A stretch of 60,062 nt of DNA from an uncultured Gammaproteobacteria bacterium. GTDB taxonomy: Bacteria > Pseudomonadota > Gammaproteobacteria > Enterobacterales > Psychrobiaceae. Location: positions 1-60,062 of the forward strand of contig CAJXRU010000013.1 in assembly GCA_913060565.1 (NCBI GenBank), given 5' to 3'. Under the pieces are notes generated by a model. It was not told where the DNA came from, did not search any database, and was given only the letters and a program-made list of their open reading frames with translations. The first letter of the stretch is position 1, and each line of letters opens with the position of its first letter. Of the stretch, positions 1 to 60,062 are shown one piece after another. The position numbers and the translations under genes were made by a program.

Positions 1-302
1 AGCTCAGCTGGATCACGTTTAACATAGGTACGCTTTTTGCGAGTTTCTACGTTAACAGTACGACCTTTTTCACCAGAACCTACTTTTAAGGTAGATTTCG
101 TTTTACGTTGTAAAGTCATTTTCTTTGGCGTTGCTTCACCGCCGTGCTGACCTGATAGTAATTCAAGTAAGGCTTGTTTTTCTTCTAATGACACGCTGTC
201 ATTTGGGCTTTTCTTGAAGCCTGCTTCTGCTAGTTGTTCGATAACACGTTCAACCGGTGCATCGATCTCTGTCGCCAAGCTTTTGACTGTTAATTCTGAC
301 AT
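1..302 (-). CDS. infB: Translation initiation factor IF-2, N-terminal part only
   Basis: The start codon is at 302 and the gene runs off the left edge, so only about the first 100 codons are present. The product begins MSELTVKSLATEIDAPVERV and continues into a Lys/Arg-rich stretch. This is the IF-2 N-terminal subdomain (IF2_N fold, then charged linker). The GTPase domains lie outside the window. IF-2 brings initiator fMet-tRNA to the 30S ribosome. The gene is third in the rimP-nusA-infB operon, 76 bases after nusA, and that spacer can fold (see hairpin at 322-378). Identity is firm from sequence and position. Confidence 0.95.
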   Translation of the reverse strand, partial: MSELTVKSLATEIDAPVERVIEQLAEAGFKKSPNDSVSLEEKQALLELLSGQHGGEATPKKMTLQRKTKSTLKVGSGEKGRTVNVETRKKRTYVKRDPAE

Positions 303-321
303 AGTAATAATTCCCCTTGCC

Positions 322-378
322 GTATACCAATTTTATCTAATGTGAGATCAATCTCTTACACACTTATATTGGTAATAC
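322..378 (-). repeat. Stem-loop in the nusA-infB spacer
   Basis: The spacer between nusA and infB contains nested inverted repeats. An outer arm at 322-331 (GTATACCAAT) pairs with 368-378 with one bulge, and an inner arm (GAGAT/ATCTC) lies at about 344-355. There is no U-tract, so this looks like an intercistronic RNA fold or processing site rather than a terminator. That role is inference. Confidence 0.45.
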
Positions 379-1875
379 TTATTCTTGCTCGTCGCTAAAC
401 CAACAAATGTTACGCGCAGCCATAATAAGCTCGCCTGCATGCTCAGCACTTAATTCTTCGATGCCTTCTAAATCATCGACGCCTTGCTCTGCTAAATCTT
501 CTAAAGTAACAACACCTTTACTTGCCAATACAAATGCAAGATGACGCTCTAAGCCTTCCAGGGCTAATAAATCGTCAGCTGGTTCAACACCATCTAATGA
601 TTCTTCAACTTTTAATGCTGATGTAGTTAGTGAGTTTTTAGCGCGTTCACGCAATTCATTCACTAGGTCTTCATCAAACCCTTCAATTTCTAATAATTCA
701 TTGACTGGTACGTAAGCGATTTCTTCTAATGAAGTGAAACCTTCGTCAACTAATACCTGAGCGAAATCTGAATCGATATCTAGCTCTTTAGTAAATACGT
801 CAACAATCTTGTTGTCTTCAGCTGAGTGCTTTTCTTTAAGCTCTGCAACCGTCATAACATTTAGATTCCAACCAGTTAACTGGCTTGCTAAACGAATGTT
901 TTGACCATTACGACCAATTGCTTGCGCTAGGTTGTCTTCTTCAACCGCTAAGTCCATTGAGTTTTCGTCTTCATCAACGATTACACTAACAACTTCAGCA
1001 GGCGCCATTGCATTAATCACGAACTGTGCAACGTTTTCGTCCCACAATACGATGTCAACACGCTCACCACCAAGTTCACCAGAAACAGCTTGTACACGTG
1101 AACCACGCATACCAACACAAGCACCAACAGGATCGATACGCTTGTCGTTACTCTTAACAGCAATTTTTGCACGTGAACCAGGATCACGAGCAGCGCCCAT
1201 GATATCTAGCATTTGCTCGCCAATTTCTGGCACTTCAATGCGGAATAGCTCAACTAACATGTCAGGATGAGTACGGCTTACACATAATGATGGACCGCGG
1301 TTGTCTTCTTTGATGGTGTAAAGTAAACCACGAACGCGATCGCCTGGGCGGAATGATTCGCGCGGTAAACGGTCATCTTTAAAAATAATAGCTTCTGCGT
1401 TATTACCTAAATCGATGATTACGCTATCACGTGTGCTCTTCTTAACAACACCAGTCACTAACTCGCCAACTTGATCGCGGTATTCGTCAACAACCATTTC
1501 ACGCTCAGCTTCACGTACTTTTTGTACGATAACTTGCTTAGCGGTTTGCGTTGTAATACGGTCAAATTCGATTGAATCAATTTGGTCTTCAATGAAATCA
1601 CCAAGTTGCATGCTCTCATCATCAAACTGTGCAGCTGATAATGTAATTTCTGCTAATGGGTTTTCGATTTCTTCATCAGCAACAACTAACCAACGACGGT
1701 AGGTATCAAATTCACCAGTTTTTCGGTCAATATCAACACGAACTTCAATTTCTTTTTCTGCTTTCTTTTTCGTTGCACTGGCTAGTGCAATTTCTAGCGC
1801 TTCAAAAATTTTCTCGCGAGGTACGCCTTTTTCGTTAGACACAGCCTCTGCAACTAACAATATCTCTTTGCTCAT
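379..1875 (-). CDS. nusA: Transcription termination/antitermination factor NusA
   Basis: This 498-residue protein binds RNA polymerase and modulates pausing, termination and antitermination in the cytoplasm. Its length matches E. coli NusA (495). Visible domain order: N-terminal RNAP-binding domain (about 1-125), S1 domain (about 135-200, [20 protein letters not shown]), two KH domains (about 200-345, with [17 protein letters not shown]), and two C-terminal acidic helix-hairpin-helix repeats (about 360-490), as in gammaproteobacterial NusA. It lies 26 bases after rimP and before infB, which is the usual operon. NusA is known to regulate its own operon, and the leader upstream of rimP has terminator-like hairpins that could be its target (inference). 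Confidence 0.98.
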
Positions 1876-1901
1876 TTCTGCAGTCCTTCTATTTCTAATT
1901 T

Positions 1902-2360
1902 TTAAAATTGCGGAACGATATTAGCTTTTTTAACATTAGCTAATGCAATCGTATATTCTTGTCCATCAACAGTTAATGTAATCATTTCACCGTCAACACT
2001 AACAATTTCACCTTTAAACTTACGACGACCGTCAGTTGGCATTACCGTTTGTAACGATACTGTTTCTCCAACACGTTCACTGTAATGCTTAGCCTTAAAT
2101 AAAGGACGATCTAAGCCAGGTGAAGATACTTCTAAGTTGTATTCTGTTGTAATTGGGTCTTCAACATCTAATACAGCGCTCGCCTGGTGGCTAACTTCAG
2201 CGCATGCATCAACATCGATACCATTTTCGTGATCGATGAATAGCCGTAAAATCGAATGCTTACCCGCACGGATATATTCGATACCAATTAATTCATAACC
2301 AGCTGCTTCTACAGCAGGTTCAAGCATTTCTGTTAAGCGATTATCAATAGTAGACAACAC
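1902..2360 (-). CDS. rimP: Ribosome maturation factor RimP
   Basis: The 152-residue cytoplasmic protein assists late 30S subunit assembly. The sequence has the RimP N-terminal alpha/beta domain with [23 protein letters not shown], followed by the SSPGLDRPL motif and a C-terminal SH3-like barrel (about 85-150). Length is typical. It is the first gene of rimP-nusA-infB. The start is preceded by TTTAGGAGTGAGTG, which gives an AGGAG ribosome binding site. Upstream come a sigma-70-like promoter and two terminator-like hairpins instead of the tRNA-fMet gene often found here. Confidence 0.97.
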
Positions 2361-2392
2361 TCACTCCTAAATATTTTTCAAAACTCAAAAAC

Positions 2393-2413
2393 AAAAAAAG
2401 GGCCTATTGGCCC
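2393..2413 (-). terminator. Promoter-distal terminator-like hairpin in the rimP leader
   Basis: On the minus strand GGGCC-AATA-GGCCC is followed directly by seven T residues. It sits only about 35 bases before the rimP start and after the upstream promoter, so read-through is needed to express rimP. This suggests attenuation. The stem is short (5 bp). Confidence 0.6.
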
Positions 2414-2458
2414 AGTTTAATAGCAAACAATCAGCTTGCTTGATGTCGTACAGGTAAT

Positions 2459-2484
2459 AAAAAACCCCGTCTAAAAAGCGGGGC
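2459..2484 (-). terminator. Promoter-proximal terminator-like hairpin in the rimP leader
   Basis: The minus strand reads CCCCG...CGGGG with a small bulge and an A/T loop, then TTTTTT. It is the first of two tandem hairpins between the putative rimP promoter and the gene. Confidence 0.65.
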
Positions 2485-2643
2485 TTAACACTGGACCCTG
2501 TATATCAAGTTTCCTTGATAGCCAATAACCAACGTGAATCAATGATTGGACTTTATCTTTATGAAGTAATTGTTGTTGTGTTGGTTAATTCGAGCAGCCG
2601 CTCAAGAATCTAACCCAATCACTACATAAAGCAGATGGCGGAG

Positions 2644-2671
2644 ATTATACGCCTGACGGATAAAATATCAA
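2644..2671 (-). promoter_or_regulatory. Sigma-70-like promoter of rimP-nusA-infB
   Basis: Minus strand -35 TTGATA (2666-2671), 16-base spacer, -10 TATAAT (2644-2649, exact consensus). Transcription would start near 2637, leaving a leader of about 275 bases that contains both hairpins. No tRNA gene or ORF is seen in this leader. Confidence 0.65.
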
Positions 2672-2686
2672 CCTACAATCCCCGTT

Positions 2687-2710
2687 CTTTAGTGAGTAAT
2701 TTCACTAAAG
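2687..2710 (-). terminator. Hairpin after the MCP gene
   Basis: Perfect 9-bp inverted repeat (CTTTAGTGA / TCACTAAAG, 6-base loop) 17 bases after the MCP stop. There is no U-tract, so it may be a weak terminator or a 3'-end stabiliser. Confidence 0.4.
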
Positions 2711-2726
2711 TTTGATTTAGTCGTTG

Positions 2727-4406
2727 TTATTTAATCTTTATTAAATTTCCTAACTTAGATGAAATCTCACTTAAATGTTGCGACTGAAGCACGGTAGTTT
2801 GCGCACCTTCTAAAATAGCGTGACTTTTACCCGTTATTTCATCAATATTTTCACGTAATTGGCCAATGGTTGAAGATTGTTGTGTTGCTGCAGTGGCATT
2901 GTCGGAGTTCAATCCGTTAATGGTCTCAACCTGTCCAGTAACATTATCAAGTAGTGTTGACGCACTTTGGGCATTATCAACCGTTAACATTGCCTGCTCA
3001 CGACTTTCATTCATGACTTCACTCGCTTGTGTTGCGCCAACTTGAAGCCCCTTAACCAAATCATTAATCTCACTCGTTGCCTCCTGAGTACGTTGTGCAA
3101 GGGTTCTTACTTCATCAGCGACCACGGCAAATCCGCGTCCGGCTTCACCAGCGCGCGCGGCTTCAATAGCAGCGTTTAACGCTAACAAATTTGTTTGTTC
3201 AGCAATGCCGTCAATGGTGCTAATGATACCGCCAATACTATCGCTTTGTGCAGACAATTGGCCAACCACTTCATTGGCTTGTGTGATATTTTCTGCTAAT
3301 GCATTTATTTGTTGCAACGTTTGTTGCATGTTGGCACCACTGTCATTAATTCCTTGAGCGACTTCACTCGTAATTGATGCCGTATGATTTGCACGTTGAG
3401 AAACATCTTCACTGACGCTCATTAAATCAGTGACCGCTTGCGAAATGCCGTCCAAGTTAGCTTGCTGGCTGAAAATGTTCGATTCAGCTTCTTTGGCAAT
3501 ACTCGATGTTGTCGCAGAGTGGTGCTCTACATCGGCGGCTTGATTTCGAACGTCATTGAGTAAGTTCTCAAGAGCATCATGAAGCGTTGCAATGCCACCT
3601 GATAACTGATTAATTTCGTACTTTTCACTTTGAGCTTGCCAATTATCTAGCGTTCCTTCTTTTAACGATGACGCTAACGATGTCGTATTACGTGTTAAAC
3701 GGCTAATTGGGCTTGATACATTTTTATAGAGAAAAAAGTAAATAAATCCACTAACCAATAACAACACGATAAAAGTCGCTAAGCTTAATTTTATCGCTAA
3801 TGCGTTAGACGCAGCCATTTTTGCTGCAATAGGTGTTACAACGGACAAACCACCAAGCACCTTTGCGTCTGACACAGGGATGCTATGACAATTCGCACAA
3901 CCAGGGTGCATATTACTCATAAGTGGAACTGCGATTTTATAAAAATCACTGTCTTGGGTGATAATAGGGTTGAGATCGCCACGAGAGAAATTATCGATGG
4001 CGTCTCGTTCAAAGGATGTTTTTGTCGCCGTGATATCTTTGCCAAAAGAGGTTAAGTTTAATTTTGACTCATCCGTGAACAAACGAATTTGAGCGACATC
4101 ATCACCGAATTTATGAGTAACAGCTAAATCAACCGCCTCAATTGTTTTAATCCAATCTTGGTGTATTTCTGCCTTTTTTATGGGATCAGTTTCTGTCGTA
4201 AACTCTTGATTAAACCTGACAGTAGACACCATAAACATCTGGGCAGTTCGTTGAATATTTTCATTGCTTAATTGTTCGACGCGAGCGATGGTATCGCTGC
4301 GAAAAGTGGTCACTAAGATAAAGGCAAGCCCTACACAAGCGACAACGGCGACGGCCGCAAGACGAGTTAAGATATTAAAATTTAACGTTGACGATTTCGG
4401 TGTCAT
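2727..4406 (-). CDS. Methyl-accepting chemotaxis protein with a periplasmic c-type haem motif
   Basis: The 559-residue inner-membrane chemoreceptor has TM1 at about 13-34, a periplasmic sensor at about 35-205, TM2 at about 206-227 and a cytoplasmic signalling region to the end. The conserved hairpin tip is at about 400-440 ([20 protein letters not shown]). The sensor carries CANCH (residues 170-174) in [11 protein letters not shown], a CxxCH haem c attachment motif typical of the Tll0287-like/DUF3365 sensor family. It therefore probably senses redox state or a haem ligand such as oxygen or nitric oxide and signals to CheA/CheW (inference). A perfect FNR-type box precedes it. It sits between tRNA-Leu and rimP, where tRNA-fMet is common in relatives. 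Ribosome binding site AAGGA is 8 bases before ATG. Confidence 0.9.
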
Positions 4407-4441
4407 GACGAAATTCCTTTTTCACATTGCTATTATTTAAA

Positions 4442-4455
4442 TTGATATAGATCAA
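4442..4455. promoter_or_regulatory. FNR/Anr/EtrA-type box upstream of the haem MCP
   Basis: TTGAT-ATAG-ATCAA is a perfect TTGAT-N4-ATCAA palindrome 36-49 bases before the MCP start. The only -10-like sequence I see (TAAATA, about 4433-4438) is just downstream, so the box would overlap the -35/spacer region. That placement favours repression over class II activation (inference). Confidence 0.6.
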
Positions 4456-4531
4456 TCTTTATTTCTATTTGTTATTAACATATAAGAAGAAGTTATTAAT
4501 GGCAATAACTCTTGATTTATAAACATAAAAA

Positions 4532-4557
4532 AACCCGTTACTAAAAAGTAACGGGTT
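4532..4557 (-). terminator. Terminator of the secG-tRNA-Leu transcript
   Basis: Perfect 11-bp inverted repeat (AACCCGTTACT / AGTAACGGGTT, AAAA loop). On the minus strand it is followed by a run of T. It lies 9 bases beyond the 3' end of tRNA-Leu. Confidence 0.85.
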
Positions 4558-4565
4558 TTATAATT

Positions 4566-4652
4566 TGGTGCGGATGGGGGGACTTGAACCCCCACGCCCT
4601 TTCGAGCACCAGCCCCTCAAGCTGGCGTGTCTACCAATTCCACCACATCCGC
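4566..4652 (-). tRNA. leuU: tRNA-Leu, anticodon GAG
   Basis: The 87-base minus-strand sequence begins GCGGATGTGGTGGAATTGG and ends with the matching acceptor strand CATCCGC, discriminator A and an encoded CCA. The anticodon stem CCAGC/GCTGG holds loop TTGAGGG, giving anticodon GAG. The long variable arm (TGCTCGAAAGGGCG) is the class II form expected for leucine, and the T-loop is GTTCAAG. It follows secG, as in E. coli (secG-leuU). Confidence 0.95.
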
Positions 4653-4662
4653 AAATATGTGA

Positions 4663-5004
4663 TTATTGAGGTACTGAACCGTTTTCAGATGCAGGATTTT
4701 CTTCAGCAACTGGCGGTTTAGCAGTCTCTACTTGCTCAGTAGCAAGATTTTCAAATTCGTCTGTTTTATTAGAACGTTCAGCAGTCAATGTGCCTAAAAA
4801 TAAGCTGATGATGAAGAATAACGTTGCTAATACACCAGTACTACGAGTTAAGAAGCTACCCGCGCCTGATGAACCGAAAACTGAGCCTGATGCACCACTG
4901 CCAAATGATGCGCCCATATCGGCACCTTTACCTTGTTGAATCAATACTAAACCAATGATTGCTAAGGCAACAATTAAATAAATTACAATAAGTACTTCGT
5001 ACAT
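4663..5004 (-). CDS. secG: Protein-export membrane protein SecG
   Basis: This 113-residue auxiliary subunit of the SecYEG translocon has two predicted transmembrane segments (about 3-21 and 53-72). The typical SecG motif IGLVLIQQGKGADMGASFGSG is present around 17-37, followed by an acidic low-complexity tail. Its start codon overlaps the tpiA stop codon by one base (TAATG), which implies translational coupling. tRNA-Leu follows immediately in the same transcript. Confidence 0.95.
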   Translation of the reverse strand: MYEVLIVIYLIVALAIIGLVLIQQGKGADMGASFGSGASGSVFGSSGAGSFLTRSTGVLATLFFIISLFLGTLTAERSNKTDEFENLATEQVETAKPPVAEENPASENGSVPQ

Positions 5005-5771
5005 TACAAGCTACTCTGTGCGTTCTGGCAAATTGTCATAAACTTGTCGCTAACTAAGCTGGCACCGCCAACTAATGCGCCGTTTATGTCGTTTTGCTTA
5101 AATAGTTCAGCAGCGTTTTTTTCATTGACGCTACCGCCATACAATATTCTTACTCCTTGAGCGACTTCTGCATCATATTTCGCTAAATGATTGCGAATAA
5201 AATGATGAACAGCTTGCGCCTGCTCAGGGGTTGCGCTTTTACCAGTGCCAATTGCCCATACTGGTTCATAAGCAATTACACCATTTTTAAAAGATTCAAT
5301 ACCCATTAGATTTACAACGGCATCAATATCTGTAGCGATAACATCAAATGTTTTATCGTCTTCGCGTTCTTGATCTGTTTCACCAGAACATAAAATTGGC
5401 GTTATATTGTTATCTAATGCCATTTTATATTTTTCAGCGACTAATTCTGGTGTTTCTCCAAAAATAGCACGTCGTTCTGAGTGTCCAACAATCACAAATG
5501 TCGCACTAACTTCATTAAGCATGTCTACTGAAACTTCTCCAGTAAAAGCACCTGATGCTTGTTCGCTAACATTTTGAGCACCAACATTAATAACGCTATT
5601 GTTATTAATAACTTGCTGCGAAAGACTTTCAATGTATACACTTGGTGGACAAATTAAAACGTCAATGCCATCTATTGCTTGCGAATTAAATACTTGGGTA
5701 AATTCACTAATCAGTGATTTGTTCCCGTTCATTTTCCAGTTGCCAGCAATTAGCGGTGTTAATTGACTCAT
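5004..5771 (-). CDS. tpiA: Triosephosphate isomerase
   Basis: This cytoplasmic glycolytic enzyme interconverts dihydroxyacetone phosphate and glyceraldehyde 3-phosphate. It has 255 residues from the chosen start, typical of the family. Visible motifs: GNWKMN with catalytic Lys near residue 13, VGHSERR with catalytic His, YEPVWAIGTG with catalytic Glu, and the phosphate-binding YGGSVN and GALVGGASL. An in-frame upstream start would add 15 residues not found in the family. The ATG at 5771 has an AAGGGG ribosome binding site. The position between glmM and secG matches pseudomonads rather than E. coli. Confidence 0.96.
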   Translation of the reverse strand: MSQLTPLIAGNWKMNGNKSLISEFTQVFNSQAIDGIDVLICPPSVYIESLSQQVINNNSVINVGAQNVSEQASGAFTGEVSVDMLNEVSATFVIVGHSERRAIFGETPELVAEKYKMALDNNITPILCSGETDQEREDDKTFDVIATDIDAVVNLMGIESFKNGVIAYEPVWAIGTGKSATPEQAQAVHHFIRNHLAKYDAEVAQGVRILYGGSVNEKNAAELFKQNDINGALVGGASLVSDKFMTICQNAQSSL

Positions 5772-5812
5772 TCTTGTCCCCTTTAAAAGCGGAGGAGATA
5801 GTAACGATTCTT

Positions 5813-5890
5813 TCACGGCGTTACAAGTATCAAGGCTAAAAAACTTAACTTTTACAGTTGTTCGCTTTTTTTTTAACCCAAACGCCGTGA
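5813..5890. repeat. Long-range inverted repeat upstream of tpiA
   Basis: TCACGGCGTT (5813-5822) is exactly complementary to AACGCCGTGA (5881-5890) across 58 bases, in the glmM-tpiA gap. In a glmM-tpiA read-through mRNA it would form a 10-bp stem close to the tpiA ribosome binding site. Function unknown. Confidence 0.4.
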
Positions 5891-5914
5891 TTAGTCGTTG
5901 TTTAATTTAATAAA

Positions 5915-7255
5915 TTAGGCGCAAACGCGCTTAACAACATCACTAATGTCATTTGCGTGTTGTAACACGTCATTTTCAACAACACCTTCAACCATTACGC
6001 GAATAAGAGGCTCTGTTCCAGACTTTCTTAACAATACGCGTCCCTGATCGCCAAGTGCAGTTTCCGCACTCTCAACAGCCGCTAACACATCGTTATTTTC
6101 CAGAGGATTTTCATCACCGCCGAAGCGCACGTTAATTAATATTTGCGGCAGTAATTTCATGCCATTACGCAATGCTTTAACAGATAGACCTGATTGAATC
6201 ACCGCTTGCAATACTAACAGTGCTGCAACAACACCATCACCTGTAGTGTTGTGATCGAGTGAAATAATGTGACCCGAGTTTTCGCCACCAATTTTCCAGT
6301 CGTTTGCCGCTAACCCTTCAAGAACATGACGGTCACCCACATCGGCACGAACAAATGGTACACCTAGATCGCGTAGCGCAAGCTCTAACCCAAGGTTGCT
6401 CATTTTAGTACCGACAACACCGCCACCTAATTCGCCACGTTTTAGCGCTTCACGCACAATAATAAATAACGTTTCATCACCATCTAATGCGCTACCATCG
6501 CCGTCGACCATCATTAATCGGTCGCCGTCACCATCTAAAGCGATACCCATATCCGCTTTATGTTCAACAACAGCTTTTTGCAAATTACCGAGATCCGTTG
6601 CGCCATAACCGTCATTAATATTTAACCCATCTGGTTTACAGCCAATTGGTACGACTTCAGCGCCCAGCTCACTAAACACAGCTGGCGCTATGTGATAGGT
6701 TGCACCGTGGGCACAATCGACCACTAATTTAAGTCCCGCTAACGATAGGTTATTTGGAAAGTTACTTTTACAAAACTCAATATATCGACCTGCAGCATCA
6801 TTGATACGACTTGCTTTTCCGAGAAACTCAGATTCAACACATCCCATTCCTTTGTCAATTTCAGCTTCAATGGCCAGTTCAAGGTCATCATCTAACTTAG
6901 TCCCATTAGCTGAGAAAAACTTAATGCCGTTATCGTAATATGGATTATGTGAAGCACTGATTACAATGCCAGCCTCTGCACGGAAGGTTCGAGTAAGATA
7001 AGCAACTGCTGGCGTAGGCATAGGCCCTACGAGTGCCACATTAATACCTGCGGCTGATAAGCCTGCTTCCAATGCCGATTCAAGCATGTATCCTGAAATA
7101 CGGGTATCTTTACCAATAATAACTTTTTTAGTGCCTACTTGTGAGAAAACACGGCCAGCCGCATAACCCAGTCTCATTGCGAATTCCGGGGTAATTTTAC
7201 CTTCCCCTACTTTACCGCGGATACCGTCGGTACCAAAATATTTACGTTGTGACAT
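5915..7255 (-). CDS. glmM: Phosphoglucosamine mutase
   Basis: This cytoplasmic enzyme converts glucosamine 6-phosphate to glucosamine 1-phosphate for peptidoglycan and LPS precursor synthesis. It has 446 residues (E. coli 445). Landmarks: [19 protein letters not shown] at the N-terminus, the phosphoserine loop [16 protein letters not shown] with Ser102, the metal loop DGDGDRLM, the sugar-binding GGENSGHI, and the phosphate-binding [15 protein letters not shown] near the C-terminus. It follows folP by 20 bases, so the two are probably co-transcribed. Confidence 0.97.
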
Positions 7256-7275
7256 AGTCTTCCTTATCTGTTTTC

Positions 7276-8109
7276 TTAGTTGGTGGCGTTGGCCACTGTA
7301 TTCATGATTTTGAGCATATCAGCCGTTTCTTTTACATCATGAACACGTAAAATGTGCGCCCCTTGTTGAGCGCATAATAACGCACCCGTAAGACTTGATG
7401 CCAGTCGTTCATCAACTTTTAAGCTTAAAAGATGATCAAACATACTTTTTCGCGACAATCCAGCAAGTATGGGCAGTTTAAAATCTAAAAATTGATTAAA
7501 TTGATTAATTAAGCGAAAGTTATGGGCCATTGTTTTCCCAAAGCCAAAACCAGGGTCAAGGATGATATTCTCTCGTTTAATGCCAGCTTTTATACACTGC
7601 GTTATTCGTTCGCTTAAAAAACAAGCCACTTCATCGATGACGTCACTGTATTGAGGATTATCTTGCATGTCTTGTGGTTGACCTTGCATATGCATAATAC
7701 ATACAGGGACGCCCGCTTGCGCAGCAACGTCAAGTGCTCCGTCTTCCGTTAATGCGCGAACATCATTGATTAGGTCCGCGCCAGCTTCGACTGCTTGTTT
7801 CATTACTTGTGGTTTACTGGTATCGATAGATATCCATACATCAGACTCTCTACGTATAGCCTCTATGATTGGAATGACACGGGCAATTTCTTGCTCTTCA
7901 CTTACGTGAGCAGCTCCAGGCCTTGTTGATTCACCGCCAATATCGATAATAGTAGCGCCATCTCTAATCATGGCCTTTGCTTGTTCTAACGCAGCATCAA
8001 TATGATTAAATCGACCGCCGTCAGAGAATGAGTCAGGTGTGACATTTAAAATCCCCATCACTTGTGGAGAAGTCAAATTAAGGGTCTTATTTCGATTACT
8101 AATTTTCAT
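7276..8109 (-). CDS. folP: Dihydropteroate synthase
   Basis: This enzyme condenses p-aminobenzoate with the dihydropterin pyrophosphate in folate synthesis and is the sulfonamide target. It has 277 residues in a TIM barrel. Signature motifs are [28 protein letters not shown] and [12 protein letters not shown], with GLSRKSMF for the substrate loop. It lies between ftsH and glmM as in E. coli. A terminator separates it from ftsH, so it probably also has its own promoter, which I could not place. Confidence 0.97.
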
Positions 8110-8150
8110 GCGATTACTCAGACTGGCATTATTAAATTCTAGTCATAAAA

Positions 8151-8170
8151 AAAGCCCCAACTGGGGCTTT
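8151..8170 (-). terminator. Terminator after ftsH
   Basis: AAAGCCCC-AACT-GGGGCTTT with a T-run on the minus strand, 16 bases after the ftsH stop. Confidence 0.85.
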
Positions 8171-8185
8171 ACAAACTGCCGTCAA

Positions 8186-10123
8186 TTAAGACGGCGTATC
8201 CGTAGATGGATTGCTTGAATCAACTGATGGCTCTTCATCTTTTTTCGAATCCGATTTGTCACCAGTACTACCTGTTGGCGTATTGCCCGATGAATCATTG
8301 TTAGACCAATCAGCAGGTTCACGAACGCTAACACGATCCATTAAGTCATCAATTTGGCCCGCATCGATAGTTTCATATTTCATTAATGCATCTTTCATCG
8401 AATGCAAAATATCCATATTGTCGCGCAATATTTGCTCAGCACGCTCATAATTACGATTAATCAAATCTCTCACTTCAACATCAATATCGATCGCTGTTTG
8501 ATCAGAGATTTGTGTCGGACGTTGCGAGTAAGGATCATGATTTTCATCAATGTATAATAATGGTCCCATCTTTTCAGAAAGTCCCCATTGCGTCACCATT
8601 TTACGGGCGATAGCAGATGCACGTTCAATATCGTTTGATGCACCAGTAGACACTTTGTCGCTACCGTAAATAATTTCTTCAGCAATACGGCCACCGTACA
8701 ATGATGAAATATTACTTTCTAAATGCTGCTTCGATTGACTAAATCTATCTTGCTCAGGTAAGTACATCGTCACACCGAGTGCTCTGCCACGTGGAATGAT
8801 GCTTACTTTATAAACAGGATCATGATCTGGCACACAGCGACCAACAATCGCATGGCCAGCTTCATGATAAGCCGTCATTTCTTTCTCAGCTTCATCCATC
8901 ACCATTGAGCGGCGTTCTGCGCCCATTAGAATCTTGTCTTTCGCTTTTTCAAACTCTTCCATATTGACAACACGCTTAACTCCGCGGGCTGCGAATAATG
9001 CTGCTTCATTCACTAAGTTAGCTAAATCTGCACCTGAAAACCCAGGTGTACCACGAGCAATAACACTCGCTTTTACGTCATCACCTAATGGCACTTTACG
9101 CATATGAACATTTAGAATTTGTTCGCGACCACGAATATCCGGTAAACCTACCGTTACTTGGCGGTCAAAACGACCTGGACGTAATAATGCATCATCTAAT
9201 ACATCAGGACGGTTAGTTGCAGCAATAACGATAATACCTTCATTACCTTCAAAACCATCCATTTCAACCAACATTTGGTTTAATGTTTGTTCGCGCTCAT
9301 CGTTACCACCGCCCATACCCGCGCCACGTTTACGACCTACCGCATCGATTTCATCGATAAAAATAATACACGGCGCAGATTTCTTCGCTTGTTCAAACAT
9401 GTCTCGAACACGCGATGCACCAACACCAACAAACATTTCAACAAAATCAGAACCCGAGATTGTAAAGAATGGAACTTTTGCTTCACCTGCAATCGCTTTC
9501 GCTAACAATGTTTTACCAGTACCTGGAGGACCAACTAATAGAACACCTGTTGGAATACGGCCACCTAACTTTTGGAATTTAGTTGGCTCACGTAAGTAAT
9601 CAACAAGTTCAGTCACTTCTTCTTTAGCTTCGTCACAACCTGCGACGTCACTAAATGTTGTGTTTACTTGATCTTCGCCCATTAATTTAGCTTTTGACTT
9701 ACCAAACGACATGGCGCCTTTGCCACCACCGCCGCCTTGCATTTGACGCATGAAGAAAATCCATACACCAATCAGTAAGATCATTGGGAACCAAGAAATG
9801 AAAATAGACGTCAACATGCTCGATTCTTCAGGTGCTTTTGCTTGAACAGCAACGCCTTTTGACATCATTTGATTAAGTATATCTTTATCATATAGAGGAA
9901 CAACGGTGGTAAATTGAGTGCCATCACGACGTTTACCCGTGATGATTTTGTTGTTTTGGTCTACCGTTACATCAGCTATATTGCCACGGTCTACTTCTTT
10001 AACAAATGCCGAATACTCCAGCTTGTTTGTACTGCTGCTATCTGGACTAAAGCCATTGAAAACAGACATTAAAACTACAGCAATCACTAGCCACAGTATT
10101 AGATTTTTAGCCATATCACTCAA
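8186..10123 (-). CDS. ftsH: ATP-dependent zinc metalloprotease FtsH
   Basis: This membrane-anchored AAA+ protease degrades unassembled membrane proteins and regulatory proteins such as sigma-32 in E. coli. It has 645 residues: TM1 at about 7-23, a periplasmic domain, TM2 at about 106-124, AAA domain with Walker A GPPGTGKT (198-205) and Walker [12 protein letters not shown], and a peptidase domain with HEAGH (420-424). The C-terminus is Ser/Asp-rich. The start is ambiguous. TTG at 10123 has AAGGGG 8 bases away, while ATG at 10114 would give [10 protein letters not shown]. The same MSDM/MAKN ambiguity is known for E. coli ftsH. I prefer TTG from the spacing. It follows rlmE. Confidence 0.97.
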
Positions 10124-10174
10124 TGTAATGACCCCTTAAAAATAATTAAAAAAATGAGAACTGGTAACAGGTTA

Positions 10175-10807
10175 CTATACTTTATAACCTGTCGCTACTA
10201 TATAGACTTCGCGAGAACGATCTCGTGATGAATCTGGTTTACGGGTACGTACGACCTTAAACATAGACCGTATTTCCTTGAGATAGTTTTCATATCCCTC
10301 ACCCATAAATACTTTTACGGCAAATGCGCCATTTGGCGCAAGCACTTCACGGCACATATCTAGCGCTAATTCCACGAGGTACATTGAACTTGGTTGGTCA
10401 ATCGCGGCGTTACCACTAAAGTTAGGAGCCATATCAGAAAGCACTACATCAACTTTTTCGTCACCAACACGGCTTAACAATGCCTCAAGTACTTTCTCTT
10501 CGCGAAAGTCCCCTTGTAAAAATGCGACGCCAGGTAGTGCATCCATTGGTAAAATATCACAAGCAATCACTTGCCCTTTGTCACCAACTTGTTTTGCCGC
10601 ATATTGAGACCAACCACCTGGTGCAGCACCTAAATCTACAACAGTCATACGGGGTTTCATCAATTTGTCTTTATTTTGAATTTCTTCAAGTTTAAATACG
10701 GCGCGTGAACGTAACCCTAATTTCTGAGCTTTTTGTACATAATGATCATTGAAATGTTCTTCCATCCAACGATTACTACTCTTGGTACGGGTTTTCTTTT
10801 CGTGCAT
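10175..10807 (-). CDS. rlmE: 23S rRNA (uridine-2'-O)-methyltransferase RlmE
   Basis: The 210-residue SAM-dependent enzyme methylates U2552 in 23S rRNA (E. coli numbering) at a late stage of 50S assembly. The SAM motif [16 protein letters not shown] is at about 56-71. DMAPNFSG and the K-D-K-E type catalytic residues ([13 protein letters not shown]) match RrmJ/FtsJ. Length equals E. coli RlmE within one residue. It is upstream of ftsH by 51 bases and divergent from yhbY across about 110 bases, the arrangement known from E. coli. Confidence 0.96.
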
Positions 10808-10916
10808 TGATTTTAAATTCTCTTATTAAGTCTTATTGGGACTTAGGTAATAGTATTATGAAGTTTATGGGGGTAAAATATGCCTTTTCAACCCTAATAT
10901 AGTGAAATTTATACTA

Positions 10917-11210
10917 ATGAATTTAACCAACAAGCAAAAACAACACCTCAAGGGCTTAGCCCATTCATTAAAACCTGTTGTACAGCTCGGTGCAAACGGT
11001 TTAACTGAAGGTGTTTTAGCTGAAATTGATAACGCACTTGCGCATCATGAGCTAATTAAAGTTAAAGTTGCTACCAGTGATCGCGAAATGAAAAAACTGA
11101 TTATTGAAGCAATTGTTCGTGAGACTGAGTCTGTTAAGGTTCAAACTATTGGCCATGTATTGGTTATTTATAAGCAAAGCGACGAACCAAGCATTAGCTT
11201 ACTACGTTAG
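10917..11210 (+). CDS. yhbY: Ribosome assembly RNA-binding protein YhbY (CRM domain)
   Basis: The 97-residue CRM-domain protein binds pre-50S particles. Sequence from the chosen start, MNLTNKQKQHLKGLAHSLKP, is nearly collinear with E. coli YhbY, including the GxxG loop (LGANGLTEGV) and HHELIKVKV. An upstream GTG at 10902 would add five residues not seen in homologues, so I chose ATG at 10917. It is transcribed away from rlmE and convergent with the next gene. Confidence 0.94.
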   Translation: MNLTNKQKQHLKGLAHSLKPVVQLGANGLTEGVLAEIDNALAHHELIKVKVATSDREMKKLIIEAIVRETESVKVQTIGHVLVIYKQSDEPSISLLR

Positions 11211-11221
11211 ATTTGCTAAAT

Positions 11222-11244
11222 TGAGGTGACTACATGTCGCCTCA
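11222..11244. terminator. Hairpin between convergent yhbY and the transglutaminase-like gene
   Basis: TGAGGTGAC-TACAT-GTCGCCTCA, 8 of 9 pairs, immediately after yhbY and touching the stop of the opposing gene. No strong T-tract. Confidence 0.4.
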
Positions 11245-11874
11245 GTCAACCAATAAATTTGGATACAGCGACTGATAAGTCGATAAAATATCACCGAGTG
11301 GCAAATCAGGCCATTCTCCCCTAAAGTTTAGATATTCCATATGTTTATCCCCTGCTTTATTAAAAGGCAGAAAGATTGAATCATCAACTCCATTAAACTC
11401 TGCTGCAATAATGCCAAATTTCGTACATAAACGTTCATTAAATGCTGGCGTCGCTTTGACCCATTGACCTTTTAGATAGATCATCGCATAGCTGTGCCAA
11501 TAAAAAATATCACTGCCCATTTTTTCGCGAAGTTTTGGTGTCGTAATATGATTTTTAACATCGGCATAACCTAAAACGGCAGGTACACCTATAGCGCGAC
11601 AACAAGCAGCATAGACGACTGCTTTATTGACGCACCATCCACGACGCGACGCAATACAATTACTAGCACTCAGTCCTTGTTGTGTTAGGTCGATGTGATG
11701 TGGGTTGTACGAAATCTTATCTCGCACCGCATAATATAAATTAATCGCTTGTTCGAATAATGTCCCCTCACCACGGTGAGTTTTGATAAATCGACAAACA
11801 TCAGGGTGTTCGAAATTTAAAAATGAAGTAGATGAAAGATAAAGCTGGGGGGAATTTAAATCTATTGTTTTCAT
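11242..11874 (-). CDS. Transglutaminase-like domain protein
   Basis: A 210-residue protein with no signal peptide. It has the transglutaminase-like (cysteine protease fold) core: RRGWCVNKA with candidate catalytic Cys81, and FYWHSYAMIYLKGQWV with His127. The third position, normally Asp in a W-x-x-x-D-P context, reads KATPAFN here, so the canonical acid is missing or replaced by Asn146. The family includes peptidases, amidases and inactive forms, and the substrate is unknown. It sits between yhbY and greA, followed after its start codon only by the greA 3' hairpin. No clear ribosome binding site was found. Confidence 0.75.
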   Translation of the reverse strand: MKTIDLNSPQLYLSSTSFLNFEHPDVCRFIKTHRGEGTLFEQAINLYYAVRDKISYNPHHIDLTQQGLSASNCIASRRGWCVNKAVVYAACCRAIGVPAVLGYADVKNHITTPKLREKMGSDIFYWHSYAMIYLKGQWVKATPAFNERLCTKFGIIAAEFNGVDDSIFLPFNKAGDKHMEYLNFRGEWPDLPLGDILSTYQSLYPNLLVD

Positions 11875-11889
11875 AACACAATGGAATTT

Positions 11890-11914
11890 GGCATTTCAGT
11901 CGTTCTGAAATGCC
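11890..11914 (-). terminator. Hairpin after greA
   Basis: Perfect 10-bp stem GGCATTTCAG / CTGAAATGCC with a 5-base loop, 8 bases after the greA stop. The T-tract is weak. Confidence 0.55.
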
Positions 11915-11921
11915 ATTTTCA

Positions 11922-12398
11922 TTAAACGTAATCGACTTGAGTAATTTCAAATTCTTTTAGACCACCAGGGGTCTCAACTTGAACTTCATCATCTAATGAT
12001 TTACCAATAAAAGCACGTGCAATTGGTGAACTGACTGAAATACGATTATTTTTGATATCCGCTTCATCTTCGCCAACGATATGATAAGTCACTTCATCGT
12101 CTGTATTTAGATCAAGTGCAGTCACTGTTGAACCAAAAATCACGCGCCCTGTATTTGGCATTTTAGTAACATCGATAACTTGAGCGTTTGATAATTTACC
12201 TTCAATCTCTTGAATGCGCCCCTCACAGAAACCTTGTTCTTCACGCGCAGCGTGATATTCGGCATTTTCTTTTAAATCGCCGTGTTCACGTGCTTCAGCA
12301 ATATCATTAACGATGCGTGGACGTAATACTGTTTTCAAATGTTCTAATTCTTCGCGAAGCGCAACAGCGCCGCGCTCTGTCATTGGTACTAAACTCAT
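11922..12398 (-). CDS. greA: Transcription elongation factor GreA
   Basis: The 158-residue factor enters the RNA polymerase secondary channel and stimulates transcript cleavage to rescue backtracked complexes. It has the N-terminal antiparallel coiled coil (about 1-75) with acidic tip [23 protein letters not shown], and a C-terminal FKBP-like domain (about 80-158, [14 protein letters not shown]). Length is identical to E. coli GreA. It is flanked by hairpins on both sides, suggesting a single-gene transcript. Confidence 0.97.
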
Positions 12399-12477
12399 AA
12401 TGTCTCTTTACAATAGCTTGGCCATCATAATTCGATGACACTTAATAATTAGCGCTATTCTAGAGGAGCAAAAACAC

Positions 12478-12503
12478 AAAGGCAACCATCAAAGGTTGCC
12501 TTT
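12478..12503 (-). terminator. Terminator after phhB
   Basis: AAAGGCAACC-(6)-GGTTGCCTTT, perfect 10-bp stem. The minus strand continues GTGTTTTTG. Confidence 0.75.
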
Positions 12504-12544
12504 AGTTTAATTGCTAATATCCCCAAGCGAGTTGGGTGTATTAC

Positions 12545-12883
12545 TTACTGACTAATTAGTTCGTCAGTTTTCGCAGCCATAATAAAATCATTTTTATGTA
12601 AGCCACCAATTGAATGACTCCACCAAGTAACCGTCACTTTGCCCCATTCAGTTAAAATGCCAGGGTGGTGAAACTCTTCTTCGGCAAGTGCGCCCAACTC
12701 ATTGGTAAATGCCAGTGCAAGCTTGAAGTTTTTAAATTTAAAAACACGCTCTAATTGCATAACACCATCGACGACAATTGGTGTCCAATCAGGGATCATT
12801 TTGACTAATTGCGCTAGCTCTTCATCAGATACTTTAGGTGCGTCTGCTTGGCACGCTTCACATTGTGATTCACTTAATTTCAT
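12545..12883 (-). CDS. phhB: Pterin-4a-carbinolamine dehydratase
   Basis: The 112-residue enzyme recycles the 4a-hydroxy-tetrahydropterin produced by phenylalanine hydroxylase. The motif [25 protein letters not shown] holds the PCD signature with its histidines and Trp. It lies 42 bases after phhA on the same strand, as in the phhAB operon of Pseudomonas. The terminator at 12478-12503 ends the unit. Confidence 0.95.
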
Positions 12884-12925
12884 CGTTTTACCTTCTTTTA
12901 ATTAGTGCTAATTTTCAGTGATTAC

Positions 12926-13720
12926 CTAAGCAGTACTTTTCTTAGGTTCAAATTTTGGTGGTAACAAGCCCAGTTTCATTGCGTCTTTAACAATGCCCAT
13001 TAAATCAAGCTTGGTTAAATCAGTTAAATGGGTTAAATCATCAATCACAAAATATTGTGGCTGCATAATATCAATTCGGTATGGGGTTCTAAAGACCGTC
13101 AATGGGTCTAATGCCGTAATCTCAGCCGTTTTATGATAAGCATAGTTAGTTTCACCAGGTGATGACAAGATCCCGCCACCAATAATGCGTAAACCATCAT
13201 GACTACGCACTAGACCAAACTCAACAGTAAACCAATACAGACGTGCCAAGTAGATTCGCTCTTCTTTTGTCGCTGCTAGGCCTAGCTTTCCGTAATGTTG
13301 AGTGAAGTTTGCAAAATGTTCATTGGTTAACATCGCACAATGCCCAAATATTTCATGAAAAATATCGGGCTCTTGAAGGTAATCTAACTCTTCTTGCGTA
13401 CGGATAAATGTGGCAACAGGGAATTTTTTTTCGGACAATAAGCGAAAAAACTGCTCGAATCCAATAAGCGCAGGAACAGGTTCAGTAGACCATCCGGTTG
13501 CTTGTTGAAGAACTTCGTCTATTTCACTGAGTTGTGGAACGCGATCAAGCGGCAGATCAAGAAGTTTTAATCCATTCAGAAACTCTTGACATGCGGTTTC
13601 TTCAATCCAGTCTAATTGGCGTGTAATTAACTGACCCCATATATCATTTTCTTGAGCAGTATAATCAATCGAGCCATCGTCATTAGGCAGCTTTGCTTTA
13701 TATTTTGTTGTTTTAGCCAC
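12926..13720 (-). CDS. phhA: Phenylalanine 4-monooxygenase
   Basis: This non-haem iron enzyme hydroxylates phenylalanine to tyrosine with tetrahydropterin and oxygen. Its 264 residues give the catalytic core only, the usual bacterial length without the ACT regulatory domain of animals. The iron site is visible as HEIFGHCAML (two His) and FTVEFGLV (Glu). Other conserved segments: FIRTQEELDYLQEPD and RLYWFTVEFG. phhB follows. Two TyrR/PhhR-like boxes lie 40-105 bases upstream, consistent with control by aromatic amino acids. Confidence 0.96.
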   Translation of the reverse strand: MAKTTKYKAKLPNDDGSIDYTAQENDIWGQLITRQLDWIEETACQEFLNGLKLLDLPLDRVPQLSEIDEVLQQATGWSTEPVPALIGFEQFFRLLSEKKFPVATFIRTQEELDYLQEPDIFHEIFGHCAMLTNEHFANFTQHYGKLGLAATKEERIYLARLYWFTVEFGLVRSHDGLRIIGGGILSSPGETNYAYHKTAEITALDPLTVFRTPYRIDIMQPQYFVIDDLTHLTDLTKLDLMGIVKDAMKLGLLPPKFEPKKSTA

Positions 13721-13761
13721 TGTGACAACCTTTGTTTATTCAATAGGGAGATTAAATAAAT

Positions 13762-13824
13762 CATAAAGTTGTAAAGACAGTCCAATTATTCACACCAAAA
13801 CATCACTGTAAAGTTGTAATGACA
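13762..13824. promoter_or_regulatory. Tandem TyrR/PhhR-like boxes upstream of phhA
   Basis: Box A at 13807-13824 reads TGTAAA-GTTGTA-ATGACA, with one half-site perfect and the essential G/C positions present. Box B at 13762-13779 reads CATAAA-GTTGTA-AAGACA, a weaker copy. The two share a near-identical core and are 45 bases apart. TyrR consensus is TGTAAA-N6-TTTACA, and strong/weak pairs are common. Assignment is inference. Confidence 0.5.
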
Positions 13825-13854
13825 TCAATACAGTGGCAGATAGGCACAAAAATA

Positions 13855-13879
13855 AAGCCAGTGCTAATTGCACTGGCTT
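13855..13879 (-). terminator. Terminator after the small membrane-protein gene
   Basis: AAGCCAGTGC-TAATT-GCACTGGCTT, perfect 10-bp stem, followed on the minus strand by TATTTTT. It lies 7 bases after the stop of the 46-residue gene. Confidence 0.85.
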
Positions 13880-13886
13880 ATATTGC

Positions 13887-14027
13887 TTATTTTGATTCAG
13901 GGTCTGCATTGACAATATTACTGATAAAGTAATAAGCCATATAAGCTGCAATACCAAATAATATAACTAAACCGATAATTGATCCCACGGCAGCATCATT
14001 ATTCATAATAAATTCGAACCAATCCAT
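13887..14027 (-). CDS. Small single-span membrane protein (DUF3149-like)
   Basis: A 46-codon gene starting MDWFEFIMNNDAAVG and ending ADPESK. It has one hydrophobic segment (about 15-37, SIIGLVILFGIAAYMAYYF) and a short polar tail. The start has a good ribosome binding site (CAGGAG, 8 bases before ATG), and a strong terminator follows, so it is a complete one-gene unit. An FNR-type box and a -10 at class II spacing lie upstream. It resembles the short DUF3149 family of gammaproteobacteria, which has no known function. Family assignment is from memory of composition and length only. It lies between megL and phhA. Confidence 0.8.
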   Translation of the reverse strand: MDWFEFIMNNDAAVGSIIGLVILFGIAAYMAYYFISNIVNADPESK

Positions 14028-14059
14028 AATCACTCTCCTGAAGTTTTATAATTGGTTAT

Positions 14060-14100
14060 ATTTTATTGAATTACACACAACAAAAGCTGATTAAGATCAA
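14060..14100 (-). promoter_or_regulatory. FNR-type class II promoter of the small membrane-protein gene
   Basis: Minus strand TTGAT-CTTA-ATCAG (14087-14100) differs from the FNR consensus TTGAT-N4-ATCAA at one base. After 21 bases comes TAAAAT (14060-14065), a good -10. An FNR site centred at -41.5 requires about 22 bases here. The predicted start is near 14052, giving a 5' UTR of about 25 bases containing the ribosome binding site. Confidence 0.6.
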
Positions 14101-14112
14101 TATTAGTATTTG

Positions 14113-15300
14113 CTAATTTCTTGTTTGAATCATTGCATGATCTAGATCATTTATTAGATCTTCTACTTGCTCGAGTCCAATAGAAATACGTAATAAATTA
14201 TCTGAAATACCCGCTTCAACTCTTGCTTCAGGAGAATATGATGAGTGTGTCATCGACGCAGGGTGCTGAATTAATGATTCTGCATCTCCCAAACTCACCG
14301 CGATTTTAAACAAAGAAAGTGAATCAGCAAACGCTTTTGCGTGCTCTAAATTGCCGTCTAATTCAAATGCAATCACGCCCCCAGCACCCTTCATTTGCTT
14401 GCCAAGAAAACGATGTCCAGCATGCGAGGCTAAGCCTGGGTAATAAACCTTTTTAACGCCGGATTGCGATTCAAGCCATTGGGCGACTTGCTCAGCGTTT
14501 TCACAATGACGCTCCATTCTCACCGCAAGGGTCTTTAAACCTCGTATGATCAGCCACGCATCAAATGGCGACATGGTGCCGCCAATATCTTTAAGCGTTG
14601 TATGTTTAATTTGCGCAATGTGTTCATTGCTTCCACAAATCACACCGGCGACAACATCGCCATGACCATTGAGATACTTAGTGGCACTGTGTAAAACAAT
14701 ATCAATGTCGAAATCTTTTGGGCGTTGTAAATAAGGCGTTAAAAATGTGTTGTCCACAACCGACACAATGTCATGTTGCTTAGCAAAGCGACCAACGAAC
14801 TCAAGATCATACACCGCTAAATTGGGATTAACGGGCGTTTCCAAGAAAACAACTTTCGTATTGTTTCTACGAGCTGCTTCTATTGCATCATGGTCAGCCA
14901 TGTCAACAAAAGTCACCTCAATACCATAACGTGGAAATTGTTCGTTCAGCAATGCAAACGTACACCCATAAACAGCATTAGATGCAATAAGGTGATCGCC
15001 ACAAGAAAGCATGGCTAATAAGACACCAGAAACTGCAGCCATTCCCGTTGAAGTTGCAGCGGCGGCTTCCATATTTTCCAGCACCGCCATCCGCTCTTCA
15101 AGTTGTGTCACCGTTGGGTTAGCCAATCGCGTGTATATGTACCCATCCTCTTCGCCGGCAAAACGGCGTCCACCTTGATCACAGTTGTCAAAGGCAAAGG
15201 TCGATGTTTGGTAAAGTGGCGTTGATAGTGCGCCATGCTCAGTATCAGGATTATCTCCGGCATGCACCAATTGGGTATTGAAATGTAACGATTTTTTCAT
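14113..15300 (-). CDS. megL: Methionine gamma-lyase (PLP enzyme)
   Basis: This cytoplasmic PLP enzyme of the Cys/Met metabolism family splits methionine into methanethiol, ammonia and 2-oxobutyrate. It has 395 residues from ATG at 15300. Further upstream in-frame codons encode a non-conserved extension. Key features: NAVYGCTFAL with the Cys diagnostic of methionine gamma-lyase, VDNTFLTPYLQRP, and SATKYLNGHGDVVAG with the PLP lysine. The C-terminal half (SLGDAESLIQHPASMTHSSY) closely matches the Pseudomonas enzyme. A cystathionine gamma-lyase or synthase role is less likely because of the Cys. The upstream region has three inverted repeats. Confidence 0.88.
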   Translation of the reverse strand: MKKSLHFNTQLVHAGDNPDTEHGALSTPLYQTSTFAFDNCDQGGRRFAGEEDGYIYTRLANPTVTQLEERMAVLENMEAAAATSTGMAAVSGVLLAMLSCGDHLIASNAVYGCTFALLNEQFPRYGIEVTFVDMADHDAIEAARRNNTKVVFLETPVNPNLAVYDLEFVGRFAKQHDIVSVVDNTFLTPYLQRPKDFDIDIVLHSATKYLNGHGDVVAGVICGSNEHIAQIKHTTLKDIGGTMSPFDAWLIIRGLKTLAVRMERHCENAEQVAQWLESQSGVKKVYYPGLASHAGHRFLGKQMKGAGGVIAFELDGNLEHAKAFADSLSLFKIAVSLGDAESLIQHPASMTHSSYSPEARVEAGISDNLLRISIGLEQVEDLINDLDHAMIQTRN

Positions 15301-15394
15301 CAAGAATACTCTTCTTTTAATTGTTATTATTTGCAATAACTTAGTTATTCTTAGGATAAAGCACAATCATTCAGCGATATTCAACATATCAAAT

Positions 15395-15463
15395 TGATGT
15401 AACCTTTTATTTACATCACCTTCAGATTAGCTAAATCAAATCTGACATGGCTGTCATAGACAG
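15395..15463. promoter_or_regulatory. Three stacked inverted repeats upstream of megL
   Basis: TGATGTAA-N8-TTACATCA (15395-15418), TCAGATT-N10-AATCTGA (15422-15445) and CTGTC-ATA-GACAG (15451-15463) follow each other with only a few bases between. They lie 95-165 bases before the megL start. They could be operators or leader hairpins. No regulator can be named. Confidence 0.45.
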
Positions 15464-15505
15464 GACATATTTTTAACAACGAGGGAAAGAACAAGCTATC
15501 TCAAA

Positions 15506-15535
15506 GACCATTTATCTTTAACACGTGCAGCACGA
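15506..15535 (-). pseudogene. Degenerate copy of the 3' end of rplS
   Basis: These 30 bases match the rplS 3' region (15638-15667) at 25 of 30 positions without gaps. Read in the same frame they give RAARVKDKWSLR-stop against [12 protein letters not shown]-stop in L19, and the stop codons coincide. No upstream coding remnant is convincing. It lies just beyond the rplS terminator. Confidence 0.5.
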
Positions 15536-15562
15536 ACATATTTTACCAAGCGCTAAACGTCA

Positions 15563-15593
15563 AAAAGCCCATCACTTTCGTGACGGGCTCTTT
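15563..15593 (-). terminator. Terminator of the rpsP-rimM-trmD-rplS operon
   Basis: Stem AAAGCCCATCAC / GTGACGGGCTCTTT (one G-T wobble in RNA) with a TTTC loop. On the minus strand it ends in GGGCTTTTTG. It lies 35 bases after rplS. Confidence 0.8.
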
Positions 15594-15627
15594 GATTGCT
15601 TTTCTAATCTGGAGAGAAAGTGGTTGC

Positions 15628-15984
15628 TTATCGCTTAGCCAATTTCTCTTTGATACGTGCAGCACGACCTGATAGCTCGCGTAAGTAGTAAAGTTTCGCT
15701 TGACGTACAAGACCGCGACGCTTAACTTCGATGCTATCAACTAATGGGCTGTGAGTTTGGAAAACACGCTCAACACCTTCACCGTTAGAGATCTTACGAA
15801 CTGTGAATGCTGAATGTAGACCACGGTTACGAACGGCTAGTACAACACCTTCGTATGCTTGAAGACGAGTACGCTCGCCTTCTACTACGCGAACCTGAAC
15901 AACAACTGTGTCGCCAGGTGCAAAGCTTGGAAGATCAGTTTTTAACTGTGCATCTTCGATAGCTTGAATAATTGGATTTTTCAT
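15628..15984 (-). CDS. rplS: 50S ribosomal protein L19
   Basis: This 118-residue protein lies at the 30S-50S interface. Sequence features are typical: [48 protein letters not shown] and the basic C-terminus [20 protein letters not shown]. It is the last gene of rpsP-rimM-trmD-rplS, 33 bases after trmD, and is followed by a terminator. A degenerate duplicate of its last codons lies about 100 bases downstream. Confidence 0.97.
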
Positions 15985-16017
15985 ATCTTTCTCATTCCTA
16001 GAATAAACTGTACTCTT

Positions 16018-16758
16018 CTAACCTTTGTTGGATTCAACAAAGTTTGCAAGGATATTCTCTTGCTGGTCAGTCAGAGCTAGGTTTTTGATTAAATCGGGTC
16101 GACGGATGAACGTTCGAATTAACGATTGCTCAGCGCGCCAACGCTTAATGTTTTCATGATTACCACTTAGTAATACTGAAGGTACTGACTCACCGTCTAA
16201 ACATTCAGGTCTGGTGTAATGTGGGCAATCTAATAAACCTTCACTAAACGAATCTTGTTCAGCAGAGGCCATTTTACCTAATACACCAGGAACTAACCTT
16301 GATACCGCATCAATGAGCGTCATCGCTGGCAGTTCACCACCACTTAATACGTAGTCGCCAATAGACCATTCTTCGTCAACAAGTGACTGAATAATCCGTT
16401 CATCTATTCCTTCGTAACGTCCGCAAATAAGAATTAACTTCTCATTAGTACTTAGTTCTTCTACGCCAGGTTGGTCTAAACGACGTCCCTGAGGTGATAA
16501 ATAGATAACTTTAGCATCGCCACCCGCAGCAGCTTTCGCTGCCAAAATAGCGTCGCGCAATGGTTGAACCATCATTAACATCCCCGGACCACCGCCATAA
16601 GGACGATCATCAACGGTGCGATGTTTATCATGGGTGAAATCTCGAGGATTCCAACATTGCACTTGTATTAAGCCGTTTTTAACAGCTCGACCTGAAACTC
16701 CTTGCTCGGTAATGGCTTTAAACATGTCAGGAAATAACGTAATAACGCCTATCCACAT
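16018..16758 (-). CDS. trmD: tRNA (guanine-37-N1)-methyltransferase TrmD
   Basis: This SPOUT-class enzyme methylates G37 next to the anticodon using SAM, which prevents frameshifting. It has 246 residues. Motifs: [29 protein letters not shown] (knot region), [12 protein letters not shown] and [14 protein letters not shown], plus the C-terminal helical domain. It is encoded 17 bases after rimM. Confidence 0.97.
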
Positions 16759-16775
16759 ATTATTGTCCCACCAAG

Positions 16776-17306
16776 TTAGAAGTCAGGTTCCCAGTCCACT
16801 TCAATTAAACGATTTTCGCGGTCAATATTCTTAACTACGTCACCGTCTACTAAAGGGATTAATCTTTCTTTTTTACCGAAACCGTCGCGAGCATTTGCTT
16901 TTACTTGCAACACGTCGTTAGAACCAGTTTCCATTAGCGCATCTACATGCCCAAAATGGTAACCTTTAGTGTTCTTAACTTCCATGCCGATAAGCTCACG
17001 CCAATAAAAGTCATCATCGCCAAGTTCTTCTAGCTGCTCTTCTTTTACCAAAATTTCACTTCCAGTTAAACGCGTTGCGTCATCACGGTCGTCAATATCG
17101 GTAAAGCGTGCTACAACACCTTTGCCATGTGTGCGCCATTGCGCTACTTCTACTGTTGTTACTTTACCGCCTGCAGATAACTGCCACGGCGAGTAATTAA
17201 AAATGTTCTCTGGTGTTTCAGTATAGGTAGTAATTTTCACCCAACCTTTAATACCATAGGGTGCGCCTACGCAACCTAGTAATACATTGTCGGTTTGATT
17301 ACTCAC
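16776..17306 (-). CDS. rimM: Ribosome maturation factor RimM
   Basis: The 176-residue 30S assembly factor binds S19 and the 30S head. The N-terminal RimM barrel carries [15 protein letters not shown] (about 10-24), and the C-terminal PRC-like barrel includes [13 protein letters not shown] (about 98-110) and ending WEPDF. It lies 9 bases after rpsP and 17 bases before trmD. Confidence 0.97.
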
Positions 17307-17315
17307 TAGTTACCC

Positions 17316-17564
17316 TTAAGCCGCTTTTTGAGCGTCTTTAATTAATTTTGCTACACGGTCTGAAGCTTGAGCGCCTTGGCCAACCCAGTGTGCAATACGG
17401 TCAAGATCAAGACGTAAAGTCTCTTCTTGGCCACGTGCTAATGGGTTAAAGAAACCAACTTTCTCAATGTAACGACCGTCACGAGCGCAACGGCTGTCAG
17501 CTACTACTACCTGGTAGAAAGGACGCTTCTTAGCGCCACCACGTGTCAAACGAATGGTTACCAT
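17316..17564 (-). CDS. rpsP: 30S ribosomal protein S16
   Basis: An 82-residue ribosomal protein, length as in E. coli. Starts [25 protein letters not shown] and contains the conserved [14 protein letters not shown]. It is first in the operon with rimM, trmD and rplS. A strong promoter with a GC-rich discriminator lies about 170 bases upstream. Confidence 0.98.
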
Positions 17565-17732
17565 AGGTAAATATTCCTCTAAAGTGTTTGAAATTAAGTC
17601 TTATAAAAGTTGACCTAACTTCAAAGTGTTAATCTGAATGTTTTCTCAACCTCACTTCAATAGCGCAACGCATAAGCGTTTCGCTCAAAAATAAGGCTAA
17701 ATAGAATGCACCCCAGATTAGAAAGCCCGCAA

Positions 17733-17760
17733 ATTATACGCGAATAGTGTTTGAGCGCAA
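17733..17760 (-). promoter_or_regulatory. Promoter of the rpsP operon
   Basis: Minus strand -35 TTGCGC (17755-17760), 16-base spacer, -10 TATAAT (17733-17738), followed by TTGCGGGC. The GC-rich discriminator is typical of stringently controlled ribosomal promoters. Confidence 0.65.
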
Positions 17761-17798
17761 GTCATGTTGATCACATATTCTCTGTCGCAGGCATAAAA

Positions 17799-17820
17799 AA
17801 GCCGCTTGATTCAGCGGCTT
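17799..17820 (-). terminator. Terminator after ffh
   Basis: AAGCCGCT-TGATTC-AGCGGCTT with a T-run on the minus strand, 29 bases after ffh. Confidence 0.85.
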
Positions 17821-17848
17821 AATTTAATGAGTAGGTATTTTTAACATG

Positions 17849-19237
17849 TTATCTTGGAGGCATACCGCCAAAACCACCGCCACCCATACCTGGCGGCATC
17901 ATGCCTTTCATACCGCGCATCATTTTTTGCATGCCGCCTTTACCCGACATCTTTTTCATCATTTTTTGCATTTGCGTAAATTGTTTCAACAACTTATTTA
18001 CGTCTTGGATTTGTGTACCTGAGCCCGCTGCAATGCGGCGCTTACGCGAACCTTTAATAATTTCAGGTTTGGCGCGCTCGCCTGGGGTCATTGATGAAAT
18101 AATGGCTTCCATTTGGTCAGTCATTTTATCATTCATTTGATTTTTAACGGCGTCAGGCACATTACCCATGCCAGGTAATTTATCCATCATGCCCATCATG
18201 CCACCCATGTTTTTCATTTGAGCAAGCTGGTCACGGAAGTCTTCAAGATCAAAGCCTTTACCTTTCTTGATTTTCTTTTCAAGTTTTTTTGCTTTATCAA
18301 CATCGACTTTTTGTTGAATATCTTCGATCAGTGATAAAACATCACCCATGCCAAGAATTCGAGACGCTACGCGATCGGGATGGAAAGGCTCTAACGCATC
18401 AGTTTTTTCACCAACACCTAAGAATTTGATTGGTTTACCCGTGATATGACGGATAGATAGCGCTGCACCACCTCGTGCATCACCATCAGTTTTCGTTAAA
18501 ATAACACCTGTTAATGGCAGTGCATCATTAAATGCTTTTGCTGTATTCGCAGCATCTTGACCTGTCATAGCATCAACAACAAATAACGTTTCTACTGGGG
18601 TAATAGCGTTATGCAGTTCGATGATTTCATCCATCATCTCGCCGTCTACGTGCAAACGACCCGCGGTATCAACGATCACAACATCGATAAATTTCTTTTT
18701 CGCATGAGCAATAGCGGCGTTAGCAATATCAATAGGCTTTTGCGAAATATCAGATGGGAAGAATTCAACTTCAACTTCATCAGCTAATGTTTCAAGCTGT
18801 TTAATCGCCGCTGGACGGTATACGTCAGCACTTACAACTAATACTGATTTTTTCTCACGTTCACGCAAGAACTTAGATAATTTTGCAACCGATGTTGTTT
18901 TACCAGCACCTTGTAAACCCGCCATCATAATGATTGCAGGAGGTTGCGCCGCTAGGTTTAATACTTCATTAACCTCACCCATTGCTGATTCAAGTTCAGC
19001 TTGAACGATCTTAACAAATACTTGACCAGGACTAAGGCTTTTAGTTACTTCAGTACCAACTGCACGTTCTTTCACTTTTTTAATGAATTCGCGAACAACA
19101 GGTAGTGCAACGTCAGCTTCTAATAATGCCATGCGCACTTCGCGCAGTGTTTCTTTAATATTGTCTTCTGTTAAACGGCCACGACCACTGATATTTTTCA
19201 GTGTGGCGGAAAGACGATCGGTGAGGTTCTCAAACAT
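17849..19237 (-). CDS. ffh: Signal recognition particle protein Ffh
   Basis: This GTPase binds 4.5S RNA and signal sequences and delivers nascent membrane proteins to FtsY and SecYEG. From ATG at 19237 it has 462 residues. A TTG five codons upstream is unlikely. Domains: N (about 1-85), G with P-loop GLQGAGKTTSVAKL, DTAGRLH and TKTDGDARGGAAL, and M (about 295-462), very rich in Met, ending MPPGMGGGGFGGMPPR. No good ribosome binding site is visible. It has its own terminator. Confidence 0.97.
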   Translation of the reverse strand: MFENLTDRLSATLKNISGRGRLTEDNIKETLREVRMALLEADVALPVVREFIKKVKERAVGTEVTKSLSPGQVFVKIVQAELESAMGEVNEVLNLAAQPPAIIMMAGLQGAGKTTSVAKLSKFLREREKKSVLVVSADVYRPAAIKQLETLADEVEVEFFPSDISQKPIDIANAAIAHAKKKFIDVVIVDTAGRLHVDGEMMDEIIELHNAITPVETLFVVDAMTGQDAANTAKAFNDALPLTGVILTKTDGDARGGAALSIRHITGKPIKFLGVGEKTDALEPFHPDRVASRILGMGDVLSLIEDIQQKVDVDKAKKLEKKIKKGKGFDLEDFRDQLAQMKNMGGMMGMMDKLPGMGNVPDAVKNQMNDKMTDQMEAIISSMTPGERAKPEIIKGSRKRRIAAGSGTQIQDVNKLLKQFTQMQKMMKKMSGKGGMQKMMRGMKGMMPPGMGGGGFGGMPPR

Positions 19238-19364
19238 AAGAAAATAAACCAACTAAAATTGAGTTTTAAAAAATTGCCGCCATTATAGCCTGCACTAACA
19301 ACAAACAGCTAGTACTTGCCAAATATTCATGTAATTGAATGGCAAAGCGCAGAAAAATCATGCG

Positions 19365-20459
19365 CTATTTAAATAATACGGTCTTTTTACCATTCATATC
19401 ACCACGAAGAAAGGTCGTGTTAGATTGAGTAAAATCTATTAATAATACCTCCCCCTTCTCCCCATTTTTTATCGAGGTATCTATTGCTATCACGCGATCA
19501 TCAAAACGTGTTTCAACGGTTTCCATCGATGTATGTCCAACGACAATTCTAGTAGCATCAAGTGCATTTAATACCTTCACAACGGACTCTTTCGTCAATG
19601 TTGGGTCAAGAAAATAACCTCGATACCAAATTGGGCCTGTACGCCCGAATAGCGTTTTATGGGGTGTTTGCGCTTTAAGGTCAGCACGCGATGTACCAAT
19701 TGACGTTCGCATTACGTGATTTACTTGCTCAAGTGGCATCTTCAGGTCAATAAAATCCTGATGAACTCCGCCGTGTAAAAACACATGCTTATTAATGTTA
19801 ATAACGGTAGATTTACTACGTAACCAACGTCCTAATACGGTTGTTTCATCAAATAGTGTTGTTAGATCGATATTCATTTGATTTAGCGTATGTTTATATT
19901 TGGGATGAATATAACGATCATCACCTCTAAGCACCATATATTCATGGTTACCCAATAGATAATGGACTTTGCCACCAGCGGACTTCGCCTGTTGCTCTAA
20001 TTCATAAACTAACCAGAGCGCTTGAGTGACTGTTTCTCCGCGATCAAAAATATCTCCTGTAATTACCAGATGTCCATTTGAAAAAATCCAGTTCATATCA
20101 TCGTCAATAACACCATTTTTGTTAAGAAGCTGCTTGAATATGTCAAATTGACCGTGAATGTCACTAATAGCTGCAATTTTACTAACACTCTTAAATGTAT
20201 CGCTTTTGTTAATTACAAATCGTTGATTTGAAGATATTGGTCCTTGATAAGGATGCTTAACATGCGCACCGTTGACAATGTTATGCTCAATCAATGGATA
20301 AGGTGATTTCTTATTTTTGGCGTTAATTAGATATGGACCGTCGTTATATTGAGATGTGTCATCGGATTTACTAGTCAATTGATTAGCAGATACATCTTCT
20401 AAAGTACCAATAATAAGGAGGGAGAATACAACAATTAATTGCCAATTAAACTTATACAT
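19365..20459 (-). CDS. Exported calcineurin-like metallophosphoesterase
   Basis: A 364-residue protein with an N-terminal signal peptide (about 1-25, IVVFSLLIIGTLEDVSA) and a metallophosphoesterase core. The core motifs are SDIHGQ (99-104), GDIFDRG (135-141), GNHE (170-173), FLHGGVH and VVGHTSME, which together supply the dinuclear metal ligands. The order and the GDIFDRG/GNHE pair resemble the Shewanella-like protein phosphatase group, so it is probably a periplasmic phosphatase. The substrate is unknown. It stands alone between ffh and a solute-binding protein gene on the same strand. Confidence 0.85.
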   Translation of the reverse strand: MYKFNWQLIVVFSLLIIGTLEDVSANQLTSKSDDTSQYNDGPYLINAKNKKSPYPLIEHNIVNGAHVKHPYQGPISSNQRFVINKSDTFKSVSKIAAISDIHGQFDIFKQLLNKNGVIDDDMNWIFSNGHLVITGDIFDRGETVTQALWLVYELEQQAKSAGGKVHYLLGNHEYMVLRGDDRYIHPKYKHTLNQMNIDLTTLFDETTVLGRWLRSKSTVININKHVFLHGGVHQDFIDLKMPLEQVNHVMRTSIGTSRADLKAQTPHKTLFGRTGPIWYRGYFLDPTLTKESVVKVLNALDATRIVVGHTSMETVETRFDDRVIAIDTSIKNGEKGEVLLIDFTQSNTTFLRGDMNGKKTVLFK

Positions 20460-20556
20460 TTTCCAATAACCGATTAATTTTTTTGTTAGATTAACAGTGT
20501 GTTGTGAAAATACATATGAGTTTAAATAGATTAATTGAAACGAGTTATGTCACCGA

Positions 20557-21348
20557 CTACTGTGCAGTATCGATTGTATAACCATCAAGGTATTTATTTT
20601 CTAACTTTTTAGTGGTCCCGTTCTCATTTAATGCCGCAATCGCCTCATTGATTTCTTCAACAAAGTTTGTACCAAATTTTGATTTTTTAGCGACAAGAAA
20701 ACTAACTGGCGTATCAAACGATAGTGCTCTATTAATCACTAGATCTTGTCGTCCATTTTTTTGAAAGAAAAACTCAGCTGTTGCAAGGTGTAAATAACCA
20801 CCATCTACCTTCCCATTCATGATATTCCGAAATAACCCACGGGCATTTTGAACTCTAATGAGTTGTCTTTTAAAGCGTGGTTTTTTGAGTAATTCAACCA
20901 TTTCGTCACTGCGATGATCATAGCGAACGTAAGCGACTATAAAACCATCTAATAACATTTCTTTTAAAGACATGCCTTGAAATTGTACTTTCTTTTCAGA
21001 TTTCCAATAAAATCCAATAGGATCACTTCTAAAGCCGTCACTGGTGAAATAATCTGAAAAACCAGGATTTTCAATACCACCCATCAATAAATCGAATCGT
21101 CCAGCCATTGCCTCACCATGTTGACGTCCCCAAGGTAGTTTTTTAACCTCAGAATCGCAATTTAGATGTTTGGCTACCGCTTGAATAAACGTTACATCGT
21201 AGCCATCAGCTTTTTTCGTTTTTCCTAAAAATTGATAAGGCGGGCGATCAGACCAACCCGTCACCAATTTACAGGACAGTGTATTTTTTGATTGTACGGG
21301 AAAGCTTGCCGTTACAATAATGAATAATAAAGAAAGAAATAGTTTGAT
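20557..21348 (-). CDS. Periplasmic solute-binding protein, family 3, with apparent ATC start
   Basis: This 263-residue protein has the family-3 extracellular solute-binding fold (amino-acid binding type): WSDRPPYQFLGKTKKADGYDVTFIQAVAKHL, LPWGRQHGEAMAGRFDLLMGG and a C-terminal lobe ending ENKYLDGY. The first ATG/GTG-type start (21267) would remove the export signal. Upstream in frame there is a perfect signal peptide, KLFLSLLFIIVTASFPVQS, but its initiating codon is ATC at 21346-21348, 5 bases after an ideal GGAGGT (21354-21359). Either the gene uses ATC, or this is a start-loss change or sequence error. No ABC permease genes adjoin it, so it may be a stand-alone sensor or binding protein. Confidence 0.75.
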   Translation of the reverse strand: MKLFLSLLFIIVTASFPVQSKNTLSCKLVTGWSDRPPYQFLGKTKKADGYDVTFIQAVAKHLNCDSEVKKLPWGRQHGEAMAGRFDLLMGGIENPGFSDYFTSDGFRSDPIGFYWKSEKKVQFQGMSLKEMLLDGFIVAYVRYDHRSDEMVELLKKPRFKRQLIRVQNARGLFRNIMNGKVDGGYLHLATAEFFFQKNGRQDLVINRALSFDTPVSFLVAKKSKFGTNFVEEINEAIAALNENGTTKKLENKYLDGYTIDTAQ

Positions 21349-21644
21349 TTTTCACCTCCATATGGCAATTGTAAATTGTCGTATTATCCAAGCATCTTAG
21401 GAGTATAACTTAGCACTTTTGCATTCGCATGACTGTTATTGTTACGGTGAAAACGCAGACAAATAAGAACAAACAGCACGATTATGTATTTGATAAGAAT
21501 ATTCAGCCAGATAAAACCAACACTCACCAACGTTACAAAATTTGCTTAGTCGTTTCAACTAAAACAATGCACTGGTTTGATGATTAATCATAATTCCATT
21601 CAATTGCGATAAAGAATTTTCATCAAAATACCAGACTCTATGTG
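21349..21644. other. Intergenic region between the solute-binding protein gene and the RND operon
   Basis: The region holds the GGAGGT ribosome binding site at 21354-21359 and otherwise AT-rich sequence. I see no ORF or RNA gene in it. Confidence 0.5.
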
Positions 21645-21681
21645 ATGACAAAGGCTGTTTTTAACAACCAGCCCTTGTCAT
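21645..21681 (-). terminator. Hairpin after the RND efflux operon
   Basis: ATGACAAAGGCTG / CAGCCCTTGTCAT, 12 of 13 pairs, 11-base loop, 14 bases after the czcA-like stop. The T-tract is weak, so termination strength is uncertain. Confidence 0.6.
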
Positions 21682-21694
21682 TCATTATTGGTGG

Positions 21695-24600
21695 TTATTG
21701 GGTAAGCTGCTGGATTTTCTCTCTTGAAAATCGTTTAAACAAAACAGGAAGTACGAATAAGGTTAGTAGCGTGGCTGTCATTAACCCACCGACAATAACA
21801 CTGGCAAGTGGGCGTTGAATCTCAGCGCCAACGCCACTAGACATCAGCATTGGGATAAGCCCTAATGCTGATGTAATTGCAGTCATCAAAACAGGCCTTA
21901 GACGAGAAGTGGCACCGTCAAATACAGCATCATCTGTAGATAAGCCCTCTTTGATTCGTTGGTTAATACTTTCCACCATAACAACCCCATTAAGGACTGC
22001 GACACCAAACAATGTGATAAAGCCAACTGAGCTTGGCACTGACAAGTATTGTTCACTCAAGTAAAGTGAAAACACACCGCCAATGACAGCAAGTGGAACA
22101 TTCACCAAAATTAATAGCGCTTGGCCAACACTGCCAAATGCAAAATAAAGTAACAGTGCAATCAATCCTAAGGAAATCGGTAATACAATTGACAAACGCT
22201 GCTGTGCTCGCTGTTGATTTTCAAACTGCCCGCCAATTGCCACTGAATACCCAGCAGGTAAATCAACGTTATCATTGATGGCTTGGCGAATATCCGCTAC
22301 CACACTACCCATGTCTCTATCTTGCACATTGGCTTGAATAACGACACGGCGTTGAACGTCATCGCGACGAACTTGCGGCGGCCCAGACTCATATGAGATG
22401 TCGGCGACATCGCCTAACCGAACCCACGCACCAGATGGCGATTGCAAGCGTAGCTCGCTAATAACATCCTTGTCCTTGCGGTGCGTTTGCTCAAGGCGAA
22501 CGTAAATATCATAACGTTCATTCCCGTTGATAATTTGTCCTGCACTCACGCCGCCAATACCATCTCTCACCACATTCATGACATCACCAACAGACAATCC
22601 AAAACGTGATAATTGACCGCGCTTAGGCGCAATCACAAGTTGAGCTTCACCTGCAATTTGTTCAAGCGCAACATCACGCGCCCCAGCCACTGTTTTTATG
22701 GCAGATTCAATCTCTTGACCTTTTGCCGCTAACACTCCCAAGTCAGGACCAAACAACTTAATGGCTAGCTGGGCTTTAACGCCAGATAATAATTCGTCGA
22801 CGCGCGTAGCGATAGGTTGTGAGAAGTTAAGTAACAAGCCTGGAAATTCTTCTAATGATTCTTCCATTAGCCCTTGAAGTGCTTTGCGGTTTGTCGCACT
22901 AGTCCACTGTGAAACTGGTTTTAACCCGATATAGATTTCAATGTTATTAACCGGTTCAGGATCGCCACCAAGTTCAGCACGGCCAATACGACTGAGCGTA
23001 TATTCGACTTCAGGAAACGCCATCAATTTTTCTTCAAGAATTGGCGCAACAGTGAGCGATGTTTCAAGGCTTGATGAAGGAGCGAGCGTTGCACGTAAGT
23101 TAATAGTGCCCTCTTCTAGCTCTGGCACAAATTCAGTACCAATCTGTGGTAAAAGAGCCGCTGCACCAACAAGCAATAACAAGCTGCTAACGACCACAGT
23201 CTTGGTGTGTTTCATCGCTACTTTAAGTGTGCGACTATAGAGCTTATTCAATGGTTTTAGCACAAAACTTTCACGTTCAACGACTCCCGAATTAAAGAGA
23301 TAAGTTGCGATTGCTGGCACCACAATTAATGCTACAAAAATAGCACACACTACTGCAAGAATGATGCTAATCGCCATTGGCTGGAATAGCTTGGCCTCTA
23401 CGCCTTCAAAACTAAATAGCGGCATAAAGACCACCAAAATAATCGATGCAGCGAAAAAGACAGGACGAGCGACTTCCCTACCGGCTTGTTTAATGTGATC
23501 AGATGTATTGTTTTCAACGCTATTTTGTCGATTGAGGTGTTTAAACATATTCTCAACCATCACTACGGACCCGTCTACTAACATACCAATGGCAACGGCA
23601 ATCCCCCCCAATGACATTAGGTTGGCTGATAATCCAAAGTACGACATAACCATTAAGGTGATGGCAATTGAGATGGGAATAGAAACCAAAACTAATATTG
23701 TCGCGCGAAGATTCATTAAGAATAAAGCAAGTACAATGGAGATAAAAATAAACGCCAGTGCTAGTGATTGAGCAACCGTTGTTACCGCTTTGGTAATTAA
23801 GTCAGATTGATCGTAAAAAGCCTCAAAACGAACGCCTTTAGGCAACGCTTGGTTGATTAATGGAATACGCGCGTTAATTCCATCAATGGTCGCCTTGGTA
23901 TTGGCGCCCATTCGCTTTAACACGATACCTGAAACCACTTCCCCCAATTGCTCAAGTTCACCATTGGCTCCGCGGCGTGTCATCGTAACCGCGCCTTGAC
24001 GGATTTCACTACCCAGCGATACATTTGCAATATCTTTTACTGTCACAACAGTGCCGTCAATCGTTTTAACAGGCACTTGCGCGATATCTTTTAACCCTTC
24101 ATCCCCCCCTCGATACCAACCAGTTCCGCGAATGACTAACTGCTCTTGGCCGCGGTTCATGTACCAACCACCAACATTCGCGTTGTTATCATCAAGCGCT
24201 TTAACCACGTCTTCTTGGGTGATTTGATAAGCCAATAATTTACTTGGCTCAATATTGACTTGATATTGCCTAACACTACCACCAAATGACAACACGTTGG
24301 TGACACCATCAACCGGCATAACCAATAATTTAACCACCCAATCATTTAGACTGCGCAATGCCATTGCGTCGTAGCCCGCGTCTTTATCGCTAATCAATAA
24401 ATATTGGAAAACTTGGCCCAAACCAGATGTGTTTGGCCCCATTTCAGGTGTACCTACACCAGCAGGTATAAGCTCTTTCGCTGCCTGTAATCGTTCAAAC
24501 ACCAATTGACGCGCAAAATAAATATCTACACCTTCTTTGAACACGACAGTAACACCAGATAATCCAGTTTTAGATATCGACCGAACTTGTTCTACATCGG

Positions 24601-24832
24601 GTAATGCATACATTACCGCTTCAATAGGGTAAGTAATCAACTGTTCGACTTCTTCAGCGGCAAGCCCCGGTGCTTCAGTATTAACCGCCACTTGAACATT
24701 TGTCACATCAGGAAAAGCGTCTAAGTTTAAACGGGGAATAATCAATACAGCGGCGCATAACGTTGCCACTAATCCAAGCACAACTATTAGTCGATTATTA
24801 ACCGACCAATCTATCATTTTATTAAACATCAA
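21695..24832 (-). CDS. Heavy-metal efflux RND transporter (CzcA/CusA family)
   Basis: The 1045-residue inner-membrane proton antiporter exports metal ions through a tripartite complex. Features: 12 predicted TM segments in two halves, LDAFPDVTNVQVAVNTEAPG near the N-terminus, two periplasmic porter domains, and the TM4 motif GGIAVAIGMLVDGSVVMVEN (409-428). The DFG motif of classical CzcA/CnrA is replaced by AVAIG there. The sequence is instead closer in form to CusA-like proteins, so substrate (Cu/Ag versus Zn/Co/Cd) cannot be fixed. The adaptor gene lies 8 bases upstream. No outer-membrane factor gene is nearby, so a TolC-type channel must come from elsewhere. Confidence 0.9.
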   Translation of the reverse strand: MMFNKMIDWSVNNRLIVVLGLVATLCAAVLIIPRLNLDAFPDVTNVQVAVNTEAPGLAAEEVEQLITYPIEAVMYALPDVEQVRSISKTGLSGVTVVFKEGVDIYFARQLVFERLQAAKELIPAGVGTPEMGPNTSGLGQVFQYLLISDKDAGYDAMALRSLNDWVVKLLVMPVDGVTNVLSFGGSVRQYQVNIEPSKLLAYQITQEDVVKALDDNNANVGGWYMNRGQEQLVIRGTGWYRGGDEGLKDIAQVPVKTIDGTVVTVKDIANVSLGSEIRQGAVTMTRRGANGELEQLGEVVSGIVLKRMGANTKATIDGINARIPLINQALPKGVRFEAFYDQSDLITKAVTTVAQSLALAFIFISIVLALFLMNLRATILVLVSIPISIAITLMVMSYFGLSANLMSLGGIAVAIGMLVDGSVVMVENMFKHLNRQNSVENNTSDHIKQAGREVARPVFFAASIILVVFMPLFSFEGVEAKLFQPMAISIILAVVCAIFVALIVVPAIATYLFNSGVVERESFVLKPLNKLYSRTLKVAMKHTKTVVVSSLLLLVGAAALLPQIGTEFVPELEEGTINLRATLAPSSSLETSLTVAPILEEKLMAFPEVEYTLSRIGRAELGGDPEPVNNIEIYIGLKPVSQWTSATNRKALQGLMEESLEEFPGLLLNFSQPIATRVDELLSGVKAQLAIKLFGPDLGVLAAKGQEIESAIKTVAGARDVALEQIAGEAQLVIAPKRGQLSRFGLSVGDVMNVVRDGIGGVSAGQIINGNERYDIYVRLEQTHRKDKDVISELRLQSPSGAWVRLGDVADISYESGPPQVRRDDVQRRVVIQANVQDRDMGSVVADIRQAINDNVDLPAGYSVAIGGQFENQQRAQQRLSIVLPISLGLIALLLYFAFGSVGQALLILVNVPLAVIGGVFSLYLSEQYLSVPSSVGFITLFGVAVLNGVVMVESINQRIKEGLSTDDAVFDGATSRLRPVLMTAITSALGLIPMLMSSGVGAEIQRPLASVIVGGLMTATLLTLFVLPVLFKRFSREKIQQLTQ

Positions 24833-24840
24833 ATCGCCCC

Positions 24841-26070
24841 TTAGTGGTTATGCGGATCAAATCCGCCTTTTGCGATTTGTGATGCAACGAAAAACGCACC
24901 TTGCATAACGATGCGACTATTTGGCGCTAATCCAGATATTTGCCTTAGGTCACCTAAGGATTGAACAACGTCCACTTCAACCGTCTCAAACTCACCAGGA
25001 TGATCTTCAACATAAACTACCCAATCACCGTCAGCGCTTCGTGTTAACGCGGACTCAGGTACTGCCATCACTGGTGTGTTGGTATCAAACAAAAAGTTAA
25101 CGTCGACAAACATCCCTGGATGCAACCGATCATTTTGATTGCTGACTTCTAAACGAATAATACGGGTGCGTGTAATAGGATCAATAGTGTGAGCTTCTTG
25201 AATGACGGTAGCTTCAAAGCGTTCATTTCCTAATGTTAGATTTGCCTTAGTGCCTTTAGGTAACAACAATTGCTTGTTAGGTGAAATACGGGCTTCGACC
25301 CATAACTTGTCTTCTTGCGCTATTTTCATGATGGCATCACCCGCTGCAACGCGTTGACCTTGTGCGAAATCATCATTAATGACAGCGCCATCCGTTTGGG
25401 CAATAAGAGTATATTCACCGAGGTTGGAATCATTACTTTTCACTACACTATCAATCGCGTTTTTAGTCAATCCGTAAGCTTTTAGCCGACTAAAGGCTGC
25501 AATATAATCAGTTTGCGCAGACAGTAATTTACTTTCACTAACGGTTCCCTTTCCTAATCGTTTAGCACGTAACCATTCGCTATACGCCACACGATAAGTC
25601 GCCTGAGCCTGAGCAACTGATTCACTAAATAATGTAACTAATGGTTCACCGGCATGAATATGTTGACCGAGCATCACGTGACGTTTAAGCACCACCGATT
25701 CAGTTCTTGCGGACAAAATATAGCTGGTGTAACCATTTGCTTTAATTTCACCTGGCGCATAAACATAGCGCTGATAAATTTGTGGCGTCAGTGAGACAAC
25801 ACTGATATTAGCGAGTTTCATTTGCTCAGGTGTAAGTTTGATGCCTGTTTCATGGTCATTTTTAGCTAATTGCGGATCATGCGCTGATTCACTCTCACTA
25901 TGAGCATGTGTTGTGAACTCAACAGCAGATCTTTGGGGCGTTTCATGCGCACTATGATCATGTTCTTTTTCGATTTCTGGTAATTGATTTGTCTTGGCAT
26001 TTATCTGAACGCTCATAAACGCACTAAAAAACAGCGCCATAAGCGCTGACTTTTGAATGATTTCTTTCAT
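24841..26070 (-). CDS. Efflux RND periplasmic adaptor (CzcB/CusB type) with His-rich N-terminus
   Basis: This membrane-fusion protein links the RND pump to an outer-membrane channel. It has 409 residues from ATG at 26070. The earlier in-frame start adds a non-signal stretch. After a signal peptide (about 1-25) comes a His/Glu-rich segment (EKEHDHSAHE, HAHSESESAHD) likely to bind metal, then a barrel-sandwich region (LTPQIYQRYVYAPGEIKANGY), a coiled-coil hairpin (about 150-205) and beta-barrel domains (AVPESALTRSADGDWVVYV). It is co-transcribed with the pump. Confidence 0.9.
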   Translation of the reverse strand: MKEIIQKSALMALFFSAFMSVQINAKTNQLPEIEKEHDHSAHETPQRSAVEFTTHAHSESESAHDPQLAKNDHETGIKLTPEQMKLANISVVSLTPQIYQRYVYAPGEIKANGYTSYILSARTESVVLKRHVMLGQHIHAGEPLVTLFSESVAQAQATYRVAYSEWLRAKRLGKGTVSESKLLSAQTDYIAAFSRLKAYGLTKNAIDSVVKSNDSNLGEYTLIAQTDGAVINDDFAQGQRVAAGDAIMKIAQEDKLWVEARISPNKQLLLPKGTKANLTLGNERFEATVIQEAHTIDPITRTRIIRLEVSNQNDRLHPGMFVDVNFLFDTNTPVMAVPESALTRSADGDWVVYVEDHPGEFETVEVDVVQSLGDLRQISGLAPNSRIVMQGAFFVASQIAKGGFDPHNH

Positions 26071-26190
26071 TGATTTACTCTTAATTTTAAAACAAGTAGC
26101 AATCTTTATTAACAATATAAAGCCAGTAGATTACGCGACGACAATATGGCTATATTATTGAAAATAAAAATAATTAAATGATGCAAAAAA

Positions 26191-26523
26191 TTAAGCGATG
26201 GGAGGTCTGTGCTCTGGAGAAATAGTGGCAGAGTCTGCCGAAAAGTTACTAATTAACTGTTTTTCGCTTTTAAAAACGAGCTCTGAATTATCATCAGTAT
26301 CCAACACAGCAATACTTGATGGAGTATGGCAATGACAACAGTGATGACAATCTAAAGAAGCATTATTTTCTAATGAAACAGCTAATTCCTGATGAGAATC
26401 ATGTTGGATATTACTGTTATGGCTAACATTCATTTGATGCGGAGCATGAGTATCAAACACGACAGCTATTGTTTGACAGGCAAACAATGCAATGAACGTG
26501 AATAATAAAAACCGACTCAACAA
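26191..26523 (-). CDS. Small exported His/Cys-rich protein of the metal-efflux operon
   Basis: About 110 residues with a hydrophobic N-terminal export signal (LSRFLLFTFIALFACQTIA), several His clusters (THAPHQMNVSH, HDSHQE) and the dense motif LDCHHCCHCHTPS around residue 58-70, ending EHRPPIA. The His/Cys content and its place 120 bases before the adaptor gene suggest a periplasmic metal-binding accessory protein. I do not recognise a characterised family. The start is uncertain: the only codons available are TTG at 26523 or 26520 with a weak ribosome binding site. Confidence 0.7.
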   Translation of the reverse strand: MLSRFLLFTFIALFACQTIAVVFDTHAPHQMNVSHNSNIQHDSHQELAVSLENNASLDCHHCCHCHTPSSIAVLDTDDNSELVFKSEKQLISNFSADSATISPEHRPPIA

Positions 26524-26573
26524 AATAACTAATCCAAATTTAACGATAGCGACATTTAATCATAAAAACAAAA

Positions 26574-26599
26574 AAGGGAACAGTAAAAACTGTTCCCTT
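26574..26599 (-). terminator. Terminator after the M4 protease gene
   Basis: Perfect 11-bp stem AAGGGAACAGT / ACTGTTCCCTT with AAAA loop, then TTTTTT on the minus strand. Confidence 0.88.
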
Positions 26600-26601
26600 G
26601 A

Positions 26602-26671
26602 CCTAACTTTACAAAGAGAGTTGTTATAATCATCAATGACTTAGTGATGTTATAACGTAAAGTTAGTTAGG
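26602..26671 (-). repeat. Extended stem-loop in the protease 3' UTR
   Basis: The outer arms CCTAACTTTAC (26602-26612) and GTAAAGTTAG (26657-26666) are complementary. So are the inner arms GTTATAATCATCA (26623-26635) and TGATGTTATAAC (26645-26656) with one bulge. The whole 70-base spacer between stop codon and terminator therefore folds into one long hairpin. It may protect the mRNA 3' end or be processed to a small RNA (inference). Confidence 0.55.
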
Positions 26672-26672
26672 T

Positions 26673-28910
26673 TTATGGTGTCGCTGTTAGGCGAAGTGTC
26701 ATACCTGATGAATTTGAGTATCCGTAAATATCAATATTCCAAACACCAGCACCTGGCGCATCAATTGTACAAACTTCATTATTGTCTGCACCATTTGAAC
26801 GACAGTTGTAGCTAACAGTAGTCGATTCGCGGCCGTTAGTTACATACAAATCAGCATCGCCTGAACCACCAGAAATAGTTACTGTCATTTTCGAGTAACC
26901 TGCTGGCATTGAACGCGTGTAACGAGCCCATTGACGACGACTTACTGAAACATTACTCACTGATTCATTAATTGGCTGCAATGCTGGCGTTGTGCTACCT
27001 GCATCATAGTTTCCTGTTAACGATAGATTGTTGAATGCAGAGTAAGCACTAACCAATACGTAGTATGTACCGGCACCGCCAGTCATATCACATGACTCAT
27101 TGCTGCTCGAAGACTCAGACTTACAATCGTAAGTTGTTGTTGTCGGAACAACACCACGTGATACATAAAGATCAGCATCGCCATTAGAACCAGCAATAGA
27201 GAAGTTTATGTTACTTGCACCACTTGGTACGTCCATTTTGTAAACAATCGTATTTTTACTTGATGCAGAAAGACCAGTAGCTGGTGACCCTTTAACGAGT
27301 GTCTTAATTTCAGATGGCTCAGCAGGACACGAACCAACACCAACAGCACACCATGTTTTTTCAACAGCCGTTTTAGCATCGCTACCGTATAAATCTTGTG
27401 CAGCCTGCGCTGTACCGATACGTGCTTGTGCAAAGTTTGTCGAAGCGTTGAAGTAAGTGGTTAACGCGCGGTAGAAAATCTTTTGTGATTTATCTAAACC
27501 AAGCTTAGGCACGACAACTGTTGATTTGTTTTGTGGATGTGTACCACCATCAACTAACAGCGCGTAAGCCAGATTCGCAATACCAGAGTTTAAATGAACA
27601 CCACCGTTATCACCTGATCCTGTGTAGCGATCAGCATAATAATCACGAGACTGATTATCACGAGTCGGATCGTCCATATAGCGCATTGCATCACCAGCGA
27701 TATTTGGCGTGTATGCTTCTTTAGCTAGCTTCCAGCTAGGTTGTGTACTACCACGATGCCATGCATCAGCAGAAACCCCCATAATGTCAGCCATCGCTTC
27801 ATTCAATGCACCAGATTCATTGCGATAAATCAGACCAGCAGTAAACTGCACAACACCGTGTGTTAATTCGTGACCAATAATGTCAAGCGATTGAGTTAAA
27901 TCACCAAATTGGCTACCGTCACCATCACCGTAGAACATTTGGTTTTTATACCATGTTGCATTGTTCCAGTTATGATTAGCATGGACACTAGATACCATTG
28001 TCATATCATTATTGTTAATGCCATTACGGTTATGAATTGTTTTAAAGTAATCATAAACTGTTGAAGCACCATCATGTGCACGTTGAGCAGATGCGTCACC
28101 ACAGCTTTGGTTTGTTGTACACAACAAAGTACCTGATGTGTTAGTACGCTCAGGATCTTGGTTTTCCATGTCGTAAGTGCGTAATGATTTTACGTGGAAA
28201 ACTTGCGGATGACGGGTTAACTCACGACCATTTTTAACGTTATAAAATACTGAATCATGTTCAAAACCATTATCAGAGTTGTATTTAACTTCAACTTTCC
28301 ACGCTAATTTTGTCTTACCACGTTCAGGCAAATAAACGTATGCCAGTTCTGGCTCACCAGCAATTTCACCTAATTGAGCAGCACGTTTCAATGCTTTCTT
28401 AAGACCACGCGGTTTAACCTTTTTAGCGGCCTTAGCGTTTAATGATTTAACATTCGACTCTTCAGAAATCATTGTTAAATCATCTGAATCGTTTTGAGTC
28501 GCTAAGTTACCACTAACGGCATAAATAGTACTCTCATCATTTTCATTCGTTAACGTGACACCTGAAAAACCATTCTCTGCGTGAATAGTCATCGTAGCGC
28601 CATAAACAGGCAAGTTGTTTAATTGTTGAGTCAATTGTGTATGAGTTTTACCCAACGCATCTTTCCAATGACGTCGTACAGTAAATTCCTCATTACCTTG
28701 CGCTTGATATGACGTTTGCTGAGCAATAAAACGCTTTAACGCTTTCTTGGCCGTCTTCTTGTCTACCTTACCAAAGTTACCCTGTGCAAATTGCACAATA
28801 CCCGTTTCACTATCAGTGATTATAGTTGTGTCTGCCCAAGCCATTGATGACGTTGCAGCAAGCAATGCACCAGCGATGGCAGTTCTAACTAAAAGTTTAT
28901 CTTTATTCAT
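26673..28910 (-). CDS. Secreted M4 (thermolysin/vibriolysin-type) zinc metalloprotease
   Basis: The 745-residue precursor has a signal peptide (about 1-26), an FTP/PepSY-type propeptide (about 50-240), and an M4 catalytic domain (about 245-525). The catalytic domain has the zinc site HELTH (347-351), third ligand Glu371 in NEAMAD and the catalytic His439 in GVHLNSG. Two PPC (pre-peptidase C-terminal) domains follow (about 540-640 and 650-745, each with GDADLYV). It is expected to be exported by Sec and type II secretion and to digest extracellular protein. The leader shares a 27-base motif with the TonB-receptor leader at 44.7 kb. The 3' UTR holds a long hairpin and a terminator. Confidence 0.95.
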   Translation of the reverse strand: MNKDKLLVRTAIAGALLAATSSMAWADTTIITDSETGIVQFAQGNFGKVDKKTAKKALKRFIAQQTSYQAQGNEEFTVRRHWKDALGKTHTQLTQQLNNLPVYGATMTIHAENGFSGVTLTNENDESTIYAVSGNLATQNDSDDLTMISEESNVKSLNAKAAKKVKPRGLKKALKRAAQLGEIAGEPELAYVYLPERGKTKLAWKVEVKYNSDNGFEHDSVFYNVKNGRELTRHPQVFHVKSLRTYDMENQDPERTNTSGTLLCTTNQSCGDASAQRAHDGASTVYDYFKTIHNRNGINNNDMTMVSSVHANHNWNNATWYKNQMFYGDGDGSQFGDLTQSLDIIGHELTHGVVQFTAGLIYRNESGALNEAMADIMGVSADAWHRGSTQPSWKLAKEAYTPNIAGDAMRYMDDPTRDNQSRDYYADRYTGSGDNGGVHLNSGIANLAYALLVDGGTHPQNKSTVVVPKLGLDKSQKIFYRALTTYFNASTNFAQARIGTAQAAQDLYGSDAKTAVEKTWCAVGVGSCPAEPSEIKTLVKGSPATGLSASSKNTIVYKMDVPSGASNINFSIAGSNGDADLYVSRGVVPTTTTYDCKSESSSSNESCDMTGGAGTYYVLVSAYSAFNNLSLTGNYDAGSTTPALQPINESVSNVSVSRRQWARYTRSMPAGYSKMTVTISGGSGDADLYVTNGRESTTVSYNCRSNGADNNEVCTIDAPGAGVWNIDIYGYSNSSGMTLRLTATP

Positions 28911-28973
28911 TTTATGTCCTTTAAAAGATATTAAGTTTTGTTTGTCGCTATAATTTTTATTTACAGTGGCGAC

Positions 28974-29000
28974 GCGGACAAACTATCACCAAAAATTAAC
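28974..29000 (-). promoter_or_regulatory. 27-base motif in the protease leader, copy 1
   Basis: Plus strand GCGGACAAACTATCACCAAA... matches 44703-44729, upstream of the TonB receptor, at 22 of 27 positions. It lies 63 bases before the start codon and is followed toward the gene by a hairpin (GTCGC/GCGAC, 28944-28973). It may be a shared promoter or operator. Confidence 0.45.
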
Positions 29001-29486
29001 AAAACAAACCTTTATGTAACAAAGTGTTACTTTTGTTGCAGTTTTTAACAACCGTTATAACCAATTGATATTAAATATAATATTTACCAACATAATTCCG
29101 AAACTTGATAATCTTCGTCAATTAATATTATGAAAACCTCGCAACACCCAATACTTAAGTACCATTAATATATAATTATGGTTATAAAGAACCATACATT
29201 AATTACAATTAATTATATTTCAGCAAGTTACGAACAACCCAGTACTTAAACTGTATACTTAATACAAAATAAGGTTCTAGGTAATAAAAGCCACAATCAG
29301 TCACGCTTTAACGAGAACAACTCTCATTGAATGATAAAATTAAAAAAAGATAAATTTTTTTACTGATTTGAAAAATAACGAGAATTAGTTTAGGTGAAAT
29401 TGCTAAGGGGGAAAATTAATGCATCATTCACAGCAAGTTAGCTGTAAATTAACGCATTATTGATTTAATTCAATTAAGTAAAGGGA
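29001..29486. other. AT-rich intergenic region upstream of the protease
   Basis: I find no ORF with a credible ribosome binding site. It contains a perfect 6-3-6 palindrome GTAACA-AAG-TGTTAC (29016-29030), a possible operator, and two related CAACACCCAATACTTAAG / CAACCCAGTACTTAAA stretches (about 29143 and 29235). Confidence 0.4.
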
Positions 29487-29849
29487 CTATTTAGATAGCG
29501 TAACAATAGTAACTTCTGGTGCTTTTTCACTAAACTCCATGTAACTGACCTTAGCTAACATGCTTTTGCTTGCAGCGTTACTTTGATTTGATGTCACTAA
29601 CACATTCACCAACTTACGGATCTCACACCCTGAAAACCCACAAAAACTACCTAATGGCATTTGATGATACGTAACAGTATTTGAAGCTGACTTGCTCGCT
29701 TCCTTTAAAAAAGCAGCAACCTTAGCATCTTGCTTAACTGCCATCATTGCCTGCGTATCTTGTTTGGTAACTTGCTTTGTGTCTTTACTACTTTGAGCTG
29801 TGCATGACACGCTGACTAAAATTAATAAACATAAAGTAATGTATTTCAA
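29487..29849 (-). CDS. Small putative lipoprotein
   Basis: 120 residues from a TTG start at 29849, which has AGGAG six bases upstream and gives MKYITLCLLILVSVSCTAQSS, a lipoprotein signal with Cys16 as the acylated residue. Earlier in-frame codons give an implausible hydrophilic N-terminus. The mature part contains FCGFSGCEIRKLVNVLV with two close cysteines that could form a disulfide. I do not recognise the family. It lies downstream of the pseudouridine synthase on the same strand, about 95 bases away. Confidence 0.7.
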   Translation of the reverse strand: MKYITLCLLILVSVSCTAQSSKDTKQVTKQDTQAMMAVKQDAKVAAFLKEASKSASNTVTYHQMPLGSFCGFSGCEIRKLVNVLVTSNQSNAASKSMLAKVSYMEFSEKAPEVTIVTLSK

Positions 29850-29943
29850 ATGAGCTCCTGTTTTCTGTCTAACGAATTTTGTTAATGAATATCTTTCACA
29901 GACATTCACTTCAATTTCTGAAATTACCATTAACTTCAATAGA

Positions 29944-30618
29944 TTACAATCTAGGCCATGGCAACTCTTGCGGTTTCGTCATATCTCTTAGCCAAGCTTC
30001 AACACCATTAAGTGTCCACGGCGGCTGCGCCGTATACGCAAAAGCTTGCCCGTTGAGTTCGAATTGTAATTGCCATGCATGTAAAAACCCAACATCACCT
30101 TGATGTTGCGGATAATATCGAGGATCTCCAAGAATAGGCGCGCCAATGCTCTTCATAGCGACACGTAGTTGATGGGTTTTTCCGGTATGAGGCTTGAGCA
30201 CAAAACCTCGAATACCAGCTGTGACAGAAAAGCTAAAGAATTGAGTCACAGCAGGATTATCGTTACTCTTTAGCAGCAAATAGCTGCCATTGCGCCCTTT
30301 TTTCATATCACCTTTGATTAAACCTTGTTTCTTTTTTGGCTTCTTATCTGAAATAGCGAGATAAAATTTACTAATTGTTCGAGACTCAAAAAGCTCACCA
30401 AATTGAGCAGCGATCTGAGATGACTTAGCCATGATTAACAAGCCACTGGTCATCTTATCTAAACGGTGCACAGGATAAAGCGCAATATTGCCAAGCGTTT
30501 GAGAGACTTTAGCCACGATACCTAAACCACTGTCACTGCAATGAAAATCTACGTTGTTATGTTTATTAATTACCAAAAAATCATCATTATTCTCAATGAT
30601 GTCAAAATCACTATGCAT
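29944..30618 (-). CDS. RluA-family pseudouridine synthase
   Basis: A 224-residue cytoplasmic enzyme that isomerises uridine to pseudouridine in RNA. The catalytic motif is YPVHRLDKMTSGLLIMAK (Asp in HRLD, about residue 53), followed by ISKFYLAI and the C-terminal KTHQLRVAMKSIGAPILGDPRYY. It has no N-terminal S4 domain. It fits the short RluA-like group (TIGR01621 type). The rRNA or tRNA target is not known. It is divergent from the Fur-box gene. Confidence 0.88.
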   Translation of the reverse strand: MHSDFDIIENNDDFLVINKHNNVDFHCSDSGLGIVAKVSQTLGNIALYPVHRLDKMTSGLLIMAKSSQIAAQFGELFESRTISKFYLAISDKKPKKKQGLIKGDMKKGRNGSYLLLKSNDNPAVTQFFSFSVTAGIRGFVLKPHTGKTHQLRVAMKSIGAPILGDPRYYPQHQGDVGFLHAWQLQFELNGQAFAYTAQPPWTLNGVEAWLRDMTKPQELPWPRL

Positions 30619-30733
30619 CTATATATTTGCCTTTAAATCTATTACAACTAAGAAAAATCATTCGTGTGCGTCTTATTTAAAACATTCTACATAATTTAAG
30701 TTGCGTCATGATGCAATTCAAATTAATCTATAT

Positions 30734-30748
30734 TGATAATCATTATCA
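30734..30748. promoter_or_regulatory. Fur box (perfect 7-1-7 palindrome)
   Basis: TGATAAT-C-ATTATCA, 38 bases before the start of the manganese-exporter-type gene. It matches the Fur core exactly, so Fe-Fur (or a Mur-like Mn-responsive Fur) probably controls the gene. Confidence 0.75.
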
Positions 30749-30785
30749 TTTGCAATAAAAAATAAGACAGCACTGTAAACTCATT

Positions 30786-31949
30786 ATGAATCAATCAACA
30801 GCTAATACATTAATTCCGGCTATGCGCAGCATACAATATAAACGATTTTTTATTCCGCTTTGCTTAATCAGTCTATTGATGTCAGATGTTTTACGACCAA
30901 TCATTATTCAATCGCTAAGCGACGCGTTTTTACAAGTTACCGTGTTTGTCGCCGCAACCCTAGGTATTTACTACTTCTTACTCGATAAATTCCCCCAGCT
31001 TGATCTCAGCTATGTCAGAGAAAAATCGCCCCACTTAGAAGTCCCAATCGCCGCTATTTTAGGTGCTCTGCCCGGCTGCGGTGGCGCCATTATTGTTGTT
31101 ACGCAGTTCACTAAAAAACAAGCAAGTTTTGGCAGCGTCGTTGCCGTCTTAACCGCGACGATGGGAGACGCCGCTTTTTTGTTACTCGCCACTCGCCCAC
31201 TCGAAGGCGCTATTATACTGATTATGGGGATTATTGTAGGCATAGTTTCAGGAATTATTGTCAATGCGATACATCCCGCCGATTATTTACAGCCATTAAA
31301 CGTAAAAGAGAATAACGTTCACCAACCCTATTCATCACCCAACGCCCAACGTCTAAACAGAACCTTTTGGCGTATTTGGATGCTACCAAGCCTGTGTATT
31401 GGCATTTTACTCGCCTTCCAATATGACTTTGACGAGCTTACTGTTCAACTAAGCGAATATATTGCCTATTTCGGAGCAATAGGCGCACTGTTCGTCGTCT
31501 TTAGTTGGGCACTGTCATCAAAAGGGGAAAATTACCAGCAATTTGCTGCAGAGGATGCACCTAATATTCCTTATTCTAAATTTAATAAAATCATGCAAGA
31601 CACACACTTTGTCACCACTTGGGTAGTGGTTGCCTTTGTATTATATGAAGTGATCATGACAGTATTTGCAATAGATTTAGGTGCCTGGTTCATTAACTAC
31701 GGATTTTTAGCACCGCTAATTGGCTTGCTCATTGGTTTATTACCCGGCTGCGGCCCACAAATCTTAGTTACTACCTTATACATTAACGGCATAGTCCCGT
31801 TTAGCGCATTAGCCGCCAACGCTATTTCAAACGATGGCGATGCCCTCTTCCCAGCAATTGCACTAGCCCCCAAAGCCGCCGTGGTAGCGACATTGTATTC
31901 TGCAATTCCGGCGTTGGTTGTTGGGTATGGGATTTATTGGTTTTATTAG
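30786..31949 (+). CDS. Putative manganese exporter (MneA-like / ArsP_2 family)
   Basis: A 387-residue polytopic inner-membrane protein with about ten predicted TM segments. It is built of two repeats: ALPGCGGAIIVVTQF with GDAAFLLLA, and LLPGCGPQILVTTL with GDALFPAIA. The LPGCG-to-GDA spacing is the same in both halves (32 residues: 95 to 127, and 319 to 351). It resembles proteins annotated as putative manganese transporters, of which a Vibrio cholerae member (MneA) is reported to export Mn. Assignment is from memory. A Fur box precedes it. Confidence 0.75.
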   Translation: MNQSTANTLIPAMRSIQYKRFFIPLCLISLLMSDVLRPIIIQSLSDAFLQVTVFVAATLGIYYFLLDKFPQLDLSYVREKSPHLEVPIAAILGALPGCGGAIIVVTQFTKKQASFGSVVAVLTATMGDAAFLLLATRPLEGAIILIMGIIVGIVSGIIVNAIHPADYLQPLNVKENNVHQPYSSPNAQRLNRTFWRIWMLPSLCIGILLAFQYDFDELTVQLSEYIAYFGAIGALFVVFSWALSSKGENYQQFAAEDAPNIPYSKFNKIMQDTHFVTTWVVVAFVLYEVIMTVFAIDLGAWFINYGFLAPLIGLLIGLLPGCGPQILVTTLYINGIVPFSALAANAISNDGDALFPAIALAPKAAVVATLYSAIPALVVGYGIYWFY

Positions 31950-31967
31950 TATTTTTATTATTTTTCA

Positions 31968-33080
31968 CTATTGAAAATGCAAACACATTTTCAATTTAAG
32001 AAGTGTAACTTCTGGCGAATCACCCGCATAAAATCGATATGTACCACCAGTCATAGCGTTCAATCGTTCAATATAATGCTCTAAAAGCGAATCTTCCTTT
32101 TGAGAGTAGATCCATTGGTAGAGTTTAGGAATTTCATACCTCAACTCTTTCTCTATATTTGAGCGTTTCGTGGTAACACTTTGGACCAAATCAACTAAAT
32201 TCATATCCTGTAAATTATTGGTAATTTCACTTAATAACTTACGTTTTACAACTTTGAATTCTCGTTCTTTTTCAGCTAACTCGGGTATTTCAGTTTTTGC
32301 TCCAAAAATCATTTTCAAATTTTGGATTTCGGAATTGTAATAGTCATTATTCAACCGAAATTTCGACTCTTGAGAAAGTATTTCCAACTGCTCCATAACA
32401 TCACTTGACTGTACAATTTTTACTTTCTTTTTCTCGTTACAGAACTGTTGATATTGTCGATTAATTTCGATAATTAAATCATTCAAATATGAATATCTTG
32501 ACTGCAAGAAATTGAATAGCTCCACAAAGTTAATTCCAAAAGATCTATCTTTGGCATCAACAAGGTTACTGTAGAGAATGACCTGAAGATCATGATCGGT
32601 ATTAAAGCTATCATGAGGCCAACTAGCAAACAATCGTTCTCCATTTCCCCCATCTAAATTCATAGGATGGGCACCAAACATCGCTCTAATCTCTTTAAAA
32701 TGCATATCATCATCGGCATAGTCAGATTTTAGAAAATGCCTCTTTTCGCCTTTAAAAGGACTAGTTCTACCTTGCTGATTAAAAAATATTGAAAACAACG
32801 AAGTGATAGATTCATTCACGATATCAATAGAACTAATTAGTGAATAAGTCTGCATAACTCGAACATCAATGTCTGACGAAAACTGAGGTGCTTCTTGAAT
32901 GGCACGAATGGCTACTGATATCCAATCCATACAACTACAAATTGGATTCCACTGGTTTTTCACATTCTTTTCCTTATATACATGAAAAACGAAATTACTA
33001 TTGCCATTTACAACGTCTCTAAACGTAGAAATCAATTCATCATCTATCTCAGAGTCAATGTGTTTGTATATCTTCTTCAT
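31968..33080 (-). CDS. Unrecognised 370-residue protein
   Basis: I do not recognise this family. There is no signal peptide or TM segment, so it is probably cytoplasmic. It is predominantly helical with charged heptad-like stretches at about 190-330 (EINRQYQQFCNEKKKVKIVQ, KEREFKVVKRKLLSEI). One segment reads FKEIRAMFGAHPMNLDG. Its R132-x5-H138 spacing recalls the R-x(4-6)-H signature of HEPN RNase/RNA-binding domains, but the flanking fold cannot be confirmed by eye. It is a lone gene between the metal exporter (convergent) and carB, unrelated to either, which suggests an acquired accessory gene. Confidence 0.7.
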   Translation of the reverse strand: MKKIYKHIDSEIDDELISTFRDVVNGNSNFVFHVYKEKNVKNQWNPICSCMDWISVAIRAIQEAPQFSSDIDVRVMQTYSLISSIDIVNESITSLFSIFFNQQGRTSPFKGEKRHFLKSDYADDDMHFKEIRAMFGAHPMNLDGGNGERLFASWPHDSFNTDHDLQVILYSNLVDAKDRSFGINFVELFNFLQSRYSYLNDLIIEINRQYQQFCNEKKKVKIVQSSDVMEQLEILSQESKFRLNNDYYNSEIQNLKMIFGAKTEIPELAEKEREFKVVKRKLLSEITNNLQDMNLVDLVQSVTTKRSNIEKELRYEIPKLYQWIYSQKEDSLLEHYIERLNAMTGGTYRFYAGDSPEVTLLKLKMCLHFQ

Positions 33081-33108
33081 TTCTTAAAACTCCATTTCTA
33101 ATTACAAA

Positions 33109-33138
33109 AAATCCAGCTTAGTTGCCTAAGCTGGATTT
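33109..33138. terminator. Terminator after carB
   Basis: Perfect 13-bp stem AAATCCAGCTTAG / CTAAGCTGGATTT with a 4-base loop. The minus strand then has TTTT. It lies between carB and the start of the 370-residue gene. Confidence 0.85.
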
Positions 33139-33166
33139 TTATTAACAAGCGAATCTAGTTAGAAAA

Positions 33167-36100
33167 CTAAATCTTAGCGTGAAGCTCTTGAACAGATGTT
33201 ACCGTTGAGCGGTCATCAGCTAGGATTGAATCACAAGTCGCTAGTGCAGCGTTCATTGTTGTAGTGTAGCTAACCTTGTAACGCAGTGCACCCGCACGTA
33301 GTTTACGTGAATCGGTGATGGCTTGACGGCCTTCCGTGGTATTTACGATGTACTCGTATTCACCGTTGGTAATGCGGTCAAGAATGTGCGGGCGACCTTC
33401 GCTTACCTTGTTTACCAAGCGTGGGTTGATACCTGCTTCACCAAGCACTACTGCAGTACCGTGTGTTGCATCTAGCTCGTAACCTAAATCTAGTAGTTTT
33501 TGAGCCAGCTGTGCTACGCGACCTTTATCACTTTCACGTACAGAGATTAACGCACGGCCTTTTCTCGGTACATTTGATTGTGCACCGAGCTGCGCTTTAG
33601 CATAAGCTTCGGCGAATGTTTCACCAACACCCATTACTTCACCAGTTGAGCGCATTTCAGGGCCTAAGATTGGGTCAGCACCGTGGAACTTGTTAAACGG
33701 CAATACCACTTCTTTAACACTGTAGTATGGCGGCACAACTTCAGTAGTGAAACCTAGCTCTTTCAGTGATTTACCAGCCATTACTTTAGCTGCAATCTTC
33801 GCTAGTGGTACACCAGTCGCTTTTGATACAAATGGAATAGTACGCGCTGCGCGAGGGTTGACTTCAATCATGTAGATCTCGTCATCTTTAACGGCAAATT
33901 GCGTATTCATTAGACCAATTACACCAAGCTCTAGTGCCAGTTTACGTACCATTTCACGTAGTCTGTCTTGAACATCTTGTGACAACGTATACGGCGGTAA
34001 TGAACAACCAGAGTCACCTGAGTGAACACCTGCTTCTTCGATGTGTTCCATGATGCCGCCAACAACTACGTCAACACCGTCACATACTGCATCAACATCA
34101 ACTTCGGTTGCGTTATCTAGGAAACGATCAAGAAGGATTGGTGAATCGTTTGATACGCTAACCGCGGCGCTCATGTAACGACGTAAGTCTTGCTCGTCGT
34201 ATACGATTTCCATTGCGCGGCCACCAAGAACGTATGATGGACGTACAACTAGCGGGAAGCCAATGTTGGCAGATTCTGCAATGGCTTCTTCTGTGCTACT
34301 TACCGTTTGATTCGTTGGCTGTTTGATGCCTAAACGCTCAATCATTTGTTGGAAGCGTTCACGGTCTTCAGCGCGGTCAATCGCGTCAGGAGATGTACCA
34401 ATGATTGGTACGCCAGCGGCTTCTAACGCACGTGCTAGTTTAAGTGGTGTTTGACCACCGTATTGAACAATAACGCCTTTTGGTTTTTCAATACGAACGA
34501 TTTCGATAACATCTTCAAAAGTTACTGATTCGAAGTATAATCGGTCTGATGTGTCATAGTCGGTAGAAACGGTTTCAGGGTTACAGTTGACCATGATGGT
34601 TTCATACCCTTCTTCACGCATCGCCATCGCGGCGTGAACACAACAGTAATCAAATTCGATACCTTGACCGATACGGTTTGGACCGCCACCGATAATCATG
34701 ATTTTTTCTTTGTCTGTAACGTTTGACTCACACTCTTCATCGTAACAAGAATACATGTAAGCCGTGTCAGATGAGAATTCTGCCGCACAAGTATCAACGC
34801 GCTTGTATACTGGGTGAATGTCATGACGGTCACGAATTTTACGTACTTCAGACTCAGCAACACCTAACACATCAGCAAGACGTGAATCGGCAAAACCTTT
34901 ACGTTTTAGCGCACGTAGATAGTCTGGCGTTAGGTTTGCCATACCGCCATCAGCAACGGCGTATTCTTCGTTAACGATGTCTTGAATTTGGACCAAGAAC
35001 CAGCGATCAACACGGGTGATGTTGAAGACTTCTTCTAGGCTCATGCCAAAGCGGAATGCATCAGCAATGTACCAGATACGGTCGCTCCCAGCATTGGTTA
35101 ACTCGTGCTTGATTTTGCTCATTGCCTCGCTGTCATCAGCGTCAACAATTGGGTCAAAACCACTAACACCAACTTCTAAGCCACGCAGTGCTTTTTGCAT
35201 TGATTCTTGTTGGTTACGGCCAATAGCCATAACTTCACCAACAGATTTCATTTGCGTTGTTAGACGATCTTCTGAACCAGCGAATTTTTCAAAGTTAAAA
35301 CGTGGAATTTTCGTTACAACGTAATCAATTGAAGGTTCAAATGATGCTGGGGTTGCGCCGCCAGTGATATCATTTGATAACTCATCTAGCGTGTAACCTA
35401 CCGCTAACTTGGCAGCGATTTTGGCAATTGGGAAACCTGTTGCTTTTGACGCTAGTGCAGATGAACGTGATACACGTGGGTTCATTTCGATGATAACCAT
35501 ACGGCCAGTATTTGGACATTGACCAAACTGTACGTTTGAACCACCTGTCTCAACACCGATTTCACGTAATACCGCCATCGATGCATTACGCATGATTTGG
35601 TATTCTTTATCAGTTAGCGTTTGCGCTGGTGCAACAGTGATAGAGTCACCAGTGTGAATACCCATTGGATCAAAGTTTTCGATGGTACAAACGATAATAC
35701 AGTTATCGTTTTTATCACGCACCACTTCCATTTCGTATTCTTTCCAACCGATTAACGACTCATCAATTAATAATTCGTTAGTTGGTGATAAATCTAAACC
35801 GCGGGTACAAATTTCAACGAACTCTTCGATGTTGTATGCGATACCGCCGCCAGTTCCACCCATAGTAAACGACGGACGAATGATACAAGGGAAGCCAACT
35901 TTCTGTTGAACAGCGTGCGCTTCTTCCATCGTGTGAGCAATACCCGCTTCAGGCGTCGCTAAGCCGATTTTTTTCATTGCAACGTCAAAACGGCTGCGAT
36001 CTTCAGCTTTATCAATGGCATCGGCTGTCGCGCCAATCATCTCTACATTGTATTTGGCTAAAACACCTTTGCTTTCTAGCTCTAGTGCACAGTTTAATGC

Positions 36101-36382
36101 TGTTTGGCCACCCATGGTTGGTAACACGGCACATGGGCGTTCTTTTTCAATTATTTTTTCAACAACTTCCCAGTGAATTGGCTCGATGTAAGTTGCATCA
36201 GCCATCTCTGGGTCAGTCATAATCGTTGCAGGGTTAGAGTTAACTAGGATAACTCGATAACCTTCTTCACGCAGTGCTTTACAAGCTTGTGCGCCAGAGT
36301 AATCAAATTCACAAGCCTGACCAATAACAATTGGACCAGCGCCTAAGATAAGAATACTTTTTAAATCGGTACGTTTTGCCAT
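33167..36382 (-). CDS. carB: Carbamoyl-phosphate synthase large subunit
   Basis: This 1071-residue enzyme makes carbamoyl phosphate from bicarbonate, ATP and glutamine-derived ammonia for arginine and pyrimidine synthesis (E. coli CarB is 1073). Two homologous ATP-grasp halves are visible: [18 protein letters not shown] and [18 protein letters not shown] mark the start of each, with MGGTGGG and LGGRAM in the ATP sites. The C-terminal allosteric domain (about 935-1071) includes [13 protein letters not shown]. It lies 35 bases after carA. Confidence 0.98.
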
Positions 36383-36417
36383 AATTTTAAATCCTGTCTA
36401 TATCTGTTAAGCGATGA

Positions 36418-37560
36418 TTACTTTGCGGCTTTATGAGCTTCAATCAATTCAATGAAATGATCGAACAGCGGCGCTGCATCATGTGGACCTGGGCTAGCTT
36501 CGGGATGCCCTTGGAAGCTAAACGCTGGCTTATCAGTAAGATGAATACCTTGTAGCGAGCCATCAAATAATGATTTGTGAGTCGCTTTAACATTGTTTGG
36601 TAATGTCGCTTCGTCGGCAGCAAAACCGTGGTTTTGGGCTGTGATCATTACACGACCAGACTCAAGCTCTTGCACCGGATGGTTAGCACCGTGATGACCA
36701 AACTTCATTTTCACGGTTTGAGCACCACTAGCTAGTGCAAGTAATTGATGACCTAAACAAATACCAAACTGTGGAATGTCTGTCTCTAAGAACGCTTTAA
36801 TGGCGTCGATGGCGTAGGTACATGGCTCAGGATCACCAGGACCATTCGATAAGAAGATACCATCAGGGTTCATCGCAAGTACTTCACTTGCAGGCGTCTG
36901 CGCAGGAACAACGGTTAAGCGACAACCGCGGTCAACTAACATACGCATAATGTTGTCTTTAATACCAAAATCATAAGCAACAACGTGATGTGGCAACTCT
37001 TCGCTTGGCGTATCTGATGGTAAACCACCCACTAATGACCAAGTTTTCTTAGCGAATGAATATGATTCTTTGGTGGTTACTTCTTTGGCTAAATCCATGC
37101 CTTTTAACCCAGCAAAACTATTTGCTAACTCTTGTGCTTTCGCTTCATCGATGTCACCCGCCATGATACAACCTGCTTGCGCACCTTTTTCTCGTAGCAC
37201 ACGAGTCAATCGACGCGTATCGATGTTCGCAATACCAACGATACCATTGTCAGACAAATAGTCTGTTAATGATTTTTCGTTGCGGAAGCTACTAGTAAGC
37301 AAAGGAAGGTCACGAATGATTAAGCCACAAGCATGGATCTGATCAGATTCTTCGTCTTGTGAATTAGTGCCGGTATTGCCAATATGAGGATAAGTTAGAG
37401 TAACGATTTGTCGAGCGTAAGAAGGGTCAGTTAAAATTTCTTGATAACCAGTCATTGACGTATTAAAAACTACTTCACCGACTGAATGTCCTACTGCACC
37501 AATTGATGTTCCACGGAATAGTGAACCATCTTCAAGTACTAATAAGGCGGATTTACTCAA
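36418..37560 (-). CDS. carA: Carbamoyl-phosphate synthase small subunit
   Basis: The glutaminase subunit of CarAB, 380 residues from a TTG start at 37560. TTG is chosen because GGAGG lies six bases upstream and the product then begins [20 protein letters not shown] as in homologues. The longer in-frame ATG at 37635 would add 25 atypical residues. The class I amidotransferase triad is visible: Cys in [13 protein letters not shown], His and Glu in QGHPEASPG. The leader contains a hairpin and U-rich tract (see findings). Confidence 0.96.
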
Positions 37561-37584
37561 AACAACCTCCAAAAGATAATAAAA

Positions 37585-37604
37585 ACATTCACATAGATGA
37601 ATGT
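37585..37604 (-). terminator. Hairpin plus T-rich tract in the carA leader
   Basis: Minus strand ACATTCA-TCTATG-TGAATGT followed by TTTTATTATCTTTT, placed between the carA promoter and its ribosome binding site. This is attenuator-like. The stem is only 7 bp and AT-rich, so it would be a weak terminator. Confidence 0.45.
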
Positions 37605-37658
37605 CTGTTTTTTTAGTTAAAAACGTTAGGCGCATTACTACCCAACCAAATTCGGCGT

Positions 37659-37687
37659 AGTATAGCTTAGCGCTCTATACCTGTCTA
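37659..37687 (-). promoter_or_regulatory. carAB promoter
   Basis: Minus strand -35 TAGACA (37682-37687), 17-base spacer, -10 TATACT (37659-37664). A start near 37652 gives a leader of about 90 bases. Confidence 0.6.
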
Positions 37688-37689
37688 CC

Positions 37690-38429
37690 CTAAAACACAT
37701 AAACACCTAACACAACGAACATTAAACACCAAACACTCAAAACCCTTAAACTACAACGACAAACAACAGGAACACTTGTATAACAAAACATTTAAACAAA
37801 AAAAAACCACCTTAAATAACAATTAGATAAAACAACTACCAATAAAAATAGACACTAGTGACAACTTTACCCAGCCAAACGAAATAACTCGTTTTTTACA
37901 TAAAAACATGCGTATTCAATGAGTAAAATTAAATCAACGCCTGTAAATTTGATTACATTGTTAATAAATACACAGCATTTTTCATTTTTAACTCAGAAAA
38001 AGACACATAAACAACCAAAAAACGCAGACAACATGCAATATACACCCAAAACACCCACAACTATCAAAATAATTACAATAAAAGATTAAAAACAGCAACT
38101 TAAAAACCAACATAAATACATTACCAGCAAAAAGAATGGTAAAAACAAGACGTATAACATATAAGTTTTATTTTGGACAAGCGATTGATTCAGACTCTAA
38201 CAATTTCTTTGTTATTAATGTGGTGATACATAATGTTACATATTCCACTAATAATTTGGGATTAATTTTTATTAAAGATCTAATATAAACTACTGTTATT
38301 TCAGAGAAATATAGAACTGCCTAATTTATGTCATAAAATTACCTCTTTAGTGCCATTGATTTTAACTTGGCATATGTTATTACTAGGTAACAATTGATTA
38401 CATTCTCCAGAAAGTTAAGAGAACTAAAA
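37690..38429. other. Long non-coding region, G-poor and A/C-rich on the plus strand
   Basis: I see no ORF with a credible ribosome binding site and no RNA gene. Bases 37681-37860 contain only 10 G by my count, with many ACA/AAC runs. 37981-38160 is similar (13 G). The final part (38170-38429) is ordinary AT-rich sequence and should hold the promoter of the downstream lipoprotein gene. Confidence 0.5.
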
Positions 38430-38528
38430 ATGTCAATTGCCGAAAAGATACTTTTTGGTCATTTAACGCTAATTCAAAATGTAGAAAATCACACCAAAGA
38501 AAATTTGGTGAAAGTAAGGAAAAACTAA
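38430..38528 (+). CDS. 32-codon upstream ORF coupled to the lipoprotein gene
   Basis: Starts MSIAEKILFGHLTLIQNVEN and ends KVRKN-TAA. The stop overlaps the lipoprotein start as TAATG. An AAGAGA sequence lies 7 bases before its ATG. The product is amphipathic and matches nothing I know. It could be a real small protein or a leader that couples translation. Confidence 0.4.
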   Translation: MSIAEKILFGHLTLIQNVENHTKENLVKVRKN

Positions 38529-40450
38529 TGATTGTCTCAAAAAACACTGTTAAAAATGTTGCACTAAGTTTAGTTACCGTTGCTGTATTAACAGCATGTC
38601 ATTCAGGCAAAAAAGCACGTACGGCACCGCCGACACCAGCTCCAACTCCGGCGCCAACTCCGGCGCCAACGCCTACCGAATTGGGAATAAAGGTTGCTGA
38701 CGGTTACCTAAAAGGCGCTTTCGTTTATTTAGATGTGAATGAAAACTCAGTGCACGACACTGACGAACCATCAGGTACAACTGGAGCGGGTGGTGTAGTG
38801 ACACTTAATACGACCGGTATCGAAAATCCAGACACTTATCCTATTATCGCTATTGCGAAAAAAGCTTCAACGACTGATGAAGATACAGATGCTCTAGTTG
38901 CAAAAGACTTCTCAATGAGTACACCTGCCGGTAATACCGTTGTTAATCCGATCACGACATTAATTCAAACGAAAATTGCTGAAGCAAAAGCTGCTGGTGG
39001 AACGCTTTCACTTGCTGACGCTGTAGCAGCAGTCGCACAAGACTTAGGATTGGGTGACGTTACTTCTGAACAGTTACTAGGTGATTATCTAGATGGCAAA
39101 TCAGGCAACGACTTTAAAGAAAAGATTCACGCGATTGCACGTAGCATCGTTCAATTACTTCCAGCTGAAGCTGCAGATTTAGCAAAAGAGCTGAAAGATG
39201 CAGATGGCACTTTAGGCGAGATTGCTAAAGCAATTACTGATGCTATTGCGGCAGGTGGTGATCCAGACAAAATCACGGTTGTAGTTGGTGACGGTGGTAA
39301 AGTTGAAACCAAAATTCCAGAAGTTGAAGATGCTAAAGAGTTCGTTGCTGACGTTCGTGATTGGGGCACAACAATTGCTGACGGGTTCGACACACCAGCA
39401 AACGCATTTGCCGATAAAGCTGATGCGGCGGAAATGCTAATTGATGCTCAAGTAGATTCACTAATGGATTTGGGCAACGAAGTCCTTATGGTCGTTGAAG
39501 ATGCAATGGAAGAAGGCCAATTAGAAGACCTTGCTCTTGCTGATTTTGTCGGCGCAGCTGCCGGCGGAACAGTCACGGTATCTGATATCGTTGAAACTGA
39601 CACTGCGATGAAAGGTAAAGTTGAACTAGATCTTATGTTTGGCACAGACAAAGTTAAGATGATGATCGAGATTGACGCTGGTCCTGTAGCAGATTCAACT
39701 AAATCTAACGGTAGCCTTATGTTTAGTGCAATGTTAACCAATGCTGACGCATCTATCGAGCTAAGCGACGGTAAATTCATCGTTAAAGGTCTGCAACTTG
39801 CAGACGGCGACACCGAAGAAAGCTTTAAAGATGCAACCGTTGAACTAAACGCAATGTTAAAAGCAAGTAGCCTTAAAACTGACACTGGTATGTTTACAGG
39901 TAACGTTGGCGCTGCAGGTAAATGGATGGAGCTCGAAGATGGTACTGGCGGCACTTTAATTCCTTCTTCTCTATCGTTTGGCGGCTCATTTGGCAGTGGC
40001 GATGAAATGTTCGACGCATCGCTAATGATTACATCAACAGGTGATTACGATGTAGCAGCAGATGGTGACGTTATCGAAACTGAAGATAACTGGGTTGATG
40101 CCACAGCAGTATTAACTGTTGACGTAGCTATGGAAAACTTCGATGGCGCGAGTGCTGATATTACTATTGAACGTACTTCCGTTGACGATGGCACTATCGA
40201 AATAATGCTAATGGATGGCGATGATGCACGTAAAGTTGTTCTTTCTGGCAGCACAGACGATGCAACAGGTCAGATTAAAGCAACTAATGCAGATAAGAGT
40301 GTTATGGTGACGGTTAAAACTGAAGGTGTTAAAGATGGCGACGACGTAGGTCAAGTTATCATCGGCGCTAAAGTAGTTGGTACCATTTCGCTAGTAGGCA
40401 ATGTTCATAAGATTAAATACACTGACGGCAGTTTTGAAACTTTATTCTAG
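38528..40450 (+). CDS. Large putative surface lipoprotein
   Basis: 640 residues with a lipoprotein signal (VALSLVTVAVLTAC, acylated Cys24), then a Pro-rich linker of PTPA repeats (about 35-50) encoded by imperfect 12-base tandem repeats. Next comes KVADGYLKGAFVYLDVNENSVHDTDEP (about 54-80), a segment recurrent in Alteromonadales surface lipoproteins, then a long acidic region rich in Asp/Ala (about 230-640). The pI is clearly low. Function is unknown. The TAATG overlap with a 32-codon upstream ORF and the barrel gene downstream suggest a surface-exposed partner system. Ribosome binding site AAGGA. Confidence 0.75.
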   Translation: MIVSKNTVKNVALSLVTVAVLTACHSGKKARTAPPTPAPTPAPTPAPTPTELGIKVADGYLKGAFVYLDVNENSVHDTDEPSGTTGAGGVVTLNTTGIENPDTYPIIAIAKKASTTDEDTDALVAKDFSMSTPAGNTVVNPITTLIQTKIAEAKAAGGTLSLADAVAAVAQDLGLGDVTSEQLLGDYLDGKSGNDFKEKIHAIARSIVQLLPAEAADLAKELKDADGTLGEIAKAITDAIAAGGDPDKITVVVGDGGKVETKIPEVEDAKEFVADVRDWGTTIADGFDTPANAFADKADAAEMLIDAQVDSLMDLGNEVLMVVEDAMEEGQLEDLALADFVGAAAGGTVTVSDIVETDTAMKGKVELDLMFGTDKVKMMIEIDAGPVADSTKSNGSLMFSAMLTNADASIELSDGKFIVKGLQLADGDTEESFKDATVELNAMLKASSLKTDTGMFTGNVGAAGKWMELEDGTGGTLIPSSLSFGGSFGSGDEMFDASLMITSTGDYDVAADGDVIETEDNWVDATAVLTVDVAMENFDGASADITIERTSVDDGTIEIMLMDGDDARKVVLSGSTDDATGQIKATNADKSVMVTVKTEGVKDGDDVGQVIIGAKVVGTISLVGNVHKIKYTDGSFETLF

Positions 40451-40475
40451 AATAAGTTAAAAAAACGTTAGTTCA

Positions 40476-40510
40476 AAACCAGCGCTTTTAGCGCTGGTTT
40501 TTATTTTTCA
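40476..40510 (+). terminator. Terminator between the lipoprotein and the barrel gene
   Basis: AAACCAGCGC-TTTTA-GCGCTGGTTT followed by TTATTTTT. The barrel gene starts 19 bases later, so it needs read-through or its own promoter. Confidence 0.85.
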
Positions 40511-40528
40511 TCGAAAGAAATTAGTAGT

Positions 40529-41596
40529 ATGCAAAACAAAAATAAATATTCTTATGTAAGCATTATTTTGCTTTCGTTATCCAACACTGTGTCAGCCAAT
40601 GATAATGACTGGCGCTTTGAAACATCCTTTTCTAGTTACAGTAATAGTGAAGTCGTTTCAATAAAATCAATCGCTGATGATACATGGGAAGGCGACTATA
40701 AAGACGCCGATTCACTATTTACAACAAACAGAGCAGACATGGGTATTGGCTATGGTAATTGGTTAGTGGGTGGCGCTATGCGCTATGACTACTTTGGCCA
40801 TTTCAGCAAAGATACTGGGCGCTTTTTTTATCTTGATAAAAATGACCAGTCACAACCTGACAATACCGACCTTGATTTATTATTAGATGTCGAACATACA
40901 TTCGCTAGCGGCCCGTTTATTCAATATAACAATTCTTACAAATCATTAAATTACAGTGTAAGGCTAAATTACTGGCAGAGCGACCAAGTATTATCAGGCC
41001 GAGTCTCGGGGCAGATAAATACTGCTACAGATGAAAATTATCAAGGTCAGCTAGATTTTGATTATTACTATGAAGAAGACACGATTTTTGACCGAGAAAC
41101 ACCAGATACTATGTATGGCGATGGCTATAGTTTAGATATTGGGCTTAATTGGCAAGCGACACCCGATCTGAATATCGCATTAGATATTAAAGATATTGGT
41201 TACGCCCTCAATTGGGACCGTGTTTATCATACCCAGGCGACATTAGTTCGCGGGGAAGATAAGAAGAATAATCAAGCAAGTTTAAGTGGCATTGAAAATG
41301 ACCTTGATTATAAACAGCGCTTTAATGAGCAAGTTTACCTACAGGTCGATTATCAAATCTCTTACGGTACAGTGCTCGTTGGTAACGATTATATCAACAG
41401 CACTCATCACTGGTTTACTGGATTTAAAATGCCAGTATGGGGCGATTTCGCTGACGCTTCAATTAGCATTTATCCTGAAACTCGCGCAATAAAATTTGGC
41501 TTGGAAGGAAAAATGGTTGGTGTGAGTCTAGGTATCAACAAAGCAAAATTTACTGACGCAAATACAGTAATATTAAACATGTATTTTAAGTACTAA
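40529..41596 (+). CDS. Putative outer-membrane beta-barrel protein
   Basis: 355 residues with a signal peptide (about 1-22, VSIILLSLSNTVSA) and alternating aromatic/polar strands throughout (for example YGNWLVGGAMRYDYFG, YSVRLNYWQSDQVL). It ends NMYFKY with the C-terminal aromatic residue typical of BamA substrates. About 12-16 strands are plausible. The family is not recognised. Because it directly follows the surface lipoprotein gene, a paired role (anchor, export or ligand uptake) is possible but unproven. Confidence 0.7.
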   Translation: MQNKNKYSYVSIILLSLSNTVSANDNDWRFETSFSSYSNSEVVSIKSIADDTWEGDYKDADSLFTTNRADMGIGYGNWLVGGAMRYDYFGHFSKDTGRFFYLDKNDQSQPDNTDLDLLLDVEHTFASGPFIQYNNSYKSLNYSVRLNYWQSDQVLSGRVSGQINTATDENYQGQLDFDYYYEEDTIFDRETPDTMYGDGYSLDIGLNWQATPDLNIALDIKDIGYALNWDRVYHTQATLVRGEDKKNNQASLSGIENDLDYKQRFNEQVYLQVDYQISYGTVLVGNDYINSTHHWFTGFKMPVWGDFADASISIYPETRAIKFGLEGKMVGVSLGINKAKFTDANTVILNMYFKY

Positions 41597-41616
41597 CCTA
41601 CCCAATTATTGCCTAT

Positions 41617-41656
41617 AAAAAAGCGAGTATTTCACAGGAAATACTCGCTTTTTTTT
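41617..41656. terminator. Bidirectional terminator
   Basis: GCGAGTATTTC-ACAG-GAAATACTCGC flanked by A6 and T8, between the convergent barrel and TonB-receptor genes. It works in both directions. Confidence 0.9.
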
Positions 41657-41678
41657 AAGGTCACTAACGAACGACTAA

Positions 41679-44645
41679 TTAAAACTTGTAACGTGCAGTA
41701 AAGCTTACACGGCGTGGCGTTTGATAGTTAATTGGCGCTTGGAAGTTAGGGTTAGGTGTTGCAGCAGTGCCTGAACCAGATTCAGCTGTTTCAACAAACT
41801 CAGTAACTTCTTGGAAGTTTAGGATATTGCGAACATCAATTTTCAGGCTTAAGCCTTCAATTGAAGCCGGCTTGTAGCTTAAACCAACATCTAAGTTTTT
41901 AGTCCAAGGAGTGCGACCTTCGTCGCCACGTTGAGTCAGTTCACCATTACAGTAGTACGACGATGCACCGTAACTTGCAAGGTTATCGTAATCAACGCCT
42001 AACTCATCTTTTAATGCTTCTAAAGGAACGAAACCTTGACAGCTCATAGGACGGCCAGATGAGATTGTCATGTTTGCAGAGATCGACACTTCATCGTTTA
42101 ACTTGTAGGCACCAAACACTTTTAATGTATGACGACGATCATTTGGTAAAGGACCGTATGCACCGTGTTGGAATAATGCGTTATCAATATCTTGTGTTAA
42201 GCCAGCATCTTCTTGCTCGTTCGTTGAGTTAACGTAACCTTCTGAGTTACCTTCACTCTTAGCAAGCGTGTAAGACGCCTTCATGTACCAATCATCGTTC
42301 ATTGGACGCTCAGCAGTTAACTCTAGAGCTTGATATTTACGCTTGTATACGTCAAGACCGAAGTATTCTTTTGGTACGACAGTCGTTACGTATTCACCGT
42401 TGTTTTCTAAGTCCATTGCCAGTGATACATCACGGCCTGGGTTCATTAGGAAACAATCTGCCAAAGTATGATAATCAAAGCTGTCGTAGCCTTTGTCTTT
42501 AGCGAAGTTGATGAATGGTTGGAAAGAACAGTAATCGTCCATGCCATCTTTAACTTCACGATAGATAACTTTAGCGCCAACAGTCCAATCTTCAAGCTCT
42601 TGTTGGTAACCTAAAATTAACTCGTCTTGATACATTGGGTTAAGATCTGTTACCGCAACAGTGCGTGAATCAGGTGCGTCTTTTGAACCACTTAATAGCG
42701 TGTCACCTAACTGTGCGCCAAGTACATCTGGAGCAGATGTTGTTGGGTTTTCATCAGCGCTATCTACCAAGAAGTATTCTTCTAGCGAATATTCGATACC
42801 AGAAGCACGAATGTTAGTGTTTGATGCAACAGGAATGTAGTAACGACCTAACGTACCATACACTTTATGAGTACCTTCGCCACCCATATCCCATGCGAAA
42901 CCTAATCGTGGAGCAACTTGGTTAGATGCTTCAACAAATACATCACCTTGGCTGTTACTGTTTTTGAAACCTTCAGAGCGAAGACCTAAATAAACCATCC
43001 ATTCGTCATTTACTTGCCAGTTATCTTCGATGTAGAACGCGGTATTTTCTACTTCAAAGCTACCAGAAACAGTATTGCTCTGTCTGTGACGAATGTAATC
43101 CTGACCTTCAGGAACAACAACACCGTTTACAGTTTTGCCTGAACCTGTGTGCCAGCGCCAGTAATCGCCACCAGAGAATTCAGTACCACGACGAGTTGAT
43201 GTAAATTTCTCGTGATCGTAACCGATTTTAATCGTATGGTCGTCCATTGCGTATTCAACGCTAAAACGAACCGACTCACGAACATCTTCATCAGGCGCGA
43301 AGTTTGGATCTGGGCGACTGGTTTGAGATTGGGCAATGCCCCAACAACCAATACGCTGTGAACTAGTTGGTGTTTCACGACGATCGTAAACCAACGGACA
43401 TTCAGCACCTGGACCGATATCTGGATTTCGTGCAGAAAGCGTGTTATTCATTTCACCCCATAACAAGCTTGCTGTTAAATCATCAGTGATAAATCCAGTG
43501 TAATTTACGATTGAAACGTCGCCACCAGATGTAATTTCGTATGACTCATCAGCCACACCGTGCTCACTGCCGTAACGAACGTCGTCAGCATAAGAGTATG
43601 GCGTGTATTCGTTGTCTTTCTCATTGTTGATATGAGTAACTTCTAGTAAATGATTGTCATTGATGTGCCAATCAAGTTTTACTAAATACATCGGTGAATT
43701 ATTTTTACGAACTTGGCTAGTTTGGCTACCAAACGTCTCTACTTCATCTTTAGTCCCTTCAAATAAACCAAAGAAAAATAATTCGTCCTGAATAACAGGA
43801 CCAGAAATGTAAGCATTGTAAGACATGTAGTCATAGCTATTTGCAGAGCGATATTGAATATAACGATCTTTATAACCTTGCTCAGGATCTTGAGAAAGTG
43901 CATCTTTACTATCTTCACGGAATGCAGAAGGCGTCATATAGATAGAGCCGCCGCCAGACCATTCGTTCGTACCACGTTTGGTTACTAAGTTGACAACACC
44001 ACCTAGTGAACGGCCGTATTCGGCACCGTAACCACCCGTTTTAACTTGTTGCTGTGCAACAGCATCATATGGAAGTGCAGCGAAAGAGGTAAAGTTACGA
44101 ATATTAGTAACGTCGAAACCGTTAATGAAATAACCATTTTCAGCAACTGAAGAGCCGCCAAATGATGCAAGGTTGCCGAAACCAGAGTCACCAGAAGTAG
44201 CACCAGGTGCTAATAATGCAACACTTGTTAGATCACGTGCAACAGGTAGTAATTCAATTTGCTCTGCGGTAAACACAGACGTTGATTCAGCTGATGAAGT
44301 ATCAATAGTCGCTAGTTGACGACCAACAATCTCAATAGCTTCAACGTTAGTAAAATCAACTGAACTACCCGTACCGATAGTTACTGTTACATTGTTAGTG
44401 CGGCTACCGTTTGTTACGGTGTATTTACCAGTAGGTAGTTTAGGAAAGTTAAAACGTCCACTGTCACTTACTGTTACTGAACGAGAAAAACCTGTTGCTG
44501 GGTTTTTAATAGTAACTGTTTTGCCTTCCATCGCGCGGCCGTAAATCGAACCACTTGAGTTATCTGCAAATGCAGGCATTGCCATGCCTAACGAAACAGT
44601 AACAGCCATTGCCGTTAGCGAACGCTTAAATACATTAGAGTTCAT
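41679..44645 (-). CDS. TonB-dependent receptor with N-terminal carboxypeptidase-regulatory-like domain
   Basis: A 988-residue outer-membrane receptor with signal peptide (1-27, ending MPAFA). It has a CarbopepD_reg-like/beta-sandwich domain (about 30-95, KTVTIKNPATGFSRSVTVSDSGRFNFPKLPTGKYTV), then the plug (about 110-230, with FTAEQIELLPVARDLTSVALLAPG and GAEYGRSLGGVVNLVTKRGTNEW), and a 22-strand type barrel ending VSFTARYKF. The extra domain resembles Oar-like receptors of marine bacteria, often used for large peptides or glycans, so the substrate is unknown. The leader shares a motif with the M4 protease leader, hinting at co-regulation with extracellular proteolysis. Confidence 0.92.
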   Translation of the reverse strand: MNSNVFKRSLTAMAVTVSLGMAMPAFADNSSGSIYGRAMEGKTVTIKNPATGFSRSVTVSDSGRFNFPKLPTGKYTVTNGSRTNNVTVTIGTGSSVDFTNVEAIEIVGRQLATIDTSSAESTSVFTAEQIELLPVARDLTSVALLAPGATSGDSGFGNLASFGGSSVAENGYFINGFDVTNIRNFTSFAALPYDAVAQQQVKTGGYGAEYGRSLGGVVNLVTKRGTNEWSGGGSIYMTPSAFREDSKDALSQDPEQGYKDRYIQYRSANSYDYMSYNAYISGPVIQDELFFFGLFEGTKDEVETFGSQTSQVRKNNSPMYLVKLDWHINDNHLLEVTHINNEKDNEYTPYSYADDVRYGSEHGVADESYEITSGGDVSIVNYTGFITDDLTASLLWGEMNNTLSARNPDIGPGAECPLVYDRRETPTSSQRIGCWGIAQSQTSRPDPNFAPDEDVRESVRFSVEYAMDDHTIKIGYDHEKFTSTRRGTEFSGGDYWRWHTGSGKTVNGVVVPEGQDYIRHRQSNTVSGSFEVENTAFYIEDNWQVNDEWMVYLGLRSEGFKNSNSQGDVFVEASNQVAPRLGFAWDMGGEGTHKVYGTLGRYYIPVASNTNIRASGIEYSLEEYFLVDSADENPTTSAPDVLGAQLGDTLLSGSKDAPDSRTVAVTDLNPMYQDELILGYQQELEDWTVGAKVIYREVKDGMDDYCSFQPFINFAKDKGYDSFDYHTLADCFLMNPGRDVSLAMDLENNGEYVTTVVPKEYFGLDVYKRKYQALELTAERPMNDDWYMKASYTLAKSEGNSEGYVNSTNEQEDAGLTQDIDNALFQHGAYGPLPNDRRHTLKVFGAYKLNDEVSISANMTISSGRPMSCQGFVPLEALKDELGVDYDNLASYGASSYYCNGELTQRGDEGRTPWTKNLDVGLSYKPASIEGLSLKIDVRNILNFQEVTEFVETAESGSGTAATPNPNFQAPINYQTPRRVSFTARYKF

Positions 44646-44679
44646 ACTTCTCTCTCTGTTGATATAGTTATTGTAGTTA

Positions 44680-44699
44680 GAAATAGCTATGACTATTTC
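44680..44699 (-). repeat. Hairpin in the TonB-receptor leader
   Basis: Perfect 7-bp inverted repeat GAAATAG / CTATTTC with a 6-base loop, between the shared 27-base motif and the start codon. Confidence 0.45.
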
Positions 44700-44702
44700 C
44701 CG

Positions 44703-44729
44703 GCGGTCAAGCTATCACCACAAAATCAC
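44703..44729 (-). promoter_or_regulatory. 27-base motif in the TonB-receptor leader, copy 2
   Basis: Plus strand GCGGTCAAGCTATCACCACA... matches 28974-29000 at 22 of 27 positions and is at a similar distance from the start codon (57 versus 63 bases). Confidence 0.45.
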
Positions 44730-44969
44730 GACTGCAATGCAGCAGATTTAACACAGTGACAACATAAAACATCGAAATAACAGAAAAACAGAGACTTACT
44801 TTTAAACATTAATTTTACATAAAATTTAAGTGGCCAAAATTGAATCAAAAGCGGTTTTGAACGAACAAAAACCAATCAAAACAAATAATTAACAACAAAA
44901 ACACAGAGACAACAAATACACATCTGACGACACATCAATTACACCGAAAGTACATTTATCAACAAAAAA
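44730..44969. other. A/C-rich non-coding region
   Basis: A-rich, G-poor plus-strand sequence similar in character to 37.7-38.2 kb. No ORF or RNA gene is visible. Confidence 0.4.
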
Positions 44970-44993
44970 GGCGAACAATTTACATTGCTCGCC
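44970..44993 (-). terminator. Terminator after the nuclease gene
   Basis: Minus strand GGCGAGCAA-TGTAAA-TTGTTCGCC followed by TTTTTT (one G-T wobble), 27 bases after the nuclease stop. Confidence 0.8.
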
Positions 44994-45020
44994 GTTCGTT
45001 AACAACTTATTGTCAGCTCT

Positions 45021-48000
45021 TTATGAGCCTTTATGAGCTCTTGCCACATTCAATAAGTATTCATACACTTGCGCGAGTGCCTTATTCGATTTAGAAGACT
45101 TGTTGAGTTCACGTGCCCTCTTCTTGTTTCCTTTACGTTTTGCTTTGTTCGCTTTTTTAGCCTGACGATTACTCAACTGGCCTTTATTTCGTTTAGTCGA
45201 TTTAAATGATTTAAGATGATTCTCTACATTGTCATCGATTAAAGCAGCATAAATTGATTGCTCGACATTCACGCTATTTGCTTTTTTATGACCCAGTGTT
45301 ATTTCTAACGTGTTAACCAAGTTACCAAAATACCACTGCTTAGCGCTCATTAAGTTTGCTTCTTGGCGCTTTATCGCAATCAAATCGGTATCAGTTGTAG
45401 GATTCAGAGTGGCTATTTCAGCTCGTAGTCTTAATTCTCGTTCAGAATAAATGGTCACGTCTTTTTTCCAAAATACCAATTTGTATTTTAGAAGCTTGAT
45501 GTGATCTTTTTTCAAGTGCTTAACTCGAGACACTAAAACATTAGTCACTTCAGCCGGAACAAAATCAAATCGAACAATGACCGGATCATGATCTGAACTG
45601 CGATACTCGTCTGGAGCATAGAATAATGCCTGCTGTTCTGGGGATTTACTTTCCAAGTTATAATCTAACGCGCGTGGTTCATCAGCGTTAATAGGAAGGA
45701 AAAACGCATGATCGACATGTTTGGCTAATGATACACTTGCCATCGCATGATCTAGGTAACCTGCTTGACCATCAAAGACATATGAATACGGCATATCGTC
45801 ACTCGCTAGCAAATCTTGATAACCCGTCGCCTTTAGCGCAGAAATAGGATCTTCTTTTGCATACGCATTAAGATCTCCAATCACCAAACGATTATCTTGA
45901 CTAGCAAAACCATCAGACGACGCCATCCAATTGCTAAGCGCCTGCGCCTGTTGCATACGCTTGTCATTAAAACAACCTTGTCCATCTCCTTGATCTTGAT
46001 CTAAGCCAGTTGCTCTTGAACAACTTCCTTTAGATTTAAAGTGATTTACAACAACAGCAAGTGAGTCACCTGTTTTGTTAAATACAAACTCTTGTGCTAA
46101 TGGCGGACGATCAAAAATTGGATTTTCATTTATCTTCGCCGGCCCCTCTAGGGATACAGATTCAGTGCGGTAAATTAAGGCAACTGCAATTTCATCATCA
46201 CCAATTTCACCACCCGTATTTACAAACTGATAAGTGCCCTGCCCTGCATAGTCATTTAGTGCACTTACCAACTGGCTTAATGTGCTATTACTGCCCACGC
46301 CATCATTTTCGATTTCCATCAAACCTACAATGTCAGCGTCTAATGCGATAATAGCGTTGACCACTTTATCAAGTTGACGCTGATACTCTTCAAGGCTATC
46401 TGCACCACGACTTGTTGGAAAACCATCGTTTTGTCCATCACCGTTAAAAAGGTTCAGAACATTAAAACTAGCGACCGTCAGCCCCTCGTACATAACATCC
46501 GCAGAGAGGAGTCGGTTGGTATGACCGACAAATGTTGGCTCCTGAGATGGGAGCACGCGATATTTTCCAAACGAATAATCCATAATGCCAGATAAGCTAC
46601 TCACGGTACTACCAGCACGTAGCGTATTTTGCGCGCTAAGGCCACCTGTTGGATAGATCACCTGCTCTGGATTAATGCCATTCATGCCATCATCTAAAAT
46701 TAATGTATTGCGACGATTTTCTGCCGCTAACGCCAAGGCTTGTTCAGAGTTTGGCGTAAACACATTCGTTGGGTTAAACAAACGTTTACTAGATAATGTT
46801 ATTTCACCATAACGTGCTAAATCAGCATTATTAGACACCGTTAGTGGGTCGTTAAAAGTCACTAACATCCCTTCCCATGCTTCAGGCGAATCTTGTGAGG
46901 TAAATGGCATAGTGATAGTTAACGCATCAATACTACCTGTACCACAATCAAGAGGCGCATCTGTGGCTGTTATTTGGGTTTTACCATAACTCTCAGAAAC
47001 ACGACCCTGTATACGAAGTACCTGACCAACTGCAAATTGTGAATCACCACTCACAAAAATACCTTCTGATGTAGTCTCATCATTATCTAAATCAGCAGCT
47101 GCCTGTTGCATGAAGAAACCATTGAGTGCTGGTGTCACCTGCGTGACAATTGCTTCAATCGTGACTGTATCCCCAACCATTGGTGAACTTGCACTGCTGC
47201 CTTGAATGGTACTAATGAGTGTTGCATCATCGCTACATTGACCAAAGCCACCGCCCGTACTGCCATCATCAACATCGTGTGAACCTAAGTTTGTAAATGT
47301 ATCTTTGGCAAAGCCAACCCACTGTAGAGACGGATCAAATTCATCATCGATGGTTACATCACCAGACATCACCGATGATTTTCTTACTAATGAACGATCT
47401 TTGGTCGATGTTTCGCCAGCGCCCCAATTACTACCAGGATCAATACCAACTTGACCAAATGAGTCTAAAACAACGTCGTCAGCAAGCAATACATAACTAT
47501 CATCACCATTATGGCTAATACCGCCACTCTGTTGATCTGCGTAGGCTTTTAGCTCATCTGACGCACTTGTGCCAACAATGACAAATGTTGAGTTAGCAGC
47601 TATAACACCACTTAATTCTATCGCTACCGGTGTGGTTGCCCCGTTAGAAAAACGAGCTAATGAAACATTGCTCTCTGACAAATCAACAGTACTATTGCTT
47701 AAGTTATATAATTCAATGGCCTTATTATCCCCGCCGCCCTCAATATACTCAGAAATAATTAATGCAGGTGAATCACCTGAACCGCCGCCTCCTCCAGAGC
47801 CATCACAAGCAGCGTCATCAAAGAGTAAACCAACCCAATTTGGATTATCGATAAACGGATTGCGATTGCCTTGATATTCGTAAATAGCGTTATTGCGAGC
47901 TTCTTCGCTACTATCAACAGGATCTTCCATATGCCACTCATATAAACGACATAGTTTACCTAGATTTGCTTCACCAGTTGATGTTAAACGATTAACCAGT

Positions 48001-49190
48001 GATAAATCAGGCGTTATATCATTGCCTTGATAACGTGTGTCCATATAAAACATCATACGTGCAACATCGCCTTTAATATCATCACGAGGCTCAAATGAGT
48101 CACCGTCAACGCGATTACTCGGCGCTTCCGCGAGCTCGTTATCACTATCATCAAAGTCTAAATTGCCACGTGATGAGTTCACTGAGATATCAGTCGGGCG
48201 TAAATGATGAATATCTGTATATGCCTCATTCGATTGACTGCTAAAACCGTGACTTTTTGGCCATGAATGTTCACGGTTCCAATTATCTTGATTACTACTT
48301 TGACTACCACTGCCATTACTGTGTTTAGACTGTGATGTGCCTTTGTACCAAAGAATAACGTTGTCAGCATTATCAGGATCTTCATCAGTATGCGTCAATG
48401 CAGTCCACACCTCAGAATAAGTCAGGACTTTATGATTGTTAGCAAGAACAGTACTTAAGGTGCTTTTAATTATTTTAGCGCTTTCATTATTATTGATATC
48501 AGCGGTAACTTCAGCGTAATAACTCGCCGCATCAAAAGACGATGCATCAGCTATTTTATCGAGCGATGGACAATTGAAACATGCCGATTCACCGCCACCA
48601 CCTCCGCCACCGTTTCCTCCGGTGCTACGAATTGGATATGGCAGATTCGCTGTTGAATTAGATGATTCATCATCCAGTGCATTTGGGCCACTAAATGCCC
48701 AGTTAGAAATGACAAAATTTTCACCGTCAGGCCCTGTATTTGCAATTCGAGATGCCCAGCCGTCAAGATATTCCCAATCTTCATCTGTACCATCAGTATT
48801 AATGTCACCAAAGGTATCAATGACCACGCCGTTACAATGAAGTAATATGGCATCATCGCCGTTAATATTAACCAAGTCACTGACATGGTCTGGCGCAAAT
48901 CCAAAGAAGTTTTGGAACCCTTCTTCATTGGCCGTTACTGTGACGAAATCACCTGCATCAGCTGAGCCAATTGGAAAAGTGAAGCGCTGTTCACTATTAC
49001 CATTGCCGTTTGAGGCAACACCTAAGCCACATTGGCTTAGATCCGAAATGTTATTATTAACGCGTAGCTCAACAGCCTTCGGATGACCACCACTTAATGG
49101 TCCATCAATCACACCGACTATCGACATATCGTTGGCAAAAGCCAAAGTACTTGAAAAGCCACTTAACATGACCAGTGTTCTAATTTTCAT
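45021..49190 (-). CDS. Secreted dual-domain nuclease (endonuclease I plus ExeM/NucH type)
   Basis: 1389 residues from ATG at 49190, which has GGGGA seven bases upstream and then a signal peptide (about 1-19). An upstream in-frame start lacks support. Domains: lamin-tail-like (about 20-190), Gly linker, endonuclease I domain (about 207-460) with NREHSWPKS (305-313) and DIHHLRPTD (326-334), Gly linker, second lamin-tail domain (about 475-640), OB-like region (about 650-770), and an endonuclease/exonuclease/phosphatase domain (about 900-1230) with LMEIEN, NHFKSKG, GDLNAY and SDHDP. A Lys/Arg-rich tail (about 1240-1389) may bind DNA. It is probably an extracellular DNase for nutrient scavenging or biofilm turnover. 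Confidence 0.92.
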   Translation of the reverse strand: MKIRTLVMLSGFSSTLAFANDMSIVGVIDGPLSGGHPKAVELRVNNNISDLSQCGLGVASNGNGNSEQRFTFPIGSADAGDFVTVTANEEGFQNFFGFAPDHVSDLVNINGDDAILLHCNGVVIDTFGDINTDGTDEDWEYLDGWASRIANTGPDGENFVISNWAFSGPNALDDESSNSTANLPYPIRSTGGNGGGGGGGESACFNCPSLDKIADASSFDAASYYAEVTADINNNESAKIIKSTLSTVLANNHKVLTYSEVWTALTHTDEDPDNADNVILWYKGTSQSKHSNGSGSQSSNQDNWNREHSWPKSHGFSSQSNEAYTDIHHLRPTDISVNSSRGNLDFDDSDNELAEAPSNRVDGDSFEPRDDIKGDVARMMFYMDTRYQGNDITPDLSLVNRLTSTGEANLGKLCRLYEWHMEDPVDSSEEARNNAIYEYQGNRNPFIDNPNWVGLLFDDAACDGSGGGGGSGDSPALIISEYIEGGGDNKAIELYNLSNSTVDLSESNVSLARFSNGATTPVAIELSGVIAANSTFVIVGTSASDELKAYADQQSGGISHNGDDSYVLLADDVVLDSFGQVGIDPGSNWGAGETSTKDRSLVRKSSVMSGDVTIDDEFDPSLQWVGFAKDTFTNLGSHDVDDGSTGGGFGQCSDDATLISTIQGSSASSPMVGDTVTIEAIVTQVTPALNGFFMQQAAADLDNDETTSEGIFVSGDSQFAVGQVLRIQGRVSESYGKTQITATDAPLDCGTGSIDALTITMPFTSQDSPEAWEGMLVTFNDPLTVSNNADLARYGEITLSSKRLFNPTNVFTPNSEQALALAAENRRNTLILDDGMNGINPEQVIYPTGGLSAQNTLRAGSTVSSLSGIMDYSFGKYRVLPSQEPTFVGHTNRLLSADVMYEGLTVASFNVLNLFNGDGQNDGFPTSRGADSLEEYQRQLDKVVNAIIALDADIVGLMEIENDGVGSNSTLSQLVSALNDYAGQGTYQFVNTGGEIGDDEIAVALIYRTESVSLEGPAKINENPIFDRPPLAQEFVFNKTGDSLAVVVNHFKSKGSCSRATGLDQDQGDGQGCFNDKRMQQAQALSNWMASSDGFASQDNRLVIGDLNAYAKEDPISALKATGYQDLLASDDMPYSYVFDGQAGYLDHAMASVSLAKHVDHAFFLPINADEPRALDYNLESKSPEQQALFYAPDEYRSSDHDPVIVRFDFVPAEVTNVLVSRVKHLKKDHIKLLKYKLVFWKKDVTIYSERELRLRAEIATLNPTTDTDLIAIKRQEANLMSAKQWYFGNLVNTLEITLGHKKANSVNVEQSIYAALIDDNVENHLKSFKSTKRNKGQLSNRQAKKANKAKRKGNKKRARELNKSSKSNKALAQVYEYLLNVARAHKGS

Positions 49191-49440
49191 AATTATCCCC
49201 GTTTGATTGTTTACCAATTTCTATTGGAAATTGCTTGCTTTATAGTCCCCCATCAAGGTGACAATTTTTTGACACAAATAAAACAAACAGGTGATATTTG
49301 TCACACAATGTCCTTGCACTCAATAAATAGAGGATATAAACACTGCTTTTGAGTACCCCATCGCATTTTAACTAATTAGCCAAGAATCCAACTGGCGAAT
49401 GAAAATTTATAGTCTACGAAGCCAAATATCAGGCATAAAA

Positions 49441-49462
49441 AAAGGAGCCCTAAGGCTCCTTT
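49441..49462 (-). terminator. Terminator after fklB
   Basis: AAAGGAGCC-CTAA-GGCTCCTTT with T-run on the minus strand, 22 bases after fklB. Confidence 0.88.
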
Positions 49463-49483
49463 AAGTAATCCTAACTAATTAAA

Positions 49484-50101
49484 TTAGCTAACGATTTCTA
49501 ATAACTCAACATCAAATACTAATGCGCTAAATGGCGCGATTGCACCGCCAGCACCTTGCTCACCATACGCTAGGTTATGTGGGATGTGTAGCTTGTATTT
49601 AGAACCAACGTTCATTAGTTGTAACGCTTCAGTCCAACCAGCGATAACACCGCCAACAGGGAATTCAGCAGGTTGACCACGATCGTATGAACTGTCAAAT
49701 ACAGTACCATCGATTAATGTACCGTGGTAATGAACGCGTACTGTAGATTGAGCTGTTGGCTTTTCGCCTTCGCCTTCACTAACAACTTCAAACTGAAGAC
49801 CAGAAGCTACTGTAGTAACGCCTTCACGCTTTGCATTTTCTTCTAAGTATTTTTCGCCTTCAGCAGCCATTACTGTTGCTTTTTCAGCAGCAGCAGCTTG
49901 CATGCGCTCGTTAATTTCTTTAAACGCTTCGTTTAAGTCATCAACACTTACTTTACTTGCTTCTTTAGCAAATGCGTCAGCAAGACCTTGCTGAACAGCA
50001 GAAATATCAATACCGTCAAATGGGTTAGCTGCTAGTTGTTCACCCATGTTGCGGCCAACACCGTAACTTGCACGTTGTTCAATTGTTGTAAATTCAGACA
50101 T
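49484..50101 (-). CDS. fklB: FKBP-type peptidyl-prolyl cis-trans isomerase (FklB-like)
   Basis: 205 residues from ATG at 50101. The longer in-frame start would overlap the preceding gene. The N-terminal dimerisation domain (about 1-95) with TIEQRASYGVGRNMGEQL and YLEENAKREGV matches E. coli FKBP22. The C-terminal FKBP domain (about 105-205) has RVHYHGTLIDGTVFDSSYDRG, VIAGWTEAL and YGEQGAGGAIAPFSALVF. No signal peptide, so cytoplasmic. It accelerates proline isomerisation and is last in a dnaJ-M48-fklB run, 17 bases after the protease gene. Confidence 0.93.
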   Translation of the reverse strand: MSEFTTIEQRASYGVGRNMGEQLAANPFDGIDISAVQQGLADAFAKEASKVSVDDLNEAFKEINERMQAAAAEKATVMAAEGEKYLEENAKREGVTTVASGLQFEVVSEGEGEKPTAQSTVRVHYHGTLIDGTVFDSSYDRGQPAEFPVGGVIAGWTEALQLMNVGSKYKLHIPHNLAYGEQGAGGAIAPFSALVFDVELLEIVS

Positions 50102-50117
50102 ACTTTTTATCTCTATT

Positions 50118-50924
50118 TTAAAGTTTGCAGTTTGGACGTTTGCCCTCACTGACTGCTTGAGTATATAACGCGTTAGCCGCGCTCATATTCTTTGTTAAAT
50201 CGTTAATTCGGCGCTCATTCGATGGATGCGTTGATAAAAACTCCATCGGTTGGTTGCCGCCTGAGGCTTTTGCCATCGCTTGCCATAAAGACACACTAGC
50301 TTCTGGTTTAAAACCCGCTTTAGCCATCAAATCAAGACCGATCTTGTCAGACTCGCTTTCTTGTTTTCGGCCAAATGGCATTGCAACGCCATATTGAGCG
50401 CCAAGCCCTAAACCCTGCATATAAATTTCTTTATTTTCAATGCCAGCTAAATCAAATGCGCCGTTAGCCACTTGCATTCCCATGCTAGTAAACTGATTAC
50501 GTGACAAACGCTCATTCGAGTGATTTGCTAATACGTGTCCAACTTCATGCCCCATAACAGCCGCTAATTGGTCAGCACTTTTTGCCACGTTCATTAGACC
50601 GGTATAGACACCGATGTGACCGCCTGGTAAAGCAAAGGCATTAATTTGTGGTGAATCAAAAACGACAACTTCCCACTCATTAACACCGTAAGAGTTATCA
50701 ACATTAGCGGTGATTGCTTTAGCAATACACCCGACATATTTATTGACTCGTGGATCGGTGACGATTTTTTCTTTCTTTTTCATTTCATCGAAAGACTGCG
50801 CGCCTAGATTGCTCATATCAGCGTTTGAATACATCAACGCTTGCGTACGACCCGTTGGGCTTTTCGTTAACTGACAGCCACCTAACAACGTGAGTGCCGT
50901 TAAGGCAATTAGCGTCTTTTTCAT
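50118..50924 (-). CDS. M48-family metalloprotease lipoprotein (LoiP/YggG-like)
   Basis: 268 residues with a lipoprotein signal (LIALTALTLLGGC, acylated Cys17) and the M48 zinc motif HEVGH (126-130) in VMGHEVGHVLANHSNE. A third ligand Glu lies in KQESESDKIGLDL, and the C-terminal part is typical of the family (FLSTHPSNERR). Homologues act in outer-membrane protein quality control. A GTG three bases upstream is possible, but ATG at 50924 has the better spacing to AAGGA. It follows dnaJ by 24 bases. Confidence 0.9.
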   Translation of the reverse strand: MKKTLIALTALTLLGGCQLTKSPTGRTQALMYSNADMSNLGAQSFDEMKKKEKIVTDPRVNKYVGCIAKAITANVDNSYGVNEWEVVVFDSPQINAFALPGGHIGVYTGLMNVAKSADQLAAVMGHEVGHVLANHSNERLSRNQFTSMGMQVANGAFDLAGIENKEIYMQGLGLGAQYGVAMPFGRKQESESDKIGLDLMAKAGFKPEASVSLWQAMAKASGGNQPMEFLSTHPSNERRINDLTKNMSAANALYTQAVSEGKRPNCKL

Positions 50925-50948
50925 CACAAAGTCCTTCTAAATATATAA

Positions 50949-52079
50949 CTAGCTATTTAAGTCGTTAAAAAAGTTTTTAACGCCATCAAAGAAACCATCA
51001 GCTTTTGGCTTGTGTTCTTTCGACGAACCATTGACTGCGGCGTCAAACTCTTTCAACAGTTTACGTTGATGTTCAGTTAATTTCACTGGCGTTTCAATGA
51101 CAACCTTACACATTAAATCGCCTGTGGTATTACTACGTACAGATTTAACACCTTTGCCACGCAGGCGATACATACGACCCGTTTGCGTTTCACTGCTCAC
51201 TTTCAGTTTAACTTTACCATCGAGCGTTGGCACTTCAATATCACCACCCAATGCAGCATCAGCAAAAGTTACTGGTACTTCACAGTATAGGTTGTTGCCA
51301 TCACGCTCAAAAATTCTATGGTCGCGCACTTGAACCTGAACATATAAATCACCTTTTGGCGCGCCAGCTTCACCCGCTTCACCTTCACCGCTTAAACGGA
51401 TACGGTCGCCAGTATCAACACCGGCAGGGATTTTAACTGATAATGTTTTAGTTTTCTCGTAACGACCTTCACCATGACAAGTACGACAAGGATCTTTAAT
51501 AATTTTCCCTTTACCACGACAGGTTGGACACGCCTGTTGCACAGCAAAGAAGCCTTGACGCATTTGTACTTGGCCTTGGCCATGACAGGTACCACAAGTA
51601 CTTGCTGACGTACCTTTCTTAGCGCCAGAGCCATGACAATCATCACAGCTGTGTAGTGAAGGCACTTGAATATCTTTACTCACGCCTTTAACCGCTTCTT
51701 CAAGGGTTAATTCCATGTTGTAACGTAAATCAGCACCACGAGCAGGACCGCGTTGACGGCCACGACCGCCTCCGCCGCCACCGAAAATATCGCCAAACAT
51801 ATCGCCAAACATATCACCAAAATCTTGATGGCCACCACCGCCACCGCGGCTTTGATCTACACCAGCATGGCCATATTGGTCATACGCAGCACGTTTATTG
51901 TCGTCACCGAGAATATCGTAGGCTTCTTGTAATTCTTTAAATTTTTCTACAGCACTTGCATCATCAGGATTACGATCTGGATGACACTTCATTGCTAGAC
52001 GCTTATAGGCTTTTTTTAGTTCTTTATCAGTTGCCGATTTGGCAACGCCTAATACTTCATAATAATCACGTTTTGACAT
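50949..52079 (-). CDS. dnaJ: Chaperone protein DnaJ
   Basis: The 376-residue co-chaperone stimulates DnaK ATPase and presents substrates. Domains: J domain (about 1-70) with HPD in [10 protein letters not shown], Gly/Phe-rich linker (about 75-110, [20 protein letters not shown]), a zinc-binding region with four CxxCxGxG motifs (about 144-210), and C-terminal substrate-binding domains (about 215-340). The tandem DNA repeats in the Gly/Phe linker are codon-driven. It is downstream of dnaK but 374 bases away, so it may have its own promoter. Confidence 0.98.
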
Positions 52080-52376
52080 GGCTGTTTGCTTTCCACTTAT
52101 TGCTTAAATCAACTAACAACTTATTAGTCGATAATATTTTTATAAAATTTAAAACTATTTTGATTAATTACTACACAATAGTTAGTCAAAATAACGCTAA
52201 AATTAATATCAGTTGTTGTACGTATGGGCTCAATTTTGTAAGGGGAATAAATGGATTAGAGCAAGGCATTTATTTTGATGTGTAGCAACGCTACATGAAA
52301 AATAAATAACGATGCTATCATTCATTTAAACCATGAAAAACGAGCAAATATTTATTACAACTGATATCTATACAAC
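52080..52376. other. dnaK-dnaJ intergenic region
   Basis: AT-rich, no convincing ORF. TTGACT (52184-52189, minus strand) could be a -35, but the matching -10 is poor. No sigma-32 promoter was seen here. Confidence 0.4.
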
Positions 52377-52406
52377 GACGGGCGTGAGGTTTCCCAAACG
52401 CCCGTC
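52377..52406 (-). terminator. GC-rich hairpin after dnaK
   Basis: GACGGGCGT / ACGCCCGTC stem with a 12-base loop, 48 bases after the dnaK stop. No T-tract follows on the minus strand, so it may attenuate rather than stop transcription into dnaJ. Confidence 0.5.
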
Positions 52407-52453
52407 ATATATACCCTAGCTTAGCGAACTACGCTAGAGTATTGACAAGAATA

Positions 52454-54373
52454 TTACTTCTTGTCGTCTTCTTTTACTTCTTCAAACTCAGCGTCAACAA
52501 CATCATCTTGTGGTTGAGCTTGTTGCTCAGGCGCTTCGCCACCGGCTTGACCAGCTTGTGCTTTAGCTTGAGCAATTTCCATTAATTTAGCAGATGCTTC
52601 CATTAATGCTTGAGTCTTAGCGTCGATAGCTTCTTTATCTTCGCCTTTGATAGCTGCTTCTAATTCACCTAATGCTGCTTCAATTTTCTCTTTCTCATCA
52701 GATGGTAACTCTTCACCAGCTTCTTCGATTTGCTTGCGAGTCGCGTGAACCATACCGTCAGCTTGGTTACGTGCTTGAACTAGCTCTTCAAACTTCGCAT
52801 CTTCAGCAGCGTTAGCTTCAGCGTCAGCAACCATTTTCTCAATTTCAGCATCGTCTAGACCAGAAGACGCTTTAATGGTGATTTTTTGCTCTTGACCAGT
52901 GTCTTTATCTTTAGCAGACACGTGTAAGATACCGTCAGCATCAATATCGAAAGTTACTTCGATTTGCGGTGTACCACGCATTGCAGCACGAATACCTTCT
53001 AGGTTGAATTGACCTAGAGATTTGTTGTCAGCAGCACGTTTACGCTCACCCTGTACTACGTGTACAGTTACTGCTGATTGGTTATCTTCAGCCGTTGAGA
53101 ACGTTTGCGATTGCTTAGTAGGAATCGTGCTGTTCTTAGTAATAACGTTAGTCATTACACCGCCCATTGTCTCGATACCTAAGCTTAATGGAGTAACATC
53201 TAGTAATAATACGTCAGTTACGTCACCAGCAAGTACACCACCTTGAACTGCTGCACCCATTGCTACTGCTTCATCAGGGTTAACGTCTTTACGTGGCTCT
53301 TTACCGAAGAAATCAGTTACTTTTTCTTGAACCATTGGCATACGTGTTTGACCACCAACCAAGATTACATCGTTAACATCAGAAATGCTTAAGTCAGAAT
53401 CAGCTAGAGCGATTTTTAATGGCTCAAGTGTACGTTGTACTAGATCTTCAACTAAAGACTCTAATTTAGCGCGCGTTACTTTAATCGCTAAATGTTTAGG
53501 ACCCGTTGCGTCAGCTGTGATGTACGGTAAGTTAACTTCAGTTTGTTGCGTAGAAGAAAGTTCGATTTTCGCTTTCTCTGCCGCTTCTTTTAAACGTTGT
53601 AGTGCAAGTGGATCGTTATTTAAATCGATACCTTGCTCTTTCTTGAACTCTTCTACTAAGTAGTTGATTAGACGGCTATCGAAATCTTCACCACCTAAGT
53701 GCGTGTCACCGTTAGTCGCTAATACTTCAAATGTGTGCTCGCCATCCATTTCATCGATTTCGATGATTGAGATATCGAATGTACCACCACCAAGGTCATA
53801 AACAGCAACAACGTTGTCGCCAGCTTTTTTGTCCATGCCGTAAGCAAGTGCAGCAGCCGTTGGCTCATTGATGATACGCTTAACTTCAAGACCAGCGATA
53901 CGACCAGCATCTTTAGTTGCTTGACGTTGTGCATCGTTAAAGTAAGCAGGAACTGTGATTACAGCTTCAGAAACGTCTTCACCCAAGTAATCTTCAGCAG
54001 TTTTCTTCATCTTTTTCAAGATTTCAGCAGAGATTTGTGGCGGAGCCATTTTTTTGTCTTGCGCTTCAACCCATGCATCACCATTGTCAGCTTTAACAAT
54101 GTTGTAAGGCATGATTTTAACGTCACGTTGAACCACTTCGTCTTCAAAACGACGACCGATTAAACGCTTGATTGCGAATAACGTGTTGTGTGGGTTAGTT
54201 ACCGCTTGACGTTTAGCTGGTGAACCAACTAATACTTCGCTTTCTGTGTAAGCGATAATCGAAGGGGTTGTACGATCGCCTTCTGCGTTCTCAATAATAC
54301 GAGTTTTCTCGCCGTCTAAAACTGCAACACAAGAGTTAGTTGTACCTAGATCGATACCGATAATTTTGCCCAT
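52454..54373 (-). CDS. dnaK: Chaperone protein DnaK (Hsp70)
   Basis: 639 residues from ATG at 54373 (GGAG nine bases upstream). A TTG five codons earlier overlaps the ribosome binding site and is rejected. Domains: nucleotide-binding (about 1-385) with [34 protein letters not shown] and [10 protein letters not shown], the [14 protein letters not shown] linker region, substrate-binding beta domain (about 395-505) and helical lid ending in an acidic tail. It is driven by the sigma-32 promoter at 54506-54535 and works with DnaJ and GrpE. Confidence 0.98.
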
Positions 54374-54505
54374 CGGGGTATTCTCCAAAATAATGCCAAA
54401 ACAATGACTAAAATGATTAATTTAAACGCTCGAAACAACATTGCTAGCTTACGGTGCTAGTAACCAATACCATTTTTAATGAGACGTTTTGTTACTTAAA
54501 ATTAA

Positions 54506-54535
54506 ATATGGGGATGCAATTTGAAATGCCAAGGG
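54506..54535 (-). promoter_or_regulatory. Sigma-32 heat-shock promoter of dnaK
   Basis: Minus strand -35 CCCTTGGCA (54527-54535), 13-base spacer, -10 CCCCATAT (54506-54513), close to the consensus CTTGAA / CCCCATnT. The start would be near 54498, giving a 5' UTR of about 125 bases. Confidence 0.8.
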
Positions 54536-54539
54536 GGGA

Positions 54540-54944
54540 AATGAAAAAAAGTTTACTTTTTTTAAGGTTTTTATTATTTAAAGAACTTTTAAGTAAGTTG
54601 CACTGGTTAAACAGCAATAAAACTACCTATATATTCTTGATTACCTATCTTTAAGTTTCTCATTTCAAAGCTTGTAAATCTAACGAACTAGTAATTAGCA
54701 ACCACTCCACAAATCTAGATAAGCTGCTTTTTCGTCATCGAGTAAATTAGTGACTGAGTTCACTTGTTGGTAACGAGTTCATTACCCGTGGACGATTAGC
54801 ACTAAAACTTATACGAATGGTGCCCCTTCTGTTTTCAGGTAGCGATATATTAGCGCCACCTTAAACAGAGAAGTGCTGATGTAATTAATATCTCAACATA
54901 TAACTTCTCTCCATTGACGCATTATATTTCAAGTGGAGTACATA
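54540..54944. other. Non-coding region between dnaK and the PagL-like gene
   Basis: Divergent intergenic region. Apart from the dnaK promoter at its left edge and a small inverted repeat (GGTAA...TTACC, about 54771-54788), I see no gene or RNA in it. Confidence 0.4.
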
Positions 54945-55499
54945 GTGAAAATACGATTACTAATTGTTCTATTGCTATCTATCTTAGCAATACCCTTTTC
55001 AACGGTTGCTTCAGACAAACAAGTGAATCACGCAGTTGCTGTTGATTTACTTGTCGGTTCAGACGACATCACAGGACTGCGTGTCGCTTATCGACCACAT
55101 ATCTACTCTCTAGAGAATGTCCCCTATTTTGACGAGCTAGACATTTACTGGGAGGTAAGCATTAACTTTTGGGAATTTGGTAAACTCAATCAGCATGAAA
55201 CCAACTATGTTGTCGCTTTCTCTCCAGTTATTGGTAAAACTTTTTATCATATTGATAATAAATATCCCTTGAGATGGGAGTTCGGTATTGGAATTTCATT
55301 AGTTGAAAATACAAGATTTGCAGGAAAGAATATTGGGTCACATTATCAATTTGAAGATAGATTAGGAATAGCAATAGACTTTGGGAGTCGACATCATCAA
55401 ACGGTTGCATTGCGATATATGCACTATAGTAACGGTGGTCTCAACAGCAAAAATCCAGGGGTTGATTTTCTTAATTTATCCTACGCATATACTTTTTAA
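54945..55499 (+). CDS. PagL-like lipid A deacylase / acyloxyacyl hydrolase
   Basis: 184 residues from GTG at 54945 (GGAG six bases upstream). The GTG at 54933 is less well placed. A signal peptide (about 1-22) precedes a small beta-barrel. The C-terminal motif RYMHYSNGGLNSKNPGVDFLNLSYAYTF carries His160 and Ser162 of the PagL His-Ser-acid site. The acid is tentatively Asp174, where PagL uses Glu. PagL removes the 3-O acyl chain of lipid A in the outer membrane. Substrate here is inferred. Confidence 0.8.
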   Translation: MKIRLLIVLLLSILAIPFSTVASDKQVNHAVAVDLLVGSDDITGLRVAYRPHIYSLENVPYFDELDIYWEVSINFWEFGKLNQHETNYVVAFSPVIGKTFYHIDNKYPLRWEFGIGISLVENTRFAGKNIGSHYQFEDRLGIAIDFGSRHHQTVALRYMHYSNGGLNSKNPGVDFLNLSYAYTF

Positions 55500-55504
55500 A
55501 CGCT

Positions 55505-55535
55505 GAAGGATATCAATGATTCATTGATATCCTTC
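55505..55535 (+). terminator. Perfect palindromic hairpin after the PagL-like gene
   Basis: GAAGGATATCAATGA / TCATTGATATCCTTC, 15-bp perfect inverted repeat with one central base, 5 bases after the stop. The T-tract is absent, so termination is only probable. Confidence 0.55.
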
Positions 55536-55579
55536 ATTAGATTTAGGTCACCTAATAATTTCATTGAATACTTAAAGTG

Positions 55580-56002
55580 TTAGTCGCTTGCCAGCGCTTT
55601 ATCAATACATTCATAACGCTCACGCATAATCGCCACACTTCCTTTAATAATCTCACGTAGAATATCAATATCTATATCAGCCAGTTTATTGATAATTAAA
55701 CAAGACCTACCGATTTTATGCTTACCGAGCGCAGCCAATTGTTGTGTAAAAGGATCAAATCCCGGCATGATGTAAATTGATAGATTTTGTTTACGGGGTG
55801 CAAAACCTGTCATCATCCAATCACCTTCTCGGCCGCTGGCGTAGTGATAATGATACTGCCCAAAACAAATGATATTTTTATACAAATAAGGCTGATAACC
55901 CGTGACATCTTCAAATAACGCCAATAGCACTTCACTGTCTTGACGTTTTTTGTCTGACGACAGTGACTTTAAATACATATCAATGTCAGCTAATTCTTTC
56001 AT
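55580..56002 (-). CDS. DUF1801 domain protein
   Basis: 140 residues, no signal peptide. DUF1801 (YdhG-like) features: YQPYLYKNIICFGQYHYHYASGREGDW, ITGFAPRKQNLSIYIMPGF-like segment and KIGRSCLIINKLADIDIDIL with the conserved Lys-Gly/Cys region. Function of the family is not established. ATG at 56002 is chosen over TTG at 56005. It is 25 bases after the MarC gene on the same strand, so the two may be co-transcribed. Confidence 0.82.
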   Translation of the reverse strand: MKELADIDMYLKSLSSDKKRQDSEVLLALFEDVTGYQPYLYKNIICFGQYHYHYASGREGDWMMTGFAPRKQNLSIYIMPGFDPFTQQLAALGKHKIGRSCLIINKLADIDIDILREIIKGSVAIMRERYECIDKALASD

Positions 56003-56027
56003 CAATCAGTCCAAAACTAAATTAAAT

Positions 56028-56642
56028 TTATTTCATGGTGGCGACAACGGCAGTAACGCCAACAATAACCATCTGCGTACCAATAACCGCCAAAATTAAC
56101 CCCATTAAACGAGTAACAATACTTAAACCACTATCGCCAATGATGGCCAAAATACGAGAACTAAAGATAAAACAAACAAAGGTAATGACACATAAGATAG
56201 CGAACATTCCCATGGTTAATGCTATCGCACTCGAACTCCCCGATGAAGCGTAATTCATCGCTGTAGCAATAGTGCCTGGACCTGCGAGTAACGGCACAGC
56301 AAGTGGTGATACAGCAACATCCCCTGCTTCTTGTTCTGTCGAATGTAATTTAGAGCCCGCGCCATTAAGCATGTGGTAGCCGACTAAAAACACCAAAATG
56401 CCACCGGTAATACGTAGCGCAGAAATAGTAATACCAAACAAATGGAAAATTGCATTTCCCAATAGCGCAAATGCAAGAATGACGAAGAAAGTAATCGTCA
56501 GAGCCTTTAAGGCAATTTTAATTTGTTCTGCTTTAGGTTTGTTTCCCGCTAATCCAGCAAAAACGGCGGTATTAGCAATTGGGTTCATAATGGCAAAAAA
56601 GCCTAAGAAAATGGTTGCTGCTTGGGTGTATAAGTCAGTCAT
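56028..56642 (-). CDS. MarC-family integral membrane protein
   Basis: 204 residues with six predicted TM segments. MarC signatures are FFAIMNPIANTAVFAGL near the N-terminus and VPLLAGPGTIATAMNYASS in the middle. The family (YhgN/UPF0056) is of uncertain transport function. The original link to multiple antibiotic resistance has not held up. It lies upstream of the DUF1801 gene. Confidence 0.88.
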   Translation of the reverse strand: MTDLYTQAATIFLGFFAIMNPIANTAVFAGLAGNKPKAEQIKIALKALTITFFVILAFALLGNAIFHLFGITISALRITGGILVFLVGYHMLNGAGSKLHSTEQEAGDVAVSPLAVPLLAGPGTIATAMNYASSGSSSAIALTMGMFAILCVITFVCFIFSSRILAIIGDSGLSIVTRLMGLILAVIGTQMVIVGVTAVVATMK

Positions 56643-56680
56643 TGTAAATTCTAATTACTCAGTAATTTTATTTAAAAAAA

Positions 56681-56701
56681 GGCCACACATGATGTGTGGC
56701 C
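56681..56701 (-). terminator. Terminator after the DUF885 gene
   Basis: GGCCACACA-TGA-TGTGTGGCC perfect 9-bp stem, then TTTTTTT on the minus strand. Confidence 0.88.
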
Positions 56702-56708
56702 TCATTTA

Positions 56709-58514
56709 TTATTTCGCTGTTTGCTTAGCAGCATCTTGAATGTAGGCATCAATTTGCTGCTCAAGAAAATCTAATGGCACCGCACCATTTTTCAAAATTT
56801 GAAAATGAAATTCGCGAATATCAAAGTTTGCACCGAGTTTATCTTCCGCTTTTTTACGTAAACGTTTAATGGTTAGTTCACCAATTTTGTAAGAAAGCGC
56901 CTGCCCCGGCCAAGAGATGTAGCGGTCAGTTTCCGTTTTGATGTTGTGCAGTGATAATGCAGAGTTTTCTTGCATAAAGGTCATCGTTTGCTCGCGTGTC
57001 CAACCAAACATATGCATGCCTGTATCAACAACCAAACGTGCGGCACGCCACATTTCATAGGTCAAACGACCGAATTGGCTATAAGCATCTTGATAGAACC
57101 CCATTTCCTGACCAAGATACTCCGCATACAGCCCCCACCCTTCACCAAACGCAGAAATATAGTGATTGCGACGATACTTTGGCACATCTTCAAGTTCATA
57201 ATTTAATGAAATTTGCAGATGATGCCCCGGCACTGCCTCATGTAGTGTAAGTGCTTCTAGTACATACAATGGACGCTTATCTAATCCATAGGTATTAACC
57301 CAATAAAATCCGGCAGCGGTATCATTGTTGGCGCGAATATAACGGCCCGTTGTGTATTTAGGTGCAATTGAATCAGGCACAGGGGCAACACCATAGGGTG
57401 TGCGAGGCAGCAATTTAAAGAATTTAGGCAATTGAGCATCTGCCTTTTTAGCAATAAACGATGCTTCTTTTAACAGTTCTGCGGCAGATTTGGCATAAAA
57501 CTGCTCATCTGTTCTTAAAAATTGCACAAAGTCAGCAAAACTCCCTTTGAACCCTGTACTAGCGATGACCTTGTCCATTTCACCGCGAATACGTTTAACT
57601 TCACGTAGTCCAAGCTCGTGAACATCTTTGGCGGTCATATCAGTGGTGGTGTAATGCTTAACGCGATTTTGATAGAAGGCTTCACCATTTGGCGTGCTAG
57701 CTACACCAATTTTTGCTCGAGCATTGGGCTTGTACTCATCAACGAAAAAGTCCATGTAACCTTGATATGACGCTAATACCTTGTCTTGTATCAGTTGTTT
57801 AGCTTGCTTTTTTAGCACTTCAAAGTCTTGTTGTGAAATATGTGCTGGCTTGTTGGTAAAAGGACCGTAAAACTCTGATTGAGTAATATCATCAACAAGA
57901 AACGCCGCAATACTGTCTTCATAACCTACTAATACGGGGCTTGGCTGCGTAAATCCAGTTTCTATTCCGCGCTTCATCCAGCTGATGTTCTCATCAAAAT
58001 ACTGGGGTACAGCCGCTAAACGCTTGAGATATAGCTGATAGTCTTCCGCCGTTTTAAAACTGCTATTAGACACCATAAATGATAGCGCCGAATGAAAACC
58101 AAACTCTGAGGTGAGCGGCATGAAGTGCGCATTAAAACGGTATTCATCAATGGAATTTGCCACTTGCGAGCTAATTATGGCGTGATTAATTTGATCTTGT
58201 TCGCTAAGTGACGCGACATCAATCGCCACTAATAGTTTTTGAAACGCTGTATTTTTTTGATAATTAGCGTCTAAAAACGTTGGCGATAGATTCGGTAAGA
58301 AATAGCCATTGACGCCTTCTTTGTTTGCATACACATCGATACTTTTTCGATAATCAACAATCTGCTGTGAAACAACATTAAAGGTTTTTTCACTCTGACT
58401 AGCAACAGCTACCGCTGATTGAACAGTATTATTACTGTCTGCTGTAGTTTGGCAACCCGTTAGCATCATTCCTACCAATGTTGTAGCCAGTAGTGTTTGT
58501 TTTAAATGAGTCAT
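56709..58514 (-). CDS. DUF885 family lipoprotein (putative metallopeptidase)
   Basis: 601 residues with a lipoprotein signal (LATTLVGMMLTGC, acylated Cys21). It is the DUF885 alpha-helical metallopeptidase-like family. The putative zinc motif is HEAVPGHHLQ (about 430-440) in LTLHEAVPGHHLQISLNYE, with the later FGEGWGLYAEYLG supplying a Glu. Homologues are poorly characterised periplasmic peptidases. It is a single-gene unit with its own terminator. Confidence 0.88.
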   Translation of the reverse strand: MTHLKQTLLATTLVGMMLTGCQTTADSNNTVQSAVAVASQSEKTFNVVSQQIVDYRKSIDVYANKEGVNGYFLPNLSPTFLDANYQKNTAFQKLLVAIDVASLSEQDQINHAIISSQVANSIDEYRFNAHFMPLTSEFGFHSALSFMVSNSSFKTAEDYQLYLKRLAAVPQYFDENISWMKRGIETGFTQPSPVLVGYEDSIAAFLVDDITQSEFYGPFTNKPAHISQQDFEVLKKQAKQLIQDKVLASYQGYMDFFVDEYKPNARAKIGVASTPNGEAFYQNRVKHYTTTDMTAKDVHELGLREVKRIRGEMDKVIASTGFKGSFADFVQFLRTDEQFYAKSAAELLKEASFIAKKADAQLPKFFKLLPRTPYGVAPVPDSIAPKYTTGRYIRANNDTAAGFYWVNTYGLDKRPLYVLEALTLHEAVPGHHLQISLNYELEDVPKYRRNHYISAFGEGWGLYAEYLGQEMGFYQDAYSQFGRLTYEMWRAARLVVDTGMHMFGWTREQTMTFMQENSALSLHNIKTETDRYISWPGQALSYKIGELTIKRLRKKAEDKLGANFDIREFHFQILKNGAVPLDFLEQQIDAYIQDAAKQTAK

Positions 58515-58541
58515 ATTTCAATCCGTTATTATAATTTTTAT

Positions 58542-58565
58542 GGGCTATAAATTGTCACAAAGCCC
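58542..58565 (-). terminator. Weak hairpin after the final pseudouridine synthase
   Basis: GGGCT / AGCCC stem with a 14-base loop, then ATAAAAATT on the minus strand. Short stem, low strength. Confidence 0.35.
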
Positions 58566-58580
58566 CGTATCAATCAACTA

Positions 58581-60012
58581 TTAAAAAGGCGCTGACACTT
58601 CAAATACCATTGGTTGTCTACTCAGCGGATGATTAAACTCGATACGCTGCGCGTGAAGCATTAAACGCTCATCGCTATTGCCATATAAATCATCGCCAAC
58701 AATGGCTGTGTTAAGCCCTTGATGATGAGCACAATGCACTCGTAGTTGATGAGTTCGGCCAGTCACAGGCCATAAGTTGAGCCTCGTTCGGCCCTCTTCT
58801 TGCTTAGCTATTTGCCATTTAGTGTGGGCAGACTTGCCTTCAATTGGACACACTTTTTGGCGCGGCCTGTCATCAAAATCGTTGCATAAAGGCAAGTTTA
58901 TTTCACCGCTATCGCCCAACTCACCACCCAGAATCCCATCAACAATAGCAACATATTGTTTATGGACGATACGTTTTATAAACTGATGTTGAAAATTCTT
59001 TTGCGCTCGCTCGTTTAACGCGATTAACATTAGTCCCGACGTTGCCATATCTAAGCGATGCACAATTAAACCGCCGCGAGCATTGGGGTACATGGCACGA
59101 ATGCGAGTTTTCACACTATCTTGCACGTGACGTCCCGGCACTGATAGCAAACCAGATGGCTTGTTAATCACCAAAAACGATTCTTCTTCATGCACGATAT
59201 CAAGATCAGCTGAATCATTGCCAAGTTGTTGCAACGGATCGTCATCTACCTCAAGTCCTTGCAACATGTAATTTAAAATGGGCTGGCATTTACCGATACA
59301 CGCAGGATATATCTGCTTGTGTTGACGTACTTGCGAATCTGGCGCTCTGCCCCACCAAAACTCGCTCAGAGCAATAGGCGCAAATTTCATCTGATAGGCC
59401 GTTTGTAACAGCTTTGGCGCTGCACAATCACCAGAGCCTGACGGCGGGACGCGCAGCGCTGTCGTTGCAAACAACTCGTTCATATCACGCGTTTCGCCTT
59501 TAGCATTTAAGAGCTGATACTTAGCAAACAGATATTGCTGTAAATCGTTTGAACGCTGCTTGCGAGACTCTTTTAGCTGATTTAATTCGTCCACCAGCTT
59601 GCTGTATTGCTGCTGTAATTCATCCAGCGTTTTTTGCGCTTCTAGCTTTAAATCTCGTAGTATGTTTTTGTCATCAACACTTTGCTGCGCCAGTGTTTTT
59701 ACCAACTCGTCATCGGCACTCGCACGCTGCGCTTTGCGCGCTTTGCGATTAACCGCCATTTGCGCTTGCCAGGCGCTAATCTTCTCACTAAAAGATTGTT
59801 CAGCGTCTTTGATTTGTGTGACCAGTTGCTCGATAAGTGGGTTGGCTTCTTTGCAGGTGATATCACTGTTCATGTCATTGATAGTCAATTGCTCTGCGGC
59901 GCTTTGTTCATCACCGCCAAGACTTATCATGGGACAAAAGCCGTCGTTGAGCGTTGAGTGCTCGGGTTTTAACGTTTGCCCCGAATAAGCCGTCAAAAAG
60001 CCAAGTTCTCCC
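58581..60012 (-). CDS. RluA-family pseudouridine synthase with N-terminal extension, 5' truncated by the contig end
   Basis: At least 476 genuine residues. The N-terminal part carries a coiled coil (about residues 65-175 of the visible part: MAVNRKARKAQRA, LRDLKLEAQKTLDELQQQYS). The C-terminal catalytic domain has LIVHRLDMATSGLMLIAL (Asp in HRLD) and RTHQLRVHCAHHQGLN. It isomerises uridine in RNA, target unknown. The true start lies beyond the contig. The apparent start MPSLVGSEMCIRDR is translated adapter (60013-60053) and must be discarded. Confidence 0.85.
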
Positions 60013-60062
60013 CTGTCTCTTATACACATCTCCGAGCCCACGAGACTAGGCATGATCTCGTA
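60013..60062 (+). other. Illumina Nextera adapter and index, not genomic
   Basis: CTGTCTCTTATACACATCT (60013-60031) is the Tn5 mosaic-end sequence, CCGAGCCCACGAGAC (60032-60046) is the read-through adapter, TAGGCATG (60047-60054) matches a standard i7 index (N706 in my memory), and ATCTCGTA (60055-60062) begins the P7 primer. The assembly was not trimmed at this end. Confidence 0.98.

Follow-up and report, generated by a model that had tools for sequence, protein, structure and literature searches.

The window analysed here, a stretch of 60,062 nucleotides from an uncultured gammaproteobacterium, carries on its minus strand an open reading frame of 46 codons (13887..14027) that starts with an ATG at 14027 and ends with a TAA stop at 13889–13887. 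The encoded protein, MDWFEFIMNNDAAVGSIIGLVILFGIAAYMAYYFISNIVNADPESK, has one hydrophobic span, the most hydrophobic 21-residue stretch covering residues 12–32 with a mean Kyte–Doolittle value of 2.05. A Shine–Dalgarno sequence, AGGAG (14035..14039, minus strand), was recognised by reading and by Shine–Dalgarno scoring. Downstream of the stop codon lies an intrinsic terminator (13845..13879, minus strand) with a 10-bp stem, a 5-nt loop and a T-rich tail, whose hairpin spans 13879–13855; the terminator scan returned a terminator-like signal on both strands at this position. A longer, 48-residue form starting at an in-frame upstream GTG was set aside, as this start is unsupported by relatives.

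The FNR consensus is TTGAT-N4-ATCAA, and a box with one mismatch to it, TTGATCTTAATCAG, lies ahead of the gene on the same strand (14087..14100). It is followed after 21 nt, the class II spacing, by the –10 hexamer TAAAAT (14060..14065, minus strand). The 5′ neighbour encodes a PLP enzyme of Cys/Met metabolism on the same strand and ends at 14113, 85 nt short of the ATG, so that the box sits in the intergenic gap and is unclaimed by a divergent gene. The 3′ neighbour beyond the terminator is a biopterin-dependent hydroxylase gene. A sequence-only reading of this locus had proposed a single-gene unit with a near-consensus FNR box, a ribosome binding site and a terminator, and this layout holds, with the unit's own box upstream and its own terminator downstream.

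Base differences from sister species indicate that the reading frame is real and under selection, since they fall in excess at codon position 3, which takes 17/19 and 29/33 of them relative to the two nearest species and 21/33 and 18/38 relative to two further ones. The protein narrowly passes the gathering cut-off of the Pfam family DUF3149 (PF11346), with 23.8 bits (E 3.2e-5) against 23.2; in a six-frame genome search the same locus scored 22.5 bits. It matches a wider 56-row profile (A3), built from 56 of the 104 locus proteins described below and including the window protein itself, at E 1e-15, and 55 of these 56 relatives match DUF3149 at E <= 0.1. The reading frame, Shine–Dalgarno sequence, single span and codon-position bias thus bear out the earlier proposal of an unlisted gene for a 46-residue membrane protein, and the Pfam match agrees with its description as DUF3149-like. 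The Pfam entry gives no function. A match of the window protein to MyrrCad fell below the cut-off of that model, and NCBIfam matches found in 13/56 relatives, for example to the SA1362 family, were read as noise from transmembrane composition. Searches of the PDB yielded only chance matches with the window protein, the wide profile and the shortest relative, and no match with a 12-row profile; no cbb3 subunit was found by the DUF3149 profiles.

Within the window alone the box carries little weight: eight one-mismatch boxes were seen against 4.9 ± 2.1 in shuffled sequence, 13 of 100 shuffles reached eight, and we therefore rejected significance on this basis. We turned to 104 DUF3149 loci, comprising 8 genus loci, the best 30 Pfam-profile matches in a sample of 295 genomes of the order, 26 matches over the cut-off in a sample of 232 genomes (197 genera) of the class, and 40 further loci hand-picked from the order-sample matches to spread families; G008 and the order-sample matches beyond those picked lay outside the scan, starts were set by script, apparently wrongly in two cases (L031 and L143). 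A box with at most one mismatch stands 45–150 nt before the start in 83/104 loci, the window's included, where about 1.1 would be expected, and one with at most two mismatches stands there in 96/104; the expected fractions, taken from other sequence of the same loci, are 1.07% and 12%, respectively. The 83 boxed loci spread over 23 of 36 families, so that they do not count as 83 independent observations. Their boxes are concentrated 66–95 nt ahead of the start (75/83). A –10-like hexamer (at least 4/6, with A2 and T6) follows at a gap of 21 in 20 and of 22 in 34 of the 83 boxed loci, compared with 0–10 at any other gap between 8 and 44. This peak across the family matches the class II arrangement. 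The box and class II promoter read from the window are thereby upheld, and both the box and its spacing prove to be conserved upstream of homologues in other genera and families, contrary to the lack of conservation that the earlier reading had named as refuting it.

Homologues within the genus were found in 8/9 genomes by single-sequence search and in 9/9 with the wider profile. Among the eight aligned genus loci the box and –10 hexamer are kept in seven, with a drifting spacer, and G005 has no box. Flanking genes, measured at 31 loci and named by Pfam at six, vary by family: they include TraB/GumN, TruD, an SLT transglycosylase and a methyltransferase, besides a protein with a sub-threshold HAMP match (upstream) and a NUDIX protein (downstream). 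Because the neighbours differ between the sampled families, the box goes with the DUF3149 gene and not with a neighbour.

Some 50 nt ahead of the main box, again on the minus strand, a second palindrome with two mismatches, ATGATCTAGATCAT, falls within the final codons of the 5′ neighbour; it has counterparts in several sister species, which coding constraint may explain. Elsewhere in the window, a perfect FNR-type box, TTGATATAGATCAA (4442–4455), is separated by about 35 bp from the ATG of a downstream gene on the minus strand (2727..4406), whose 559-residue product, chemoreceptor-like as judged by eye, carries a CxxCH haem motif.

Many bacteria use the cbb3 oxidase as their high-affinity oxygen reductase. 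It was the single partner whose presence, scored through ccoN (TIGR00780), was compared with that of DUF3149. In the order sample, DUF3149 (E <= 1e-4 with the 56-row profile) occurs in 132/295 genomes and ccoN (E below 1e-100) in 177/295, and 131 genomes have both (Fisher 1.6e-42, kinship ignored). The sole DUF3149-positive genome without ccoN, G003, is an assembly 88% complete in 600 contigs. The association also appears within families: DUF3149 is present in 10/17 ccoN-positive versus 0/6 ccoN-negative genomes listed for family f8, in 3/3 versus 0/2 for f16 and in 7/10 versus 0/2 for f10, giving a joint exact probability of 2.6e-4, and any unlisted ccoN-negative genomes could only enlarge the cell with neither gene. 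The two ccoN-negative genomes of f10 (G163 and G185) have weak Pfam DUF3149 matches that A3 did not recover. In the class sample, where ccoN was counted over its cut-off, all 37 DUF3149-positive genomes (E <= 1e-4) carry ccoN versus 125/232 overall (hypergeometric 6e-12); two of the 37 (G000 and G014) belong to the order. The count is 39/40 at E <= 1e-3, the exception, G329, having a match inside a 463-residue frame that is probably due to chance, and 26/26 at Pfam's own cut-off.

The reverse does not hold, as 46 of the 177 ccoN-positive order genomes lack DUF3149, including 12/21 in f12, 7/17 in f8 and 7/22 in f21. We took 15 cco regions from such genomes, dropped two that were too short (L296 and L298) and scanned 13, in one of which (L285) no ccoP was found. 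In the other 12 regions we saw no small hydrophobic open reading frame with a Shine–Dalgarno sequence after ccoP that could substitute for DUF3149; the same scan showed CcoQ in 10/12 regions, so it can miss small genes. DUF3149 is therefore not indispensable, given these 46 genomes and the lack of an obvious substitute in the 12 regions.

DUF3149 also lies within the cco gene cluster itself in eight genomes from five families (f144, f134, f112, f156 and f141), and in five of the eight it adjoins ccoP. The order is ccoN-O-Q-P-DUF3149-ccoG in G401 and G411, and ccoN-O-Q-P-DUF3149 followed by a 96-residue frame and ccoG in G511. G423 and G521 have a frame of about 90 residues between ccoP and DUF3149, which directly precedes ccoG, and in G408 DUF3149 follows ccoNOQP-ccoG and two more frames and has its own FNR-type box. 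In G379 and G486 a 38-residue DUF3149-like protein, recognised by profile match only, is encoded between ccoP and ccoG (L283:3970-4086 and L284:4027-4143); a Pfam search with one of the two gave no match, and they may represent a diverged DUF3149 branch. None of the four cluster copies scored (L056, L058, L065 and L067) has a box of its own, as expected inside an operon. The cluster evidence is confined to few lineages, since 99/104 DUF3149 loci show no cco gene within 1.5–2 kb on each side (some flanks being shorter at contig ends). Together, the co-occurrence with ccoN and the cluster location support the earlier suggestion that the protein may be part of a respiratory complex or regulate one, and point to the cbb3 oxidase as that complex.

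A protein of about 80–100 residues is encoded next to DUF3149 in the clusters of G423, G521, G511 and G408 (L105 before 4683 on the minus strand, L106 before 4971, L107:4775-5065 and L108:4277-4525). Its copies share a CYFxxPC-like ending, and its gene could be another unrecognised one linked to cco.

The genome from which the window derives has a ccoN-O-Q-P operon on another contig, followed by a FixH-like gene, ccoI and a gene for a CcoS-like protein of 59 residues. One open reading frame past the latter, close behind the cco cluster, lies an FNR-type gene (L110:10957 onward, G000:C41), which scores 405 bits, over the cut-off, with NF008365, presumably the Fnr model; this location is much as reported for S. 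oneidensis. A perfect FNR box stands about 180 nt before the ccoN ATG. Because FNR-type boxes precede both the DUF3149 gene and ccoN, the 46-residue gene and the oxidase share a type of regulator.

From these observations we consider it probable that the cbb3 cytochrome c oxidase (CcoNOQP) has in DUF3149 a small accessory subunit with one span, resembling CcoM. Falling oxygen would lead an FNR protein of the EtrA/ANR type to bind the box, which would be centred near –41.5, and to activate a short monocistronic DUF3149 transcript ending at the hairpin. Transcription would run in step with that of the ccoN operon through the latter's own perfect box. Within the membrane, the single helix would then pack along the oxidase and so stabilise the assembled complex, as CcoM does in Pseudomonas, a role predicted to be stabilising rather than catalytic. 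In an S. oneidensis etrA mutant on nitrate, ccoPQN was reported to be up, not down (PMC3078092); given this result, FNR may control the cbb3 system in a way other than simple activation.

The comparison with CcoM bears directly on this proposal. CcoM of Pseudomonas (NF041600; PDB 5djq chain N) has 36–43 residues and one hydrophobic span, and is akin to DUF3149 in both respects. We examined 29 ccoM loci (L073 and L235-L262, the weakest of 30, L263, being omitted) from the family of G438, presumably Pseudomonadaceae. A scan of 45–200 nt upstream gave an FNR/ANR-type box with one mismatch or none in 27/29, and 25 of these 27 boxes stand 71–87 nt before the ATG. Like ccoM, most DUF3149 genes thus stand by themselves, encode a single span and are preceded by an ANR/FNR box of their own. 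The two differ in that DUF3149 lies in cco clusters in some lineages, whereas no match to ccoN, O, P, G, H or I was found in the flanks of any of the 29 ccoM loci.

Whether the two families are related by descent is a separate matter. That DUF3149 is a true, diverged orthologue of CcoM is a stronger claim, compatible with the accessory-subunit proposal, to which we give some credence while doubting it. Size, span and promoter layout agree, and profile–profile alignment with hhalign gives a probability of 48.9% and a score of 20.7, above all 150 whole-column shuffles of CcoM (maximum 20.45) and above 148/150 shuffles of its transmembrane core. A query with P. stutzeri CcoM was clear in the class sample only for G438, which is not among the DUF3149 matches; we took the weaker matches of this query (E 0.0177 and above) as chance. 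The hhalign probability itself speaks against orthology, as do the scores that CcoQ, in a five-row alignment, reaches against DUF3149 (18.6) and against CcoM (30.3). The curated model points the same way: all 20 CcoM proteins tried match NF041600 (71.6 bits for an example member, with a cut-off of 40 bits), but the window protein does not, and a single one of the 56 DUF3149 relatives does so, weakly (E 0.018), so that identity with CcoM by this model was rejected. Among 31 genomes of the order that includes G318, a search recovered just two members, both known before, and no bridge to CcoM. We accordingly propose that DUF3149 may work like CcoM and make no claim of homology, which is borderline.

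CcoQ (FixQ, PF05545) is likewise a small single-span protein of the cbb3 oxidase. FixQ matches occur in 2/56 DUF3149 proteins (best E 0.0054), and the window protein has none. The window genome has a separate CcoQ of 60 residues in its cco operon, scoring 41.5 bits to FixQ, and CcoQ is also present in the cco clusters that hold DUF3149. On these grounds we rejected the identification of DUF3149 as CcoQ. CydX, likewise tiny and with a single span, was reported to have turned out to be a subunit of an oxidase (PMC3899249); its oxidase, cytochrome bd, is a different one from cbb3.

A cbb3 assembly or maturation factor in the manner of CcoS or CcoH, bound transiently to CcoN, CcoO or CcoP rather than remaining as a lasting subunit, would account for the same co-occurrence and cluster evidence. 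In the clusters DUF3149 comes after ccoP and ahead of ccoG, which is an assembly gene, or else behind ccoG; such positions would suit an assembly factor, and so would the absence of DUF3149 from 46 ccoN-positive genomes. We nevertheless regard this as unlikely, as the window genome already encodes a CcoS-like protein after ccoI, and the separate, FNR-boxed layout is shared with the genes of CcoM, a structural subunit. Least probable is that DUF3149 serves some other FNR-controlled process (a different respiratory complex, for example, or membrane stress) and is tied to cbb3 by shared ecology alone. The many loci without a flanking cco gene and the tendency of low-oxygen bacteria to have both genes would fit this reading, the cbb3 oxidase being the sole complex compared, whereas the eight cluster genomes in five families, the 37/37 class-sample genomes with ccoN and the joint absences within f8, f16 and f10 argue against it.

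Returning to the accessory-subunit proposal, a broader form of it would place DUF3149 in the site of CcoM as an unrecognised cbb3 subunit in a large part of the Gammaproteobacteria, Shewanella among them. Its own FNR promoter would allow the level of the subunit, and with it oxidase stability, to be tuned apart from ccoNOQP. We put this extension forward tentatively, at slightly less than an even chance. In the portion of a published study available to us, CcoO and CcoP were identified in active gel bands by tryptic digestion, and no small unknown protein is mentioned there. A literature search did not find the name DUF3149, and the sources on CcoM, cbb3 subunits, small proteins of ccoNOQP/ccoG and the EtrA regulon contained, in the parts available to us, no link between DUF3149 and the oxidase. 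DUF3149 is thus a candidate new family among the known small accessory oxidase subunits. If this assignment is true, a domain of unknown function that is present in 132 of the 295 sampled genomes of the order gains a function, and the CcoNOQP description of the enzymes in these groups leaves one part unnamed. How small oxidase subunits are gained, lost and replaced would then become testable.
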